Positions 1-64,000 of a stretch of 64,000 bases of DNA are shown piece by piece. A program made the position numbers and the translations under genes. Source of the DNA: an uncultured Anaerobiospirillum sp. (lineage in GTDB: Bacteria > Pseudomonadota > Gammaproteobacteria > Enterobacterales > Succinivibrionaceae); contig CALXOW010000100.1 in assembly GCA_944390115.1 (NCBI GenBank), positions 1-64,000 on the forward strand, in the 5' to 3' direction. Each line of letters begins with the position of its first letter. Within the stretch, counting starts at the first letter, position 1. The notes beneath the pieces are model-generated. The model saw nothing but the letters and a program-made list of their open reading frames with translations. It made no database searches and had not been told where the DNA came from.

Positions 1-481
1 ACTCAATATCGTTTGGGGCACATGACTGGTAAACGTTATTGGGAATAAGGGCGGCAAGCTGCTCTGAGTGCGCAAGGAGCTTTGAGGTAGTACGAGTATT
101 AGCCAGTGCCGAACCGGTCTCAATCAGCGCAACATCGCAAGGAGAAATGATGCTTTGCTTAATAAATTGGTTATGAATGCGTACAGGCGTCTGCTCGTAC
201 GGCGCAGGTGTGGCTAATTCAGGACTGGTTGCGATGGTACCAAGACCCTTAATACCATTGATGTGAATGAAGTAAGGGATCGCATCATTGGCGGGGGCCG
301 ACTCTACGATATCGTTTACCGCTCTGGCATTGTGTACCGGAGTCGCGTCAGATGGTTCTTTTGCGGTCGGGCCAGTTTGAGTTTGGGCGGAAGCATCCCC
401 TTCAGGCACGCTTAAGCTGTCCTTGTCCATAGGGGACAGGACACTATCTACGTCACTTGAAGTTCTTGATGCCTGGGCCAA
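1..481 (-). CDS. N-terminal part of a giant mobile-element protein, paralogue of the 2256-aa RuvC-like protein (cut by window edge)
   Basis: About 160 codons read open from a TTG at 479-481 to the window edge. A strong AAGGAGG at 491-497 lies 9 nt upstream. The start is supported by the complete copy at 53706, which has the same AAGGAG-N8-TTG layout. The encoded N-terminus is rich in Ser, Asp and Thr, then reads HNARAVNDI, PYF, SPEL, APY, VRIHN, LIP and PNDIE in the same order and spacing as HNARALNDI, PYF, NPNL, APY, IRLPN, LLP and DPEVVE in the large protein. Identity over about 110 aligned residues is roughly one third by eye, so this is a diverged paralogue and not a recent duplicate. Function is inferred only from that relationship, because the nuclease part lies outside the window. 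The nearby ATG at 488 reads in another frame that stops after about a dozen codons. Confidence 0.8.
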   Translation of the reverse strand, partial: MAQASRTSSDVDSVLSPMDKDSLSVPEGDASAQTQTGPTAKEPSDATPVHNARAVNDIVESAPANDAIPYFIHINGIKGLGTIATSPELATPAPYEQTPVRIHNQFIKQSIISPCDVALIETGSALANTRTTSKLLAHSEQLAALIPNNVYQSCAPNDIE

Positions 482-720
482 AATCGCATTCCTCCTTGAA
501 CTAAGAATAATGTGCACTGTGTCAATGCTTAGACATAGTTATCTCTGTTAAAGCAATTTTTATGCCATCAAATTCATTTTAAAAGATGAGATTTGTGTTA
601 AATTACTTTTGACAAAAGAAAGATAAATTATTGATTTTATATTTACCTTTTGACAACTTTATTTTATATAAAAATAACCAATATGAGAGATACTAAATTT
701 TATGAATTTACAATAAATAC

Positions 721-754
721 AAAAAACAGCCGTACGCCGACAGCTTGGCTGTTT
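721..754 (-). terminator. Rho-independent-terminator-like hairpin inside the leader of the truncated giant gene
   Basis: On the minus strand AAACAGCC, a 15-nt loop, GGCTGTTT and a T run (six Ts in all) form an 8-bp stem followed by U residues. It lies about 170 nt inside the element and about 240 nt before the TTG start. It would stop transcription entering from outside, or end a short leader transcript. No equivalent is seen in the leader of the complete copy. Confidence 0.55.
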
Positions 755-905
755 GTTTTAATTAGAAATTTTGATAAATAAAACTTTAGCCACCGCTATC
801 AATAAAATTCGATTTACATGATTATATGGCGAAGCAGCCAAATCGCTTGTCGACTAAATTGATTCAAGCCGTGCAGCAGAAGAGATGCCAAATTTGGTGC
901 AAGAT

Positions 906-923
906 TTAATTTGTAACAGCTCC
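906..923 (-). repeat. Terminal inverted repeat of the truncated element
   Basis: The plus strand reads TTAATTTGTAACAGCTCC. Its complement matches the left repeat at 53195-53212 exactly and the right repeat at 60817-60834 with one mismatch. It marks the outer boundary of the truncated element. Confidence 0.85.
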
Positions 924-1095
924 CAGCAAGTGCTTGTTTTTAGGGCCCGATCTTTCTATTCTAACCTCACACCAAAGCCCGCAGAAGCAAGGTTCTATGC
1001 GGCTTTCGGCCGTGCTGGGTGCGGCTTGTGCCCAGTGCGTGGCCCAAGGCTGAGCGCATTGGGTGGCTGATAGAGAGGAAAGAAAAGGAGTAAGT

Positions 1096-1971
1096 ATGGC
1101 CTCCGAGGAAAAAGACTTTTTTGCCGTGAAGCATGAGTGGATGCTTGAGGCGGTGCCCGCTGATGGCACGGTTGAGTTAAGCGACGGGCGCAAGCTCGAT
1201 CTGTTTTTAGCCAGTGCCGAAGGCAAGGCTCAATCTGATCCTAAGTACTTGGTACTGGTGCTGCCTGGTGGCGGCTATCGCTTCTGCTCTTATCGCGAGG
1301 ATCACATTGTCGGGCGCTTCTTTGCCCGCGCCGGTTTTGACGCCATCACCATCGACTATCCAACCGTGCCCGTTACTGAGGCCGTAGGCCATGGGGTGGG
1401 CGCGGCGGCGCGGCGCCTGCTGGCCACGGTGATTAAGGAGCTGCGTACCCGTGAAGATTTAGGTTTTAGCTCCCATAAGATCATTCTGTGCGGCTTCTCG
1501 GCCGGTGGTCACTTAGCGGCCAGCATGGCGACCCTTTATGGTTCGGCCGAGCTGGCGGACTTAGGTCCAGCGTCCCTCTTGCGCCCAGATGGCGCGATCT
1601 TAGGCTATGCCGTGATCTGCGCTGACCCTCAGCTTAATCGCGGTACTACCTTCACCTGCTGCACCGGCAGTGCCGACCCTCAGGATTGGTCGCCTTATTC
1701 GTGCGAGCGTAATGTCACAGCCGATACCCCGCCGCTGTTTATTTGGCACACCGCCACCGACCAGCAAGTGCCGGTACAGCATGCGCTTTCAATGGCGCAG
1801 GCCATGTGGCAGCATGGCAACAGCTGCGAGCTCTGTGTCCTGGCGCGCGGCCGCCATGGTGTTAGCCTGGCCTGCGATGAGGTCGATCCGGGCGAGTTTG
1901 ATATGGTCGATGATTATCTGACCCAATGGTTTGAGCGCGCGCTCACCTTTATCCGGACCTTTGTGCATTAG
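1096..1971 (+). CDS. Alpha/beta hydrolase, carbohydrate-esterase-like (first of a tandem pair)
   Basis: This 291-aa protein has the alpha/beta-hydrolase hallmarks: an oxyanion-hole LPGGGY segment near residue 56, nucleophile motif GFSAGGH with Ser135, a probable acidic residue in FIWHTATDQQVPV, and a late His in RHGVSLA. This pattern is typical of the BD-FAE/acetyl-xylan-esterase-like group that removes acyl groups from plant-polysaccharide sugars; the substrate cannot be read from sequence. No signal peptide is seen, so it should act in the cytoplasm. The ATG at 1096 is chosen because AAAAGGAG sits 5 nt before it; an upstream in-frame start at 1063 lacks such a site. It lies 8 bp before a closely similar gene, so the two are probably co-transcribed and arose by duplication. 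Confidence 0.85.
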   Translation: MASEEKDFFAVKHEWMLEAVPADGTVELSDGRKLDLFLASAEGKAQSDPKYLVLVLPGGGYRFCSYREDHIVGRFFARAGFDAITIDYPTVPVTEAVGHGVGAAARRLLATVIKELRTREDLGFSSHKIILCGFSAGGHLAASMATLYGSAELADLGPASLLRPDGAILGYAVICADPQLNRGTTFTCCTGSADPQDWSPYSCERNVTADTPPLFIWHTATDQQVPVQHALSMAQAMWQHGNSCELCVLARGRHGVSLACDEVDPGEFDMVDDYLTQWFERALTFIRTFVH

Positions 1972-1979
1972 GAGATTTT

Positions 1980-2855
1980 ATGACCCCTGAAGAGCAAAAA
2001 TTTTATGCCGAAAAGCTTGAGTGGATGAGAACAGCGGTGCCGTCCGATGGCACGCTGGAGTTAAGCGCTGGGCGTAAGCTCGATCTGTTTTTAGCGTGCG
2101 CGCAAGGCAAGCCTCAAGCTGCCACGAAGTACTTAGTACTGGTTTTGCCGGGTGGTGGTTACGAGTTTTGCTCTTATCGTGAAGAGAATATCGTGGGCCG
2201 CTTCTTTGCCCGTGCTGGCTTTGACGCCCTTGTGATCGATTACCCAGTGCGCTTGTACGAAGAGGCGGTGCCCGGTAAGGGCGTGGGCCTCGAGGTAATG
2301 CACGTCGTAGGTTCGGTGATTAAGGAGCTGCGCACGCGCCCAGAATTGGGCTTTAGTGAGCACAAGATTGTGCTCTGTGGCTTCTCAGCCGGTGGTCACT
2401 TAGCCGCCACCATGGCGACCCGGTACGACTCAGAAGAGCTCTCTGATCTGGGATCGGGCACACTGTTGCGTCCTGATGGCGTCATCTTAAGCTATCCGGT
2501 GATCAGCTCCGACCCAAAGCTTGCGCATGCGGTCACCTTTGGCTGCTTTACCGGCAGCGCTGACCCGCAAGACTGGGTCCGTTACTCGTGCGAGCGCAAT
2601 GTCACGGCCGATACCCCGCCGATGTTCATCTGGCACACCGCCACCGATGAAGGCGTGGCCGTGGGCAATTCCCTCGTCATGGCGCAAGCCCTGTGGCAGC
2701 ACGGCTGCCCATGTGAGCTCCACATTTTCGCGCGCGGTCCGCACGGAGGCTCCTTGGCGCGCGAGGAGGTCGAACCTGGTTTTAGCGTTGTGGATGATTA
2801 CCTAGCGCAGTGGTTTGACCAGGCTATCACCTTTGTGCGCACTTTTGTGCACTAG
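1980..2855 (+). CDS. Alpha/beta hydrolase, carbohydrate-esterase-like (second of a tandem pair)
   Basis: This 291-aa paralogue of the preceding protein aligns over its whole length. It has the oxyanion segment LPGGGYEFCSY, nucleophile GFSAGGH (Ser136), FIWHTATDEGVAV, and a catalytic-His segment GPHGGS. The two differ most in the region after the YPV/YPT strand and around residues 180-200, which suggests different substrate preference (inference). The ATG follows AGGAGATTTT, 8 bp after the stop of its partner. A strong bidirectional terminator ends the unit at 2912-2951. No signal peptide is visible. Confidence 0.85.
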   Translation: MTPEEQKFYAEKLEWMRTAVPSDGTLELSAGRKLDLFLACAQGKPQAATKYLVLVLPGGGYEFCSYREENIVGRFFARAGFDALVIDYPVRLYEEAVPGKGVGLEVMHVVGSVIKELRTRPELGFSEHKIVLCGFSAGGHLAATMATRYDSEELSDLGSGTLLRPDGVILSYPVISSDPKLAHAVTFGCFTGSADPQDWVRYSCERNVTADTPPMFIWHTATDEGVAVGNSLVMAQALWQHGCPCELHIFARGPHGGSLAREEVEPGFSVVDDYLAQWFDQAITFVRTFVH

Positions 2856-2911
2856 GTGCTCTTAGGCTTTCAGCCTTGAACCCAGCCTGAACGTCTCGGA
2901 CGAGGCGCAAT

Positions 2912-2951
2912 AAAAAAAGAGGTCCCGGCAACGCCGGGGCCTCTTTTTTTT
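2912..2951. terminator. Bidirectional rho-independent terminator between hydrolases and pgi
   Basis: A run of A, then GAGG-T-CCCGGC, loop AAC, GCCGGG-G-CCTC and eight T form a long GC-rich stem with U tracts on both strands. It serves the convergent hydrolase pair (plus) and pgi (minus). Confidence 0.9.
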
Positions 2952-2991
2952 ATTGGGGTAGAACCTGTTATTAGGTTTTACCGCGTGGGGC

Positions 2992-4644
2992 TTACTTGAG
3001 CTTCTTGTAAGCGTTGATTAAGCCGTTGGTCGAGGAATCGTGCGAGGTGATGGTCTCGTCGTTCTCGAGCTCTGGGATAATCTTTAAGGCCAGCTGCTTG
3101 CCTAACTCAACACCCCATTGATCGAAGGAGAAGATGTTCCAGATAGCGCCTTGGACGAAGATCTTGTGCTCGTAGAGGGCGACTAACATACCTAAGGTAC
3201 GTGGTGTGATCTCCTTGACTAAGATCGAGTTGGTTGGACGATTGCCCTCAAAGATCTTGAATGGTACTACGTCCTTAACTTGATCTAAGGTCTTGCCCTT
3301 GGCGAGGAACTCGGCCTCAACCGCTTCCTTGGTCTTACCAAAGGCTAAAGCCTCGGTCTGGGCAAAGAAGTTCGATAAGAGCTTGACGTGGTGATCGCCA
3401 ATTGGGTTGTGGGTGCGAGCTGGGGCAATGAAGTCACATGGGATGACCTTGGTGCCCTGGTGAATTAACTGATAGAAGGCGTGCTGACCATTGGTGCCTG
3501 GCTCACCCCAAATGATTGGGCCAGTCTCATAGGTAACCTTGTTGCCGTCACGGTCAACGCTCTTACCATTGGACTCCATATTGCCCTGCTGGAAGTAAGC
3601 AGGGAAGCGGTACATATACTGGTCGTAAGGTAAGATTGCCTCGGTGGCAAAGTGGTAGAAGTTGTTGTACCAAATGCCGATTAAGGCTAATAGTACTGGG
3701 ATATTGTGCTCAAAGTCGGCGCTCTTGAAGTGGCAGTCCATCTCGTAGCCGCCCTTTAAGAACTGCTCGAAGTTGTCGTAGCCACAAGCTAAGGCGATCG
3801 ACAGGCCAATAGCCGACCACGAGGAGTAACGGCCACCAACCCAGTCCCAGAACTCGAACATATTGTCGGTGTCGATACCGAACTCGCTGACGCCCTTGGC
3901 ATTGGTCGATAAGGCGACGAAGTGCTTAGCGACGTGCTTGATATCACCGGCGCTCTTTAAGAACCAGTCGCGGGCGGTGTGGGCATTGGTCATCGTCTCT
4001 AAGGTGGTGAAGGTCTTAGAGGCAATTAAGAATAAGGTGGTCTCAGGATTGAGCTTCTTTAAGGTCTCAGCGATCTGAGTGCCGTCGATATTGGAGACAA
4101 AGTGGCTCTTTAAGTGGTTGTGATATGGGGTTAAGGCCTCAGTGATCATGCAAGGGCCTAAGTCCGAACCACCGATACCGATATTGACCACGTCAGTAAT
4201 TGGCTTGCCGGTGTAGCCCTTCCACTCGCCCGAGATGACGCGCTCGCAGAAGCTCTTCATCTTAGCCAGAACGGCCTTGACGTCGACCATAACGTCAGCG
4301 CCGTCTAACATTACTGGCTCGCCCGAGAAGTTACGTAAGGCGGTGTGCAGTACGGCACGGTCCTCAGTGCGATTGATCTTATCGCCCTGGAACATAGCGA
4401 CGATGTCATCCTTGACGTCACACTCGTTAGCTAAATCAAGGAGTAAGGACAGGGTCTTCTTATCAATCAGGTTCTTGGAATAGTCAACTACGATATCGCC
4501 GTCACCGACGCTTAAGGAAAATTCCTCAAAGCGCTTAGGATCAGCGGCAAAGAGCTCCTTTAAGGTACGACCCTTGGTCTGAGCAAAGTGCTCTTCCAGT
4601 GCCTTCCAAGCCTTGGTCGTAGTTGGATTGACGTTCTTTAGCAT
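2992..4644 (-). CDS. pgi: Glucose-6-phosphate isomerase
   Basis: The 550-aa protein matches the length of E. coli Pgi (549 aa). It interconverts glucose-6-phosphate and fructose-6-phosphate in cytoplasmic glycolysis and gluconeogenesis. Visible family features are the [12 protein letters not shown] phosphate-binding stretch near residue 150, [24 protein letters not shown], the [18 protein letters not shown] signature region, and the C-terminal Lys-rich segment. The ATG at 4644 ([10 protein letters not shown]) is chosen because GAGGAGATGTC precedes it; an in-frame start 5 codons upstream has no site. It is monocistronic, with a promoter at 4721-4749 and a shared terminator downstream. Confidence 0.97.
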
Positions 4645-4975
4645 GACATCTCCTCTCATCAGCTAAGGGTGCTAAAAATACGTGAACAGGCCCGCCCGAT
4701 GGGCGTCCCACTAACCCCCTAATATAGCGCGTTTTCTAGGGGCCGCCAAAAACGGGGACCTGAGGGCGCGCCCAAGATCCCATTTTTCGCGCCGCTTCAG
4801 GGCAAAAAGCCCATACTTATCACAAAAATGGTTCAAGATAGATACACAACGCCCCTTGCGTGGGCCAACTTAAGGGCAGCGCCACAATTTAACTGCAAAG
4901 CGGCGCCTGTGGGGCTTACCGTGCCCAGCTCACCGTGCCCAGTGAGTGTGCCGGTAGCCCCTGGGGGCTGAGGGG
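4645..4975. other. Intergenic between pgi and rep: pgi promoter, short direct repeat
   Basis: No gene is seen. It contains the pgi promoter (4721-4749) and a direct repeat ACCGTGCCCAG at about 4919 and 4931 just after the rep stop codon. No T-tailed terminator for rep was recognised. Confidence 0.6.
4721..4749 (-). promoter_or_regulatory. Sigma-70-type promoter of pgi
   Basis: On the minus strand TTGGCG (4744-4749), a 17-bp spacer and TATATT (4721-4726) lie about 75 bp upstream of the pgi ATG. Both hexamers match the consensus at four or five positions. Confidence 0.6.
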
Positions 4976-6994
4976 CTATGAGGTGAGCAGGGCGGCGAGG
5001 TCCTCGATCGCGCGGTTGAGGCCGTGCTCATTGGCCGCAGGCTCGCGCGCGGCGCCAGCCTCCACGATTTCGAGGTCGGCCTCGGGCATTTCGGCGATAA
5101 AGCGGCTGGGCTCTTGGGCGTTGAGATTGGCGCCGACCTTGCGCGCGCGGGCTACCACCATGGTCAGCTCGGTTTGGGCGCGGGTCACGCCGACGTAGGC
5201 TAAACGGCGCTCCTCTTCGATATTGTTCTCATCAATGGAGGTGCGGTGGGGCAGGATGCCCTCTTCCATGCCCAGTAAGAAGACAAATGGGAACTCCAGG
5301 CCCTTGGCCGCGTGCAAGGTCATAAGCTGGACTGCATTGCCTTCCTCGTCATCGTCGCGCTGCTCCATCATCTCGCGTAAGCCCAAGCGCTCGACCGCCT
5401 CGCCAAAGTGCAGCGGCTCGCCCTTGGTCCCGGCGATGAGTTCGCTAATCCAGCTCATCACGGTCTCGACGTTCTTGAGCTTCCACTCATATGCTTGCTC
5501 TGAGCTTTCGGCGCGCAGGTACTCGCGAAAACCCAAGCGCTCGAGCAAGGTAGAGCACAGCTCTTGGTCTTGGCCGCGCAGCAGCATTTGGCGCAAGTCG
5601 ACATAGAGACCTAAAAAGCCCATCACCGCGCCTGATTGCTGCACATTGAGCTGAGCGTAGAACTCCTTGGAGCAAATGCAATCGTAGAGGCAACGCTGGT
5701 ATTGATGGGCGGTGCTGGTCATAGCCTTGAGGGTCTGGGCGCCAATGCCACGTGCGGGCACATTGATCACGCGCAAAAAGGCGGCATCGTCCTTAGGATT
5801 GGTTAAAAAGCGGCACCAGGCCAGGATGTCCTTGACCTCCATGCGCGAGAAAAAGGAGGTGTCGCCGGTGACCTTGCATGGGATGTGGGCCGCCATCAGT
5901 TCCTTTTCCATATCGCGCGCTTGAGAGTTGGAGCGATACAAGATGGCATAGTGGCCCCACGAGGTCTTGTGATCAAAGCGATGGCCCATAATCTCCGAGG
6001 CCACGTACTCGCAGGCGGACTCATTGGTATCGCAGTAGGCCACTCGAATCTTGGCGCCTTCTTGCAGCGCTGAGTACAAGGTTTTCTCAAAGATATGCGG
6101 ATTGTGCGCAATGATGGAATTGGCACAGCGCAGAATGCGCGCGGTCGAGCGGTAGTTTTGCTCGAGCTTGATCACCTTTAAATCCGGAAAGTCCTGTGTC
6201 AGTTGCTTGATATTCTCGGGGCGGGCGCCGCGCCACGAGTAGATCGATTGATCGTCATCGCCCACTACGGTAAAGCGCTGGTTGCTCGCGACTAGGCACA
6301 TGAGCAAGATGTACTGGGTTTGGTTGGTGTCTTGGTACTCATCGACCAAGATATAGCGAAAACGCGCTTGGTATTGGGTGCGCGTGGCCTCGTCGAGTAA
6401 TAGCAAGCGCGTCGGGATAAAGAGCAGGTCGTCAAAGTCGACCGCATTGCAGGCGCGCAGGTAGTTGGTGTACTTCTGATAAATATCGATGATGAGGGGA
6501 TCGCCGCCTTCCTTTTGCACGACCTTAGGGGTCTTTAAGGCACCCTTGTACAGCGAAATGCGATTGCACAGATCTTCGATGTACTCACGGGAGGCGTCTT
6601 GCGCCAGGCCTGGGAAGTCGGTGGTCAGGATGTTCTTGATACTCTTGAAGGTATCAGTCTCATCAAAGATAGAGAAGTTGCGCCCCAGGCCCAAGCGTGC
6701 GGCCTGCTCCTTTAAGATGATGCGTCCTAAGGCGTGAAAGGTGCAGATCGTAAGTTCAGAGGCGGTCTTTTCATCGACCTCACGCGCGATACGCTCGCGC
6801 ATTTCAGCGGCGGCCTTATTGGTAAAGGTGACGGCCAAGATCTCACGGGCCTGCGCTAAGTTGTTGCGCAGCAAGTGGACAATCTTGGTGATGATGACAC
6901 GGGTCTTGCCTGAGCCCGCGCCGGCCAGCACCAGGCAAGGGCCTGAGGTGTACTGTACCGCCTCAAGCTGGGCGGCATTAAGTTGCATCGCCAT
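4976..6994 (-). CDS. rep: ATP-dependent DNA helicase Rep (UvrD family)
   Basis: The 672-aa protein has the length of E. coli Rep (673). It is a 3'-5' SF1A helicase that helps replication forks pass bound proteins and restart. Motifs in order: Q motif LNAAQLEAVQY, Walker A GAGSGKT near residue 30, VTFTNKAAAEM, Walker B VDEYQDTN, GDDDQSIYSWRGARP, LEQNYRS, and late VQLMTLHAAKGLEFPFVF and VGVTRAQ. The TSGPCLVLAGAGSGKT and STAHQ-type segments are closer to Rep than UvrD. The ATG at 6994 follows AGGAGGTGATTTT; an in-frame start 9 codons upstream is less well placed. The next gene upstream is divergent. Confidence 0.95.
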   Translation of the reverse strand: MAMQLNAAQLEAVQYTSGPCLVLAGAGSGKTRVIITKIVHLLRNNLAQAREILAVTFTNKAAAEMRERIAREVDEKTASELTICTFHALGRIILKEQAARLGLGRNFSIFDETDTFKSIKNILTTDFPGLAQDASREYIEDLCNRISLYKGALKTPKVVQKEGGDPLIIDIYQKYTNYLRACNAVDFDDLLFIPTRLLLLDEATRTQYQARFRYILVDEYQDTNQTQYILLMCLVASNQRFTVVGDDDQSIYSWRGARPENIKQLTQDFPDLKVIKLEQNYRSTARILRCANSIIAHNPHIFEKTLYSALQEGAKIRVAYCDTNESACEYVASEIMGHRFDHKTSWGHYAILYRSNSQARDMEKELMAAHIPCKVTGDTSFFSRMEVKDILAWCRFLTNPKDDAAFLRVINVPARGIGAQTLKAMTSTAHQYQRCLYDCICSKEFYAQLNVQQSGAVMGFLGLYVDLRQMLLRGQDQELCSTLLERLGFREYLRAESSEQAYEWKLKNVETVMSWISELIAGTKGEPLHFGEAVERLGLREMMEQRDDDEEGNAVQLMTLHAAKGLEFPFVFLLGMEEGILPHRTSIDENNIEEERRLAYVGVTRAQTELTMVVARARKVGANLNAQEPSRFIAEMPEADLEIVEAGAAREPAANEHGLNRAIEDLAALLTS

Positions 6995-7071
6995 AAAATC
7001 ACCTCCTAACAACAACCTCATCGGCGCGCATTGTACAATGATCGTCCTGATTTTTTAGGGGGAGTGGCAGG

Positions 7072-8631
7072 ATGCTATCACGGGCGCGGGTATTACAGTT
7101 ACGGACTGATTATCAGGCCGGGTTGAGCTTAAATGATTTGCAGCGCAAGTACGGGCACAGTGTCCTGACTATTCGCCGCTGGGTCTGTGACGAGCGGCCG
7201 TTACCTAAGCAAACCACAAAAAAGTCAGGCCCACGGGCGACGCTCACGCCTGAGGCTAAAGAGCCGGCAAGCTTATTGGTGCAAAGCCTCCCGCCAGGGC
7301 CAGCTCAGCCCTTACTTACGTCAGCGGCGCGCTATATCGACCAAAAATATGGCTGGAAGGTGCTCAAGCGGGCGCGTCCTAAGCTGAGCGCCGAGCTAGC
7401 AAAAGAGCTGAAAGTAGCTCCGGCCTTAGCGCAGCCCCTGGTCGCGCTGCTGGTGGACGGCTTAGCGCGGGTCAAGACCCCCGAGGAGCCTGCGGCATGG
7501 GGCACGCTGTACCTTGATCTGCGCCCGGTGACACTCAAGACCCCTAGCGGTACGCTCGAGCAATGTTTGCTGACCTTGAGCCTGCCGCAAGTACCGCTGA
7601 CCCTAGGCTATGTCCTGCCCGGCCCGAGTTTTGAGGGACTGGTCGAAGCACTACAGGTACTGAGCGCACGTTTACGGGGCTTGCCGCAGCATTTAGCGCT
7701 GTCCGCCGTTGCGCTTGAGCCTCTGATTACGCGGCCACTGCGTGATTATGAAACGGTCTTAGGCCGGGGTAATTCTCTGGTGACCTACGATCACCAAGGG
7801 CAAGTCTGTGCCTTTACCACCGACTTTATGAACTTCAAGCTGGCCTTAGGATCTTTAGTCTCACTGGGGGCGCCGGGCCCAACCGGCGCTGATTGGTGTG
7901 CGCTTAATGTGATGGCCTCAGATTTGGTCTATCGCGGTGATAGCGACGCTTTCAATGATGAGCTGCACGCGCTGTTGCTCAGCGCCCAAGGCCTGACCCT
8001 TGCTGACTGGGATGAGCTGTTGGGTTTAGTACGCGGCAACCAAGAGGCGCTGTCCGCATGGTTTAAAGCACACGCCGCGCTGCCGCGTAATTTAGCGCGG
8101 GCGCTGCAAGCCCTGGCGCCGCTCAATGCGCGGGTTACGGACTTTCCCCGTGCAACCGTGCATCAAGCTGAGGTCAACCAGTTCGGGCGCATTAGTTTTG
8201 AGGGCAATGAGTACTCGGTGCCTAATATGAGACCGGGGGCGGCAGTCGTAGTCGTGGTCGATAAGCTCAAGCTTAGAGTGCGCACTGCGCGCAACAAGGA
8301 GCTCATTTGTTTTGACCGCTGCTATGGTCAGGGCCACTACTTGCTCATTTGGTCAGTGGAACTGGAGCGCCTGATAGCGCAGCCTGCGGCCTTTGCCCGT
8401 TCGCGCGTGGCCTTGGAGTTTGACTCAGAGGACGTAAGCTTAGTGGTGAGCTGCGGCTTTGCGGCGGTTACAGCTGTGCTTACGGCGCTCAAAGCACGCC
8501 TTGAGGACAACGATATCGCGCGCCTAGCCCGGCTCTTCCACCACTGCGTGCACCAAGCGCAAGAGCAGGCCGACGAGGACGATTTCAGCACCGTCCTCGT
8601 GGACCTAATCGCTCAGGAGCCTGCTAAGTAA
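7072..8631 (+). CDS. IS21 IstA-like protein, probably domesticated (catalytic triad not conserved)
   Basis: The 519-aa protein starts with a helix-turn-helix (LRTDYQAGLSLNDLQRKYGH then TIRRWV, residues 10-40). It ends with the beta-barrel-like segment typical of IstA/Mu-type transposases (VNQFGRISFEGNEYSVP, near residue 365). The middle, where the retroviral-integrase fold lies, keeps a first Asp in LYLDLRPV but shows no recognisable second Asp (DN-type) or Glu motif. No IstB ATPase gene follows, and no inverted repeats are seen around it. Base composition is like the host genes. The simplest reading is an old, exapted IstA that may still bind DNA but no longer transposes. The start has GGGGGAG 9 nt upstream. 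It converges on the primase-like gene across a hairpin. Confidence 0.7.
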   Translation: MLSRARVLQLRTDYQAGLSLNDLQRKYGHSVLTIRRWVCDERPLPKQTTKKSGPRATLTPEAKEPASLLVQSLPPGPAQPLLTSAARYIDQKYGWKVLKRARPKLSAELAKELKVAPALAQPLVALLVDGLARVKTPEEPAAWGTLYLDLRPVTLKTPSGTLEQCLLTLSLPQVPLTLGYVLPGPSFEGLVEALQVLSARLRGLPQHLALSAVALEPLITRPLRDYETVLGRGNSLVTYDHQGQVCAFTTDFMNFKLALGSLVSLGAPGPTGADWCALNVMASDLVYRGDSDAFNDELHALLLSAQGLTLADWDELLGLVRGNQEALSAWFKAHAALPRNLARALQALAPLNARVTDFPRATVHQAEVNQFGRISFEGNEYSVPNMRPGAAVVVVVDKLKLRVRTARNKELICFDRCYGQGHYLLIWSVELERLIAQPAAFARSRVALEFDSEDVSLVVSCGFAAVTAVLTALKARLEDNDIARLARLFHHCVHQAQEQADEDDFSTVLVDLIAQEPAK

Positions 8632-8650
8632 GCTGCCGAGACCGCTGGAC

Positions 8651-8685
8651 AGGCTAGCCGGGCTCATGAGCCTGTGGGCTAGCCT
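8651..8685. terminator. GC-rich hairpin between convergent genes
   Basis: AGGCTAGCC (8651-8659) and GGCTAGCCT (8677-8685) pair, with an inner GGCTCATGAGCC self-complementary loop. It lies in the 69-bp gap between two convergent stop codons. There is no T run, so terminator function is inferred from position. Confidence 0.45.
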
Positions 8686-8700
8686 GAGGCGAGCCAGAGG

Positions 8701-11700
8701 CTAGCCCTGCTTGGTCGAGAAGGAGTGCAGGCGGCACGAGCTGTCGAGGGTGGTAAAGATCAGCTCATTGTCGTTACCTTGGTTGATGGCCAAGGTCTGC
8801 AAGGCATTGCCCTCAAAGATGCTCTGCTGCTCAAAGCTGCACCAGACCACGACCGGCACTTGGAACTCGGTGGCAAGTTGCGCCAGGCGCGGTGAGAGCT
8901 GGGCGCACATGCCGTGGTCAAAGGCAAAGGTGTCGACCATTAAGGTTGGAGCCATGCCACTTAAGCGCGCGGCGACTAAGCCGTGGTTCAAGGTGGCCTC
9001 GAGCATCGCGGCGCTTTGCTCCACCGGGAGCTCCAACAGGCGGGCCTGGTAGCCTGCCATTGGGCCGTATTGCGTTAAATTAAAGGTGAGCAAGGAGCAG
9101 ATCATCTGCCACTGCATCTTTGAGCCCGCGTAGAGAATGGCATTTTGCTTGTTCTCAATCAGGCTGGCTAACACCAAACGCGAGAGCGCGACCGCCGGGC
9201 TTGAGATGGCGTACATCATCGGCGAGAGCTCAAGGCGCGCTAAGGCCTCCAGGCTTAACACTAAGTGATTAGGGGCTAGAGTCTGCGGGGTGAGCGCCGT
9301 CTGCAAGGTGACATCGCTGATTTGAGTCAGCTGGTTAAGCTTCTGGTTCAGGCTTTGCGGATCTTGGCTTAAAGCTTGGGCGATGCTGCCATAAGAGTAG
9401 GTCAGGTCCAAGGCATGAACGGCGATTTGGCGGCTACTAAGCTCGCGCAGCAAGAAATCGCGCACCTCATTCCAGCCTGGTTCTTGCGGCAGACTCAAGT
9501 ACAGATGGCTGGCGCTCACCTCGCTGTTGAGGAGGGCATCTAAGAGTACCCCCGCATGTTGCGGGGCGCCCAGGGCAATCGCCGGTACGTTGAGGCTCAA
9601 TAGGGCCAGAGCATCTAACTCACTGGCGCACACCAAGAGCGGGCCTGAGACCTCACTTAAGATATTGAGGTTAAAGCAGCGTTCCTGGCCGACATAGCGC
9701 TTATCCGGATGGAGCGGATCGACCGAGTTGATATCCAGGGCGACGTAGCTGTCCTCATTGAGCGGGATAATTGCTGCTTGCCATAACTGCGGTTGCCATG
9801 ACTCCATAGAGCCTGGGGTAAAGGTGCTCTCGACACGATAGGACGGGTCAAAACCCAGGCTATAGCGCTCAATCAAGGTCGCACTCAGGCCTTGAGCGGC
9901 AAAGTAGCCGCAGGCGCCCACGGCGTCCTTGCAGCGCTGCAAGTAGTGACTGAGCGTACCCTTAAGCTGGGTTGGCAGCACCGCTGCGCTCTGAGGCACT
10001 AACACCACGTCACCCCCGTGCACGGCAGGTGCGGCTGCGGTCGGAGCGGCAGGAGCCGGGGCCTGCAGGTTAGGCGCTGGTACGGCTGGGGCCGACACGC
10101 TAGGCGCTGACAGAGCCGGGGTCGACTTAGGCGTTGGCGCGGGCGCAAATGGGGTGCCGGGTGCCTTGAGGCCAGCCTGCGGGTGGCGCGCATTAGCGGT
10201 CGCCGTTAAGGTCGAGAAGGCATCGACGCTCTTAGGGGGAGCTTCCAGCTCGAGATCGTCCTCGCTTAAGGTAAAGCCCGGATCCTTATGGCTGGTAGGT
10301 GCCAGCGGATTTTCGGAGCTTTCTAAATCATCCTCAAAGTCAGAGTCAATTTCATCTAACTTGGCGACGTCAGGCAGATCTAAATCATGGGAGAGCGGGG
10401 CCAGCTCAGGGGCGCTGCTGTGCGGGCGCTCTTCGAGTGGGTTGACCTCTAAAATCTTGGTCTCAGCTTCTTCAGCGGCAAAGAACTCCGGCTTAACCTT
10501 CTTCGGCGTAGCCATGGTGGCCACTGGAGGCTGTGAAACAGCCGTCACCGCTGCGGCCGGGGTCGCAGTAGGCTGAGCGGCCGAGTTGAGCGCGGGCTTT
10601 GGCGCGGCTACGACCGTAGGCTGTGGGGCAGCAGTTTGCGCGGTGGCTACTGGTTGCGGTGCGGCTGCAGGTTGTGGGGTAGCAGTGGCCTGGGCAGCGG
10701 CGGCAGACTGCGCTGTTGCGACTGGTTGCGGTGCAGAGGCTGGCTGTGCGGCAGGCGTCGCCTGTGGGGCGGCCTGAGGGCCAGACGCAGCTGGAGGCGT
10801 GTGTGCAGCGCTCGCAGCCGAATTAGACTCAGGCACGCTCTGAGCACTGCTCTCAGGAACGCTCAGGGCCGAGAAAATAGCGTTGGCAGCTTGGTTTAAG
10901 GCCTTAATATCCTTTTGCACGGAAGCCGGGACGGCCGCTGGGTGCGCGGCGGCCTCAGGTGCCTCGGTGGCCACCGTAGCACCTAAGATGATGGAGCTGG
11001 TGTCCTCTGGGGCGAGTGTGGCTACGGCACTGGTAGCGACGGCGCTGACAGCGGCAGTGCTGGTAGCTGCGGTGCTCGCAGCGGCGGTACTTGCTGCTGC
11101 AGTATTGGCTGCTACAGCGCTGCTGGCGTCGGCGCTTGCTGGTGCTGCTGCCTTATTGGGGTGCAGGAAGTCAAAGGTTGCGCTGCGTGCGGCGGCGACT
11201 TTGGCGGCACTGATTTCATCTTCGTGGACGCGATGGCCAAAATCATCGGTCAAGACGCGACCGCGATTGTCACTCATCAAGGTCGAGGTGTGGCGCTGGG
11301 CGTCCAAACCAAAGACCGTGGTCCCAGGGGCCTTCGGGTTAAAGACACTGCCCTTAGCCGAGTTGCTCGGCTGTGCCACGGGCTCGCTACTGATCATCGT
11401 GTTGACCGTCGGAGCTTGCGCCGGTTGATTGCCATGTAGCGCCGAAGAATAGCCCGAAATACGGGTGGTGTTTTCGTTAGTGGCGTTGAGCGCAGCAAAG
11501 GCCTTGGCGTAAGGGTTATTGGTGTCAGCAGCTGGAGCGGCCGTGACTGGGGCACTGCGCTGAATCAAAGTGCTGGGGCCATTGCTTTGGGCGCTCGTGC
11601 GCAATGGGTTGAGCGCAGCCGCAGCCTGCGGAGTGCTGGCTGTGATCGAGGTGTGAACTTCGCCGGTGCTGTCACGCTGTGGTACCGGCGGATTGCGGCT

Positions 11701-13017
11701 CATGACATCGCGGATGCCTGATTGCACCTCGGCGGCACTCTTCTTTTCAAAATCAAAGGCTTTGCCATTGATCAGGGTCGAAGGCGCAGTCGGGTTGCGC
11801 AGTGGCATCTCCACCTCAGGGCTGGAGGCATCAGCTTCTTGGGCCTGACGCTTGACCGGATCTAAGGACTTAGCTTGCACTCCCGCGCCGACATAAGGCG
11901 AGTTCTTAGGAATGGTATAGGACTGTGGCTCGGGCTCAGGCTCGGCTCTTTTCTCATTAGGCTTGCCCCAAATTTCAGCAGTACGGCGCTCGATTTCCTC
12001 AGGGCTGAGCTCAATATGGTCGAGATCGCGCACATTAGGCGGATTGAGCTTGCTGTGCCGATCGCCCTCGGGCACTCCAGGTTGCACGTAAGATGGCCCC
12101 GTGTGCTGAGGAGCAGTTGGAGGGGCTATCTGTTCGACAAAGGTCGGCTTGATCTGTTGTGCTTTGATAAAGTCCGGATCGGAGAAAGGGTCGTTACGAC
12201 CGGTGCCGATCGGTGCGGTTTTAAGCGGCTGTCCTAAAGGTAAGCCTTGACCCATTGGCATACCTTGCCCCATAGGCATACCTTGCCCCATAGGCAGGCC
12301 TTGCCCCATTGGCATGCCTTGCGAAGCGCCGTTCATCGGGCCCATCACGCGCACATCGCCTAAAGGTGCTTTCTTGGGGGCTGGACGGGACGGAGCGCTG
12401 GTAGTTTGCACTGGGCTAAAAGGGTCAAAACCGCCCATCGGGCTAGGAGTTTGCGGCGCTTGCGGCGGTACCGGGGTAATGCCCAAATTAGGGTTCTGGG
12501 CCGGAGGCACGGCCTCGATCCCAAAATCCAGTGCGGGCTGAGCTTTAGGTAAGATGCTCCGATTTGAGGTTCGGACCGCGCTTGGAGCTACGGTGGTGAC
12601 ACCGGCAAAGAAGTCGTCGGACAGACTATTGATATTATCAAGGTCGAGGTCAAAATCGCTGACGTTATGGGTTTTTACCGCAGGGGCACTCGGGCGCTCG
12701 GCCTGAGGGGCGACCTCTGGCATCTGCTCAGCGCCTAGGTACTGGTCGTACAGGTAGTTAACGGCCGCCGCAAGGCTGGGCAGGTTATGCTCCAGGCACA
12801 CCAAGTCGAAGATGTCGTAGCGCGTTTGGCACTGGGGACAATCGAGCGTTTGGGTCTGAGGGTTATAGTGCATGCTCTGCCCCAAGTCGCGATGCTGCGG
12901 GTTGAGGCAGGTAAAACTGCGGCTTGGATCAATGCCATGGGCGCGTAAGTACTCAGGTAACTTACTTTTGAGGTAAGTTCGTGTGCTCTCATCAATCATC
13001 GAGTGCTGTCCTGACAT
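8701..13017 (-). CDS. DnaG-like CHC2 zinc-finger/TOPRIM protein with ~900-residue disordered linker
   Basis: The 1438-aa protein opens with a primase-type zinc finger (C37, H42, C60, C63; CLNPQH then CPQCQTRYDIFDLV). Residues ~100-1005 are Pro/Ala/Ser/Gln-rich and probably unstructured, including MGQG-type repeats and long Ala-Thr-Ser runs. From ~1010 comes a primase-core-like region (SHYLQRCKD, GLSATLIERYSLGFDPSYRV, PLNEDSYVALDI, KRYVGQE) and a TOPRIM-like ASELDALALLSLNVPAIAL. The last ~200 residues (ILYAGSKMQWQMICSLL, PTLMVDTFAF, VPVVVWCSFEQQ) resemble a RecA/DnaB-like ATPase fold with a degraded Walker A. It could be a derived primase-helicase of mobile origin or a nucleic-acid-binding protein; I cannot assign a role. 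Codon use is host-like. Confidence 0.65.
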   Translation of the reverse strand: MSGQHSMIDESTRTYLKSKLPEYLRAHGIDPSRSFTCLNPQHRDLGQSMHYNPQTQTLDCPQCQTRYDIFDLVCLEHNLPSLAAAVNYLYDQYLGAEQMPEVAPQAERPSAPAVKTHNVSDFDLDLDNINSLSDDFFAGVTTVAPSAVRTSNRSILPKAQPALDFGIEAVPPAQNPNLGITPVPPQAPQTPSPMGGFDPFSPVQTTSAPSRPAPKKAPLGDVRVMGPMNGASQGMPMGQGLPMGQGMPMGQGMPMGQGLPLGQPLKTAPIGTGRNDPFSDPDFIKAQQIKPTFVEQIAPPTAPQHTGPSYVQPGVPEGDRHSKLNPPNVRDLDHIELSPEEIERRTAEIWGKPNEKRAEPEPEPQSYTIPKNSPYVGAGVQAKSLDPVKRQAQEADASSPEVEMPLRNPTAPSTLINGKAFDFEKKSAAEVQSGIRDVMSRNPPVPQRDSTGEVHTSITASTPQAAAALNPLRTSAQSNGPSTLIQRSAPVTAAPAADTNNPYAKAFAALNATNENTTRISGYSSALHGNQPAQAPTVNTMISSEPVAQPSNSAKGSVFNPKAPGTTVFGLDAQRHTSTLMSDNRGRVLTDDFGHRVHEDEISAAKVAAARSATFDFLHPNKAAAPASADASSAVAANTAAASTAAASTAATSTAAVSAVATSAVATLAPEDTSSIILGATVATEAPEAAAHPAAVPASVQKDIKALNQAANAIFSALSVPESSAQSVPESNSAASAAHTPPAASGPQAAPQATPAAQPASAPQPVATAQSAAAAQATATPQPAAAPQPVATAQTAAPQPTVVAAPKPALNSAAQPTATPAAAVTAVSQPPVATMATPKKVKPEFFAAEEAETKILEVNPLEERPHSSAPELAPLSHDLDLPDVAKLDEIDSDFEDDLESSENPLAPTSHKDPGFTLSEDDLELEAPPKSVDAFSTLTATANARHPQAGLKAPGTPFAPAPTPKSTPALSAPSVSAPAVPAPNLQAPAPAAPTAAAPAVHGGDVVLVPQSAAVLPTQLKGTLSHYLQRCKDAVGACGYFAAQGLSATLIERYSLGFDPSYRVESTFTPGSMESWQPQLWQAAIIPLNEDSYVALDINSVDPLHPDKRYVGQERCFNLNILSEVSGPLLVCASELDALALLSLNVPAIALGAPQHAGVLLDALLNSEVSASHLYLSLPQEPGWNEVRDFLLRELSSRQIAVHALDLTYSYGSIAQALSQDPQSLNQKLNQLTQISDVTLQTALTPQTLAPNHLVLSLEALARLELSPMMYAISSPAVALSRLVLASLIENKQNAILYAGSKMQWQMICSLLTFNLTQYGPMAGYQARLLELPVEQSAAMLEATLNHGLVAARLSGMAPTLMVDTFAFDHGMCAQLSPRLAQLATEFQVPVVVWCSFEQQSIFEGNALQTLAINQGNDNELIFTTLDSSCRLHSFSTKQG
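12245..12320. repeat. Tandem 18-bp coding repeat in the primase-like gene
   Basis: About four copies of an 18-bp unit (minus strand coding MGQGMP or MGQGLP) lie in a row with one to three changes each. They encode a Met-Gly-Gln-Gly-Pro tract in the disordered linker. Length variation between strains would be expected. Confidence 0.75.
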
Positions 13018-13174
13018 ACTTTGGCCTCACACACTGCACAATACCGAGCTTGCGCTGGCGTAATAACAAGCAAAAAAGAAAAAAGAAAATAAGTGCGTCT
13101 GGGTGCTCCAAGCGGGGCTTTTTTGTCCCCACAGCAGGGGCTCTTTGTGCCCCCAACTTTGGCTTATTTTGGCC

Positions 13175-14176
13175 TTAGACGCGCTCACCCACAATCCATC
13201 TTATTATAACTGATGCAAGTAATAATCCCGCTGTAGCGGTCACCGTAACTGAGGCGCCAAAGGCGGGTAAAGACGGGGTGGCTTCAAGGCCGAGCTCATC
13301 GGGGGTGCGATCTGAGAGGGCACGGTCGTGGGCGCGCAGCGGCTTTTCATCAGAGTAGCTGCACCAAATGTTAAAGCGCTCACTACTTGGCTTGGCCTTT
13401 TTCTGAGCATCATCCGCGCCCTTAGGGTAGCCGTAATTGCGGCGCAGCTCGGTGCGCAAGCGCTTGATCAGCTGATCGCCCTTAGCGCTGCTGACATCGC
13501 CCAAGCGTACGCGGGACGGGTCAATGCGGCCACCCGCGCCGCCCGAGGTTACCAGTGGAATTTGCGCGCGGTGCAGTAAGTCCACCGCACTGGCCTTAGC
13601 AAAGAGATCATCGATCGCTTCGGCAACATAGACATTAAGCGGCAAGCCCGTCTGCGGGCAGACGGTCAGGTGCTCCTCATAGAGCGCCTTCAGATGTTGT
13701 TGGGCCAAGGCTTGAGGTTCGGCGATCGTCTCAAGTGGGGTGGCGCGGCAGGCGAGTAACTTCTCAGTGCTCGTGCCCAGAGCTTGGGCTAAATGTTGGG
13801 CTACGTTGTCCTTGGTGAGCTGCACCTCGAGAGTCTTGAGCTTGAGATAAGGATTGATCGCACACAGACGTGCGCCCAAGGTTTGCGCCTTGCCTGCGCC
13901 AATTGTCGTGCTCAAGGTGTGCAGCTGGCGATTGGAGTTAGAGAGCTCGATCGTGTCGAAGTCGAGCAAGGTAATAGCGCCGACACCGGTACGGCACAGC
14001 GACTCGGCAATCCATGAGCCCACACCACCATTGCCTAAGACCACGACATGGGCATTTTGCAGGCGCAAGAAGCCTTCAAAGCCGTAGAGAGCGCAGATGC
14101 CTTTAAAGCGCTCCAATTGTTCTTGTTGGACGCTGGGTGGCAGCTGGAGAAAAGCAAAATCAGGATAAGAGGCCAT
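13175..14176 (-). CDS. tcdA: tRNA threonylcarbamoyladenosine dehydratase (ThiF/E1-like)
   Basis: The 333-aa protein belongs to the ThiF/MoeB E1-like family. The stretch HVVVLGNGGVGSWIAESL, then TGVGAITLLDFD and SNSNRQLH (residues ~46-88), matches TcdA (CsdL), which uses ATP to cyclise t6A37 of tRNA to ct6A. The nucleotide-binding loop GNGGVGS, the acidic DFD and the NRQ arginine are present. A later segment SGGAGGRIDPSRVRLGDVS matches the family core. It is about 65 residues longer than E. coli TcdA (268), mostly through an extra stretch after the first domain (CRATPLETIAEPQALAQQH). The C-terminal TATAGLLLASVIIRWIVG is the membrane-anchoring helix also found in E. coli TcdA. Confidence 0.9.
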   Translation of the reverse strand: MASYPDFAFLQLPPSVQQEQLERFKGICALYGFEGFLRLQNAHVVVLGNGGVGSWIAESLCRTGVGAITLLDFDTIELSNSNRQLHTLSTTIGAGKAQTLGARLCAINPYLKLKTLEVQLTKDNVAQHLAQALGTSTEKLLACRATPLETIAEPQALAQQHLKALYEEHLTVCPQTGLPLNVYVAEAIDDLFAKASAVDLLHRAQIPLVTSGGAGGRIDPSRVRLGDVSSAKGDQLIKRLRTELRRNYGYPKGADDAQKKAKPSSERFNIWCSYSDEKPLRAHDRALSDRTPDELGLEATPSLPAFGASVTVTATAGLLLASVIIRWIVGERV

Positions 14177-14513
14177 AGCAAAACTCGCTCACTCGAAGAA
14201 TGGTCGGGACGGCAGCGTGACCCAAGGCCGCGTGCTGGCACTTTGTACCACAGATTTGGGGACAAAAACATGAAGCCGTAGCTTGGGGAGCGGCGTTATC
14301 AATTTTAATGCTGGGCTACACCAAACCGAGCACTCCTGCCTAGGTGCGGATAAAATGGCATATTTATGCGCTTTGAACTTAAGAGTTTTGATGGGGAGAG
14401 TCCTGGGAGCGGAAAATTAACGCGTGTGGCCAAAATTTTTTAGGGCAGATGCTTCACAAGCTCTAAGTGCGTTGCTATAATGCGTCCCGCTTGATGAGCT
14501 CAGATGAGCTTGT
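14177..14513. other. Intergenic between tcdA and the tRNA pair
   Basis: No gene is supported. The only recognisable signal is the strong tRNA promoter at 14453-14481. Confidence 0.6.
14453..14481 (+). promoter_or_regulatory. Sigma-70 promoter of the tRNA-Arg/tRNA-Leu operon
   Basis: TTCACA (14453-14458), exactly 17 bp, then TATAAT (14476-14481). It is followed by a GC-rich discriminator GCGTCCCGC, as is typical of stringently controlled stable-RNA promoters. The first tRNA begins 32 bp downstream. Confidence 0.85.
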
Positions 14514-14590
14514 GATCCCGTAGCTCAGTTGGATAGAGTATCAGTTTCCGAAGCTGACGGTCATGAGTTCGATTCTCATCGGGATCACCA
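14514..14590 (+). tRNA. tRNA-Arg (anticodon CCG)
   Basis: This 77-nt cloverleaf has acceptor stem GATCCCG/CGGGATC, a D-arm AGCTC...GAGT, and anticodon stem TCAGT/GCTGA enclosing loop TTCCGAA (anticodon CCG, reading CGG). The T-arm is ATGAG-TTCGATT-CTCAT, with discriminator A and an encoded CCA end. Confidence 0.95.
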
Positions 14591-14602
14591 TTAGGTGGCT
14601 GT

Positions 14603-14687
14603 GCGAAGATGGCGGAATTGGTAGACGCGCTAGCTTCAGGTGTTAGTGCCGCAAGGTGTGTGGGTTCGAGTCCCATTCTTCGCACCA
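14603..14687 (+). tRNA. tRNA-Leu (anticodon CAG)
   Basis: This 85-nt class II tRNA has acceptor GCGAAGA/TCTTCGC, loop TTCAGGT with anticodon CAG (reading CUG), a short variable arm, T-loop GTTCGAGTC and an encoded CCA. It lies 12 nt after tRNA-Arg under the same promoter. Confidence 0.95.
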
Positions 14688-14716
14688 GCAAGACCTACAA
14701 TGGCGATAAAGAATAG

Positions 14717-14740
14717 AGACGCAATTGCGTCTTTTTTCTT
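14717..14740 (+). terminator. Rho-independent terminator of the tRNA operon
   Basis: The perfect palindrome AGACGCAATTGCGTCT is followed by a run of T, 30 bp after tRNA-Leu. Confidence 0.85.
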
Positions 14741-14872
14741 ATCTATATGTTGTATCTATGAAAGTGCAAAACATCCTCCAAACCTAGTGTTGTCCCAAGC
14801 TTGGAGGTTGCTGGTAGCTCGGCCCAGTGCTGGCGCTTTGTAATCATTTAGCGCCAGGCTGAGTAAGCTATG

Positions 14873-15658
14873 CTAGGCGGATCTGCTCTGACGGCACATG
14901 CTGGCGCCGCTCAGAGCGCCTGAGCTGAGAGCGGCGGCGCTGAGCTCAGCTAAGCTGAGGTCGTAAGTGGACCGGTTTAGCCCAAGGAGCATGTGCTGGA
15001 AGGCTACCGGTGCGGCAACCTCAGGCGTAGCTGCGGTGGCTGGGATGGTGGTTACATTGCGCACACGGCAGTCGCTGGCGGTAAAGAAGAGGTAGGGCTG
15101 CTCGGGACGAAAGCTCGCATCTAAAGGCGAGAGTGCAATGGCGCGTACCAATATCGCTAAACCGTAGCGATCGCGGTACACGCGCTGGTCGAGGTGGTCG
15201 TAGTTCCACTGCTTATAGCTTCTGCCCCAAGATACCGGCTGATTGACCACGAGCGAGTAGTCGATATTATGGGCGATGGCAAAGCCATCGATTACCACCA
15301 AGTGATCGCAGAAGTGCCGATTGAGAAAGCGCTCTAACGGGGCTTCGGTGCGCGGGGTCACCAAGAACACCAGGCGCATCTCCCCGCACCATTGAGCCGG
15401 GGCCTCGTTACGCTGTGCCTGTTGCAGCTCACGCTGAAGCGCCGGATTTAAGCGCATTTGCTCGATGAGCGTGCTTAAGTCCGAAGGGTCAGGTGACAGC
15501 GGCGGCAGGACACAGTTGGGGTGAAGTGGCTCCTCCGGAGCGCAGTCGTCGTGGTAGCATCTTAGTTGCAACACATAGCAGCGCTGGGTATTAGGCAGGA
15601 TGCCGACGACGAAGGTGTGCCTCAAGAGCACTCCACGTAAGCGCAGGGAAATAGGCAT
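14873..15658 (-). CDS. Hypothetical protein, 261 aa
   Basis: I do not recognise a family. It is a soluble, basic protein rich in Leu and Arg, with an N-terminal beta-like stretch (ISLRLRGVLLRHTFVVGIL), a central CGEMRLVFLVTP and HFCDHLVVIDGF, and a Ser/Ala-rich tail. No signal peptide or membrane segment is seen from the chosen start. The ATG at 15658 (MPISLRLRG) follows a strong GGAGG with 5-nt spacing; a longer in-frame start 19 codons upstream lacks a site. It lies alone between the tRNA terminator and the terminator shared with the flavodoxin gene. Confidence 0.6.
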   Translation of the reverse strand: MPISLRLRGVLLRHTFVVGILPNTQRCYVLQLRCYHDDCAPEEPLHPNCVLPPLSPDPSDLSTLIEQMRLNPALQRELQQAQRNEAPAQWCGEMRLVFLVTPRTEAPLERFLNRHFCDHLVVIDGFAIAHNIDYSLVVNQPVSWGRSYKQWNYDHLDQRVYRDRYGLAILVRAIALSPLDASFRPEQPYLFFTASDCRVRNVTTIPATAATPEVAAPVAFQHMLLGLNRSTYDLSLAELSAAALSSGALSGASMCRQSRSA

Positions 15659-15719
15659 TATTTCCTCCTTGGTTGGGCCAAAAAAGTACAGGGCCAAAGT
15701 ACAGATTGCGGCCAAAGCA

Positions 15720-15769
15720 AAGGCCCCTGAGCGTTAACCGCAGCTGCGGTTACCACTCAGGGGCCTTTG
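15720..15769. terminator. Two-tier hairpin downstream of flavodoxin
   Basis: AGGCCCCTGAG pairs with CTCAGGGGCCT around an inner TAACCGCAGCTGCGGTTA palindrome. Short T runs follow on both strands. It lies between the fldA-like stop and the upstream region of the 261-aa gene, so it probably ends fldA transcripts. Confidence 0.6.
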
Positions 15770-15854
15770 AGTTTAACTTTAACCCAAAAAAGGAGGTCAG
15801 AGCGCAAAAGAGGCGCTCAATGCACCGGCTTAAACTTATTCTCGGGCTTGTGCT

Positions 15855-16367
15855 TTACTCTAAGCCGAAGGCTGGGCGAATTAAGGCGCACCATTCCTTA
15901 ATGCGTTGATCGGTCAGCTCTGGCTGATTGTCCTCATCTAAAGCCAGGCCGACGAAGTTATCGTGGTTATAAAGCGGCAGTGGGCTGGTGAAGTCATAGC
16001 CCTTGGTTGGCCAGAAGCCTACGAACTTAGCACCACGGAATTGGAAAGTCTCGTAGAGCATGCCCATGCCATCTAAGAACGTGTCAGGGTAGTTGACTTG
16101 GTCGCCGGTACCAAAGAGCGCTACGATCTTGCCTTCAAAGTTCATGTTCTCGAGCTTAGGCATGAAATTATTCCAGTCCTCTTGCAGCGCGCCGACGCTC
16201 CAAGTGGAGGTGCCGATGATGAGCAGTGGGTAATCTGCCATCTTGTCGCCTTCACAGCAGATATTGTGGACCGCGACCTTGTCCTCACCGAGCTCTTTGG
16301 CAATGCGCTTGGCAATATTGCCCGTGGTTCCAGTGTAGGTGCCGTAAAATAAACCAATTTGCTTCAT
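15855..16367 (-). CDS. fldA: Flavodoxin, long-chain type
   Basis: The 170-aa protein is a small cytoplasmic FMN electron carrier. The FMN phosphate loop GTYTGTTGNIAK is at residues 9-20. The two loops stacking on the isoalloxazine ring are TSTWSVGALQEDW (near 57) and GTGDQVNYPD (near 90). The ~20-residue insertion typical of long-chain flavodoxins is present. In anaerobic bacteria it can serve as donor for pyruvate:flavodoxin oxidoreductase, ribonucleotide reductase or radical-SAM activases; which one applies cannot be read here. Start ATG 16367 (MKQIGLFYG) matches other flavodoxins; an in-frame TTG two codons earlier is unlikely. Confidence 0.95.
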   Translation of the reverse strand: MKQIGLFYGTYTGTTGNIAKRIAKELGEDKVAVHNICCEGDKMADYPLLIIGTSTWSVGALQEDWNNFMPKLENMNFEGKIVALFGTGDQVNYPDTFLDGMGMLYETFQFRGAKFVGFWPTKGYDFTSPLPLYNHDNFVGLALDEDNQPELTDQRIKEWCALIRPAFGLE

Positions 16368-16522
16368 AACCAAAACCTATTGAAAGAGCGCGCATGCGCC
16401 AAAGAACAAACTTTGCTAGCTCAACGCTAAAGATAGCATATTAGCGCCCTCGGCAAAATGGGGCAGCGCCACAGAAGGAGGTAGCCTAGCCCCAGAAGTC
16501 TGCCCAGTTGATTGCGCTGAGG

Positions 16523-17743
16523 CTACTGCGCTGAGGCCACGATGGCGCGGCAGGCAATTAATACTTCATCCAAGAATGGGCCTTGAGCAAAAGGACCATG
16601 GAGCACCGCATCGGTGATGATGGCATCAGCCTGAGCTAAAGCACTCGCCTGGTTGACGAGCTGGCCTTCAGGCAGATTGATCGAGCCATCGGCGCCGAAG
16701 ACATCAAAGCGGGTCGGCAGGACTAAGCCGTATTCTTGTAAGTACAGAGCGTGCTCCAGATCATTCTCTGGATGCTGAGCTACGGCGCGGCGCAGATTGA
16801 CCGCCAGAGCGTAAGCATCAGGAGCGGCAATGCCAAAGTGGCGATGGCCTAAGCTTTCGACAGCATAGCGGCGCGACAGGGCAATGATGCGCAATTGTTC
16901 GCGGCCGACGTAGACCGACTTTAAGTCCATCGCGGTAATGTAATTACGCGCAATTAACTCCTCGGCCCAAGCTTGGGACATGGCCAGCAGCACGACATCG
17001 GAGTTAGTAGCAAAGACTTGGTATTGGGCCTTTAAGACTAATGGGCCGGTGATAATGGCTTTAGGGTCGAGCTGGACGAAGTCATCGACGGGCTCGCCGA
17101 CCTGGAAGTATGGGGTGATCATGTCGCACTCCATACCATGTAAGGTCATCAGCTCATTGAAGGTCATGCCATTTAAGCCTGCGCGTCCTGGCTCAAAGTC
17201 ATCATCGCGGCGAATGTCCTCAGGATCGTATTGCCCGCGTAAGACATTATTAAAGAGGGCGGCATCAGCGATCTTAGGGGTCTTGGTGTAGGTAGGCAGG
17301 ACCACGCCGTAGAGCTCGCACAGGATGCCATCACGCATATTGATAAATGGGTCGTGGTGGCGGGTATTCCACATGCAGGTGGCGACAACGTGAGCGTAGT
17401 ACGGGCTTTGATAAACGCGCACATCGGTCAGGCGCATTAAGACATGGGCGCAAGGGCTAATTAAGAGATAGCAATCGATTTCGCCGGAGTCATCGCAGTG
17501 AATTTGCAGCATGCGCTTTTCTAAGTAGCCTTCTTGAACCCAGCGCTCGGCCAGCTCAGGACGGGCGGCTAAGATATCGTATTTGCCATCAGCGCTGACA
17601 TAGAAGGCGTAGTTCTCACCACGGTCACGATCGACTTCGATAGTGATGCCATCAGGCAGCATCTCGCCTACCGGCAGGATGCTTGGTGAGTTGTCATCAA
17701 GGTCAAGGACAAAAAGAGACTCATTGACGTTAAAGCTTGCCAT
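16523..17743 (-). CDS. Hypothetical protein, 406 aa
   Basis: I do not recognise a family. The protein is acidic, soluble and without signal peptide or membrane segments, with a repeated theme of beta-rich stretches (LQIHCDDSGEIDCYLLISPCAHVLM; YVGREQLRIIALSRRYAVE). VGEMLPDGI near the N-terminus and FGADGSINLPEGQLV near the C-terminus may be two related modules. The ATG follows GGAGATAAGCC. It is monocistronic as far as can be seen and has host-like codon use, so it is probably a lineage-specific conserved gene and not a recent acquisition (inference). Confidence 0.6.
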   Translation of the reverse strand: MASFNVNESLFVLDLDDNSPSILPVGEMLPDGITIEVDRDRGENYAFYVSADGKYDILAARPELAERWVQEGYLEKRMLQIHCDDSGEIDCYLLISPCAHVLMRLTDVRVYQSPYYAHVVATCMWNTRHHDPFINMRDGILCELYGVVLPTYTKTPKIADAALFNNVLRGQYDPEDIRRDDDFEPGRAGLNGMTFNELMTLHGMECDMITPYFQVGEPVDDFVQLDPKAIITGPLVLKAQYQVFATNSDVVLLAMSQAWAEELIARNYITAMDLKSVYVGREQLRIIALSRRYAVESLGHRHFGIAAPDAYALAVNLRRAVAQHPENDLEHALYLQEYGLVLPTRFDVFGADGSINLPEGQLVNQASALAQADAIITDAVLHGPFAQGPFLDEVLIACRAIVASAQ

Positions 17744-17984
17744 ACGGCTTATCTCCTAAGGCCCTATCGACCAAAAGCGCAGCCTAAAGTCATATTCTGG
17801 GCACGCCCCGCTGCGGGCCAAGAGGCGGTCGGCGCTAATCTAGGCTTCAAGTCAAATAGCATAACGTAATGCATGGCCGGTGCCCAAAGACATGACAAAG
17901 CTTATCAGCACGCCATTCCTTTAGCGTTAGTCCCTCACCTGAAGCCACTGAGCTTAGCTGCTCGAACCAGAGCTCCAGAAATGA

Positions 17985-18019
17985 CAACGCGGCCTGCGCA
18001 ATAGCGCCTAGCCGCGTTG
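17985..18019. terminator. Hairpin downstream of the UvrD-like gene
   Basis: CAACGCGGC (17985-17993) and GCCGCGTTG (18011-18019) form a perfect 9-bp stem with a 17-nt loop, 11 bp beyond the stop codon at 18030. No T run is seen, so terminator function is tentative. Confidence 0.4.
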
Positions 18020-18029
18020 GAGGAGTAGC

Positions 18030-18956
18030 TTAAGCGAAATTTACCGCGTTAAAGGAACTTGGTTGTGAATTATCGTTGTTTTGAGTTTTGAATAACGAGT
18101 GCTTTTCGTTTTTAGTGAGGTGGTAGATAACTGGATTGAAGTCGGCAACAAAGTCTTGAGCCATGAACTTGCTGTTACCATCATTAATGCCAAAAATCGG
18201 ACAGGATAGATCTCCTATCATCATTAAGTTCTTGGTTTCACCGAGGCATAATGTTTTCAGAAGCTTATATTGTAGTTGAGTTAAATATTGAGCTTCCAGT
18301 ACAATGACAAACTCGTAAGCCCCATTATAAATATATCGTAACCTTGAATTATTTTCTAATATCTTGATGTAAAGAGCAATAACGTCATCCTTGTCGATTG
18401 CATGACGATCTGCTAGTTGTTGTTGATATTTTTGATAAATTTGAGGAAATAACTCTATGTCGCGATAAGTGGACGGATCTAATTCATTGTTCTTACATAG
18501 TGATATAGCCTGAACCAATTTCTTCAGGAGAGTCTCTTTGTTTGGGCTTTGAGCGAAATGTTCTGCCAATTGTTCATCAGAGATAATGGCATCTCTCAGT
18601 ATTGTTAAGCGATCTTGTTCACTTTCACAGAGCCCAACATCTGAAGGCAATTCAGCTTCTTCAAAATAAATGTAAAGGAAATTCCAACAAAATGAGGTTA
18701 AGCTACGTACCTCATAACGATCGCGGCAATCAAGTCTTCTGAAAAAATTTGCTTGATACAATAGAGCTTCTAATTTACGTGCGGCAAAATTGCTGCCTGA
18801 TAACACCAGTGCTTTTGTCAGAGGTTTAGCTTCAAGTAAGTTTTGTAGACGTTCCATTAAGATCTTATTAAGATCCTGCTCTTTTAAGTTGGTGTCGATT
18901 AGAAAAGAGCCTTCTTGGAGCTGAGCGATGCGCTCTTGTTGCTGAACTAAATTCAT
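18030..18956 (-). CDS. UvrD-like protein lacking ATPase motifs and C-terminal half (GajB-like partner)
   Basis: The 308-aa protein follows the 1A/1B layout of UvrD-type SF1 helicases: N-terminal QQQERIAQLQEG, a central helical 1B-like part with the usual acidic gate (HAIDKDDVIALYIKIL, near 205), and QLQYKLLKTLCLG-TKNLMMIGD. The expected Walker A (GxGSGKT) is replaced by NLKEQDLNK, Walker B (DEYQD) by LEAQY, and motif III (GDxxQxIY) by GDLSCPIFG. The 2A/2B helicase half is missing. It should not hydrolyse ATP. It lies 78 bp downstream of an OLD-family nuclease, in the same order as gajA-gajB of Gabija phage defence, where GajB is a complete UvrD-like helicase. It may be a structural or sensing remnant, or decay of that gene. 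The region is AT-rich against its surroundings. Confidence 0.65.
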   Translation of the reverse strand: MNLVQQQERIAQLQEGSFLIDTNLKEQDLNKILMERLQNLLEAKPLTKALVLSGSNFAARKLEALLYQANFFRRLDCRDRYEVRSLTSFCWNFLYIYFEEAELPSDVGLCESEQDRLTILRDAIISDEQLAEHFAQSPNKETLLKKLVQAISLCKNNELDPSTYRDIELFPQIYQKYQQQLADRHAIDKDDVIALYIKILENNSRLRYIYNGAYEFVIVLEAQYLTQLQYKLLKTLCLGETKNLMMIGDLSCPIFGINDGNSKFMAQDFVADFNPVIYHLTKNEKHSLFKTQNNDNSQPSSFNAVNFA

Positions 18957-19034
18957 AAATAAGCTCCCATTGTAATGTAATATTGCTAAATAGTTTTAGC
19001 AAATCAATTATTTTCTGCGAAGTTAAACATCAAT

Positions 19035-20954
19035 TTAACTTGAAGTAATTTGGAGTTCTGAAGTATTGTTGTTGATATTGGTCGGTGATAATGTTTTTGT
19101 GATGTTGGTAAATAAATTATTGATTTTTGGCGGAATTCTTTTTCTTTTATCTGCCATGGCTACAATAGCATCCGCAATTGGTTCTGCTAGACGTGCTTTG
19201 TTTTTTAAGCAAAAATCAAGTAATGCTCTTTTATATCCATTATTACCACTATAATCGTAGTAAACATCGGTATAAATTGCTTGATGGCATGTCGGGCAAA
19301 TGTCACTTGTTTTGACACGCTTTTTGAATTGTTTTTGCTGTGCTTCTTTATAACCAAGAATAAAATCTTCGTTTGGATTGTTCTTGTAGTTGGTGTTATT
19401 AAGTTCAAGCAGATTAATAGCCTCAACCATTTGCGGCATGTACCCGTCACTGAGCAACGCTTCCTCATAGCAGTTGCCGTCTGAAAGGAAAACGGTTCGT
19501 AGTTCACGCTCTTGGTATTCTGCACCAAATACTTCAGAAACAGCCTTGTTTACAGATTTTATAGTGCTAGGTTCACCATCACTAAAGATAAACCAGTTGA
19601 GACCAAATGTTTTAGCCAGTTTTAGGAATGCGCGATATTTTACGCCACCGACATCAACGAAAAGAATCTCTGATGCAAAATCTCCAAAAGCTTCACGACA
19701 AAAGATTGGAAGCGCATTTGATTCAGTTATGCCTTCACAAAATACTATTACTTTTGTAAATAGGAGTTCGCCACGTGTTTTGATTACTTCACGCTTGATA
19801 CGACTCAGTTCCTCAGATGTAAATTCATTTTGATCTAAGCGGTGAATTTCTGAGTGCCCGTTTGCGAGACTAATATGAATAACATCAGACAGATCTGCTT
19901 GTTGTAAAAAATATGGAGAGTGAGTGGTGACAATAGTTTGGGCATTAAGTTGATTAATAAAATTGAAAATTCTACGATGCCCAGCTGGTTCTGTATGTGA
20001 TTCGGGCTCTTCTAATAGAGCTAAAAATAGTGCATCGAATCCAGCATTTGTTATGTGTTCATAAACTTGATGTAAATAAGCACTTAATACCAAAAAGATG
20101 CCGAAGGTTTGAGTGCCGAGTCCATGTTGATCCAGAGATAGACTTGGACCTGCACCATTTTTAAAAATAAATTGTAATGTATTGATTGCTTTGTTTAATG
20201 TGGTGGGAATTACATTTACTTCAATACTGCTACCTTTGGAACCTAATGTATGTGCAATAGGTTCCATACTTGCTTGAATTTTTTGCAGTGATGGTGCTGC
20301 TTGTATGATTGCTTGATTGATGTTAGATAGTAGTATTGCAAGTGCATATCTAGTATCTGGTTCAATCTCCATAAAATTGAAGGCGCGTGATAATAATGAA
20401 TTACTGTCATTAATTAATGACATGTAGTCTCGTTCAGTGCCAATATGGAAGATATTGAAAAGATTTTTAAAGCTAGAATTAATAGGTATTGGTGATAAAA
20501 CATTTGCAGAATCAATTGAATCACCCCATGTTCTTAAAAGAAAGTGTTCAGCTGATCCTTTATTGCTAAAACTATCGTATTTAACTTCGGTTCTTATACT
20601 AAATTCAATATTGCTGCTGCTTTGGGAAGTAAAGGTTCTTAAGTTAGGAATGGCTCTGGTTAAAAGTATTTCAATTTGACTTAATGCTTTCGGAGTTTGA
20701 TTGTCTAAAATTAATTCAAATTTAATATCAATAATGGCTGATTTTGTTTGATCAAGTATTTCGCCTTCGGCGACATAAATGTCATTTAACGAAATAGAGT
20801 CATCACATGCAGCTGTGCCAATTCTGATAATGCGAATTAAATTGCTTTTGCCCGCATCATTTGGACCAATGATAGTGGTGTTTCGTCCTAGCTTTACATG
20901 CAAGTAAGGATAGGAAAGCGCGTTTTTAGCTCTTACCTCTAAGATATAAAGCAT
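19035..20954 (-). CDS. OLD-family ATP-dependent endonuclease (AAA/ABC ATPase plus TOPRIM), GajA-like
   Basis: The 639-aa protein has an N-terminal ABC-type ATPase with Walker A GPNDAGKSN (residues 30-38). A late SLDQHGLGTQTF signature-like stretch, Walker B LLEEPESH, and the switch histidine in TIVTTHSPYF follow. The C-terminal TOPRIM domain shows VIVFCEGITESNALPI (Glu near 407), ILFVDVGG and WFIFSDGEP (acidic pair near 460). A CPTCHQA knuckle lies near residue 565. This is the OLD/GajA arrangement: an ATP-regulated DNA nickase/endonuclease used in anti-phage systems (Gabija, and related OLD systems). It comes first in a two-gene unit with a degenerate UvrD-like gene. Codon use is strongly AT-biased, unlike the genes on both sides, which points to horizontal acquisition. 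Confidence 0.85.
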   Translation of the reverse strand: MLYILEVRAKNALSYPYLHVKLGRNTTIIGPNDAGKSNLIRIIRIGTAACDDSISLNDIYVAEGEILDQTKSAIIDIKFELILDNQTPKALSQIEILLTRAIPNLRTFTSQSSSNIEFSIRTEVKYDSFSNKGSAEHFLLRTWGDSIDSANVLSPIPINSSFKNLFNIFHIGTERDYMSLINDSNSLLSRAFNFMEIEPDTRYALAILLSNINQAIIQAAPSLQKIQASMEPIAHTLGSKGSSIEVNVIPTTLNKAINTLQFIFKNGAGPSLSLDQHGLGTQTFGIFLVLSAYLHQVYEHITNAGFDALFLALLEEPESHTEPAGHRRIFNFINQLNAQTIVTTHSPYFLQQADLSDVIHISLANGHSEIHRLDQNEFTSEELSRIKREVIKTRGELLFTKVIVFCEGITESNALPIFCREAFGDFASEILFVDVGGVKYRAFLKLAKTFGLNWFIFSDGEPSTIKSVNKAVSEVFGAEYQERELRTVFLSDGNCYEEALLSDGYMPQMVEAINLLELNNTNYKNNPNEDFILGYKEAQQKQFKKRVKTSDICPTCHQAIYTDVYYDYSGNNGYKRALLDFCLKNKARLAEPIADAIVAMADKRKRIPPKINNLFTNITKTLSPTNINNNTSELQITSS

Positions 20955-21508
20955 AGGCTCCTCTGTAATAAGCGATGCGGTAGTGATATTGAAATATTGA
21001 TGTACCGAAGATGGTTGGAAGTGTTTTCTTAGGTGGCACTCAATATTGGCTTATCAGTGGAGTGTAGGTCTAAAGCCCTAAATGATGATTAACCACTGGC
21101 AATAGCGAGAATTTGCCTAAAATTCGTCTAGTTCAGTAACTAAAGTTTACCTTTTCTAATTTATCACGTTATTGGGGAGGTGGGGTAGGGCGGGTTGAAC
21201 TTTATGCCGGGCATCAAGTTTTTTTTGGGTGGCGGGCAATAAAAAAGCGCAGCTGCGCTGCGCTTTTTGAAGGATTTTTTGGTATGTCGCCTTAAGGGCG
21301 AGCCCTTAAGGAACAGCACCTTGGCGTTTTGGCTCAACCAAGAGTGCTGGTGCCACCACCCGTGAGGGCTTGCCGCTAAGCCTGCTTGCCGATAGGCTCG
21401 GGGCTGGTGGCCGACAGCACCCGCCGCGCCTGAAGGCTGCGACAGATACCGTCTATTTTAATGATCACTGAGCGTTTTGTTAATTCACTCAGATCTCATT
21501 TGGGGTCT
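20955..21508. other. Intergenic between the OLD gene and acrB
   Basis: No gene is supported. It holds the bidirectional terminator at 21240-21268 and the AT-rich upstream region of the OLD unit (20955-21180). Bases 21290-21460 are GC-rich, with short inverted stretches but no open frame worth calling. Confidence 0.6.
21240..21268. terminator. Bidirectional rho-independent terminator
   Basis: AAAAAGCGCAG, loop CTGCG, CTGCGCTTTTT: an 11-bp perfect stem with A and T tracts on either side, about 240 bp downstream of acrB. Confidence 0.85.
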
Positions 21509-24500
21509 TTAGTTGGCTGGAGGCGTCTTGCGCGCAGCTTCCTCTAAGGCACGCTGCTGGCGCGCTAAGATGCGGGCTTCCTCGGCTTCAGCCATCTTCT
21601 TCTTTTGATCAGCTGGGATGTACTTGGTGAAGTATCTCATAACCAAGACGAAGAAGACTGGAACGAAGAAGATCGCCAGAACCGTCGCCGAAATCATACC
21701 GCCGATAACGCAGATACCGATTTCGTTACGACCGGCAGCACCAGCGCCCGAGGACATAGCCAGTGGCAGCACACCTAAGATGAACGCGGCCGAGGTCATG
21801 ATGATAGGACGCAGACGAATACGTGCCGCTTCCGTGACCGCATCGGTCAGACGCGAACCCTTGTCGTACAGCTCCTTGGCGAACTCTACGATCAAGATCG
21901 CGTTCTTGGCCGAAAGTCCCACTGTTGTGAGCAGACCTACCTGGAAGTACACGTCGTTACTCAAGACGGTCTGTACTGGTACGTACTGGGTGAGGAGCGC
22001 TGCTAAGACCGCACCGATAATGCCCAGTGGCACCACCAGCATAACCGCAAATGGAATCGACCACGACTCGTACAGGGCTGCCAGCGATAAGAACACGATT
22101 AAGAGCGATACCGAGTAGAGCAGTGGGGCTTGGGTACCAGACAGACGCTCTTGGAAGGAAACGCCAGTCCAGGAAATACCAAAGCCTGGAGGTAAGACTT
22201 CAGCTGCAATACGCTCCATCTCTAACATCGCTTCACCAGTGGAGACACCTGGGGCAGGTGCGCCTTGGATGTTCATCGCACCAACACCGTTGAAGCGCTC
22301 CAGACGTGGCGAACCGTAATCCCACGAGGTGGTGATGAAGGCCGAGCACGGTACCATCTGACCTGAGGCATTGCGGACGTACCACTTGTTGAGGTCAAGC
22401 TCGGTCATACGAGCTTCGGCTTCAGCTTGGACGAAAACCTTCTTAACGCGGCTGCGCTCCATGAAGTTATCGACGTAAGCCGAACCCCAAGCGACCGACA
22501 AGGTGGTGTTAATGTCAGAAACATTAAGACCTAAGGCCAAGGCCTTTTCGTAGTCGATCGAGAGCTTGAACTGTGGCTGGTCGTCTTGACCGTTCGCACG
22601 TACCTGCATCAACAGTGGAGACTGCTGGGCGGCGTACAGATAGTCTTGACGGACCTTGGTTAAGGCTGCGTGGCCGGCGCCACCATTGTCTTGCAAGTAC
22701 AGATCGAAGCCCGAGGCGATACCTAACTCAGGAATAGCTGGCAGGTTGAAGGCGAAGGCTAAACCATCGCGGATGCCTAACAGTGGCATGTAAGCGCGGT
22801 TAACAATCGCATCAGCATGCTGATCGGAGCGCTGACGCAGCGACCAATCCTTGAGCTTTAAGAAGGCCATACCTGCGTTTTGACCGGCACCAGAGAAGGC
22901 GAAGCCAGTGATCGCCATGACCGATTCGATATTCTCACTTTCATTAGTGAAGAAATAATCGGATACCTTGGTGACAGCAGCTGTGGTCTTCTCTACAGTC
23001 GAACCTGAAGGCAGATTGACCATCGCCATGAGCACACCTTGGTCTTCGTTTGGTAAGAAGGCCGAAGGAATGCGCACGAAGCAGAAGCCTAAAGCGATAC
23101 AGATGACGATATAGGCGACGATTTGGCGCTTTAACTGGTGTACGACCTTACCCACGTGCTTTTGATAGCCATGGGAGAAGCTTTCAAAGCCACGGTTGAA
23201 CAGTTCAAAGAACTTGTTCAGTGGAGTCATAAGCTTATCCCAGAAACCAAATAAGGCTGCTAACAGCTTATTCTTTGGTTTGGCCTGACGCTGCTCCAGC
23301 GATTGGAGCATAGTGGCGCACAAGGCTGGGGTTAAGATCAACGCAACCAAGACCGAGAGCACCATCGCCGAAACGATAGTGATCGAGAATTGGCGGTAAA
23401 TAACACCAGTCGAACCACCGAAGAAGGCCATTGGGATGAATACCGCCGAAAGTACCAGCGCAATACCGATTAAGGCACCGGTAATCTGGTCCATCGACTT
23501 GATCGTGGCGTGACGTGGCGGCAGCTGCTCCTCTTCCATAATACGCTCGACGTTTTCGACCACCACGATCGCGTCGTCAACTAACAGACCGATCGCGAGC
23601 ACGAGGCCGAACATTGTCAGGGTATTAATCGAGAAGCCCAAGACCGACATAATGGCAAAGGTACCCAAAAGCACAACTGGCACCGTGATCGAAGGGATCA
23701 AGGTAGCGCGGAAGTTCTGCAAGAAGAGGTACATAATCAAAACTACCAGGACGATAGCTTCGATTAAGGTGTGGAACACCTCGTTAATGGAAACCTTAAT
23801 GAAGTCAGTGGTGTCGTATGGGTAGGACAGCGTAATCCACTCAGGGAAGTACTGCTCTAAGTTGCTCATCAGAGCCTTAACACGCTCAGCGGTATCCAGG
23901 GCGTTAGCACCAGCTGCTAAGCGAATGGCCAGACCTGACGACGGGAGGCCGTTTTCGGTCGCGGTGATCTGATAGCTTTCAGAACCCAGCTCCAAGCGGG
24001 CGACGTCAGCTAAGCGCACCTTAGTACCGTCGGTGTTCACGCGCAGGAGAATGTTTTCAAATTGCTCGACATTCTCTAAGCGCTTTTGACCGGTGATGGT
24101 GTAGGCGTATTGCTGACCTTCAACCGCAGGGGTACCACCTAAGGAACCGTAGGTAACCTGAGCGTTTTGAGCTGTGATCGCAGCGGTTACCTCAGCCACT
24201 GAAATGGCGTAGTTGGTGAGCTTTTCTGGGTCTAACCAAATACGCATTGCGTACTCAGCACCGAACACCATCAAGTCACCGACACCGGAAACACGAGCTA
24301 ATGGCTCATTGATGTTAGCGTAGATATAGTCGGACAAGTCAGTGTTGGTGTGCAGGCCGTCATTGGCGACTAAGCCTACAACCATTAAGAACGCGTCAGT
24401 CGACTTGGAGACGTTAACACCGTTTTGCTGTACTACGGTTGGTAACTGGGACTGCGTTTGTTGCAGCTTGTTTTGGACCTGAACCTGAGCAATATCAGCA

Positions 24501-24796
24501 TTGGTACCTGGCTCGAAGGTAATAGTGATCGAGGAGTTACCGTAGGAGTCCGAGTTGGCTGACATATACATGTAGCCATCCAGACCTGTCATATTTTGCT
24601 CAATGATCTGGGTCACGGAGCGCTCTACCGTCGATGCATCAGCACCTGGGTAGGAAGCACGAATCGATACGGCAGGCGGTGCGATCGTCGGGTACTGCGA
24701 CACAGGCAAGGTAAAGACGGAGACCAAGCCTGCCAGCATGATGACAATCGCGATAACCCACGCAAAGATCGGGCGATTGATAAAGAAGCGTGACAT
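21509..24796 (-). CDS. acrB: RND multidrug efflux pump, inner-membrane transporter AcrB-type
   Basis: The 1095-aa HAE1-family transporter (E. coli AcrB 1049) exports drugs, dyes and bile-like compounds by proton antiport in a tripartite pump. The N-terminus [23 protein letters not shown] is the first membrane helix. The proton-relay acidic pair in [13 protein letters not shown] lies at about residues 407-408. The relay lysine in [11 protein letters not shown] is present, and two large periplasmic loops follow TM1 and TM7. The C-terminal ~45 residues are an added charged tail ([22 protein letters not shown]). It lies downstream of acrA in one operon; no outer-membrane TolC gene is in the window. 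Divergent TetR genes and an operator (26542-26575) indicate AcrR-like control. Confidence 0.95.
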
Positions 24797-24859
24797 AAAT
24801 TACTCATCCCCATGTGGGGCTTTTCATTGGTGAAGTAAGGAGCTTTCCTCAGCGCACAT

Positions 24860-24975
24860 CCACTGGCGTGAGCGCAGCTGGAGTGGCTTAGGCGAGCTTG
24901 CGCGGACTTAAGCGAGCTTACGCAGACTTAAGCGCCTTACGGGCTTAAGTGAGCGGATTTAAGCGTGCTCTTGCT
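24860..24975. repeat. Degenerate short direct repeats in the acrA-acrB gap
   Basis: The 178-bp gap holds about five imperfect units of 17-20 bp based on ACTTAAGCGAGCTTACGC. No palindrome of operator quality is seen. It lies within the presumed acrAB transcript, so it may affect mRNA folding. Confidence 0.4.
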
Positions 24976-26174
24976 TAAGCGCCAGTGGCGGCATCAACTT
25001 GCGTGTCAGCGCCACCCTCTTGAGCTGGAGCATCCTTAACTTCAGTGACCTGGGCACCAGAACGAATCTTTTGCAGGTTGGACGAAACAACGCGATCACC
25101 GACCTTCAGACCCTTGGTGACTACATAGTACTCACCGTACTCAGTGCCGATTTCGATAATGGTACGTTGGGCTAAATTGTTTTCGTCGATCGTGTAAACG
25201 TAGCTTAAGCCACCTGCTTCACGAATGACCGAGGACTGGTGTACCACGAGAGCATTAGGAATGACACCTTCGTGCAGGTCACCACGTAAAAACATACCTG
25301 GAAGTAAGGTCTGCTCAGGATTTGGCACAATTGCACGTAAGCTGACCATGCCGGTGGTCTCATCAACCGTGACATCCGAGAACTCTAATAAGCCTTGGTG
25401 TTGGTACTTTTGGCCATTGGAGAAATAGACGTCAACTGGAGCCTTGCCATCATTGGTCTTAAAGTTACCCGTGGCAATAGCCTGGCGCAATGCTAAGTGG
25501 TCTTCAACCGTTTGGCCTAAGTCCACGTACATTGGATCAAGCTGTTGAATCGTGGTCAAAGGCTCAGCCTGAGAGGCGTTAACTAACGCACCTTCGGTGA
25601 CATTGGACTTGGAAATGCGGCCGGAAATTGGGGCGTAAACCTTGGTGTAGGCCAGGTTGATGTTCGCAGTCTCAAGGGTAGCTTCAGCGGCCTTAACAGC
25701 AGCGTCTGCTTGCAGATAAGCAGCTTGGGCGTCGTCGTAATCTTGCTTACTTACTGCCTTATTGGAGAGCAGTTGGCGATAACGATCGGCACGCAGCTTG
25801 GTGGCGTAGAGGTTAGCCTGGGCACTTTTTAAGTTCGCCTCAGCGCTGCTAACCTGAGCTTGGTATAAAGCTGGGTCAATCTGATAGAGCTGCTCGCCTT
25901 GCTTGACGGTCGAGCCTTCTACGAATAAGCGTTGTTGAATAATGCCCGAAACTTGCGGACGTACTTCGGCCACACGAGTGGAGCTAACGCGGCCGGTTAA
26001 GTGCGACACAATAGGCACTTCCATCGTTTGAACTACCGCGACATCGACCGGAGTAGCGTGCGCTTGCGGGGCTTGAGCTTCCTGACCGCAGCCTGAAAGG
26101 AGCACGGCAGCAGCTAACGCGCTGATGGCAACGCTCGGTAGCACATGCTTGTGGTGAATGTGAGACAGGAACAT
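24975..26174 (-). CDS. acrA: RND efflux periplasmic adaptor, AcrA-type lipoprotein
   Basis: This 399-aa membrane-fusion protein links AcrB to an outer-membrane channel. It starts with a lipoprotein signal (LAAAVLLSGCGQE; lipidated Cys near residue 28). The biotinyl-lipoyl halves VRPQVSGIIQQRLFVEGSTVKQGEQLYQID and VYAPISGRISKSNVTEGALV flank a coiled-coil hairpin (ANLKSAQANLYATKLRADRYRQ...), followed by beta-barrel and membrane-proximal domains. ATG 26174 (MFLSHIHHK) is chosen because it starts the signal peptide and has AAGGA upstream; the longer in-frame start at 26321 would bury the signal. It is the first gene of the acrAB operon. Confidence 0.93.
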   Translation of the reverse strand: MFLSHIHHKHVLPSVAISALAAAVLLSGCGQEAQAPQAHATPVDVAVVQTMEVPIVSHLTGRVSSTRVAEVRPQVSGIIQQRLFVEGSTVKQGEQLYQIDPALYQAQVSSAEANLKSAQANLYATKLRADRYRQLLSNKAVSKQDYDDAQAAYLQADAAVKAAEATLETANINLAYTKVYAPISGRISKSNVTEGALVNASQAEPLTTIQQLDPMYVDLGQTVEDHLALRQAIATGNFKTNDGKAPVDVYFSNGQKYQHQGLLEFSDVTVDETTGMVSLRAIVPNPEQTLLPGMFLRGDLHEGVIPNALVVHQSSVIREAGGLSYVYTIDENNLAQRTIIEIGTEYGEYYVVTKGLKVGDRVVSSNLQKIRSGAQVTEVKDAPAQEGGADTQVDAATGA

Positions 26175-26493
26175 ACCTGATAATCCTTGTGCGAAAAAGA
26201 AAATAGTGCGCGCTAACCACAGATAGCTCTTGGTTAGTGCCGCCCTAATTGCTTTATGTGAACCTAATGGTCCGTGCCCCTTCTGCCAAAAAGAAGGAGT
26301 CGATCCTTGAGTGTTCCTCAAGGTGGCGCCAATAGGGGGCTATAACATAGCAATACTTTGCCGTAACGCCTAATCAAAAGCGGACAAGATGTTAGTAAAG
26401 GGACGAAGATCCCTCCTCTTGGCTCAAAATAGAGCAGCTGGGAGCGCTTCACTTAGGTCGATTAAGCTCATATGCTCCACTTTTGCTAGCCGT

Positions 26494-26516
26494 TAAACAT
26501 ACAGCTTGCATGTTTA
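26494..26516. promoter_or_regulatory. Secondary operator-like palindrome (TAAACAT-N9-ATGTTTA)
   Basis: Perfect 7-bp arms, 26 bp from the stronger palindrome and sharing its ACATACA/TGCATGT core. It is a probable second site for the same TetR-family repressor. Confidence 0.5.
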
Positions 26517-26541
26517 GCGCTTGGGCACTATTATAACCATG

Positions 26542-26575
26542 TTTACAACATACAGCCGTGTATGTATGTTGTAAA
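26542..26575. promoter_or_regulatory. TetR/AcrR-type operator
   Basis: TTTACAACATACA and TGTATGTTGTAAA are perfect 13-bp inverted arms separated by 8 bp. The ACATACA core resembles the known AcrR operator of E. coli (TACATACA...TGTATGTA). It lies just upstream of a minus-strand TATAAT (26530-26535), so binding would block the acrAB promoter. Confidence 0.8.
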
Positions 26576-26721
26576 ATTTTTGTGATGTAGGTCGCATTAC
26601 TGCTTGTTTTATCTTGCAATTTGTGTCCCGCTTGCGCTCCGTTGAGCGCATGCTCAATTGACCTATCACGTGCAGTTTTGACCCGCTGAGCGGGGACATC
26701 GGGTGTGGTTAAGGAGCCACC

Positions 26722-27351
26722 ATGTCAAAGAAGACTTATGAGGAAGCGCAAAAAACCAAGCAAAGCATCTTAGCGGCGGCCAATCAGGTGTTTACCACCA
26801 AGGGTTATGCCAAGGCATCACTGTCCGACATTGCGCGCGTGGCGCAAGTGACCCGTGGTGCTATTTATTGGCACTTTGAAAATAAGGGCGAGCTCTTGGC
26901 GGCAGTGCTTGAGGATCATTTTGAACGCCTCAATTTATTACCGACTTTGCGCGCCGCAGTAGCGGAAAATCAGCGCGATCCTTTAGGGATGATTCACAAG
27001 TGGGCTATGCTCCACTTTCAAGCTGATACTGAGAACTTCATCGTCTCGCCTTTAGCCGGTATCTTCTCGCAGGTGATGGCCACTGAGGCGACGCATGAGG
27101 CTCAAGAGCGCCTAATCGAATTGATTGAAAGCGAACGCCAGATGATCCGGGATGCCTTTAAACGCGCCATTGCCTTAGGGCAGCTTTCCTCAAAGGTTGA
27201 CCCGGAGCTGGTTGCTTCCTATGTCCATGGCACGATCGTGGGCTTGATCATATCGCTGCGCGATGGTTTGCACCTGGTGCCCTACCAAAGCAATAAGATG
27301 ATTATCGAGACTATGTTTCGTCACCTCAACGACCTGCAATTGTCGGCCTAA
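26722..27351 (+). CDS. acrR: TetR-family repressor, AcrR-like
   Basis: The 209-aa protein has the N-terminal TetR helix-turn-helix: KQSILAAANQVFTTKGYAKA, LSDIARVAQVTRGAIYWHFENKGEL (residues ~13-58). This is nearly the AcrR signature (VTRGAIYWHFKNKSDLF). The C-terminal ligand-binding part (residues 75-205) is helical and less conserved. It is divergent from acrAB with a 13-bp-arm operator between them, so it most likely represses acrAB and itself until a pump substrate binds. The ATG follows AAGGAG. A second TetR gene follows 17 bp later. Confidence 0.88.
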   Translation: MSKKTYEEAQKTKQSILAAANQVFTTKGYAKASLSDIARVAQVTRGAIYWHFENKGELLAAVLEDHFERLNLLPTLRAAVAENQRDPLGMIHKWAMLHFQADTENFIVSPLAGIFSQVMATEATHEAQERLIELIESERQMIRDAFKRAIALGQLSSKVDPELVASYVHGTIVGLIISLRDGLHLVPYQSNKMIIETMFRHLNDLQLSA

Positions 27352-27368
27352 GTTGGAGGCGCTTCACT

Positions 27369-28013
27369 TTGAGACAGGCCAAGTCTAAACGAACGCACGA
27401 AGATGCGCTGCTCACCAAGCAACGCATTTTGGATGCTGCCAATAAGATCTTTATCGCCAAAGGTTTTGAAAAAGCTTCGCTCTCGGACATTGCGCGTGAA
27501 GCGCAAGTGACCCGTGGGGCGATCTATTGGCATTTTGAAAATAAGAGCGATATCTTCGTTGAGCTCTTAGAGGCCCAAGCTAAAAGCACTAATCTGCGTA
27601 CCACGCTTTATGCGGCGGCTAATCCCGATAGCCCTGATCCCTTGGGTCTATTACGCAAGTGGATGGGGCTGATGTTTGATGATTCATCTGAGATGATCGT
27701 GAATCCAGCCATTGTTAATATCTGTGTCACGATTATGGCCGCAGATAAAGAGGATGAGGCGCGTCAGCGTTTTATCGAGTTTATGAAGGTGCGCAATATG
27801 TCCTTAGAGGCTGCCCTCCATAATGCTGTGGCGCGCCATCAGCTGCCCTCTGATCTTGATATCAAGATCGCCGCCACCTATTTAAAGGCGATCATCGACG
27901 GCCAATTCTCGCTGGCGTACAAGCTGGACAATCACTTCAACCGTGCCCACTACCTCAAGATGGTCGATGTGGCCTTTGCGCACTTAGGGGAGCTGCGCAA
28001 GCAGCCCGCTTAA
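27369..28013 (+). CDS. Second TetR-family repressor, paralogue of the AcrR-like protein
   Basis: The 214-aa protein has the same helix-turn-helix (KQRILDAANKIF, ASLSDIAREAQVTRGAIYWH, residues ~17-60), nearly identical to the upstream protein in the DNA-reading helices. The ligand domain is clearly different. The two probably recognise the same operator but answer to different ligands (inference). It starts at TTG 27369, 10 nt after GGAGG, and is co-transcribed with the first gene. Tandem duplication followed by divergence of the sensor half is the simplest history. Confidence 0.85.
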   Translation: MRQAKSKRTHEDALLTKQRILDAANKIFIAKGFEKASLSDIAREAQVTRGAIYWHFENKSDIFVELLEAQAKSTNLRTTLYAAANPDSPDPLGLLRKWMGLMFDDSSEMIVNPAIVNICVTIMAADKEDEARQRFIEFMKVRNMSLEAALHNAVARHQLPSDLDIKIAATYLKAIIDGQFSLAYKLDNHFNRAHYLKMVDVAFAHLGELRKQPA

Positions 28014-28088
28014 GGCGGGCTGTTGATGCAGTAAGCTGCGGGAGTGCTGCCTACAGGTTTTAGCTGCCCGCAGGCTTAAGCCTGGGGC

Positions 28089-28661
28089 TTAGCAGCAGTC
28101 TGGCTTTTTGATCGAACCGTCTGCTTGCAGACCGACGGTACCGGCATCGATGCCCTTTTCGGCGATGATGTGGGCCTCAGGTGGCAGCGGACGCGGACGG
28201 CCGTCGTCGCCTACCGCGACGTAGGTAAAGCATGCCTCGGTCACTAAGTCGCGCGTGGTCTCAGTGTGCTCGTAAATCTTCTTGACCCACAGCTCGAGGC
28301 TGATCTTAAGCGAGGTGCGGCCTACCTTGATGCAATGGCCGTAGCAGCACACCACATCACCGACCTCAACCGGCTTTAAGAAATTCATCGCATCTACCGC
28401 TACGGTAACGACGCGGCCGTGGGCGATTTCACGGGCTAAGATGGCACCGGCGATATCAAGCTGGGACATAATCCAGCCGCCAAAGATGTCACCTGCGGGA
28501 TTGGTGTCGCGCGGCAAGGTCATGGTGCGCAGCAAGAGATTGCCTAAAGGGGGATGCGGATGGTCACTGACATCCTTTTTGCTGCCCACGGGCGGCAGCG
28601 GTTTATTGTGGGGAGTGGCGCTAGCGGCCACGACGGCTTCTTGGATCTTCTCTTGGCTCAT
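28089..28661 (-). CDS. yciA: Acyl-CoA thioesterase, hotdog fold, YciA-like
   Basis: The 190-aa protein hydrolyses acyl-CoA thioesters in the cytoplasm. The hotdog core starts near residue 40 with LLLRTMTLPRDTNPAGDIFGGWIMSQLDIAGAILA, the YciA catalytic segment, and continues with VTVAVDAMNFLKPVEVGDVV and TSLKISLELWVKK. It has a ~40-residue charged N-terminal extension and a C-terminal Cys-Cys end compared with the ~132-aa E. coli YciA. ATG 28661 follows AGAGGATTGTCGAC; the longer in-frame start 11 codons upstream lacks a ribosome binding site. It is divergent from the squalene-synthase-like gene. Confidence 0.88.
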   Translation of the reverse strand: MSQEKIQEAVVAASATPHNKPLPPVGSKKDVSDHPHPPLGNLLLRTMTLPRDTNPAGDIFGGWIMSQLDIAGAILAREIAHGRVVTVAVDAMNFLKPVEVGDVVCCYGHCIKVGRTSLKISLELWVKKIYEHTETTRDLVTEACFTYVAVGDDGRPRPLPPEAHIIAEKGIDAGTVGLQADGSIKKPDCC

Positions 28662-28830
28662 GTCGACAATCCTCTCAACCAAAACCTTGGCCATTATAGG
28701 GCATCTATTGGGTGATCGGGCAAAGCTGCGGGACGCAAGTTAAGCCGGACCTTGTACGCTTGCTATAATGAGGGGTACGCCGCTGCTTTATTTGGTTGGG
28801 CGGCCCGTATTAATTTGATCTTTAGGACTT

Positions 28831-29928
28831 ATGGACGCGTACCCACCCTCTAACTCCAAACGCAAAAATGCTCCTGCCACTGTTTACGATTATTCCTCGT
28901 CAGGACCGGTGCTAAGTCAGAGCGCTTTGTACGACCACCTCAATAAGGTGTCGCGCTCCTTTGCCCTGACTATTCCTTTAATGCCCGCACCACTGCGTGA
29001 TTACATCAGCCTTGCCTACTTGATCTGCCGCATTGTAGATACGGTCGAGGATGATGCCAAAGCGCCTACGGTCGATAAGATCACTTGGCTTTCGGATTTC
29101 TCCTTTTTGGCCGGAGACGAGTTTGAGCAACACGACGTGCTCTTGGGTTTACGGCAGCGCGCCTTGGAGCTGACGCAAGCAGGTTCCAATGAGAACGATG
29201 TCGCCTTGATTGCGGACTTAGAGCGCGCTATCAATCTGCTCTTGAGCTTCCCTGATGAGGTCAAGGAAGTCATTTGCCATGGCGTGGCGATTTTGGGTCA
29301 CGGTATGGCCTCTGCGCAGCGCAAGAGCTTAGAGGAAGCCCAAATCATCAATCTCGATGACGTCGACAATTACTGTTACTTTGTCGCCGGAGTGGTGGGC
29401 GAGATGTTAGCCGAGCTCTTTAGTTTGAGCGACAAAAAGGCCGACAAGAAGGACTTGATGGAGCTGGCGGTCAGCTTTGGTGAGGGCTTGCAGCTGACCA
29501 ATATCTTGCGCGATCGCGCCCAGGACTCACTGCGTGGGGTCTCGTTTTTACCGGCCAGCACGCGCGATGAGGTGTTAGATTATGTGGCCCTAACTCAAGG
29601 GCACTTAGATGATGCCATCGACTTTATCTGCACCCTCTCGCCTAAGGAGAGTGCTGGAGTACGCCTTTTTTGCCTCACCAACGTCGCGATGGCGATGTAC
29701 TTATTGCGCAAAGTCGCACGCAATCCGTTAGATCCTGAGTGCAACTACAAGATTTCTCGCGCCAACACCAAGCGCTTGTTCATCTTGTGCCGCTTGGCAG
29801 TGCGCGCCAATTGGTCGGTGCACGCCTTGAGCCTGGTCTTATCGCTGGGTATGAAGAGCGCACGGCGCAGTGCGCGCCAGCTGCGCGATAAGGTCTCAAT
29901 TTGGGATCACTCATCCACCACCAATTAG
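28831..29928 (+). CDS. Squalene/phytoene synthase family protein
   Basis: This 365-aa trans-isoprenyl diphosphate synthase head-to-head condensing family member has both Asp-rich Mg-diphosphate motifs: DTVED near residue 70 (CRIVDTVEDDAK) and DRAQD near residue 230 (LTNILRDRAQDSLRG). The CFVAGVVGEML-type helix (YCYFVAGVVGEMLAEL) is also present. It should join two farnesyl or geranylgeranyl diphosphates. Length and motif spacing fit squalene synthases better than phytoene synthases. No carotenoid, hopanoid or other isoprenoid gene lies nearby, so the pathway is unknown. A TATAAT at 28764-28769 is a candidate -10. Confidence 0.85.
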   Translation: MDAYPPSNSKRKNAPATVYDYSSSGPVLSQSALYDHLNKVSRSFALTIPLMPAPLRDYISLAYLICRIVDTVEDDAKAPTVDKITWLSDFSFLAGDEFEQHDVLLGLRQRALELTQAGSNENDVALIADLERAINLLLSFPDEVKEVICHGVAILGHGMASAQRKSLEEAQIINLDDVDNYCYFVAGVVGEMLAELFSLSDKKADKKDLMELAVSFGEGLQLTNILRDRAQDSLRGVSFLPASTRDEVLDYVALTQGHLDDAIDFICTLSPKESAGVRLFCLTNVAMAMYLLRKVARNPLDPECNYKISRANTKRLFILCRLAVRANWSVHALSLVLSLGMKSARRSARQLRDKVSIWDHSSTTN

Positions 29929-30060
29929 GTGCGAGTAGCTGGCCCAATTAGGTGCGTGCAGCTTTTGTGGGCGTGCTACTTTAGATGAGCCTGCGACTTT
30001 TGAGGTGCATACCACCTTATTGGTGCGCGCCACTTTATTGGTGCGTGCCGTTGGTGCGGC
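29929..30060. repeat. Degenerate GGTGCG-centred direct repeats upstream of dsbA
   Basis: The intergenic segment carries repeated ATTAGGTGCG and TTATTGGTGCGYGCC units (two and two copies) in direct orientation. No open frame or hairpin of note is seen. Confidence 0.4.
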
Positions 30061-30145
30061 TAAGCGCGCTCTAAGTGACGACCGTTAAGATCGGGGCCCG
30101 ATATTGTGTGTGGTCCGCTCGCTTTTGGATTTGGAGACATCAATT

Positions 30146-30817
30146 ATGTGGAAAAAAGTGGCTGCTTTGATGGGCTCAGTGGTTTTTGGCCTGAGTGTCA
30201 GCACGGCAAGCTTGGCCGCTGATGCCCCGTATGAAGAGGGCGTCAACTACGAGGTGCGAACCGATAAGCTCACCCCATATAAGGAAATCCGTGAGTTCTT
30301 TTCGTTCTGGTGCGGCCACTGCTTTGCCTTACAAGGCGACTTTGATCGCATCAAAGATGCCTTCCCTAACGCTAAATTTGAGCGCAATCCAGTTGCGATG
30401 TTAGGCGGCCCAATGGGCCCTGAGTCGCAGCGCGCGATCGCAGTGGCACAAAACTTAGGCTTTGAGGATATCTTTGTGAACTACCTGTTCACCCAGATGC
30501 ATCAAGCAGGCAATATCCCGATGAGCCATGCCGATATGGTCGCAATTGCGGTGGGCAGTGGCATTCCGCAGACCCGCTTTGAGCAGGAGTACAACAGCTT
30601 CCCGATTATTGGCAAGGTGGCGCAATTTGACCGCTGGGGCCAGGACATCAACATCGAGGCCGTCCCTGAGATCTTGGTCAACGGCAAGTACTTGGTCACG
30701 ATGGAGTCGGTCGAAAACGTCGAGCAAATGATTGATCTGATTGGCTACCTCTTAGAAAAGGACAATCTGCCCGACGCACCACAAGGCAAGCCTCAAGTCA
30801 CCACTAAGGCCAAGTAA
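30146..30817 (+). CDS. dsbA: Periplasmic thiol:disulfide oxidoreductase DsbA
   Basis: The 223-aa protein is exported by a Sec signal (WKKVAALMGSVVFGLSVSTASLAA, cleavage near residue 24) and introduces disulfide bonds into periplasmic proteins. The thioredoxin-fold active site is FFSFWCGHCFALQ with C56 and C59; the CGHC dipeptide differs from E. coli CPHC and is PDI-like, which should alter the redox potential. The cis-proline loop IEAVPEILVNGKYLV is near residue 170. ATG 30146 (MWKKV) is chosen for GGAGA upstream and for the signal peptide. dsbB is not in the window. A strong palindromic terminator follows. Confidence 0.93.
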   Translation: MWKKVAALMGSVVFGLSVSTASLAADAPYEEGVNYEVRTDKLTPYKEIREFFSFWCGHCFALQGDFDRIKDAFPNAKFERNPVAMLGGPMGPESQRAIAVAQNLGFEDIFVNYLFTQMHQAGNIPMSHADMVAIAVGSGIPQTRFEQEYNSFPIIGKVAQFDRWGQDINIEAVPEILVNGKYLVTMESVENVEQMIDLIGYLLEKDNLPDAPQGKPQVTTKAK

Positions 30818-30836
30818 GCCCCTTCCCTAAAGAGCA

Positions 30837-30870
30837 AAAAGAAAAGGTCGCAGCTGCGACCTTTTCTTTT
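30837..30870. terminator. Bidirectional rho-independent terminator
   Basis: A perfect palindrome with 17-bp arms (AAAAGAAAAGGTCGCAG and its complement) between the convergent dsbA and acyltransferase genes. Confidence 0.9.
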
Positions 30871-30891
30871 GAGCTTTTTTAGCGGGAGCGG

Positions 30892-32007
30892 TTATTTGCT
30901 CTCAGCGTTGGACGCTGCTGCCTCAGCTACTTTAGCCTCTGAGCTCTCAGGAGCAGCTGGTTGAGCTTCAGCTACGGTCTCAGGCTGAGCTTCAACCGGA
31001 GCTGGGGTTGGCTCAGCGGCTTCCGGCTTGGTGGCTGCGTCAGGCGCAGCTACGGGCGCAGCGGCGGCCTTGGCTTCGGCCTCGGGTTCTGGGCGCTGGT
31101 AGGCGATGCCCAAGAGCTGAGCGATTTGCTCGTCCTTGGCTTGCCACAGCTCACGCAGTTTTTGGGTGAAGCGGCGCTTGAACTGCTTGTCGCTCATGTA
31201 GTCGCCGGTGAGCTCATTTTGAATGGTCTCAGCTGGGATGACCTCGACGCGCGCAATCACCTCGTGTAAGCGGCCCTTGAGCAGGTCAATGAAGACCTTA
31301 CCGCCATCGTTTTTCGGGTACTGCAAGGTGGTGTTTAAGATGCAGTCGAGCTTCGGACCAATGATGCCTAAGGCTACCGCCAGCGATGCAGCTTTTGGTG
31401 GCATCAGGTTTTGATAAGGGCTCTTTTGGGCCTTGGCCTTAGCCTTGGTGAAGCGCGTGCCCTCGACGAAGTTCACTAAGGTCGTCGGGTGCTCGATGAC
31501 GCTTAAGCAAGCCTTGCGCGTGGCATCTAAGTCCTTGGTCTTGAGCTTTGGGTTCTTTAAGATTTCGCTACGGGTGTAGCGGCGTAAGAACGGCATACCT
31601 AAGGCAAAGCACACCTGGCCGATGATCGGAATGTAGATCAGCGAGTGCTTTAAAAAGAACTTAGTGATCGGGATGCGGCCACGATAGAGCACGATCAGCA
31701 TCACGATATCCGCCCAGGACAGGTGGTTGCTGATGATCATGCAGGCGCCTTTGACCTTCACCTGATCTAAGCCCGCGATATCCCATTTGGTCTTGTTGGT
31801 GAGGGCGATCTCAAAGGACAAGAAGTGCGCCCAAGTCCAGAAGATGAATTGGTAGAGCGAGTCCAAGAGCTTAAGTACCGGCTTAACGGGCAAAACTAAG
31901 CGGATCAAGGCACCCACGAAAATCGGCAGAGCCAAAATCAAGGTGACAACACTGAGCACCACCAGGTTAAACACGAGGAGGATAGGACCAGGTAAAAACG
32001 ACAGCAT
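30892..32007 (-). CDS. Lysophospholipid acyltransferase, PlsC/YihG-like
   Basis: The 371-aa inner-membrane protein has N-terminal hydrophobic helices (LLVFNLVVLSVVTLILALPIFVGALI). The acyltransferase motif I is NHLSWAD (H-x4-D, near residue 110), with RRYTR and motif III FVEGTRFTKAK (near 180). It should transfer acyl chains to lysophosphatidic acid or a related acceptor. The KTKDLDATRKAC and FVEGTR context is closest to YihG of E. coli. The last ~80 residues are an Ala/Pro/Glu-rich, probably disordered tail not found in YihG. ATG 32007 (MLSFLPGP) follows GAGGCGCTGCTCT. It converges on dsbA. Confidence 0.85.
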   Translation of the reverse strand: MLSFLPGPILLVFNLVVLSVVTLILALPIFVGALIRLVLPVKPVLKLLDSLYQFIFWTWAHFLSFEIALTNKTKWDIAGLDQVKVKGACMIISNHLSWADIVMLIVLYRGRIPITKFFLKHSLIYIPIIGQVCFALGMPFLRRYTRSEILKNPKLKTKDLDATRKACLSVIEHPTTLVNFVEGTRFTKAKAKAQKSPYQNLMPPKAASLAVALGIIGPKLDCILNTTLQYPKNDGGKVFIDLLKGRLHEVIARVEVIPAETIQNELTGDYMSDKQFKRRFTQKLRELWQAKDEQIAQLLGIAYQRPEPEAEAKAAAAPVAAPDAATKPEAAEPTPAPVEAQPETVAEAQPAAPESSEAKVAEAAASNAESK

Positions 32008-32218
32008 AGAGCAGCGCCTCATGGAGCAAGGGGGCATGAGCCCTGTTGCGAGCAAAAGGAAGCAAATGCGCAGCCGAGGCTAACACCGTGCGGCGGGCAA
32101 TCCCAAAAAAACGCCATTTTATCACAGCGATCTAAGTCTAATCTTAGGAAGGCAATCTGGGCATAGGCTTTGCCACGGGCTATACTGTGAAAGGCATTTC
32201 GGTTTAAAGGAGAAGAGC

Positions 32219-32752
32219 ATGGCGCGCTGGGGCAAAATCTTAGGGCTCACCTTGATGGTACTAGGTTCATGGAACGTAGCTAAGGCTGCTGTGACGCCAC
32301 GGGCCGCACCCAACGCCATCAATATGAGCATTGGCGGCGAGCAAGACGCGCGCGTGAGCCGCATCCTGCCTGATTACAACCTCAACTATAACCGTCAAGG
32401 GCGCAGCGTGAGCCTGACGCGCAAGGACGGCAAGGCTAAGGCCTTTGTCCAAATCTTAGCGCCGACCGCGCATTTGAGCACCACCAAGGCCTACGCCCAA
32501 AGCGTAATGGATAGCTATGGCGGCTGGGGCCTGACCGCGCAGATTGCGCGCCGGGGCTTTAGCTTCCAATACGTCGATAATGCCCCTTGCGCCGGGCTGG
32601 TCACCTATTTTGATGGCAGCTCCTACCTCTTGTACGGCGCCTGTGGCTTTATTACCCCTGAGGAAATGACCCGCGCCTTTTCTCTTGCCAAGATGCAGCT
32701 TGATCTCGACGACCTCTTAAGCCGCAGCGCCGCCCCATCGATGTACTATTGA
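32219..32752 (+). CDS. Hypothetical exported protein, 177 aa
   Basis: I do not recognise a family. The N-terminus WGKILGLTLMVLGSWNVAKAA is a Sec signal peptide with cleavage near AKA-A (residue 23-24). The mature part is basic at first, has two Cys (NAPCAGLV and YGACGF) that could form a disulfide, and a repeated Gly/Tyr-rich beta pattern. GEQDARVSRILPDYNL and GWGLTAQIARRGFSFQYV are the most distinctive segments. AAAGGAG precedes the ATG. It is monocistronic, ending before the shared terminator at 32906. Confidence 0.65.
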   Translation: MARWGKILGLTLMVLGSWNVAKAAVTPRAAPNAINMSIGGEQDARVSRILPDYNLNYNRQGRSVSLTRKDGKAKAFVQILAPTAHLSTTKAYAQSVMDSYGGWGLTAQIARRGFSFQYVDNAPCAGLVTYFDGSSYLLYGACGFITPEEMTRAFSLAKMQLDLDDLLSRSAAPSMYY

Positions 32753-32905
32753 TTTCGGGGTTAATGAGCGCACCAAGCCCTTATTTATCGGCGCGACGTG
32801 CGTTTTTACGTTCATTGCTATGACCGAAAACCACCGAAAACCGGCGCGCGCCGCTTGCGCTTAAAGCCAGCAGGCCCAGCGCCTCTGACTTTGCTTAGCG
32901 CCCAA

Positions 32906-32946
32906 GAAAAAAAGCCTGAAGCGCAGCTTCAGGCTTTTTTTTTTTC
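32906..32946. terminator. Bidirectional rho-independent terminator
   Basis: An A tract, then GCCTGAAG, loop CGCAG, CTTCAGGC and eleven T, between the exported-protein gene and the convergent hemY. Confidence 0.9.
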
Positions 32947-32969
32947 TGTCAAGGGGAGCTTAAGCGTGC

Positions 32970-34253
32970 TTAGGCACTCTTTTGCTCGGCCTCAGTCTTG
33001 GTCTCAGCTTCAGCCTCGGCCTTGGCCTCTTCTTTAGGCTCTTGCTTGGTCTCAGGCTCAACTGGGACTGGGGCAAAGCTTTGGTCGCGCACGGCTAAGG
33101 CAAAGAACTTGGTGGCCTCGTCGTACTGGGCTAAGCGTTCGTTTAACTCAGCGGCTAACAGATACAGCTCTGGACTCTTGCCTAAGGTAAAGGCTTGCTG
33201 TAAGTGCTCCTTGGCCTCATTGGTCTTGCCTTCCTTGAGCTCTAAGTTGGCTAAAGCCTTTAAGAGAGGCTGGTTGGTCTGAGCACCGACCGAGTTTTGC
33301 TGCTCTTGGCGCTTGAGCTCCTTTAAGACCGCTGGAACGGCTTCACGCCAGGTGGCAATGGCCTCAAGTAATGGGGTGGCGGCACTGTGCTTTAACAGGG
33401 TCGTGGTGTACTTGGCGGCATTGACGGTATCGCCTAAGGCCACCAGCTTGGTGACAATTGGCGTCATGAGCTCGGCATCACCACGCTCGCTGCGGCTTAA
33501 CTTATTGATTAAGCCCACTAAGCTATTGGAGTCTTGGCTCGTCGCAACCACGGCGTTAATAGCCTTGAGTAAGGCGGCCTGGTACTCGTCATCATTTAAT
33601 AACTTGAGCTTCTTGAGCTGCGGCAAAATGCCGATGAGCTTGTCGTACTCGCCTTCTTGCTCGTAGCACTCGCTTAAGAGCTTGGAGGTGATGGCGTTGG
33701 TGTAGCTGTCCTTCTTGACCTGGTCTAAGTTCTCAAGGGCGGCTTGGGCATTGCCCAGGCGTAAGTTGAGCTTGGCGCGCAGTAAGCGGCAGGCTAAGAG
33801 CGAGCCCGATGGCGTTTGCTCGGCCTGGTCTAAGTAGTTGCGGCAGCCCACTAAGTCGCCTAACTTAAAGGAGCTCTTGGCGCCTAAAAAGAGCAGGCTG
33901 GCAGGTAAGGTGCCCTTAGCACCGTACTTGCGTACTAAGCCTAAGGCGCGCTGATAGGCGCCCTCTTCGTAGGCTAAGAAAGCCTCGCCTAAGATCGCTT
34001 GCTGCTTCTTATTGCGACGACGGGCAAACCAATTGGAGGTGCTACGGGGCAGCTTGATCGAGCGATTTAACAGGTTGACCACGATATGTAACACCACGAA
34101 GGCAACCAAGGCCAAGATAATGGCGGTGGTCAGCGAGGTCTCGATGATGTAATTGTCCGTGGCGATATGAACAAAGCCTTGGCTGTCCGCTAGGCGTGGG
34201 CCTAAGAAGACCGCAGCGCATAACAGCGCAACTGCAATGAGGATCTTAATCAT
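32970..34253 (-). CDS. hemY: HemY-like membrane TPR protein
   Basis: This 427-aa inner-membrane protein has two N-terminal membrane helices (KILIAVALLCAAVFLGPRLA and TTAIILALVAFVVLHIVVNLL), a basic loop SNWFARRRNKKQQ and TPR-type helical repeats (from ~90 to 390). A Lys/Glu/Ala tail follows. The layout matches HemY of the hemCDXY operon, whose role in heme-related or envelope processes in enterobacteria is not settled. It lies 11 bp downstream of hemX and shares its transcript. hemC and hemD, which normally precede hemX, are not present here. Confidence 0.85.
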   Translation of the reverse strand: MIKILIAVALLCAAVFLGPRLADSQGFVHIATDNYIIETSLTTAIILALVAFVVLHIVVNLLNRSIKLPRSTSNWFARRRNKKQQAILGEAFLAYEEGAYQRALGLVRKYGAKGTLPASLLFLGAKSSFKLGDLVGCRNYLDQAEQTPSGSLLACRLLRAKLNLRLGNAQAALENLDQVKKDSYTNAITSKLLSECYEQEGEYDKLIGILPQLKKLKLLNDDEYQAALLKAINAVVATSQDSNSLVGLINKLSRSERGDAELMTPIVTKLVALGDTVNAAKYTTTLLKHSAATPLLEAIATWREAVPAVLKELKRQEQQNSVGAQTNQPLLKALANLELKEGKTNEAKEHLQQAFTLGKSPELYLLAAELNERLAQYDEATKFFALAVRDQSFAPVPVEPETKQEPKEEAKAEAEAETKTEAEQKSA

Positions 34254-34264
34254 GATGAGCCCCC

Positions 34265-35521
34265 TTAGTTAGCGCGGTTTAACAGGTGGGCCTGAGCAAA
34301 GTCAGCAAACTTAATGGAGCTCTGTAAGCTCTCAGGAGTTGCGATAGTAACTTCGCTTTGTGCGACCTTGTTTAACAGCTCTAAGGTGTTGGTCGTGACG
34401 GTGCTCTCAGGGTCAAAGTAGGTGGTGACCAGCTTAATGGCATCGTTTAAATTGGCCTGCATGGCTTCCTTATCGCCATGAGCTAAATCAGCCTTGGCCA
34501 GGAGAATGCGGGTCTTGATGTTCTCGCGTAAGTACAGGTCTTGCTCTGGGCTTAAGAACTCAGTGGCGGCCTCTGGGTTGCGATGGCGAATCTCGACAAA
34601 GCGCTGGGCAAAGTCGTTGGCGGACTTAGTTAAATTCTCCTTCCAGTCTGCGACATTGGAGCTTGGCTCATTGTTCGATTGGAAAGCAGCAGCGCGCTTT
34701 TGTGGATCGGAGTAGCCCTCTAAGACCAGCTGATCGACATTGTCATAGGCGCGATCTAAGGTCAGGCCTAAACCACGCAGATCCACTAAGCTGATGTTAT
34801 TTAAGGCGGTGATGTCCTTGGAGATGGCCTCGCGTAAGGCGACGATCTCGTCCTCTTGCATGCCAACTAAGAGCTCATCGGCCTTGGTTAACATCCAGAC
34901 AGCGGCCTTGATGTCCTTTTCAAAGATAGCCTTAGCGGCGGCGTTGTTGACCATAAAGTAGCTTTCAGCGAGCTTCCAATCATTAGGATTGCGCTCGGCA
35001 AAGCTTTGCAGCTTGGCGTCCAGAGCCGAAACGGTGGCACCTTGTTGCTGCTGGGCCGAGACGACGCCATTGATCGTCTGACCTAAGCTCTGATAATTCT
35101 GGTTTAAGCTGCCTAAGGCTTGTTGCAGCGTGGTGTTTTGCTGCTGCGTCAGCTCAAAGGAGCTGGCACTGCGCTCAATGCTGGCAACCGCCGAGCTAAT
35201 CTGCTGCTTCGTGGCCTCAGAGTTGGCATCGAGCTTTAACAGTGCGTTTTGGTTTTGGTAGGCGGTAAAACCAGCAAAACCAGCGCCGACCAAGGCGATC
35301 ACTACGACCAGCCACAGCAAGCCGTGCTTGCTGCCGGAGTTTTGAGCTTGGAGGGTCGCAAGCTGGGCCTTTAAGGAACCAACTTCGCCTTTGAGCTCAT
35401 TTAAGGCTGCGGTCTCTTGCGAGACGTACTGTTGATAATCGGTATTCACCATAGCAACCTCAGTTGCTGGGGTCGAAGCAGCATCGGAAGTGCTGGCAGT
35501 GGCGGACGTATTATTAACCAT
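34265..35521 (-). CDS. hemX: HemX-like membrane protein (uroporphyrinogen-III C-methyltransferase-like annotation family)
   Basis: The 418-aa protein has a cytoplasmic N-terminus, one membrane helix (GLLWLVVVIALVGAGFAGFTAY, near residue 75), a long coiled-coil (residues ~100-175), and the conserved HemX periplasmic domain (AESYFMVNNAA, AVWMLTKADELLVG, DITALNNISLVDL, near residues 190-260). E. coli HemX has the same layout and, despite database names, is not a proven methyltransferase. ATG 35521 (MVNNTSATAS) follows AGGGATCAAA. It is the first gene of a two-gene unit with hemY and divergent from cyaA, as in enterobacteria but without hemC and hemD. Confidence 0.85.
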   Translation of the reverse strand: MVNNTSATASTSDAASTPATEVAMVNTDYQQYVSQETAALNELKGEVGSLKAQLATLQAQNSGSKHGLLWLVVVIALVGAGFAGFTAYQNQNALLKLDANSEATKQQISSAVASIERSASSFELTQQQNTTLQQALGSLNQNYQSLGQTINGVVSAQQQQGATVSALDAKLQSFAERNPNDWKLAESYFMVNNAAAKAIFEKDIKAAVWMLTKADELLVGMQEDEIVALREAISKDITALNNISLVDLRGLGLTLDRAYDNVDQLVLEGYSDPQKRAAAFQSNNEPSSNVADWKENLTKSANDFAQRFVEIRHRNPEAATEFLSPEQDLYLRENIKTRILLAKADLAHGDKEAMQANLNDAIKLVTTYFDPESTVTTNTLELLNKVAQSEVTIATPESLQSSIKFADFAQAHLLNRAN

Positions 35522-35838
35522 TTTGATCCCTGCTGGGTCTTGCAAACAAACTGGGCCTTAAACCAAAACAGGCTCGAGGCTCTGCCGGTAAGGGCTTTTG
35601 CCCGCTTTCGGCGCATGCGCGCTAGGGCAAGTAGCGGTGCGCCACCCATAGGCGCTAAGAATGGATTTTAGCACCAAAAGGCCCCCGCTTTTAGGACGTA
35701 GCCCGCAACTTAGCGCTGGGACCGCATTGCCATGCACCAAATGTGCGGGCGCTCACTTGTCATAACAGCTATGAGGGCTGCGCTATAATTGACCAGATTG
35801 GTCGGGCATTTGGGCATTTTCTCTTTTGGGCAGCGGGC
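35522..35838. other. Divergent hemX-cyaA regulatory region
   Basis: No gene is supported. It includes a TATAAT at 35784-35789 facing cyaA; a TTGTCA lies 21 bp upstream of it, which is longer than optimal spacing. I saw no clear CRP site (TGTGA-N6-TCACA), although cyaA of enterobacteria is CRP-controlled. Confidence 0.5.
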
Positions 35839-38800
35839 ATGGTTTACATCAGCAAACAGCAGATTTTGACGCGCTTTCGACGCTACAAGGCGCTCAATGC
35901 AACGCGCTTACAGCGCGCCCGTGCCCTGATGGGCCCTAGGGCGCGGCGCGGCCTTGAGGTCGTGCCGGTGCTCTTGCACTACAACCATATCTGCTTGCCC
36001 GGTTACCGCCCCGGTTATATCCCGCATGGCATCGATCTTTTTACCCCCAATGAATTTCAACTGGGCTATTTGCGCTCGATCTTAGCCGAGAGCTTAAGTG
36101 AGGCCTGTTTAGACACCCAAGATGCCTTAGCCGATGATGCCCCTGATGCTGAGCGCGCCGCGCGCGCCCAGCAACGAGCCGCCCAAGAGCTCAATAAGGC
36201 AGAACTGCTAGCCTCCATTCCGCCCTTAGAGGAGCCGGTGCAGCACGATATCTTGGGTCTGTATGCCATGGGCTCGACCTCGTCCATTGGTCAATCGCAG
36301 GGCTCCGACCTCGATATCTGGGTCTGTGTGCGCGCCCACATTAGTCCTGAGGGCATCAGTGCGCTCCAGGATAAGTGCCGCTTTATCACCACCTACGTCA
36401 AATCCCTGGGTGTGGACTTAAACCTCTTTGTCACCCCCGAAGATCGCTTCACCAATTTCCAGCCGGACCAATTAGACGAGGAAAATTGCGGCAGCGCGCA
36501 GAACTTGTTCTTATTAGACGAGTTCTACCGCTCGTCGATTCGCCTGTGCGGGCGCTACATTATTTGGTACCTCATCTCGACCCAGGAGGAGCAAAGCGCC
36601 TATCAAGACTACGTCAAGTTTCTGCTCGAGGGCAAGTCGCAGCTGCCGAAGTTTAGCGCTCCCTTAAGCGCGCCTCCGGTCAAACCGGGCCTTAGCACCC
36701 ACGGTATGTCCCATATCCTGATGTCGGCCTTAATTGGCGACGATGAGGCTTACTACGCCCAAAACGAGGTGACGTTCGAGGTGCCAAGAAGCAGCTCCTA
36801 CGAAAACCGTCCGGTGGCCACCACCAACTCAGGCAAAGGGGAGAGCCGCTTAGATAAGATCAAGGGCTGGTATCACAAGTTAAAGGGCCCGAGCGACCCT
36901 AAGGAACAGCTTAGCGCCGCCACCTTGACCTATCGCTCGTCGTACTCAGGCAGCTCCAGCGCGCGCTCGACCTCAAGTAGCCTCCCAGAGCCGGATCTAG
37001 AGCGCGTTAACCCCTTAGAGGTAGCGGTAGCCAATAATGGCTTGGAGCTGGCCGATCCCACAGTCTATCCGGTCACCAGCCTGGGTTTAGGCCATACTTC
37101 GGGGGCGGGCTTAGGCCCAGCTTCAGGCTTAGGCCCAGAGACAGGAGCGGCCGCGCTCGAGGCACGGGACAGCGTGCTCGAGACTGAGGGGGCTGCGGTG
37201 TCAGTAGCAGCGCCCGTCCCTGACGCTGCCTACAATCAGCCTCTTGAGAGCTGGAAGCAGCCTTATCCTGATTTAAGCGTCCAGGAAAGTGAAGCTTTAG
37301 CCCAGTCCTTAAGTGAGCGGCGCGACTTTGTGTTGCCGCCCGAGCAGCTCCCTGAGGAGGTGCCGAAGGTAACCAGCGCCTCTGGCTTTGAGCGTTTGGT
37401 CCAAGCCATGGGCGTAAGTCCGGTGCCGCTGTGGGGCAGCAATGTGGGCCGGGCTCTGTCTTATGCTTCAGCCCTGACCTCGAGCTCTAATGACACGGCG
37501 CCCGCACCGCGTGATGAGCCAGTCAATCCCTATAGTGATACCTATATTGGGCCGTACCAGGACACGCTCGGCCCAAGTGATGCGGAGAGCTATTCTGGGG
37601 CCGATGTCCGCGCAGGGGCGAGCAATGGCAAAGTCGGCGATCGCCTGCGCCGTATCGCTGAAAGTAGCCTCATCTTGCCGACGGTAGAAGAGTGCGAAGA
37701 GCTCGCCCAGCGTGATGGCTGGGTCGAGGGGGAAGCCCCGCTTGATGCCAACGAGTGGTTTGACTTTGGTACTGTGGTCTTTAGCTCCCCAACTGAGTAC
37801 TTTGGCTCGGGTTTGTGGCTCTTGTACAAGGGCATTGATTCGCCCTTCAAGGTCGTGCTCAAGATTCTGCTGATGGAGGCCTATTCAAGTTCCTACCCTC
37901 ACACCCGCCTCTTGTCCTCAGAGCTTAAGGACTACATGCTCTCGCATGATGGCTACAGCCTCGATCTCGATTCGTACTATCTGATGTACCTCAAGGTGTC
38001 CCAGTACCTGCAAGAGTGCGGCAATAGTGAGCGCCTGGAGCTGATGCGCAAGTGCTTTTACTTAAAGCTCTATATGGGCCTCAATCAAGCAAGTGACACC
38101 TACCGCGCCGACGATAAGTTAAAACGCGAGCTCTTAGATAAGTTAAGCTCGCGCTGGGGCTGGAGTAAGGAATTTTTAACTGAGCTTGAGAATGTCTCAG
38201 GCTGGAAGATGAACCAGGCGCGCCGCTTCAATCGCGAGGTCTTTAACACCTTAATTGAAAGCTACTTAGCGCTGCTGCGCTTTACCGTGCGCCACGGCAT
38301 TGAGTACGCCATTACCTCCGATGACGCCGGCGTGCTCTCACGTAAGCTTTATGCAGCCTTTGATCGCTACCCTGGCAAGATCTTGGTCATGCACACCTCG
38401 CTCTTCCACAATTTAGAAGAGCGCCATCTGACCTTTATTTGCCCCAGCCCCCAGAGCTTATGCCGCAAGGGCTGGCATTTGTACACTGCCGCCAACTATG
38501 ACATTGGCTTGCTCAATCAGCGCGTCACCTATATCGGCACGCGCTTAAGTGAGGTCGTGGCTTGGTCCTGCTTTAATGGCCTTTTGACCCCACGCACTAA
38601 GATTCATGTCGCGGGCAATACCAAGGGCGTGACCCCAAGCAAGATTAAGCAGTTAAGTAGCGATATCATGCGCGTGCTCGAGCCCAGCATGAACCAAGTA
38701 TCCGAGCAAAGCATGCAGCGCGGCTTTAAGCTCAAGTCCTGCGTGGTGGTGGTCAATTTAGAAGAGGACAATACTAATCTCTTAAAGAATCAGGTTCTCG

Positions 38801-39855
38801 ATAACGAATATGGCTCGACCCTGTGCTACGGCCATCAGCGCCTGTGCCTAGTAGGCTCAGTGGATCTCATTGTGGTCAATGCCTGGGGCGAGGCAATCAC
38901 GATTAGTTTACCCAGCGGCGAGGAAGGTGTGGTCGAGCTCTTGGCGACCTTGTTGCGCATTGTCACCAATAGCTTGAGCCTAACTCCGATGCCGCCACCT
39001 GAACCGCTGGTGCCGGAAAATAGCGCGCGTTATGCCGCAAGCAAGCTCACCCAAGCAAGTGCCCTAGCCCAATCGGCGATCGGGATTGGCGCGCAAGCGG
39101 AGGTCGGGGCCAGCAGCTTGGCCTACGCCGAGGGCGTGCTCCAAGGGGCAGACGTACCTCATCTTAAGGCACCGCCGCCGCTCGTATCCTCAGCGAGCTT
39201 ATTGGGCGCGCTCGCACCGCATAGCATGAGCGTCCCAAGTAAGAGTGGGACTGAGAGCGAGCGCGCCATTGCGACCAATGAAGAGCTCACCGAGCTCTTA
39301 AGCCATATTGAAGTGTGCTCCTATGCCGAGTCCTATCAAGACCTCATCAAGTACGATTTGGAGTCGACGGTGCGCCAAGTGTGCAATTGCCTTTTGAGCA
39401 CGGGCTCGAGTGAGTACGTTTTTGAGGTCGGGCGCAATTCCTATATTGCGCGCACTGTGGGCGAGCGCGGCGTGAAGATCAACAAGAAGAGTGTCTTTGG
39501 CTCAAATGAGTTTGATATCAGCGTGGTGCCCGGCTACGGCATGCGCCCCGAGTACGCGCTGCAAGTGCCGCCGATTGTCGATCGCTATGCCAACACCGGC
39601 ATTCTCCAGTACTTCTTTATGCCGCTGCCTGATAAGGGGCACTGGGATATCTACATCGTTAATGAGCGCAATGAGGTCAACATCTACCACGACTATTACG
39701 GCTCGCGCGCGTCCTTGGTGAACGCGATCAATCGTTTCTACACCCAGCAAAGCCAGAGCCGCTTGCTGCGCACCGCGCGCTTTAATCTGCCGCAGTACTA
39801 CGTGCTCTCGCAGGACCAGCGTAGCCTGCACCCCTTCACCATTCACAGCGACTAA
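35839..39855 (+). CDS. cyaA: Class I adenylate cyclase with large internal insertions
   Basis: The 1338-aa cytoplasmic enzyme makes cAMP from ATP for catabolite control. It aligns to E. coli CyaA (848 aa) from MVYISKQQILTRFRRY through PVLLHYNHICLPGYRPG, the nucleotidyl-transferase motif MGSTSSIGQSQGSDLDIW (near residues 144-160), FLLDEFYRS, YFGSGLWLLYKGIDSPFK, VLSRKLYAAFDRYPGK, AWSCFNGLLTPRT, LVGSVDL and FNLPQYY. Two stretches have no counterpart: residues ~268-635 (Ser/Pro/Ala/Glu-rich, before NEWFDFG) and ~100 residues after the LTPMPPPEP segment. ATG 35839 is chosen by homology; an in-frame upstream start at 35743 lies before the promoter-like TATAAT. It ends at a terminator at 39858. Confidence 0.93.
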   Translation: MVYISKQQILTRFRRYKALNATRLQRARALMGPRARRGLEVVPVLLHYNHICLPGYRPGYIPHGIDLFTPNEFQLGYLRSILAESLSEACLDTQDALADDAPDAERAARAQQRAAQELNKAELLASIPPLEEPVQHDILGLYAMGSTSSIGQSQGSDLDIWVCVRAHISPEGISALQDKCRFITTYVKSLGVDLNLFVTPEDRFTNFQPDQLDEENCGSAQNLFLLDEFYRSSIRLCGRYIIWYLISTQEEQSAYQDYVKFLLEGKSQLPKFSAPLSAPPVKPGLSTHGMSHILMSALIGDDEAYYAQNEVTFEVPRSSSYENRPVATTNSGKGESRLDKIKGWYHKLKGPSDPKEQLSAATLTYRSSYSGSSSARSTSSSLPEPDLERVNPLEVAVANNGLELADPTVYPVTSLGLGHTSGAGLGPASGLGPETGAAALEARDSVLETEGAAVSVAAPVPDAAYNQPLESWKQPYPDLSVQESEALAQSLSERRDFVLPPEQLPEEVPKVTSASGFERLVQAMGVSPVPLWGSNVGRALSYASALTSSSNDTAPAPRDEPVNPYSDTYIGPYQDTLGPSDAESYSGADVRAGASNGKVGDRLRRIAESSLILPTVEECEELAQRDGWVEGEAPLDANEWFDFGTVVFSSPTEYFGSGLWLLYKGIDSPFKVVLKILLMEAYSSSYPHTRLLSSELKDYMLSHDGYSLDLDSYYLMYLKVSQYLQECGNSERLELMRKCFYLKLYMGLNQASDTYRADDKLKRELLDKLSSRWGWSKEFLTELENVSGWKMNQARRFNREVFNTLIESYLALLRFTVRHGIEYAITSDDAGVLSRKLYAAFDRYPGKILVMHTSLFHNLEERHLTFICPSPQSLCRKGWHLYTAANYDIGLLNQRVTYIGTRLSEVVAWSCFNGLLTPRTKIHVAGNTKGVTPSKIKQLSSDIMRVLEPSMNQVSEQSMQRGFKLKSCVVVVNLEEDNTNLLKNQVLDNEYGSTLCYGHQRLCLVGSVDLIVVNAWGEAITISLPSGEEGVVELLATLLRIVTNSLSLTPMPPPEPLVPENSARYAASKLTQASALAQSAIGIGAQAEVGASSLAYAEGVLQGADVPHLKAPPPLVSSASLLGALAPHSMSVPSKSGTESERAIATNEELTELLSHIEVCSYAESYQDLIKYDLESTVRQVCNCLLSTGSSEYVFEVGRNSYIARTVGERGVKINKKSVFGSNEFDISVVPGYGMRPEYALQVPPIVDRYANTGILQYFFMPLPDKGHWDIYIVNERNEVNIYHDYYGSRASLVNAINRFYTQQSQSRLLRTARFNLPQYYVLSQDQRSLHPFTIHSD

Positions 39856-39857
39856 TC

Positions 39858-39904
39858 ACAAAAAAAGCTCACCATGCCTGTGGTACCACACATGGTGAGC
39901 TTTG
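39858..39904. terminator. Bidirectional rho-independent terminator after cyaA
   Basis: An A tract then AAAGCTCACCATG, a loop containing GGTACC, then CATGGTGAGCTTT. It lies between the convergent cyaA and GH91 genes. Confidence 0.85.
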
Positions 39905-39953
39905 GAGTAAAGAGGTGTGTAACCTCATTGAGTTGGAAATGAGTAGGGCGTGG

Positions 39954-41318
39954 TTAGGCTAAAGCCCGCACCTTGTTGTGCTGGCAATCGATCGAGAGCT
40001 CGGATGCGCTGCCGCAATCTAAAACGATGTTAGCTTGGGCCGCCGGAGCCACTTGGACGTTGAGCATCGGTAGTGGTTGCAAGTTACCTGCGGTTAAGAG
40101 CGATGCCACTTGGGTGTTAAAGCAGTCGCTGGCCAAGGCCGGAGCACTTTGCGGTGCAGCTACCTTGGTGCCTACGATATGGTTAGTGGCGATGTAATTG
40201 CTGTGGCCGCTTACCACCTTGAGTGCGACCGGACGAAGGTCGGTGCAACCTTGTGGAAACTTGAGGTATTGCGGATCGATGTTCTCTGAGATGTGATTGC
40301 CGATGATCGAGTTGTGGGAGCCCTCAATGACGATTAGACCATAGTCGTCGCTCAGGCCGTTATCGTAGTCTTGCATCGGGGCCCATGGCTCGCGCTCGCG
40401 CAAGAAGTGGTTGGCGGCAACCAAGTTCTCGGTACTGCCCTGATCTAGGATCAACATGCCCGGATAGAACGAGTGCAAGCGATTTGAGGTAATGTTAGAG
40501 CGGGTAATATTGCTCAAGTGCAGCGAGCTTTTACCGCGTGGGAACACGTTGTTGGCCGCGATGAGCAAGCCGCCAAAGTTGCAAGCGTAAATGCTGTACC
40601 CCTTGTAGCCCGCACCAATTAAGTTGTTGGAGACCTTAGAGGCTTGGCCACTGCCGCGCAGCTCAATGCAATTGCCGCACTCGGCTACAAAGTTATTATC
40701 AATGGTGAGGGCGTCGGCTTCGTAGATGGTGATGCCGTGTTCTAAATACACCAAGCCCATTGCGCTAATGCGAGTGGAATCATTGGCGCTTGCGATATAA
40801 ATACCGGTTTTGCCGTTTTCGTAGGTGTTCTCAACATCAGGACGGCCAGAAGCATCGGCCACAAAGTGCAGGCCATCGATGCAAAAGTTTTCAAACTCAA
40901 TGGAGCTCAAGCGGGGATTGCCCGAGCGCTTAACCAAAATCGCTGCACCTAAGGCTTCATCTTGTTGATTACCTGGCAAGTCGTTGATGATGCGGCTGCC
41001 ACCCGGCCATACCTCATGCCACGATTTGATTTCTTCGGGGGTGGTGTTAAAACGGATTGAGGACGAGGTAAAGCCGTGGCCTTCGCCTTTGATCTTAAGA
41101 TAGCTCAGGTCGATGAGCGCTTGGGTGCGCAGGTGATAGTCGCCTGCTGGAATGAAGATGGTGGCGCCGGGCTTACCGCCTGAGTTTTCATCAACCTTGT
41201 TTTGGTGTTGCTTGATATCGGCCACGATGGCATTGATGACGGCGCCGATGTCTTCAAAGGCGTTGAGGTTATGCTCGGGGGCCCAAGTGGTTACGTCGTA
41301 GAAGTTATGGCTGTTCAT
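39954..41318 (-). CDS. GH91-family inulin fructotransferase / difructose-anhydride III hydrolase
   Basis: The 454-aa right-handed beta-helix protein matches the GH91 family closely: YDVTTWAPEHN, DIGAVINAIVADIKQ, ATIFIPAGDYHLRTQALIDLSYL, GEGHGFTSSSI, FCIDGLHF, YENGKTGIYIASAND, LVYLEHGITI, IAECGNCIEL-type and NVFPRGKSSL, RLHSFYPGML. Known members either form difructose anhydride III from inulin outside the cell or hydrolyse it inside. No signal peptide is present here and a transporter gene is next to it, so intracellular cleavage of imported difructose anhydride (or related difructose) is the better reading. A metal/active-site acidic pair cannot be pinned without a structure. It is downstream of the transporter on the same strand. 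Confidence 0.88.
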   Translation of the reverse strand: MNSHNFYDVTTWAPEHNLNAFEDIGAVINAIVADIKQHQNKVDENSGGKPGATIFIPAGDYHLRTQALIDLSYLKIKGEGHGFTSSSIRFNTTPEEIKSWHEVWPGGSRIINDLPGNQQDEALGAAILVKRSGNPRLSSIEFENFCIDGLHFVADASGRPDVENTYENGKTGIYIASANDSTRISAMGLVYLEHGITIYEADALTIDNNFVAECGNCIELRGSGQASKVSNNLIGAGYKGYSIYACNFGGLLIAANNVFPRGKSSLHLSNITRSNITSNRLHSFYPGMLILDQGSTENLVAANHFLREREPWAPMQDYDNGLSDDYGLIVIEGSHNSIIGNHISENIDPQYLKFPQGCTDLRPVALKVVSGHSNYIATNHIVGTKVAAPQSAPALASDCFNTQVASLLTAGNLQPLPMLNVQVAPAAQANIVLDCGSASELSIDCQHNKVRALA

Positions 41319-41344
41319 AATGATTTCCTAGGCTAAGGCAGCGC

Positions 41345-41450
41345 TTACCTTTGAGGGCATAGGCTTATCCCTAGGGACATAGGCTTGCCCCTAGGGGCAT
41401 AGGCTTATCCCTAGGGGCATAGGCTTACCCTTGGGGACATAGGCTTATCC
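41345..41450. repeat. Tandem 20-bp repeat between the GH91 and transporter genes
   Basis: Four full units of CATAGGCTTATCCCTAGGGG (41358-41437, one to four changes each) are flanked by partial units on both sides. Each unit includes a CCCTAGGG-type palindrome. It lies in the transcribed gap upstream of the GH91 start. Confidence 0.85.
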
Positions 41451-41515
41451 GTGCACTGCGTGAGCTGACCTATGTCCCATGGGATGGAGATTAAGCGCTG
41501 CTATTAGGGCTATGG

Positions 41516-42910
41516 TTAGTTGGCTTTTGGTTGGGCGGTTTTGGCGCGGGCGGTCAGTTCGCGCTTGATTTGGTTCAAGAAGCCTTGCTTGAGCTTGAAA
41601 AAGTGCACCATGATGGCGCTGATAAAGTAGCAGACCATGGGAATGAGGCTGAAGGTGATAATGATGCCTTGCAACGTGGCCTCATTTTGCTCGGGCTGAT
41701 TGGCGACATAGCCGGTGTAGGCTAAGATGGCTGCGACTAAGGAACCGGCGATGGCTAAACCTAGCTTGAGCATGAAGAGGTTGCCGGCAAAGGAGATGCC
41801 GGTTAAGCGGCGGTGCAGCTTCCACTCGCCATACTCGTCGACGTCCGACATCATTGCCCAGAGAATCGGGCCTGATTGCACTAAGTGCAGCACGTTGATC
41901 ACGATAAAGAGCGTGAGCAGCGGCACTAATGACTTCGGATCAACAAAGTACAACAAGAGCGAAAGTACGCCTAAAATCAGGTTGATAACGCGGAACAGTA
42001 CCACCTTGTCAAAACGGTCGGTTAAAGGCTTGGCAATGACACTACCCACCATATTGCAGGCTACGCCCAAAGCCATGAAGAAGGTGATGAAGGCGACTGA
42101 TGCATGCATCACGTAGGTCGCGTAATAGATAGTAACCGCACCGCGCGTGAAGGCTGGGAAGACGTTGACGAAGGTGATGGCGATCATCAAAAGCCATTGG
42201 TCGTTGTGCACGATGGCCTTGAGATCTTGTCTCAGGGAGCCATCGGACTTAGGGGCGCGAACGCGCTCACGAATGGCCCAGAAACAGAACAAGAACATTA
42301 AGGTGGCGCCGGTACCCAAGATGATCATGGCGTATTGCATGCCCTGAGCGCGATCGCCTGAACCTAAGAAATCGGACAAAGGCAGAATGGACGAGGACAC
42401 TATGAGTGTAGCCAAGCCATTGAGAAAGAAGCGCCACGACAGGCATGACATGCGCTCACGCTCGTTTAATGTGATGACACCGGCGACCGAGCAATAAGGG
42501 ATGTTGATTGCGGTGTAGATGAGCGACATGAGCAAGTAGGTCAGATAGGCATAGATGACTTTGCCCGTAGGCCCTAGATCTGGGGTACTGAACATGACAA
42601 TGGCGCCCAAACCATAAGGCACGGCCATCCACAGGAGCCATGGGCGAAATTTGCCATAACGGCTCACGGTGCGATCGCAGATCGCACCCATGATAGGGTC
42701 GGTGAAGGCATCAACGATGCGAATCACCAAGAACAGGGTCGCAACGATTTGCGGTTCTAAGCCAAAGACATCAGTATAGAACCAAGTAAGGTACAGCGAG
42801 AGCATGCTCCAGACGATGCAGGAACCGGCATCACCCATGCCGTAACCTATCTTTTCTGAGAGCCGCAATTTTGCAAAAGCAGCATTTTGTGACAGCGCAT
42901 CCGTCATCAT
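41516..42910 (-). CDS. GPH-family (MelB-like) sugar:cation symporter
   Basis: The 464-aa inner-membrane transporter has twelve predicted helices. Family features are KIGYGMGDAGSCIVW (helix 1), the cation-site Asp in VDAFTDPIMGAICDRT (helix 2 and loop), the SRYGKFRPWLLW loop, and PYCSVAGVITLNERERM with SWRFF, all typical of glycoside-pentoside-hexuronide symporters. Next to a cytoplasmic GH91 enzyme, the cargo is probably a difructose such as difructose anhydride III or a short fructan (inference). ATG 42910 is followed at once by a second ATG; GGAGG lies upstream. It is divergent from a LacI-family regulator. Confidence 0.85.
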   Translation of the reverse strand: MMTDALSQNAAFAKLRLSEKIGYGMGDAGSCIVWSMLSLYLTWFYTDVFGLEPQIVATLFLVIRIVDAFTDPIMGAICDRTVSRYGKFRPWLLWMAVPYGLGAIVMFSTPDLGPTGKVIYAYLTYLLMSLIYTAINIPYCSVAGVITLNERERMSCLSWRFFLNGLATLIVSSSILPLSDFLGSGDRAQGMQYAMIILGTGATLMFLFCFWAIRERVRAPKSDGSLRQDLKAIVHNDQWLLMIAITFVNVFPAFTRGAVTIYYATYVMHASVAFITFFMALGVACNMVGSVIAKPLTDRFDKVVLFRVINLILGVLSLLLYFVDPKSLVPLLTLFIVINVLHLVQSGPILWAMMSDVDEYGEWKLHRRLTGISFAGNLFMLKLGLAIAGSLVAAILAYTGYVANQPEQNEATLQGIIITFSLIPMVCYFISAIMVHFFKLKQGFLNQIKRELTARAKTAQPKAN

Positions 42911-42979
42911 GACACCTCCAAAGACACCACAGTTATGCCCGTAACAGGCGTGAGGTAAGGGCTATCCTCAAGAGATAGC

Positions 42980-42997
42980 TTGATTGCGCGCAATTAA
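42980..42997. promoter_or_regulatory. LacI/GalR-type operator upstream of the transporter
   Basis: TTGATTGCGCGCAATTAA is a near-perfect 18-bp palindrome with a central CG, the hallmark of LacI-family operators. It lies about 70 bp upstream of the transporter start. Confidence 0.6.
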
Positions 42998-43081
42998 GGC
43001 CGCACCAAGGTTATTGGTGGACCATGAGTCACCGCTGCAGTCGGTATGGGCGCATTATATGGGGGGCCTAAAGAGTGGTTT

Positions 43082-43132
43082 GTGAGCTCAATCACGTGTA
43101 GTTTTGTTTCACAAATTTATGATTGAGTTCAC
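43082..43132. promoter_or_regulatory. Long inverted repeat upstream of the LacI-family gene
   Basis: GTGAGCTCAATCA (43082-43094) and TGATTGAGTTCAC (43120-43132) form 13-bp arms with one mismatch and a 25-bp spacer. The position suggests autoregulation or a second operator. Confidence 0.5.
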
Positions 43133-43232
43133 AAAACAAACAGCTTGTTTAAGCTATTTAGTGCTTTTTGAGGTACAAAAAAAAATTGCTGGTCTTGGTG
43201 TGTTACAGAGGAGCTCTCAAGGGAGGAAGGGC

Positions 43233-44336
43233 ATGGCCAATTTACGAGACATTGCCCATAAGGCAGGTTGCTCAACGGCGACGGTCTCGCGTGTGATCAA
43301 CAACAATCCTAAGGTCAGTGCAGATATCAGAGCGCACGTCCATGCGGCGATGGATGAGCTCAACTATCTGCCCAGCAAGGGCGAAACCACCATCTCGGGC
43401 AAAAAGTCCGGACTTATCGGCTGCATCGTGCCTAATCTCACCAACCCGCACTTTAGCCAATTGGTGATGACCTTAGAACAAGAAGCGGCCTATGCGGGCT
43501 TGGAGCTGCTCATCAAGACTCATCTCAACAATTCTGAGCGCGAAGCCGCCGCAATTCAGGCCTTTATCAAGCTGGGAGTACAGGGGCTGCTATGGGTACC
43601 AACCGTAGATGAGGCCAAACAGGTGCCACTCATTAAACGTGCAGGTATCGATGCGGTTGCGTTGACCTTGCGCTCTAAGTTCCTCAACTCGGTCTTGGTG
43701 GACTATCGTGCGGGGATGCGTCTTATCGCCCAGCATTGCGCAGAGCAAGGCCTGACTTTATTAGGCGTGGTGTGCCAAGAGGACTCAGATAGCGAAAAGG
43801 TCTGGGCACTCAAGGAGTATTGCCGCCTAGCCAATGTTAACGTGCCACCATCGCTGTGCTTTAGTGTGCCCAAGGGTATTTGCGAGGATGTGACCTCAAG
43901 CGCTCAACTCTTAACGCAGACCGTAAGTGCCATTGGAACTAAGCTCATGGTCTTGCAAAAACAACCACAAAAGCCCAATAAATTGTCCTTAGAGCAGATT
44001 GAGCGGCGCGAGCAATTAACTGGGGCTGCGCCAACGGCTGGGTTTCAGCCGTCGGCACGTATCGCTTTGTGGGTCTATAACGATATCTTTGCGGTGCGCT
44101 TACTGCGTGAGCTCTCTGAGCGCGGGCTGAAGGACGTCGCGGTACTGGGCTACGACAACACCTACCTGTCCTATCTCATGGGTATCACCAGCGTGACTCA
44201 GCCTATTGCTGAGATGGCACGCCGCGCCTTTAGTTTGCTGCGTGACCCGTTCAAAGGTGCGGCGATTGAGTGCGTTGAGCTGGAGCCTGAACTCATAGCG
44301 CGTGCTTCGACTTTAGGTCATAGTGGCCCAAAATAG
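43233..44336 (+). CDS. LacI-family transcriptional regulator of the fructan cassette
   Basis: The 367-aa protein has the LacI DNA-binding domain MANLRDIAHKAGCSTATVSRVINN and hinge region HAAMDELNYLPS (residues 1-56), followed by a periplasmic-binding-protein-like sensor (LIGCIVPNLTNPHFSQLV..., ALWVYNDIFAVRLLRELSERG, VAVLGYDNTYLSYLMGITSVTQP). The ATG at 43233 follows GGGAGGAAGGGC; an in-frame start at 43104 lies within the operator region. It is divergent from the transporter and GH91 genes and likely represses them until a fructan-derived sugar binds. Confidence 0.88.
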   Translation: MANLRDIAHKAGCSTATVSRVINNNPKVSADIRAHVHAAMDELNYLPSKGETTISGKKSGLIGCIVPNLTNPHFSQLVMTLEQEAAYAGLELLIKTHLNNSEREAAAIQAFIKLGVQGLLWVPTVDEAKQVPLIKRAGIDAVALTLRSKFLNSVLVDYRAGMRLIAQHCAEQGLTLLGVVCQEDSDSEKVWALKEYCRLANVNVPPSLCFSVPKGICEDVTSSAQLLTQTVSAIGTKLMVLQKQPQKPNKLSLEQIERREQLTGAAPTAGFQPSARIALWVYNDIFAVRLLRELSERGLKDVAVLGYDNTYLSYLMGITSVTQPIAEMARRAFSLLRDPFKGAAIECVELEPELIARASTLGHSGPK

Positions 44337-44414
44337 CGCGTACTTGCACCACGCACACGCAGGTAGGGCAAATCATGCTATGCTCAGAAATTCAGTGAGT
44401 AATGGGAGATTGCG

Positions 44415-44570
44415 ATGTCACGATGGGTGATCTTTGGGGTAAGTTTGGTCGCCCTGCTGCTTGCAGGCTGTGGGCTTAAGTACGATCTCTACTTGCCTGA
44501 GGATGAGACGCAAGCCGTGGAGCAAAACCAGGGCAGCGCTATTGGTGCTGATACTTCGGCTCGAGATTAA
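44415..44570 (+). CDS. lptM: LptM-like small outer-membrane lipoprotein
   Basis: The 51-aa lipoprotein has a signal peptide WVIFGVSLVALLLAGC with the lipidated Cys19, followed by GLKYDLYLPEDE. This corresponds to GCGLKGPLYFP of E. coli LptM (YifL), which helps assemble the LptDE lipopolysaccharide translocon. The position, 24 bp before lysA and just upstream of dapF, is the conserved lptM-(lysA)-dapF neighbourhood. GGGAGA lies 9 nt before the ATG. The C-terminal half is short, acidic and poorly conserved. Confidence 0.85.
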   Translation: MSRWVIFGVSLVALLLAGCGLKYDLYLPEDETQAVEQNQGSAIGADTSARD

Positions 44571-44594
44571 GCCGCTTTTAGGAACGAGGCTACG

Positions 44595-45893
44595 ATGGAT
44601 TATTTCAATTACAAAGACAACGAGCTGTACGCTGAGGACATCAAGGTTACTGACTTAGTGGAGCGTTACGGCTCACCTCTGTACGTCTACTCCAAGGCCA
44701 CCTTAGTCCGTCACCTCAAGGCCTTTGAAGACGCCTTAGTGGGTAAGAAGCATCTGGTGTGCTACGCGGTTAAGGCCAACAGCTCCCTTTCCATCCTCAA
44801 TATCATCGCCAAGTCTGGCTGCGGCTTTGACGTGGTCTCCAAGGGCGAGCTCATGCGCGTGATCGCCGCAGGCGGTAGCGCTGACAAGGCTATTTTCTCG
44901 GGCGTGGGTAAGCGTGAGGACGAGATCGAGTTTGCCTTAACCCACAAGATCTTGTGCTTAGACATCGAGTCTGAAAGTGAGATGTACAAGGTCGAGGAAG
45001 TTGCGGCCCGTTTAGGCGTGGTCGCTCCGGTTGCCTTACGCGTCAACCCTAATGTCGATGCTAAGACCCACCCTTCGATCTCCACGGGCTTAAAGAAGAA
45101 TAAGTTCGGTATCGCCTTTGAGGATGCTCAGCGCCTCTACGAGTACATCAAAAACAGCCCGAACCTCGAGGCACGCGGTATTGCCTGCCATATCGGCTCG
45201 CAGATGACCTCGGGCGGCCCAATCATTGAGGCTACTGATAAGTTAATCGCGCTCTACCATGAATTAGCCGCGCAAGGCATTGTGGTTAAGCATATCGACA
45301 TCGGTGGCGGCCTGGGTGTCACCTATAACGATGAGACCCCACCATCGCCTAATGAGTATATGGCAGCGGTCATTCAACGCTTAAAGGACATCGACGTTGA
45401 GATCTTCTGTGAGCCGGGCCGCGCCATGGTCGCCAATGCCGGTATCTTGGTCACCAAGGTCTTGTACTTAAAGTCCAATTCCGAGCGCAACTTCTGCATT
45501 GTTGACGGCTCGATGAGCGACCTCATCCGCCCAGCCCTCTACAACTCCTGGATGAATATCATCCCAGCGGTCAAGCGCGAGGCCAAAGATGCCTTAGAGG
45601 GCAGCGACCACCACGGCAATAAGCTCTACGATGTGGTAGGTCCAATCTGCGAGAGCGACGACTACTTAGGCAAGGATCGCCACCTCAACGTGCGCGAGGG
45701 TGATGTCTTGGTGGTACGTGGTGCCGGTGCCTATGGCTCGACCATGTCCTCGAACTACAACAGCCGCCCACTGTGCGCCGAAATCTTGGTGGAAGGGGCC
45801 CGTGCTTTTGTCATTCGTGAGCGCCAGCAAGAAGAGGATATGTGGGCCAACGAGCGCATCATCACCGACTACGAAGAAGAGTTCGAGGAATAG
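44595..45893 (+). CDS. lysA: Diaminopimelate decarboxylase
   Basis: This 432-aa PLP enzyme decarboxylates meso-diaminopimelate to lysine, the last step of the pathway. The PLP lysine is in CYAVKANSS (K60 region). HIGSQ, the phosphate loop IDIGGGLGV, EPGRAMVANAG, and the substrate-side Cys in GPICESDDYLGKDR are all present. It is flanked by lptM and dapF, which acts just upstream in the pathway. A terminator at 46030-46057 separates it from dapF. No lysine riboswitch is seen; the leader is taken up by lptM. Confidence 0.95.
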   Translation: MDYFNYKDNELYAEDIKVTDLVERYGSPLYVYSKATLVRHLKAFEDALVGKKHLVCYAVKANSSLSILNIIAKSGCGFDVVSKGELMRVIAAGGSADKAIFSGVGKREDEIEFALTHKILCLDIESESEMYKVEEVAARLGVVAPVALRVNPNVDAKTHPSISTGLKKNKFGIAFEDAQRLYEYIKNSPNLEARGIACHIGSQMTSGGPIIEATDKLIALYHELAAQGIVVKHIDIGGGLGVTYNDETPPSPNEYMAAVIQRLKDIDVEIFCEPGRAMVANAGILVTKVLYLKSNSERNFCIVDGSMSDLIRPALYNSWMNIIPAVKREAKDALEGSDHHGNKLYDVVGPICESDDYLGKDRHLNVREGDVLVVRGAGAYGSTMSSNYNSRPLCAEILVEGARAFVIRERQQEEDMWANERIITDYEEEFEE

Positions 45894-46029
45894 CGCCCTA
45901 GGCGCGCTTAATCAGCACGTGCAGCGTGCGCCGCACTAAGCGTACCGCGCTAAGCGTGCTCCTTCGGCGCGGCGTCGGCAGTACCGGCGCGCTCAAAGCA
46001 CGCGCGGCGCGAAATCTAATGCTAAGATA

Positions 46030-46057
46030 GCCCCAACAGTGCTTGGGGCATTTTTTT
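46030..46057 (+). terminator. Rho-independent terminator after lysA
   Basis: GCCCCAA, loop CAGTGC, TTGGGGC, then A and seven T: a strong plus-strand terminator between lysA and dapF. Confidence 0.88.
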
Positions 46058-46116
46058 CTCTCTGAAATGCGTCATGGCGCGCAACGGATGTGTGGGAATA
46101 GGAGGCGGGAGCTGTT

Positions 46117-46965
46117 ATGCAGATTAAGTTCAGCAAAATGCACGGTCTAGGCAATGACTTCATGGTGGTCGATACCGTCACACAAAAGGTGTTTTTTAGC
46201 ACCGACCTCATCAAGCGCTTGGGTGATCGTCATTTTGGCGTGGGCTTTGACCAGCTGCTGCTGATTGAGCCGCCGTACAATCCTGATTTTGACTTCCACT
46301 ATCGTATCTTTAACCAAGACGGCTCCGAGGTGCAGATGTGTGGCAATGGCGCGCGCTGCTTTGCCCGCTATGTGCTCGACCATGGTCTGTGCGCCAAGCG
46401 CGAAATCAAGGTCTCGACTATGGCCAATGAGCTGACCTTAAAGGTCGAAGATGACGGCGAGGTCGTGGTCAATATGGGCGTGCCGGTCTTTGAACCGGCT
46501 AAGATTCCTTGCACTTTTGCCCAAGAGCAAACTCATTATCAGGTCAAGCTCGACCCAGAGAAGAGTGGGGGCATAAGTGAGCTGACCGTGGGCGCGGTCT
46601 CGATGGGCAATCCGCACATGGTGACCTTGGTTGACGATGTGGACACCTGTGCCATTGCGACCTTAGGCCCACTGCTTGAGCGCCACGAAACCTTCCCTGA
46701 GAAGGTCAATGTCGGCTTTATGCAGGTGCTCTCACGCAGCGAGGTCAAATTGCGTGTCTTTGAGCGCGGCTGCGGCGAGACTATGGCCTGCGGTACCGGC
46801 GCCTGCGCAGCGGCGGTGGTGGGTATGACCCAAGGCTTACTTGATGCTAAGGTTAAGGTGCATTTACCGGGTGGCACCTTGTCGATCAGCTGGCAAGGCA
46901 AGGGCAAGCCGGTCTTAATGAAGGGTCCTGCGACCCACGTTTACGAGGGCGTCATCAACGTCTAA
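46117..46965 (+). CDS. dapF: Diaminopimelate epimerase
   Basis: The 282-aa cofactor-independent epimerase converts LL- to meso-diaminopimelate for peptidoglycan and lysine. The two catalytic cysteines sit in their family motifs: C75 in [10 protein letters not shown] and C225 in MACGTGACA. The N-terminal [13 protein letters not shown] is also typical. ATG 46117 follows GGAGGCGGGAGCTGTT. It is followed 17 bp later by xerC; the yigA (DUF484) gene that lies between them in E. coli is missing. Confidence 0.97.
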
Positions 46966-46982
46966 GCCCCAAGGAGGCAGCA

Positions 46983-48965
46983 ATGAGTGAAGTTCCAATA
47001 AAGAGCAAGCACAGTGCTGCCTCCAACGTGCATCCCGCCCAACCGACCCCACCCAATCAAGCCCAATTCTCAGGCATGGCGCCTACCATGACGCCAGAGC
47101 AGTGGGCGCAGTTCCAGCAATTTCTGCAATTCCAGCAGTTTCAGGCCTTTCAGCAGCAAATGATGCTGCAACAAGGCCAGCCCATGCCTCAACCTTCAGC
47201 TGATCCCCAAGCGCAAGCGGCCGCGCTGCAAATGCAATGGCTGCAATATCAGCAATTTGTGCAGTTTCAGCAGATGGCGCTGATGCAGCAGCAGGCGCAG
47301 CAGGCGTCAATAGGCCAGATGCCCCAAGCCATGCCGCCTCAGATGGCACCAAATGGCGTGATGTCCCAAGCCGTGCCAATGGCTACCACCGGCCCGATGC
47401 CGCAAGCCATGCCACCGCAGATGGCGCTCAATGGCATGCAGGCTCAACCGCAAGCTGTGCCGCCGCAGCTGTCATCTAACGGCCTAATGCAGCAACAAGC
47501 GCAACAGGCGCCGGGTGGCATGCCGCTCCAGCCGCAAGCTGTATCGCTTCAGATGACGCCGGGTGGCATGCCAGCTCAGTCGCAAGCCGTACCGCCTCAG
47601 ATGGCGCCTCATGGCAGGTTGGCTCAGGTGCCCGCTGGAGCGTATCAGGGAACGATGCCATTTGGTGGCGGGCAAGCTACGTCATTACCGCAGTCGGGTG
47701 CCGCTCAGGGGCCAGGCTTAGGAGCCCAGCAGACTCAGCTAGGCCCAGCGCCGCAGGAGATGGTGCGGGCGCCGTCAGCAGGCGGGGCTGGGGTGGCGCC
47801 TGTGGCGGTGCCGGTCTTACCGGAGGCTACGACTCCTCTGCGCACGGCAGTGCCGCGCGTGGAGGAGACCGAGGAGGCGGCGCCGAGCGCGGGGCTGGTG
47901 GGGGTGCGCTCGGGGCGGCGTATCAAGCAGACGCTCTTTGAGCAAGACAGCGGGCTCTATCACTACGCCAACCTCTTTTTGCGCCATATCCGCGACGAGC
48001 GCGGCTACTCGCCTTTGACCTTCCAAAGCTATAAGGAAACCTTGGAGCGGGTGATTAAGTTCTTGAGCGCCCGGCCCTGCGCGACTTCCGCGACCGGCCT
48101 GCTCTCGTCGTGGTCTATGCTCGATAAGCTTGATATGCGTGCGCTCAGTCGGCATCTTAACTTCAAGAGCAATGATGAGCGCTACTCCAGCGCCAGCATC
48201 GCCCACGCGGTGCATGTGGTATCCTCGTTCTTTACCTTCTTGCAGCGCCAGCACCTGATCGCTACCAATCCGATGCAGTTCATCACCGCGCCTAAGGCTA
48301 AGAATGCACTGCCGCGCGTGCTCTCGGCCCAAGAGGTTGATCAGCTGACCTCGACTGAGCTTAAGACGCCGCAGGATATCCGCAATCGCGCCATCACCGA
48401 GCTCCTGTTTTCATCGGGGCTACGTGTGGGCGAGCTTATCAGCCTCAACTTAGGCGATATCAGCTTTGATATGCGCGAGGTGCGGGTCGTCGGTAAGGGC
48501 GATAAGGAGCGCGTGGTGCCGGTCGGGCGGGTCGCTCTCGAGGCCATTGAGCGCTATCTTGCGGTGCGCTCCTACTTTAAGCCGCGTGATAACGCTTTGT
48601 TCGTCAATCGCTTGGGCACGCGCCTTAATGTGCGCACGGTCCAGACCTTTATCAAGGAAGCGGCCAAAAACACGGGACTTACCGGCACGGTTACGCCGCA
48701 CAAGCTGCGCCACTCCTTTGCCACCGAGCTCTTAAACCATGGGGCGGATCTGCGTTTAGTCCAGGAGATGCTGGGGCATTCCAATCTTGGCACCACCCAG
48801 ATTTACACCCACGTGGATTTGGCTAGGCTGCAAGACGTCTATAACCACGCCCATCCTCGGGCAGCGGTCACCGCGCAAGATGAGGCGAGCGCGCAAAACG
48901 ACCTCGAGCACAGCAAGGCCTTGTTTGAGATGCTGCCACCGGGCAGTGGGCCCAAGATCGATTAG
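46983..48965 (+). CDS. xerC: Tyrosine recombinase XerC with a ~315-residue Gln/Met/Pro-rich N-terminal extension
   Basis: The 660-aa protein has a complete XerC (298 aa in E. coli) from about residue 318: SAM-like core-binding domain (YHYANLFLRHIRDERGYSPLTFQSY) and catalytic domain with Arg in LLFSSGLRVGELISLN and Lys in VVGKGDKERVVPVG. HKLRHSFATELLNHG, MLGHSNLGTTQIYTH and the final Tyr complete the site. With XerD it resolves chromosome dimers at dif. Residues ~35-310 are low-complexity, with QFQQF, QQAQQA and PQAMPPQM repeats. The start is firm: AAGGAGG lies 5 nt before ATG and no better in-frame start precedes the core. Possible roles of the extension are self-association or anchoring (inference). 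Confidence 0.92.
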   Translation: MSEVPIKSKHSAASNVHPAQPTPPNQAQFSGMAPTMTPEQWAQFQQFLQFQQFQAFQQQMMLQQGQPMPQPSADPQAQAAALQMQWLQYQQFVQFQQMALMQQQAQQASIGQMPQAMPPQMAPNGVMSQAVPMATTGPMPQAMPPQMALNGMQAQPQAVPPQLSSNGLMQQQAQQAPGGMPLQPQAVSLQMTPGGMPAQSQAVPPQMAPHGRLAQVPAGAYQGTMPFGGGQATSLPQSGAAQGPGLGAQQTQLGPAPQEMVRAPSAGGAGVAPVAVPVLPEATTPLRTAVPRVEETEEAAPSAGLVGVRSGRRIKQTLFEQDSGLYHYANLFLRHIRDERGYSPLTFQSYKETLERVIKFLSARPCATSATGLLSSWSMLDKLDMRALSRHLNFKSNDERYSSASIAHAVHVVSSFFTFLQRQHLIATNPMQFITAPKAKNALPRVLSAQEVDQLTSTELKTPQDIRNRAITELLFSSGLRVGELISLNLGDISFDMREVRVVGKGDKERVVPVGRVALEAIERYLAVRSYFKPRDNALFVNRLGTRLNVRTVQTFIKEAAKNTGLTGTVTPHKLRHSFATELLNHGADLRLVQEMLGHSNLGTTQIYTHVDLARLQDVYNHAHPRAAVTAQDEASAQNDLEHSKALFEMLPPGSGPKID

Positions 48966-49504
48966 GTGGTGTCCGCCGGTACACTGGAGCTGTAGGGGCA
49001 TGCGGCCAGGGTAGGGCTAAATATGTATACAGGTTATTGGGGCGTAAATGGCTTATTTATGGCATTATGGGAAAAATGTACACTAATGCGCGGGCATGGT
49101 TGCTAAACTACTGTATACATATACCTACTTTGCAAGTGACTAGGGAACGACTTTAATAAGCCGTTTTTGCCCGTGGGTCCGTTTGGTAATGTATACATAT
49201 TTTTTTTTTTGGTGTAACGGCGTTTTTATCACGTTTTAACGGATAACGGTACCTAGTTTAAATATGTATACGGATATTTATCAGCCTTAGCGCTGAAGTG
49301 CGGGTTAGGTGCTGCGAGCGGCCGCTGGCTCAAGGCTTAGGCTGAAAACTGGTACACAGTTAGGTCATCCGTGTACCGGTTTTAGGGTGATGGCCTGTAT
49401 ATCATCGTGCTCCACAATGTGCTTTTTGAGTGCATGGAGGGGGCGGATGCCTTGCGGTACAATGGGCAAAGGCTTTTTCTTTTCTTTTTCATTGGGATTT
49501 GGTC
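48966..49504. other. Intergenic between xerC and uvrD with four GTATAC boxes
   Basis: No gene is supported. Four boxes related to ATATGTATACAG lie at 49021, 49111, 49189 and 49261 in alternating orientation. A TGTACAC half-like element lies at 49078 and a T10 run at 49201. Confidence 0.7.
49019..49274. promoter_or_regulatory. Cluster of four LexA-like/GTATAC palindromic boxes upstream of uvrD
   Basis: The boxes AAATATGTATACAGG (49019-49033), CTGTATACATATACC (49112-49126), AATGTATACATATTT (49188-49202) and AAATATGTATACGG (49261-49274) share a GTATACATAT core in two inverted pairs. CTGTATACATATACC resembles the E. coli SOS box (CTGT-AT-rich-ACAG), and E. coli uvrD is LexA-regulated. LexA or another dimeric repressor is a reasonable candidate binder. 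Confidence 0.5.
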
Positions 49505-52500
49505 ATGGCAGCTCGGGCTTTAATTGACGATTTAAACGAACAGCAGCGCGAAATTGTCTTTGCGCCATTGGGGGATAGCCTGGTGGTCGCCGGTGCTGGT
49601 ACCGGCAAGACTCGCGTTTTAATTGCACGCCTGGCCTACCTGCTCGAGGTCGAGGGCTTTGAGCCATATCAGATTATGGCGATGACCTTTACCAATAAAG
49701 CCGCCGGCGAAATGAATGAGCGCCTGGCCACCGCAATGGGCTGGGAAGATAACAAGAGCATGTGGGTGGGCACCTTCCACGGCCTGTGCTTTCGCCTCTT
49801 GCGCCAGTACGCCCTTGAGGCCATGCTGCCCCAAAATTTCTCGCTGTTGACCCCCTCCGACCAAGAGACACTGCTGCGCAATTTCTACACGAGCCATGGC
49901 ATCAAGGTTAAGAACGATCCGAAGATGGGCTCGCTCAAGGACCATGGTCTTGACCCTAAGAGCGTGGTCAATCGCATTATGCGCATTAAAGATCGCGGTC
50001 AGCGCCCGCAAATTTCTGAGGCTGAGGCTCAGCACTATGTGCAACATCTGGAGCAAGAATGGCCGTCCTTAGTGCAGCGCTCCGATGACGAAATCTTTGA
50101 GGTGATCTTCGCCTGCTATGAGCGCATCCGCCAAAACTCAGGCTCAGTCGACTTTGCCGATCTCATTGTCTACGCGGTGCACCTGCTGCATAGTAATGAG
50201 GCGGTACGCACCCGTTTGCAGCAGCGCTTTCGCTATATCTGCGTCGATGAGTTCCAAGACACCAACGAGATGCAGCTGCAATTCCTGCTCTTGTTAAAGG
50301 GGCCTAATAACCACATCTTTGTGGTGGGTGATGATGATCAGGCTATCTACGGCTGGCGCGGGGCGCAGGTTGATAACTTAAACAAGCTCGCGCAGGCGCT
50401 CCCTGAGATGAAGGTCTATGAGCTGACGATCAACTATCGCTCGAGCCAAGACATTCTCAATTTTGCTAATGCCGTGATCTCCGATTGCACCAATCGCTTA
50501 ACGAAAAAGTCGCTGCTCAATCCTTATACCTTTGAGCTGTGGCGTCAAGAGGACTTATTCTTCTTGCGCTTGGTCGACCGCTCGCCCTTAAAACCACAGC
50601 TGGACGCTCTTCTGAATGGCCGTAGCCTCTACGATCTCGATTTTGTCGCGCGCGATGAGCTCATCACCGAATTGATTCGTGCGGGCATCTTAACTCCAGA
50701 GCTCTCCCAGTGGCGCCTTGATCGGCGCTCCTATATCTTCCCTGGCATGGCGCCTTTGTGCTCTTATGGCGCTGTCCCTAAGGAGGGCCGTGAGTGTATT
50801 ACCTACGGTGGCACCACCAAATCAGGACGCATTGATTATTTGGCCCAGCGCAATGCTTCTTTTCCTGAGCTTAATTTGACCAATCCTGAGGAAGTGGGCG
50901 TGCAGTACTATCGCTGGCAAGAGCAAGCTCTCACCCAAGATCCTAAGGCCTTTAATTTCCTCACTGAGAGCTTGGTTAAGACTAAGCCACAGCCTGCCCT
51001 TGAGGGCAAGCTGGTGGCCTCGCGCCAGGCCTTAAACACCTTGAAGCGGCAAATGTGCTTGCTGCGGGAGCGCTGTGCGGAGCTGGGGCGCAAGCAGTGC
51101 TACGAGGAAATCCCGCACAACCAAGTGCACTTGCTGCAAGTGCAGGACAATACCTACACCACCTTTGGTCAGGACGATGGCGCCTTGGTGTTAGAGCTCT
51201 TAGGGCGCTTGCAAGAGAGCGGCTATCGCTATGAGGACATTGCGGTGCTCTATCGCAATAACGCGTTATCACTCCAGGTGGAGCGGGCGCTGGCGGGCAA
51301 CAATATCCCCTACCAGGTCTATGGCGGTATCAAGTTCTATGAGCGTGCCGAAATCCTAAGTGCGATGGCCTATTTCCGCCTCTTGCTCAATCCTAAGGAC
51401 GACGTTTCCTTTAACCGCGCGATTAATGAGCCGAAGCGCGGTATGGGTAAGGTGGCCTTAGGCAAGCTGGCCGACTTTGCGCAGCAATGCGGCCTTTCGA
51501 TTTACGAGGCGATTGACCACATTGTGAAGACCCAAGATCGCCAGGGACTTAAGCTGATTAAGAAGTGCCAAGACTTCTACGAGCAAATGGAGGGCTTCAA
51601 GCGCCTGCTGCCTAAGATGAGGTTAGGTAACTTCCTAGCCAAAGTGATCGCAGAAAGTGGCCTGCGTGACTACTATGCAGAAGTGGACTTAAAGGATAAG
51701 GCCGCGCGCAAGGGTACCTCGCGCGTGGATAACTTAGACCAGCTGGTGGCCAATGCTAGGGAGTATGAGGAGCTGCAAGTTGCCACCCAAAACGGTGATT
51801 TAGCGACCATCAACTCGGTTGTGGCCAAGCAAAACGCGCGGCGCCGTGAGAACCAAAGTGACGAGGACTTAAGACGCATTACGGCCGCCAATCAGGCGAC
51901 CTTGGAGGCCAGCTCCGAGGGCGTGACGCTGACGCGCGCGGAACCTAATGACGCTCAATTTAGAGTCAATCTCTTCGTGAACTTCGTGGCCTCATCGACC
52001 TTGGCTGCCTCAACCGAGCGCACCGCCGCAGGCAAGGAGCAAGATCGCGGCGTCCAGCTCATGACCATTCACGCCTCCAAGGGCTTGGAGTTCCCGGCAG
52101 TCATCTTAGTGGGCGTGGAAGAGGGCACGCTGCCATCGCGCCGCAGCGACGATGAAAACGAAGAGCGGCGCCTGCTCTATGTCGCGGTCACCCGTGCTCA
52201 GAAGTGCCTCTTTGTCACCTATAACCTCTCGCGCATGACCTACCAAGGCTCGGAGCCGACCGGCCCAAGCTCGTTCTTAGTCGAGGCGGTGCAGCACTTT
52301 GAGAATATGGGCTTAGACCTAGGTGATGCTAAGGCCCCTTATTGCTTTGATACCTTAAAGGGCCTCAGTGCCGTAAAAGAGGTCAAGGAGGTTGCCCCGG
52401 GCGCGCGTAAACCAAGCGCTGAGGGCAAGGTCGGGGAAAAGCGGCTGGAGCAATGGCTAAACTTCAAGGACCAGTCCAGTTCCGACTTTGACTCAGGCTT

Positions 52501-52606
52501 TAGCTCGGGCTTTGGCTCCGGCTATCGCTCCGGTTACGGCTCGAGCTACCGTTCTGGTTACGGCTCACGATATGGTCGAGGTGGTTCGCGCTGGAACCGC
52601 TGGTAG
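49505..52606 (+). CDS. uvrD: UvrD/PcrA-type DNA helicase with internal insertion and Gly-Tyr-Arg tail
   Basis: The 1033-aa SF1A 3'-5' helicase is for nucleotide-excision and mismatch repair (E. coli UvrD 720 aa). Motifs in order: LNEQQREIV, Walker A GAGTGKT (near 31), MTFTNKAAGEM, Walker B VDEFQDTNEMQ, GDDDQAIYGWRGA, INYRS, VLYRNNALS, VQLMTIHASKGLEF and YVAVTRAQK. Residues ~355-575, between motif IV and the second RecA domain, hold about 200 extra residues. The C-terminus (residues ~992-1033) is a repetitive SGFSSGFGSGYRSGYGSSYR-type tail, probably disordered and nucleic-acid-binding. ATG 49505 (MAARALIDDLNEQQ) follows the family start; an in-frame start at 49430 is unlikely. The position after xerC is conserved. 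Confidence 0.92.
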   Translation: MAARALIDDLNEQQREIVFAPLGDSLVVAGAGTGKTRVLIARLAYLLEVEGFEPYQIMAMTFTNKAAGEMNERLATAMGWEDNKSMWVGTFHGLCFRLLRQYALEAMLPQNFSLLTPSDQETLLRNFYTSHGIKVKNDPKMGSLKDHGLDPKSVVNRIMRIKDRGQRPQISEAEAQHYVQHLEQEWPSLVQRSDDEIFEVIFACYERIRQNSGSVDFADLIVYAVHLLHSNEAVRTRLQQRFRYICVDEFQDTNEMQLQFLLLLKGPNNHIFVVGDDDQAIYGWRGAQVDNLNKLAQALPEMKVYELTINYRSSQDILNFANAVISDCTNRLTKKSLLNPYTFELWRQEDLFFLRLVDRSPLKPQLDALLNGRSLYDLDFVARDELITELIRAGILTPELSQWRLDRRSYIFPGMAPLCSYGAVPKEGRECITYGGTTKSGRIDYLAQRNASFPELNLTNPEEVGVQYYRWQEQALTQDPKAFNFLTESLVKTKPQPALEGKLVASRQALNTLKRQMCLLRERCAELGRKQCYEEIPHNQVHLLQVQDNTYTTFGQDDGALVLELLGRLQESGYRYEDIAVLYRNNALSLQVERALAGNNIPYQVYGGIKFYERAEILSAMAYFRLLLNPKDDVSFNRAINEPKRGMGKVALGKLADFAQQCGLSIYEAIDHIVKTQDRQGLKLIKKCQDFYEQMEGFKRLLPKMRLGNFLAKVIAESGLRDYYAEVDLKDKAARKGTSRVDNLDQLVANAREYEELQVATQNGDLATINSVVAKQNARRRENQSDEDLRRITAANQATLEASSEGVTLTRAEPNDAQFRVNLFVNFVASSTLAASTERTAAGKEQDRGVQLMTIHASKGLEFPAVILVGVEEGTLPSRRSDDENEERRLLYVAVTRAQKCLFVTYNLSRMTYQGSEPTGPSSFLVEAVQHFENMGLDLGDAKAPYCFDTLKGLSAVKEVKEVAPGARKPSAEGKVGEKRLEQWLNFKDQSSSDFDSGFSSGFGSGYRSGYGSSYRSGYGSRYGRGGSRWNRW

Positions 52607-52690
52607 CGGGCGCTGTGCCTGGTTGGCGCTGTGCCGAAGGCATTGGGAGCGGGCGCTGTTCCTAAGGAGTTGGGAGCGGGCGCTGTGTCC
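52606..52690. repeat. Direct repeats of GCGGGCGCTGT after uvrD
   Basis: Three copies at about 52606, 52649 and 52676, the last two within a longer TTGGGAGCGGGCGCTGT repeat. Confidence 0.6.
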
Positions 52691-52775
52691 TGTGGTTGCG
52701 GGAGCTTGCTTCGGTGAAAGGGGCGCGGAGCCCTGAGGGTGGCAGTGGGAGCGCTGCCTGGGGGTGGGCTTTAGT

Positions 52776-52798
52776 ATGGCACCTTGGTAAGGTGCCAT
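52776..52798. terminator. Perfect hairpin between convergent uvrD and ferredoxin genes
   Basis: ATGGCACCTT, loop GGT, AAGGTGCCAT: 10-bp perfect stem without a T run. Terminator function is inferred from position. Confidence 0.5.
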
Positions 52799-52834
52799 GG
52801 CAGGAATGGGGCCGGTTTGAGGCGCTTTGCGCGC

Positions 52835-53038
52835 TTAGACGTCCTTCTTTGGGATGATGTCGGCCTCATCTACCTCGAAGATACTGCCGAACTCGCAGAC
52901 ATCCATGCAGGCGCCGCAGTCAACGCACAGATCGGGATCAATGGTGTGAACACCGTCAACGATGGAAATCGCATCACAAGGGCAAGCGTCCATGCAGCTG
53001 TCGCAGGCGGTGCAAGTATCGGGATCGATTACGAACAT
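52835..53038 (-). CDS. Ferredoxin, 2[4Fe-4S] bacterial type
   Basis: The 67-aa electron carrier has two complete cluster motifs: CTACDSCMDACP (near residue 8) and CVDCGACMDVCE (near residue 38), each C-x2-C-x2-C-x3-C. Such small clostridial-type ferredoxins serve anaerobic pyruvate:ferredoxin oxidoreductase and hydrogenase reactions. The C-terminal acidic/lysine tail (DEADIIPKKDV) is short. ATG 53038 (MFVIDPDTCTACDSC) is chosen by family length. It has its own promoter region between 53039 and the mobile element at 53195, which is inserted in the gap to yggS. Confidence 0.93.
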   Translation of the reverse strand: MFVIDPDTCTACDSCMDACPCDAISIVDGVHTIDPDLCVDCGACMDVCEFGSIFEVDEADIIPKKDV

Positions 53039-53188
53039 GAAAGCCTCTTTTTTAGAGATCTCAGTACAATTGCTGCAAGCGCAGCGCTTTGACTTAATAT
53101 AGCATAAAGCGTGGGGCACGTAAGACGCGCTCAGGGGTAAGAGCCGTGATGACATCAGGCCGCGCGGCGTTGTTGATTTTAATTTTCA

Positions 53189-53194
53189 CTGAGG
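53189..53194. repeat. Candidate target-site duplication, left copy (CTGAGG)
   Basis: CTGAGG at 53189-53194 directly precedes the left inverted repeat, and the same six bases at 60835-60840 directly follow the right one. The exact split between duplication and repeat is ambiguous by one or two G/C bases, so the duplication is 4-6 bp. Confidence 0.65.
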
Positions 53195-53212
53195 GGAGCT
53201 GTTACAAATTAA
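53195..53212 (+). repeat. Left terminal inverted repeat
   Basis: GGAGCTGTTACAAATTAA, identical to the end of the truncated copy (906-923, other strand) and 17/18 to the inverted right end at 60817-60834. Confidence 0.85.
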
Positions 53213-53216
53213 ATTT

Positions 53217-53231
53217 GCACCAAATTGGTGC
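53217..53231. promoter_or_regulatory. Subterminal palindrome conserved at both left ends
   Basis: GCACCAAATTGGTGC is a 7-bp-arm palindrome with one central base, four bases inside the left inverted repeat. The truncated copy has GCACCAAATTTGG at the same place. It could be a binding site for the element protein or a regulator. Confidence 0.5.
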
Positions 53232-53465
53232 TTTGTCTAATATCCGAACAGGACCATCGATTATCCGTTAAGTCAACTGACAATTTGCAAAGCTTAGTGA
53301 CTAGATTATTGGATAATATTTAACTGCAAATTATTAAATTTATATTTCTTAAGTTTTGCTCAATGATTATCATTACCTTTTTGTTTTGTGTTGAATATTG
53401 CGATATTGATATGTTTAGCAAAATACCTAACTTAAATTGCAAAAAGCGTCGTAATTTATAAAATC

Positions 53466-53491
53466 AAATACAGGTACTATACCATGTATTT
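53466..53491. repeat. 26-bp palindrome in the leader of the giant gene
   Basis: AAATACA-GGTA, centre CTA, TACC-A-TGTATTT: 11-bp arms with one bulged A, about 215 bp before the start codon. It is not found in the leader of the other copy. Confidence 0.6.
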
Positions 53492-53705
53492 GTGTTAATC
53501 GAGTTGGATTCTGTAATATCAGCACTGAGTCTATAAATAAATTTAAGTTAAATATTATTTGTTAACTGCAAATAAAAATAACAAAAAAATGGCCTGATTT
53601 ATGCAATAGGAGATGTTGTTGTCAATTCTTTGTTGCCAACAGTTTTAGGGGCTAACACCTCGGCCGTGCCAACACCCCATATTCCCAAATAAAGGAGTGA
53701 TGCTT

Positions 53706-56700
53706 TTGACTCAGATGGCTTCCACTTCAACCCGCGCAGATGACGCTTTGTCCGCTTCGGACAAAGACGAAATCTGCTCGGCTCAAAGTGACACCAACTC
53801 TGAGCAAAACAAGTCAGCTCCGACACACAATGCCAGAGCCCTAAACGATATTAGAGCCTGTGCCCCTAAAGCGACCGCCAAGCCATACTTCTACTTATCC
53901 AATCACTCGGATGGCTGCCTTGAAATCAACCCTAATCTTGAGCTATTGACCGCAGCTCCCTACCTTAACAAGGCGATTCGTTTGCCTAATGCTGGCAATG
54001 AGTTTGGAATTTTCTCGTTGCCTAGGGTAGGAATGGTGCAAACTGCCACCGTCCTTGCGCAAAGCCGCGCTTGCTCGCAACGCCTTGATGCATCCTCCTT
54101 GCTCCAGCCACTCTTGCCTCATATTCATTACTGCCCAATTGACCCTGAGGTGGTCGAAGAAACGCTCTATGTCGGTGTGTGCTTTACCCTGATTACCAAG
54201 AGCGCTTTACAAATGGCTAAGCGTGATGGCCATAAACTGATTGAGCGGCTAGGCGTGGGGCGTTATCACTATAAGTTCATCACCCCATATCAGGTCAAGG
54301 ATTGCCTGCCGACTGACGAAGTCTATTTCGTGCCCATTACTATGCTGGATGAAGTTAATGCCACCTTAGAGGAGGTGCAAAAGCATCACCCAACGTGGTT
54401 AAAGCAACTTCCAGCGGAAATTGAGTCGCAGCTTTATCAGTTTCACCTCGAGCGTTTGCGTAAGCTTGCGCACAAGCAGCAAGAGAAGCAGGAGCGTAAG
54501 AGCAAGAAGGACAAGCCCAAGCAGCCTCAGACCCGCAAAAAATACACTCCCAGAAACGGTGCGTTTGTCCGCTTAGCCCCACACATTGTCACCGCCCAAG
54601 AGCAAGGGCTTGGTTTAGCCTCGAGTGGCACCATCATCTTGAAACCGCTTGAGTTCTATCAGGGCCAGCCGCAAGGTGAAAGCTTTCAGGCCGATACCCA
54701 AAAGGCAAAACCTGAGCTAATCCCTACCGGCGCTGATGACAGCCACACAGATGAGGAATCTCGCAAGCGTAGCATTACCGCCCTGCGTGAGCAGATTGTC
54801 AGAAAACTGCTGGCTAAGGGCCGCATTATTAGACTGGATAAGAAGCAACGCCAGCGTGTCGCTTTGCGCCAAGAGGCTATCTTAAACCATGGCTATCACT
54901 GCGATACCAATCGGCTCCAAATCTACTTGGAGGCCCACTTTAAGGGAGCTTTGACGCATTTTGACAAAGGTATTAACGCCCAACTTACGCCTCTGTGCAT
55001 CCCTCATGCGTCCCTGGTGCGTGACCCTCTGCCCTGTTTTAATGCTGAGACCTATGTAGCTCATGGCCTCTTGCTCGCTGCTGACTGTGCCGACTTAATG
55101 TACGGCTGGTATGAGCTCGCAAAGACAGCACAGGCCAAAAGTACCGCTAAGAAATCAGCTCAGGCGCAAGATGAGAGTGAGACTGAATCTAAGCTCTTTG
55201 CCCCGTGTCAGCGCCTGCAGCAGCATGCCATGCTGCTCTTAGAACAGCTGGGCAATTTTTATCTAGAAGCTGGCTTAGCCAATGAAATTGTTACTTCGAT
55301 TGCGGCAGCCCAAAAACTGAGCACCGATTGGCACAAGGCCTTAAACCAAGAGCACAAAAAGGCTCAAGAAGATAAGAACAAGTCTGCATCCACCAAGACT
55401 GAGGACGCTAGCGCTAAGGATGATGGTGTAAGCTCAACAGCTGAGACAAGCGCAGCTGAAGCCTCTACCACTAAGACTGACGCCACAAGCTCCGCAGCTA
55501 ATATAAGCGAAGCTGAGGACGCTAAAGCTGATACTACAAGCTCGGAAGCTGAGATAAACGAGAATGCGCCGAACGCTCCAACTCCAGCAAAGCCTGCTCA
55601 GTCTGAAAAGCTTAGGGCGCAACTGTTAGCAAAATTACAACAGGTTAAGACTGCGGCGCAATTACAGCCCTTGGTGTACCCAGAGCTTACTGAGTTGGTC
55701 GAGCTGAGTGCGGACTTAACACATAACTTGGGGCAAACCCCAAGTATGGCGCAAGTGCAAGATTGGACTGAGCGCAGTTTAAAGCTGGCGCAAAGCTTGT
55801 GCCGTTCACCCTTAATCCTGCTCAATGCTGCTCCTGATGAGCGCCTGCATGATGCTCAAGCTGCTACTGAGTGGCTCTTACAGCTAGTTGAATTTGGGCA
55901 ATGTTTGCGTGCCCCATTGCACCTAGCAAGCTATGCTTTACTGCTTAAGCAGTGCTGCCGAGAGGAGGCAGCTTTAGTCGCTGCACCTTACTACGAGTCG
56001 CATTGGCAACGCCAACCTGCTTGGTTCGAGTACTTATGCAAACTCTTAAGTAAGAGTGAGGTCTTACTCCAAAAGCTGGCGTTAGGCCAAGACTCTGATG
56101 CTGACACCGTTGGGCCTACGTTGCATGCAGTCAAGGCATGTGCGCAGGAGGTAAACACTCTGTGCCGCAAAGCCTGCAATAGTGTCCGCAGCCAAGTCTG
56201 CCGCAGTCAAAATGCGGTGCGGCATATTCTCAGTGCTACCCCAGAGCGTTTGCAGCCGCAACTGCACGTTTTAGCGCAGCTTAATAAACTCCAAGCACTC
56301 TCTGAGCAAATTTTCGCTGATTTACAGCAAGGCAAGCCTCAGCTTGAGCTGGTAGTGCCCCTGTGCCATGAGCTATATGGCTTACAGCAGTTCATGCTGC
56401 GCCAGCTCACCGTGCAAGATGAGCCTTGTGCTGTCCTAACAGAGTTAGACCAAGCTTGCTATATCAGCAAGTTAGTAGCGCATGAACTTGACTTCAGTAG
56501 CACAGAAGCGCACACGCAAGCGCTGCTGAGTGGACTGAGCTCAACTTTAGAGCCTGCTAGCATCACTATGGCGCGCTTGCAGGAGCTATCTGAGAGTAAT
56601 CTGAGCTCTGAGCTGACCAAAGCTTTCCAAGTAACTGGCACCAGTTTTACCGCAGTACAACAAGCGCTGAGTGTGGCCCAGTCTGAGCTTAACACTGATA

Positions 56701-59700
56701 ACTTAGCCGCCCTCAAAGAAGCTATCGCTAAGCTTGCCCTGCACCATCGTGAGCTTAGCGCTCTGATAGCACCAAGCTATAACCCACGTGCTAACAAATA
56801 TTGGCGCACGGACTACGAGACTCCAGACAGACGTGATGATGACACCAAGGTGCAAGCCCAGTGGCTGTTAGCACCGGTGCGTTCTGCTAGGGCGCTACTT
56901 ACTGCCTTGAACTTGGCGGTTACACCCAAGAGCAACGTCATGCCAGAAGATAAGGCCACGCAGCTTAAGTTGGCGGCACCGCTTATCCTAGCTGAGGTCA
57001 ATAAGCTCTGGGTAGTGAGCACCTACTTAGAGCCCAATAAGCTGGGCGCATTGACGGCACCGTTACAGCAAGCCAAGGAGGTGCTAACTAAGTTAAGCGC
57101 CCCGGCTCAGAGCGAGACAGAATCTCATCCAGAACTGATTGAGGTGTTACGTACCAGCCTGAAGCAGGCGGCCACTAAGGTCAAGAGCTTGAGCTATCAG
57201 GTGCCTAATAAGAGCACCTTTAAGCCACAAGCGGCGGTGGTACGCCGCCTATCCACCTTGGACAAGTTGGCACAGCTGATAGCAGACAATCCCGCTTTTG
57301 AAGTGAAATTTGCGCTGGCGCACAAGCTTATCCCGGCAGTCATGAGCTTACAGCATGACCTCCGAGCCTTGCCTGGGAAGCAAGTTTCTGAACTTAAGAC
57401 GTTACTGGTACAAGTTCAAGCTCATCTTGACCATATCAGCAAGGGTGAAGTGCCAGCTGAGGGTAAGGTTGTAACCTTGCTGCAGCAAGGCGCTGCTCCC
57501 GCCTGTTTGCTGCTCAAGGAACAAAGTCACAAGCAAAGTGCGGCTCATGTTGCAGCCCTGCATCAGCGCTTTACTCTGATGCGGTCGCGTCTTAATGCCC
57601 GTACGGGTTATGAGGCCATCAAACTTAACCCTGAGCTCATAGAGCTTTATCACAGCCAGATTAATCTGTGCACCTTTGATATTTGGGCGCCCAAACTGCA
57701 AGCGCTGGCCAATACGGCCGAACTGTCAGCTGCGTTCTTGGGCTTAGATGACAAGGCACAAGCCACATATCAACTTCACCTCTATTGGAGTGCGTTATTT
57801 TATCGCCAAGCGCATACCCTAAAGGCTTTCTTTGAAACCTCTCATGAGTACTTTGATAAAAAGTACAAAAAGTATCAAGCTGCGCTTAAACAGCTGCAAC
57901 AGCAAGTTGCTGATGAGTGTAATCAAACTCAGCTAAATAAAAACCAGGCCACCTCAGCAAGCAAGAAAAAACTTGTTTCCAATAAGGATGAACTCGAAAC
58001 AAATCTTGCCGAAGTTAAGCATAATCTTGCCTTAATTCAGCCATTATTTGATCAAGTTAAATTCTTTGAATCTATTGCTCATAGACGTTTTCAAAGATTT
58101 TACTCCCACCTTGTTCAGCTTAAAGTTGATTTAATTAATTTCGTTGGCGACCGTCAAGGTTCTGAACTTACCGATATTCTTAGCTTTAAGACTCCACTAA
58201 TATCATCTAGCGAATGTCAAGTAGTATTAAGTCAAGTCCAAGATAAAGCTCTAAAGCAATTGACTGGACTTATATCCAATCAAAATAAAGCACGGGGCAA
58301 ACAACGCTCAGCCCTTAATACTGCCCGTGATAATATTAAACTTGTTGCTGGTTGGACTGGGCTTGCCGGGTGGAATACGGCCAAAATCGCTGAGATGAGA
58401 ACCAAATATCTGCTTAAGCAGGGTTTATTGGTGATGGTGGAGGAGAAGGTACCCCCTTTAACTTCTGATAAATCTGATAAATCAGCATCTCTAACCTCTA
58501 ACCAAACGGGCGACGTCAAGGACCGCAACGATTCAGACCACAGTAACTTAAAGTCTGAACCAAATGTGGCCCAAGACCAAGAAGAGCATAGCAACGAAGC
58601 CAAGCCCCAGCCTAGCCACTCCGAAACAGAGAATGATGAAGCGACTGATACTACTGTAGTACGTCAACTCACCGTAGGCGCACCTGCTTGTGACCGCCTT
58701 TGGTCCTGCGCCTATAATCGCGAATACCGCAATACTAAGAACTTTCGCTCTTTCATGAGTCATGCTGGTGATAAAGGCACCCGCATCGTGCAGTCGACTT
58801 TCATGCGTAAGGGTAAGAAGAAGCTTACTGCTAAGCTTGAGGCCAAAGCCTTTTGTGCCGATGGCTGGGTCCATCCGGTCGCACTGCCCCTTGATGTTAG
58901 GGGTAATAAGCGTGGTCACCTGTGGGATTTAATCGCCAAGCGTGATGGGAAGGTTAGGGTTCAGCATATTTGCATTGTCTATAACAATGTGCGCACGAAG
59001 GATGGGCGCCTCATCAAGCGTCTTACCGTCAACAGTTGTATCCCTGGACTGCCACCTTTTGCCTCACAGCGAGTATTTAAGGCCATGAAATATCGTGGCA
59101 TTGATATCAATGATAAAGCCGCAATGGAGAAGTGGCGCGAATGTGTGGTTGCAGTTGACCCTAGCACTCAGTCAATTACTGTTTTATCGAGCTCTAATGA
59201 TGGCTCAAAATTCAATCTTGCCATTAAGGATTTTCTTGATCGCGAAAACAAGAAGAATGCTGCCAAGCTGCAGCAGCTTGAGCTTAAACTGAAGCAAGAC
59301 AAGCGTGCCTATAGTGAGCACATAGCTAAAATTAATCCCAAGTTATACGATAAAAATAACAAAAGATTAAGCAATGCTGAAGTGCGTGCTAAATTTGGCG
59401 ATTGCCAAGAATGGTATGACAAAAAAGCACTGAGCCTAAATTATCGTGTGCTTCAAGATAATCAAGATATCTACCAATTTCGTAAGGAATGCCAGTTTAA
59501 GGTTATTTGTGACATTATAGCCTTAGGTGGTACTGTTATTATTGAAGATATGAGTTATAACGGCCTTAAAAAGAGAGGCCGTAAGACTCCATCCCAGAAA
59601 GAAGGAGATGATTACAAGGCATTTCTGCCTGATGAGCTCAATAAACTTGACCCAGAGCCTGATTCCCTTCAGCCTCAAATTCAGACTTCCGCAGGCAACT

Positions 59701-60476
59701 GTGGTAGTAGCACCAATAGAACGAATAATCGTGCAAAGAAGGCAGCAAGGGGTAAGGCAGCAGCAAGTGATAAGCGAGCACAGCAGGCAGGAACGGCCTC
59801 ACCAGGCAAACCTCAGCCTCTCAATCAAGAGGCTCAGGTGAACCCAACCGGTCAGAGCAGACCAAGCCATAAGCTAAATCCTGCTAAAAGCTGGTCCCGC
59901 TACGGTGCTTCTATTGGCCGCGCTGCGCCTGCAACCTTTATCAAAAGGTATAGCGCTATTTTGGCTAAATTAGGTGGAGTTTTAATCAAAGTTCCACCCC
60001 AGCTGCTTAAGGCAACCCAGCGCAATCCGCTGCTCTTTATCGACCATCCTAAAGCCTTCCAAAAGCTCAAGGGTGGCATAAATCAGCGGTATAAGCCCGT
60101 GCTTGTACCAAGTGAAATTAGCGGGAGCGAACGTGATGAAGAGGTATGGATTCAACGTGACTTTATGGCAGCATTTACTTTAATGCATGCCATTTGTAAC
60201 AAGAGTCGTATCTCAGGCCCTGGCAAGACTTGCGTACTCAATGACGTTGATGTTGCAGCCTGTCGCGCCGATTGGCCTAACTTCCTGCGGGCATATTACT
60301 ATGCTATGAAGCATCTATGGAATAAGGGGCTATGCTCTGATTGTGTTAAAGAAAATTTACGGCCAAGTAAGTATGACCTCCAATCCAACGATTGGTACTG
60401 GGGGATGAAAGCTTGGTCTAAAACAAATAAGGTAAAGCAAGAACTTTGTTCAATAAAAGCAAGTCAACCTCAGTGA
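53706..60476 (+). CDS. Giant mobile-element protein with C-terminal TnpB/Cas12-like RuvC nuclease domain
   Basis: The protein has 2256 aa from TTG 53706, 8 nt after AAGGAG and at the same place as the TTG of the second copy; GTG 53697 and ATG 53700 are too close to that site. The N-terminus (Ser/Asp-rich, then HNARALNDI) is followed by a basic tract (~255-283), long helical regions, an acidic low-complexity linker (~555-635) and another (~1586-1650). From ~1660 a beta-rich part (VQHICIVYNNV, LIKRLTVNSCIPGLPP) resembles the wedge before RuvC in TnpB. Then come VVAVDPSTQSITVLSS (D1818), a long helix, GGTVIIEDMSYNGL (E1947), a basic insert (~1972-2058), GGVLIKVPPQLLKATQ, and IQRDFMAAFTLMHA (D2152), equal to the RuvC I-II-III series of TnpB. 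The TnpB zinc ribbon before motif III is absent; a CSDC pair lies near the C-terminus. Nuclease activity is probable; guide use and targets are unknown. Confidence 0.8.
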   Translation: MTQMASTSTRADDALSASDKDEICSAQSDTNSEQNKSAPTHNARALNDIRACAPKATAKPYFYLSNHSDGCLEINPNLELLTAAPYLNKAIRLPNAGNEFGIFSLPRVGMVQTATVLAQSRACSQRLDASSLLQPLLPHIHYCPIDPEVVEETLYVGVCFTLITKSALQMAKRDGHKLIERLGVGRYHYKFITPYQVKDCLPTDEVYFVPITMLDEVNATLEEVQKHHPTWLKQLPAEIESQLYQFHLERLRKLAHKQQEKQERKSKKDKPKQPQTRKKYTPRNGAFVRLAPHIVTAQEQGLGLASSGTIILKPLEFYQGQPQGESFQADTQKAKPELIPTGADDSHTDEESRKRSITALREQIVRKLLAKGRIIRLDKKQRQRVALRQEAILNHGYHCDTNRLQIYLEAHFKGALTHFDKGINAQLTPLCIPHASLVRDPLPCFNAETYVAHGLLLAADCADLMYGWYELAKTAQAKSTAKKSAQAQDESETESKLFAPCQRLQQHAMLLLEQLGNFYLEAGLANEIVTSIAAAQKLSTDWHKALNQEHKKAQEDKNKSASTKTEDASAKDDGVSSTAETSAAEASTTKTDATSSAANISEAEDAKADTTSSEAEINENAPNAPTPAKPAQSEKLRAQLLAKLQQVKTAAQLQPLVYPELTELVELSADLTHNLGQTPSMAQVQDWTERSLKLAQSLCRSPLILLNAAPDERLHDAQAATEWLLQLVEFGQCLRAPLHLASYALLLKQCCREEAALVAAPYYESHWQRQPAWFEYLCKLLSKSEVLLQKLALGQDSDADTVGPTLHAVKACAQEVNTLCRKACNSVRSQVCRSQNAVRHILSATPERLQPQLHVLAQLNKLQALSEQIFADLQQGKPQLELVVPLCHELYGLQQFMLRQLTVQDEPCAVLTELDQACYISKLVAHELDFSSTEAHTQALLSGLSSTLEPASITMARLQELSESNLSSELTKAFQVTGTSFTAVQQALSVAQSELNTDNLAALKEAIAKLALHHRELSALIAPSYNPRANKYWRTDYETPDRRDDDTKVQAQWLLAPVRSARALLTALNLAVTPKSNVMPEDKATQLKLAAPLILAEVNKLWVVSTYLEPNKLGALTAPLQQAKEVLTKLSAPAQSETESHPELIEVLRTSLKQAATKVKSLSYQVPNKSTFKPQAAVVRRLSTLDKLAQLIADNPAFEVKFALAHKLIPAVMSLQHDLRALPGKQVSELKTLLVQVQAHLDHISKGEVPAEGKVVTLLQQGAAPACLLLKEQSHKQSAAHVAALHQRFTLMRSRLNARTGYEAIKLNPELIELYHSQINLCTFDIWAPKLQALANTAELSAAFLGLDDKAQATYQLHLYWSALFYRQAHTLKAFFETSHEYFDKKYKKYQAALKQLQQQVADECNQTQLNKNQATSASKKKLVSNKDELETNLAEVKHNLALIQPLFDQVKFFESIAHRRFQRFYSHLVQLKVDLINFVGDRQGSELTDILSFKTPLISSSECQVVLSQVQDKALKQLTGLISNQNKARGKQRSALNTARDNIKLVAGWTGLAGWNTAKIAEMRTKYLLKQGLLVMVEEKVPPLTSDKSDKSASLTSNQTGDVKDRNDSDHSNLKSEPNVAQDQEEHSNEAKPQPSHSETENDEATDTTVVRQLTVGAPACDRLWSCAYNREYRNTKNFRSFMSHAGDKGTRIVQSTFMRKGKKKLTAKLEAKAFCADGWVHPVALPLDVRGNKRGHLWDLIAKRDGKVRVQHICIVYNNVRTKDGRLIKRLTVNSCIPGLPPFASQRVFKAMKYRGIDINDKAAMEKWRECVVAVDPSTQSITVLSSSNDGSKFNLAIKDFLDRENKKNAAKLQQLELKLKQDKRAYSEHIAKINPKLYDKNNKRLSNAEVRAKFGDCQEWYDKKALSLNYRVLQDNQDIYQFRKECQFKVICDIIALGGTVIIEDMSYNGLKKRGRKTPSQKEGDDYKAFLPDELNKLDPEPDSLQPQIQTSAGNCGSSTNRTNNRAKKAARGKAAASDKRAQQAGTASPGKPQPLNQEAQVNPTGQSRPSHKLNPAKSWSRYGASIGRAAPATFIKRYSAILAKLGGVLIKVPPQLLKATQRNPLLFIDHPKAFQKLKGGINQRYKPVLVPSEISGSERDEEVWIQRDFMAAFTLMHAICNKSRISGPGKTCVLNDVDVAACRADWPNFLRAYYYAMKHLWNKGLCSDCVKENLRPSKYDLQSNDWYWGMKAWSKTNKVKQELCSIKASQPQ

Positions 60477-60511
60477 TATCCCTTATACCCTTATATAAGA
60501 ATAAGGATATG
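60475..60511 (+). terminator. Hairpin just after the giant gene stop codon
   Basis: ATATCC-C-TTAT and ATAAGGATAT pair around a loop that itself contains CTTATATAAG. It begins at the stop codon. No T run follows, so it may be a processing or stability structure and not a terminator. Confidence 0.4.
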
Positions 60512-60568
60512 AGGTGTGTTTGTGTGGCAACATATATCTTAATGCAAGATATGCAATAATCGGCGCTT

Positions 60569-60801
60569 GATTGTTGGTTGTAACATAAACAATCATTGAA
60601 ATTGCTTTTGATTTGACTTGTCTCTTGCTGGGGGATATGGGCTGTAGCCGTGCATTTTATCAAGAAATGTACGGTCCTCCATAAGTAAGCTGCTTTAACA
60701 AGTAACACTGCTTAAAAGATGATATTACATCTTATAATGTAATCCAATTAATGGTGCATAGCGTAGATGAGGGGACTCTCTGGGGTCGCCAAGTCTGCAC
60801 C
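60569..60801 (+). ncRNA. Candidate structured RNA at the element right end (omega-RNA-like position)
   Basis: Four stems occur in a row: GATTGTT/AACAATC (60569-60594), CCGTGCATTT/AAATGTACGG (60648-60674, ten pairs including one G-U), ATTACAT/ATGTAAT (60724-60743) and GGTGCA/TGCACC (60753-60801). The segment lies between the stop codon of a TnpB-like nuclease gene and the element end, where TnpB elements encode their guide RNA. Transcription and function are unproven; stems of six or seven pairs in AT-rich DNA can arise by chance. Confidence 0.35.
60709..60738 (+). promoter_or_regulatory. Outward promoter candidate near the element right end
   Basis: TGCTTA (60709-60714), 18 bp, TATAAT (60733-60738). 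The -10 is perfect and the -35 weak. It reads out of the element into yggS, or makes an RNA crossing the right end into flanking DNA. Confidence 0.45.
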
Positions 60802-60816
60802 GTTAAGAGGCATTAA

Positions 60817-60834
60817 TTAATTTGTAACAGCCCC
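60817..60834 (-). repeat. Right terminal inverted repeat
   Basis: TTAATTTGTAACAGCCCC on the plus strand; inverted it matches the left repeat with one mismatch (position 3, G for A). Confidence 0.85.
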
Positions 60835-60840
60835 CTGAGG
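60835..60840. repeat. Candidate target-site duplication, right copy (CTGAGG)
   Basis: Same six bases as 53189-53194, directly after the right inverted repeat. The GAGG forms part of the purine-rich stretch before yggS. Confidence 0.65.
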
Positions 60841-60852
60841 AAAAGGACCTAA

Positions 60853-61581
60853 ATGGACACTCCAACTAGTGCTTCAGTTGCGGCAAACTTGCAGCAAGTG
60901 CATGGTGCGATTGATCAGGCCTGTCAGGCGTGCGCCCGTGCTGGCAGTGAGGTGCGCCTGCTTTGTGTCTCCAAGACCAAGGGCGAGGATTTAATCAAGG
61001 CCGCCTATGAGCAAGGGGAGCGCCATTTTGGTGAGTCCTATGTCTCCGAGGCCGTGGGCAAGATTGAGTCGTTGCGCGCCCAAGGTTTTAACGACATCGT
61101 ATGGCACTTTATTGGCCCAATTCAGTCTAATAAGACCAAACATATCGCTGCCCACTTTGATGTGGTCGAGTCGGTGGAGCGCCGCAAGATTTTGGAGCGC
61201 TTATCGGCCCAGCGCCCGGATGATTTGCCCCCGCTCAAGGTCATGTTGCAGGTCAACATTTCTCATGAAGAGCAAAAGCAAGGCTGTGAGGTTGAGGAGC
61301 TCCCTGAATTGCTTGAGGCTGCCTCATCTTTGCCTAAGCTTGAGCTGATAGGCTTGATGGGCGTGGCCCGCATTGATGCCAGTGAGTCCGAGCTCAACGC
61401 GCAGTTTGGTCAGCTTAAGGCCTTACAAGAGCGCTTTTTAGCGCAATACCCTGGCCTTAAGGAGCTGTCGATGGGTATGACCCATGATCTGGGGCCTGCG
61501 ATCGCCCAAGGCTCTACTGAGGTGCGCATCGGGACCGCGATCTTCGGTGAGCGTGATTACTCCAAGATGCATAAGAATTAA
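60853..61581 (+). CDS. yggS: PLP homeostasis protein YggS (PLPBP family)
   Basis: This 242-aa cytoplasmic TIM-barrel protein binds pyridoxal phosphate without known catalysis and keeps vitamin B6 pools balanced. The PLP lysine is K41 in LLCVSKTKG; GESYVSEAVGKIESL, WHFIGPIQSNKTKHIA, VMLQVNISHEEQKQGC and the phosphate site SMGMTHDLGPAIAQGSTEVRIGTAIFG are all present. It is the first gene of yggS-proC-yggT, a conserved gammaproteobacterial cluster. The ATG lies only 18 bp beyond the right end of the giant-gene element, so the original promoter upstream of the insertion is now 7.6 kb away. Confidence 0.95.
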   Translation: MDTPTSASVAANLQQVHGAIDQACQACARAGSEVRLLCVSKTKGEDLIKAAYEQGERHFGESYVSEAVGKIESLRAQGFNDIVWHFIGPIQSNKTKHIAAHFDVVESVERRKILERLSAQRPDDLPPLKVMLQVNISHEEQKQGCEVEELPELLEAASSLPKLELIGLMGVARIDASESELNAQFGQLKALQERFLAQYPGLKELSMGMTHDLGPAIAQGSTEVRIGTAIFGERDYSKMHKN

Positions 61582-61596
61582 GGATTGTGTTTAGCT

Positions 61597-62406
61597 ATGG
61601 CACTTAAAATCGGCTTTATTGGCGGCGGCAACATGGCCTCCTGCATCTTCAAGGGCATTGTTACGACCCGCCCGCACCAAGATCAAATCATGGTGAGCGG
61701 TCCGCACTTAGAGAAACTCACGGCCTTTAAAGAGGCCGGGGCTGAGCTCACGGTGGATAATGTCGCGGTCGCAACTTGGGCTGACGTCCTGTTCTTAGGC
61801 GTCAAGCCGCAGATCATGCCTGAGGTACTTGAGGAAATTAAGTCCGTTGATTTCTCGGGCAAGCTGGTAGTGTCGATGGCCGCAGGCTGGCGCTTGAGCG
61901 CCTTTTACTCACGCTTAGGTGAGATTGCCTTAGTGCGCATTATGCCTAATACCCCAGCTAAGCTCGGTCTTGGGGTCACCGCCGTTTGCCCTGGTGCGCA
62001 CGTAAGTGAAGAGCAAACTAAGCTCTGCCTTGATCTGTTAGAGGGCCTTGGTAAGACCGTGCTTACCGATGAAGCGGGCATCAATAGCTTGGGGGCGCTG
62101 GCAGGCTCGAGTCCCGCCTTCCTCTATCGCTTCTTAGAGGCCCTGGTCGCCGAGACGGTGGCGCATGGCTTCAGCGAGTCTGAGGCGCGGGCCATCATCG
62201 AACAAATGGCCTTAGGCACCGCTTCGATGGTGATCGCCAACCAAGATCAATCCTTAGCCCAATTGCGTGAGGCGGTCACCTCCAAGGGTGGTACCACCTT
62301 CCAAGGCTTAGCTCAGATGACCAATTATCATTTTGAGGATATGATGCATGATGTCATTGAGGCTTGCCTGCGCCGCACGCGCGAGTTCGAGGACATGTTC
62401 AAATAG
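61597..62406 (+). CDS. proC: Pyrroline-5-carboxylate reductase
   Basis: The 269-aa protein carries out the last step of proline synthesis, NAD(P)H-dependent reduction of pyrroline-5-carboxylate. The Rossmann fingerprint KIGFIGGGNMASCI is at residues 4-17. LGVKPQIMPEVL, VRIMPNTPAKLGLGVTAV and the C-terminal signature ALAGSSPAFLYRFLEAL...AHG...TSKGGTT are present. ATG 61597 (MALKIGF) is 15 bp after yggS; an in-frame ATG-less extension starting at 61585 is less likely. It is co-transcribed with yggS and yggT. Confidence 0.95.
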   Translation: MALKIGFIGGGNMASCIFKGIVTTRPHQDQIMVSGPHLEKLTAFKEAGAELTVDNVAVATWADVLFLGVKPQIMPEVLEEIKSVDFSGKLVVSMAAGWRLSAFYSRLGEIALVRIMPNTPAKLGLGVTAVCPGAHVSEEQTKLCLDLLEGLGKTVLTDEAGINSLGALAGSSPAFLYRFLEALVAETVAHGFSESEARAIIEQMALGTASMVIANQDQSLAQLREAVTSKGGTTFQGLAQMTNYHFEDMMHDVIEACLRRTREFEDMFK

Positions 62407-62431
62407 CCCGGTTTTTTAGTGGATTTTTCGT

Positions 62432-62998
62432 ATGGCGTCACTCTTCCCTGTGCTGCTCTTAGTGGCTTCAGCCGTGATAATGCTCTTTGAGCTGCGCTCC
62501 TTAATGCAAAGCTCAGCGGCCGATTACTATCACCCCCTGACCCAAGCTGTCACCAAGCTCACCAACCCAGTGGTTAATATTCCGCTGTGGCGTAATATCC
62601 GTTTAGGATCCTTCTTCCTGCACGGCTTTATTGTCGCGGTGCTCGTGGCCTTGGCCCTGTGGGTGTTGATCGCGCTGTTCTTTTTGAATATGCCGCTGCT
62701 CTATATTCCGCTGGCTGCCTTGTTGATGCTGCTTAAGACTACGGGCTATCTCATTATCTTCTTGCTCTTAGCCCAGGCCTTAACCTCGTGGCTGCCGGCC
62801 ACGCGCGGGTGGAGCTTCTTATTTGCCCAAATCAATGCCCCGATCGTAGCTCCGGTGCAGCGCATCATTCCGCCGATTGGTATGATCGATATCTCGCTCA
62901 TGATCGTTTTAATCGCCATTTATGCGCTCAATTCGCTCATGTATGCGGTGCTGAAGCAAATTGATTTTGGCTTACTGGTTATTTGGCAAATAGTTTAG
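62432..62998 (+). CDS. yggT: YggT-family integral membrane protein
   Basis: The 188-aa protein has two YggT repeats, each with paired membrane helices: residues ~1-20 and ~65-85, then ~95-120 and ~150-185. Characteristic PLTQAVTKLTNPVVNIPLWRNI and NAPIVAPVQRIIPPIGMIDISLMIV segments follow helix one of each half. The family is linked to osmotic stress and cell-envelope functions without a proven activity. It lies 25 bp after proC and ends the operon; a weak hairpin follows at 63010. Confidence 0.92.
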   Translation: MASLFPVLLLVASAVIMLFELRSLMQSSAADYYHPLTQAVTKLTNPVVNIPLWRNIRLGSFFLHGFIVAVLVALALWVLIALFFLNMPLLYIPLAALLMLLKTTGYLIIFLLLAQALTSWLPATRGWSFLFAQINAPIVAPVQRIIPPIGMIDISLMIVLIAIYALNSLMYAVLKQIDFGLLVIWQIV

Positions 62999-63009
62999 GC
63001 CAGATGAGG

Positions 63010-63035
63010 GCCCCTAGTTTTGGTAGAATAGGGGC
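63010..63035 (+). terminator. Hairpin between yggT and bamD
   Basis: GCCCCTA (63010-63016) and TAGGGGC (63029-63035) with a 12-nt loop, followed by TTTAG. A weak terminator. Confidence 0.45.
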
Positions 63036-63078
63036 TTTAGTGAGTCTAGGTAAGACGTGTTTGAAATGGAGCTTTTCC

Positions 63079-64000
63079 ATGCTTAAGTTTCTGGCCGGCG
63101 CAGTGCTGTGCTTATCCTTGGCGGTAGCCACCGGCTGCGGCTCGAACTATAACAGTGACGAAGTCCCTGATGTATCTCCAGAAAACCTCTATAACGTCGC
63201 TAAGGCGGGTATGACCACCGGCGACTATGGTGCGGCACGTCGTTACCTGGAGGCTTTAGACAGTCGCTATCCATTCGGCGATCTGACCCAGCAGGCTCAG
63301 CTCGATCTCATCTATGTCTATTACAAGACCCGTGAGACCGAGCTGGCTTCGGCTATGATCGAGCGTTTCATCCGCTTGAGCCCAACTCATCCTAATATCG
63401 ACTATGTCTATTACATGAAGGGCTTAACCCAGATGCAGCGCCGCGCCGATATGATCCAAGACTACTTGGGCTTAGAGCGCTATGAGAAGGATCCAACGGA
63501 CTACGTTAACGCCTTCAATACCTTCAAGCAATTGATCACCACTTACCCTAACAGCATCTACGCCGCCGACGCCCGTCAGCGCATGATTTACATCAAAGAT
63601 GAGTTAGCCAAGCGTGAGATGGCGATTGCCCAATACTATTACGAGCGTGGCGCTTATCTGTCTTCGATTCGTCACAGCCAAAACATTCTGTCTACCTATC
63701 GCACCACAACGCAATTAGAGCCGGCCTTAGAGAATATGGCGCGCTGCTACGAGCTGCTCAATTTACCAGAGCCAGCCGCCAACGTCCGTCAGGTCATGGC
63801 CGCCTCCTTTGGCTCTGACTACACGCCAGTAGCGCAGGAGAATGCTTCGCTGCCATTAAATCCTGATGGTACCGTGCCAAGCACCGACCAAGAGGGCGTA
63901 AAGCGCACTACGGCTGAGGGCGATACTTGGCTTGATAGCGTCGCCGGATTCTTCTTTGATATCTGGGATGATACGCTCGGCTCTCAGAGCGCCTCGGAGG
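63079..64000 (+). CDS. bamD: Outer-membrane assembly lipoprotein BamD (3' part beyond window)
   Basis: At least 307 residues are open to the window edge. The lipoprotein signal LKFLAGAVLCLSLAVATGC puts the lipidated Cys at residue 20. TPR helices follow: PENLYNVAKAGMTTGDYGAARRY, LDSRYPFGDLTQQAQLDLIYVYYK, IERFIRLSPTHPNIDYVYYMKGL, and later YPNSIYAADARQRMIYIKDELAKREM, all matching BamD, the essential partner of BamA. The E. coli protein has 245 aa. Here the TPR core ends near 245 and an acidic extension with SVAGFFFDIWDD continues past the window end. GGAGC precedes the ATG. Confidence 0.93.
   Translation, partial: MLKFLAGAVLCLSLAVATGCGSNYNSDEVPDVSPENLYNVAKAGMTTGDYGAARRYLEALDSRYPFGDLTQQAQLDLIYVYYKTRETELASAMIERFIRLSPTHPNIDYVYYMKGLTQMQRRADMIQDYLGLERYEKDPTDYVNAFNTFKQLITTYPNSIYAADARQRMIYIKDELAKREMAIAQYYYERGAYLSSIRHSQNILSTYRTTTQLEPALENMARCYELLNLPEPAANVRQVMAASFGSDYTPVAQENASLPLNPDGTVPSTDQEGVKRTTAEGDTWLDSVAGFFFDIWDDTLGSQSASE

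Follow-up and report, generated by a model that had tools for sequence, protein, structure and literature searches.

A giant TnpB-like protein gene in a putative DDE transposon of Anaerobiospirillum

The window, a 64,000-nucleotide stretch of contig CALXOW010000100.1 from an uncultured Anaerobiospirillum sp., contains a 7.6 kb element with one gene (53194-60835). The element is bounded by 19-nt terminal inverted repeats with one mismatch and by a 4-bp target-site duplication, and is made up of the following features.

1..924, reverse strand: second copy, left part, diverged, with an inverted repeat at 906-924 and an N-terminal ORF fragment
53188..53189, forward strand: AC dinucleotide directly 5' of the duplication, TAM-like, found at 20 of the 28 type A-C left ends
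53190..53193, no strand: left copy of the target-site duplication TGAG, with the 4-bp rule taken from MITEs and an empty site
53194..53212, forward strand: left terminal inverted repeat, GGGAGCTGTTACAAATTAA
53213..53696, no strand: left non-coding region, without trace of a transposase (tblastn)
53217..53231, no strand: subterminal palindrome GCACCAAATTGGTGC, with variants in other left ends
53697..60476, forward strand: gene for the giant TnpB-like protein, 2259 aa
59067..60176, forward strand: predicted TnpB-type RuvC region, about residues 1791-2160, with D1821, E1950 and D2155
60748..60815, forward strand: right-end hairpin structure with a conserved AGCGTRG bulge, candidate guide-RNA scaffold
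60817..60835, reverse strand: right terminal inverted repeat, GGGGGCTGTTACAAATTAA
60836..60839, no strand: right copy of the TGAG duplication, where the putative guide would start

A sequence-only reading of this DNA had placed the element at 53195-60834, with 18-bp repeats and a CTGAGG duplication. Its single mismatch holds, the repeats measure one base longer, and CTGAGG is ruled out in favor of TGAG: 4-bp duplications are present at all six MITEs in relative G002 for which both flanks were available, and an empty site in relative G006, of the kind that reading had proposed to seek in related strains, contains the target once, as CGAG. The end pattern GGCTGTTACAAATTAA, with up to two mismatches allowed, has 22 sites in the element's own genome and one with the reversed-pattern control; end-sequence matches in this genome far exceed chance. 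At the very start of the window lies a further element copy, represented by its left 924 bp. Besides the giant gene, the window copy has just two ORFs of at least 100 aa, both antisense (107 and 123 aa), in agreement with the single gene first described. The palindrome GCACCAAATTGGTGC is a possible transposase site.

The giant gene encodes 2259 aa from a GTG start, or 2258 from an overlapping ATG. Judged by sequence comparison, the C-terminus is a TnpB-type RuvC, as the sequence-only reading had proposed. A profile of 52 TnpBs of a subgroup lacking the zinc ribbon, comprising 46 hand-picked from 62 IMG/VR viral loci and six plasmid proteins (the remaining 16 viral loci looked like near-duplicates or fragments and were excluded), matches the whole giant protein at E 8.7e-10, while the shuffled or reversed protein is unlisted at E 100. 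With the bridging relative left out, hhalign matches the C-terminus to TnpB at P 3.2e-15. Residues D1821, E1950 and D2155 co-align in sequence with the TnpB RuvC D/E/D, in TnpB order; the D-E-D series had been recognized before, with numbers three too low (D1818, E1947 and D2152 in a protein of ~2256 aa). In an alignment of 41 sequences the third-D column is invariant and the first-D and E columns are nearly so. Relatives keep the D/E/D wherever they cover the residues, the G002 fragments covering the third only.

The protein had been taken for a very large branch of the RuvC lineage. The lineage stands, though not as an isolated branch: the nearest kin, by sequence, are the zinc-ribbon-less TnpB subgroup, whose 52 profiled members have 379-550 aa (median 493) compared to 2259 in the giant protein. 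This tie was made through relative G007 and the plasmid TnpBs, which gave a link that ordinary TnpBs had not: hhalign against seven ordinary Succinivibrionaceae TnpBs showed no link, and a seven-sequence profile of ordinary TnpBs reaches the giant C-terminal part only at E 37. G007 weakly matches PF01385 (E 0.023) and NF040570 (E 8.9e-5, under the cut-off). The window protein reaches the curated cut-off of neither model, and Pfam and NCBIfam gave no match of note for it or its fragments; direct searches of PHROGs, PADLOC and, with the C-terminal profile, PDB sequences gave no useful match. The C4 zinc ribbon (OrfB_Zn_ribbon) before the third motif is absent, the alignments showing none of its cysteines and Pfam giving no match, and the six nearest plasmid TnpBs likewise lack it. 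The first ~1790 residues match nothing, consistent with the earlier failure to recognize a family there. With hhalign, no alignment was obtained between the N-terminal 1640 aa and the N-terminus of TnpB (probability 0.1), and their identification as such a terminus is unsupported.

The window copy has no transposase gene, and its left non-coding region gave no tblastn match to a 355-aa fragment of the transposase found in G002. The G002 transposase has DUF772 and DDE_Tnp_1 domain matches, and its best NCBIfam model is IS5 (NF033581; E 6.8e-24, 84.7 bits, below the cut-off of 140). The transposase is found in four of the 11 genus genomes, as fragments only in G000, G006 and G007, and the giant protein (or fragments of either) co-occurs with it in the same four. 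In one element copy, at G002:C42, the DDE transposase gene and the giant gene are divergently oriented neighbors, and no repeat was detected separating them. The same inverted repeats are present on MITEs and on DDE-carrying ends. The mover of the element is probably an IS5-like DDE transposase. The sequence-only reading had offered self-mobilization or movement in trans, of which the second fits better given the DDE transposase in relatives. If the giant protein were itself the transposase, with its RuvC cutting at the inverted repeats and making the 4-bp duplications, the DDE gene would come from an unrelated element with similar ends. The giant gene is indeed the sole gene of the window copy, and type A-C left ends exceed transposase-side ends (9 versus 3 in G000, 19 versus 3 in G006). 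We nevertheless consider this highly improbable, as the repeats shared by MITEs and DDE-carrying ends, the 4-bp duplications of the MITEs, the adjoining genes of G002 and the common genome distribution all argue against it, and we know of no DNA joining by TnpB-type nucleases. Self-mobilization was dropped as the best reading in view of a DDE transposase that shares both the ends and the distribution among genomes.

We collected ends flanked by 30 nt or more and differing from the listed repeat forms by no more than one substitution. 93 of the 102 ends start with GGGA, six with GGGG and three otherwise. Left-end type C is only tentatively tied to the giant gene; the two longer type D copies that were inspected contain no giant gene, and a type D right end was not found. 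In G006, the left 1327 nt of one copy recurs elsewhere at 97.9% identity, and a 372-bp derivative has flanks without a matching duplication. Two copies of the giant-gene family have a dN/dS of 0.34. Viral contigs scanned with the exact repeats or with the giant family's C-terminal alignment contained no relative, nor did a plasmid scan reveal one of the giant family, and a search of 395 genomes of the order with the G007 protein gave six weak matches. The insertion sites look mutually unrelated in sequence, the most similar pair of 30-nt left flanks being identical at 17 positions. Therefore, a fixed guide does not account for them.

The right-end fold is conserved in four divergent end types, with z values of only -1.8 to -2.0 in type B and G002 and -0.07 in G007. 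Covariation in the structure is weak, only one pair having changed on both sides, and Rfam gave no match for the right end. Among the subgroup TnpBs, the AGCGTRG motif turns up in just 2 of 48 3' flanks, and the idea of a right-end motif common to these and the giant family was rejected.

Of the type A-C left ends, 20 of 28 have the dinucleotide AC directly ahead of the duplication, compared with 2 of 33 right ends and 4 of 28 MITE and D-type ends (Fisher P 8.5e-8 for left versus right, 3.1e-5 for left versus D-type/MITE), counts that omit two of the 102 ends, which fit no class, and whose rows are not fully independent, MITE ends being paired and the 372-bp derivative being counted at both ends. 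G006 alone gives 12/19 left and 1/21 right (P 1.1e-4). The motif was picked after inspection of G000 and part of G006, and the held-out ends, fetched only afterwards, give 6/10 left and 1/9 right (P 0.057). Among transposase-side ends in G000 and G006, AC is present in only two of six. The AC position is precisely where a TnpB whose guide came from the right end would require its target motif. An A at -6 is found in 24/28 left ends of types A-C, 9/28 D-type and MITE ends and 10/33 right ends, and a weak preference, approximately Y-WNNW-R, is shared by all three groups of ends.

This last preference suggests a target taste of the transposase, and would suit a giant protein that is a passenger, for example in regulation or defense against mobile DNA, the AC bias then reflecting asymmetry of the transposase complex or in part the post-hoc choice of motif. 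The large N-terminal region without matches and the P value of the held-out subset also point this way, but the excess of A at -6 in type A-C left ends over the other classes does not, and we regard a passenger role as a real but doubtful possibility. The fixed, one-sided place of AC and its rarity at MITE and D-type ends would be expected if the target were picked by the giant protein together with an RNA from the right end and the DDE transposase inserted beside AC, in the manner of a CAST with an IS5-like transposase. This is unlikely in our judgment, given how unrelated the sites look, and retention once the element has inserted accounts for the asymmetry as well. In its boldest form, an RNA-guided 2259-aa descendant of TnpB, reading the right-end RNA and the AC motif, would direct or license insertion, the ~1790-residue N-terminus would be a nuclease-transposase adaptor, and the element would be an independently evolved RNA-guided cut-and-paste transposon; we rate this a long shot.

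We lean, somewhat beyond an even chance, toward a captured TnpB in a DDE transposon, with RNA-guided retention via the right-end RNA and the AC motif. In an order of capture that we infer, an IS5-like DDE transposon in Anaerobiospirillum would have taken up a TnpB of the zinc-ribbon-less subgroup, and this protein would then have grown ~4.6-fold, chiefly through N-terminal expansion. The DDE transposase would cut and paste the transposon, leaving 4-bp duplications; some copies would carry it divergently beside the giant gene, and others, such as the window copy, would do without it and be moved in trans. As for the giant protein, it would probably act as an RNA-guided RuvC nuclease. It would bind a guide RNA from the right end, with the duplication and right flank as the guide, and its target would have to be preceded directly, on the 5' side, by an AC-type motif. 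Empty sites would be cut by the giant protein, favoring repair that restores the element. RNA-guided retention is plausible as the element's strategy because AC is one-sided, at the place where a TnpB guide needs its motif, and because the right-end fold is conserved.

If the system works in this way, the nuclease-transposon pairing of eukaryotes would also be present in bacteria. Because giant-gene copies have their repeats in common with MITEs that lack the gene, the family provides a natural test of what use a TnpB-type nuclease is to a transposon. The one-sided AC, common at giant-gene ends and rare at MITEs, would make the retention model testable in a cut-and-paste element.

The zinc-ribbon-less TnpBs resemble the giant protein in the RuvC D/E/D, the RFGKSxxNxAP motif, the QRD third motif and a 3' non-coding region, but are far shorter, even though some of the shortest may be truncated. 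Of the six plasmid members examined from among 19 matches (the six include proteins of Finegoldia, Pontibacillus and Pseudomonas FeN3W), two adjoin an IS200/IS605 tnpA, whereas the giant gene lies between terminal inverted repeats with 4-bp duplications. IS200/IS605 and IS607 elements have a Y1 or serine TnpA, and IS200/IS605 elements have neither terminal inverted repeats nor a target duplication; the window element has both, and the transposase of its family is of the DDE type. IS5-family insertion sequences share the DUF772 and DDE_Tnp_1 transposase seen in the relatives, the terminal inverted repeats and the 4-bp duplication, but the transposase here falls below the curated cut-off and copies carry the giant TnpB-like gene. 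Type V-K CAST combines Cas12k with Tn7-like TnsB/TnsC/TniQ and a CRISPR array. The resemblance lies in a DDE transposase paired with a protein of the Cas12/TnpB type; the differences are the single gene of the window copy and the family's variable insertion sites. Fanzor proteins are below ~1000 aa, whereas the giant protein, of ~2259 aa, is bacterial and nearest to the zinc-less TnpB subgroup. A literature search in which protein size was not a criterion found no bacterial DDE element with terminal inverted repeats and a TnpB-like gene. Two papers report that bacterial TnpB accompanies TnpA in IS200/IS605 and IS607 elements (PMC10711439, PMC3627910), and describe Fanzor1, a TnpB homologue, in eukaryotic DDE transposons with terminal inverted repeats and target-site duplications (PMC3627910, PMC10711439). 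As described there, Fanzor1 is alike in being a TnpB homologue captured by such a transposon. A bacterial DDE transposon with a captured TnpB would thus be a separate instance of Fanzor1-type capture, with a protein several-fold larger than its nearest kin.

The anatomy of the window element supports its reading as a DDE transposon carrying a captured, much enlarged TnpB. The element is 7642 bp long and contains the following features:

53697-60476, plus strand, ORF of the giant TnpB-like protein (2259 aa counted from GTG)
53194-53212 and 60817-60835, flanking inverted repeats (19 nt, one mismatch)

The sequence-only reading had correctly described inverted repeats with one mismatch, but gave them as 18 bp instead of the measured 19 nt, and its CTGAGG duplication is replaced here by TGAG. 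A 4-bp duplication also flanks 6 of 6 scored MITEs (short copies without genes; 122 bp, both flanks available) in the related genome G002, a count that leaves out a degenerate copy and a seventh MITE that reaches the end of its contig. Among 102 collected ends, the first bases are GGGA in 93 and GGGG in 6. The empty site sought in a relative was found in G006, which matches the joined window flanks over 559 positions (91%); the site occurs there a single time, and the insert is absent. The element lies directly upstream of a gene that is also present in G006 and that we take to be yggS-like. The 3' end of this gene in G006 carries a 372-bp derivative (L104 797-1168, contig C1), which has both family ends, no matching 4-bp duplication and, by eye, a ~48-nt hairpin. 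Elsewhere in the window, positions 1-924 (minus strand) hold the left part of a second, diverged family copy (repeat 906-924), and two neighbouring similar ORFs of ~305 aa at 1054-2855 appear by eye to be a tandem duplication.

The element is one member of a family. The end pattern (up to 2 mismatches) occurs at 22 sites in the window's own genome (G000) versus 1 with a reversed control. A longer pattern (3 mismatches) gave 30 sites in G000, 42 in G002 and 54 in G006 (controls 0-1), and most others of the 57 family genomes scanned were at about control level. Many ends lie close to contig ends, the usual position of repetitive DNA in draft assemblies. Protein relatives of the giant protein in its own genome are 34-51% identical to it, and its C-terminal profile matches 3 of 57 family genomes. 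G006 is a fourth, with residues 1-269 of the window protein present at a different locus (100% identical; 97.9% over 1327 nt in DNA). All four genomes, whether they hold the giant protein or only parts of it, belong to one genus. A scan of genome contigs gave 3 loci, each of them in Candidatus Anaerobiospirillum pullistercoris. dN/dS was 0.34 for two family copies and 0.49 for two close copies.

A transposase is associated with the family. Contig C42 of G002 holds an N-terminal ORF belonging to the giant family (35-36% identity over ~78 residues; E 5.4e-8 / 8.3e-12). Divergent to it lies a gene whose parts match DUF772 and DDE_Tnp_1; a search of the stretch between the two starts, allowing up to 5 substitutions, gave no repeat. 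The distal end of the transposase gene is at a family repeat, and among NCBIfam models the transposase scores best against IS5 (E 6.8e-24; 84.7 bits, below the cut-off of 140). The gene is split by other inserted DNA (L113 2317-4188) containing two ORFs (372 and 229 aa), neither of which matches Pfam, with a 122-bp MITE between them. Transposase sequence adjoins 5 of 5 G002 ends of the transposase-side left type, and giant C-terminal sequence adjoins 3 of the 4 right-type ends. Across the genus, transposase sequence occurs in 4 of 11 genomes (G000, G002, G006 and G007), the same four that carry the giant protein or its pieces. In G000, G006 and G007 the transposase was found only as fragments; next to the G007 fragment, downstream, comes a repeat that differs by three mismatches from the end of the G007 giant. 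The left region of the window element contains no trace of the transposase.

The left ends show a one-sided AC motif, scored at positions -6,-5, just before the 4-bp duplication, in 102 distinct ends, 2 of them unclassifiable. The motif was recognised in the own genome and then in a first set of G006 and G002 flanks; the remaining G006 ends were added afterwards. AC precedes 20 of 28 left ends of types A-C (A 3/5, B 10/16, C 7/7), compared with 2/33 right ends (Fisher P 8.5e-8) and with 2/12 D-type left ends plus 2/16 MITE ends (P 3.1e-5). Without the putative giant-gene type C, types A and B still give 13/21 (P 1.3e-5 against right ends). Transposase-side ends have AC in 4/5 cases in G002 and 2/6 in G000/G006. 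Taken singly, G006 has 12/19 left versus 1/21 right (P 1.1e-4) and 0/7 D-type ends (P 0.006), G000 has 8/9 left versus 0/8 right and 2/5 D-type, and G002 has 4/5 transposase-side versus 2/16 MITE ends (P 0.011). The strictly held-out ends, added once the motif had been recorded, are few but point in the same direction (left 6/10, right 1/9, P 0.057; D-type 0/4). A weaker preference, roughly Y-WNNW-R, occurs at left, right and D/MITE ends, and we read it as the transposase's own target taste. A symmetric DDE complex should not produce a one-sided AC preference, and if a TnpB were guided from the right end, it would require its motif exactly at the AC position.

G000 and G006 have many left ends of type D (TTTTGCAACATTTTGG; L118 2453-3758, L105 ~6570-7605, L328). 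Neither the giant gene nor the right end was found in two longer copies, and one of these weakly matches an IS66 transposase (E 0.013). In L023 (G000 C30), a ~220-bp inverted-repeat insertion with TCACAT flanks seems by eye to lie within a type D left end.

For end types A, B, C and G002, the predicted fold of the last ~90 nt of the right end has an outer stem and, inside it, a conserved AGCGTRG bulge and a hairpin of varying sequence. Folding z-scores were -3.6 (A), -2.0 and -1.8 (B), -3.8 (C), -1.8 (G002) and -0.07 (G007). In eight aligned sequences the outer stem pairs at 95.8%, versus 22-57% when slid; a single pair is changed on both sides, and the covariation score was reached by 13 of 500 shuffles. 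Rfam gave no match for the right end. The arms of the outer stem resemble subterminal GGTGC words also seen at left ends, so part of the conservation could reflect a protein-binding site. We regard the fold as a candidate guide-RNA scaffold, no more than that. The zinc-ribbon-less TnpB subgroup closest to the giant protein comprises 62 loci in a viral-contig scan (L219-L280). Among 48 of its 3' flanks (six plasmid-derived), AGAACC occurs in 34, GAAAGTCT in 16 and the bulge motif in 2.

We propose that an IS5-like transposase would move the element, in cis or in trans, and we favour RNA-guided retention by the giant protein, for which we infer RNA binding and cutting. The protein would cut empty sites adjoining AC, and repair would then restore the element. 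In the literature searched (mostly open-access, not by size), we found no bacterial DDE element with terminal inverted repeats and a TnpB-like gene. Published work reports that IS200/IS605 TnpB cuts element-free plasmid copies (PMC11870625) and that Fanzor1 has been captured by DDE transposons in eukaryotes (PMC3627910, PMC10711439).
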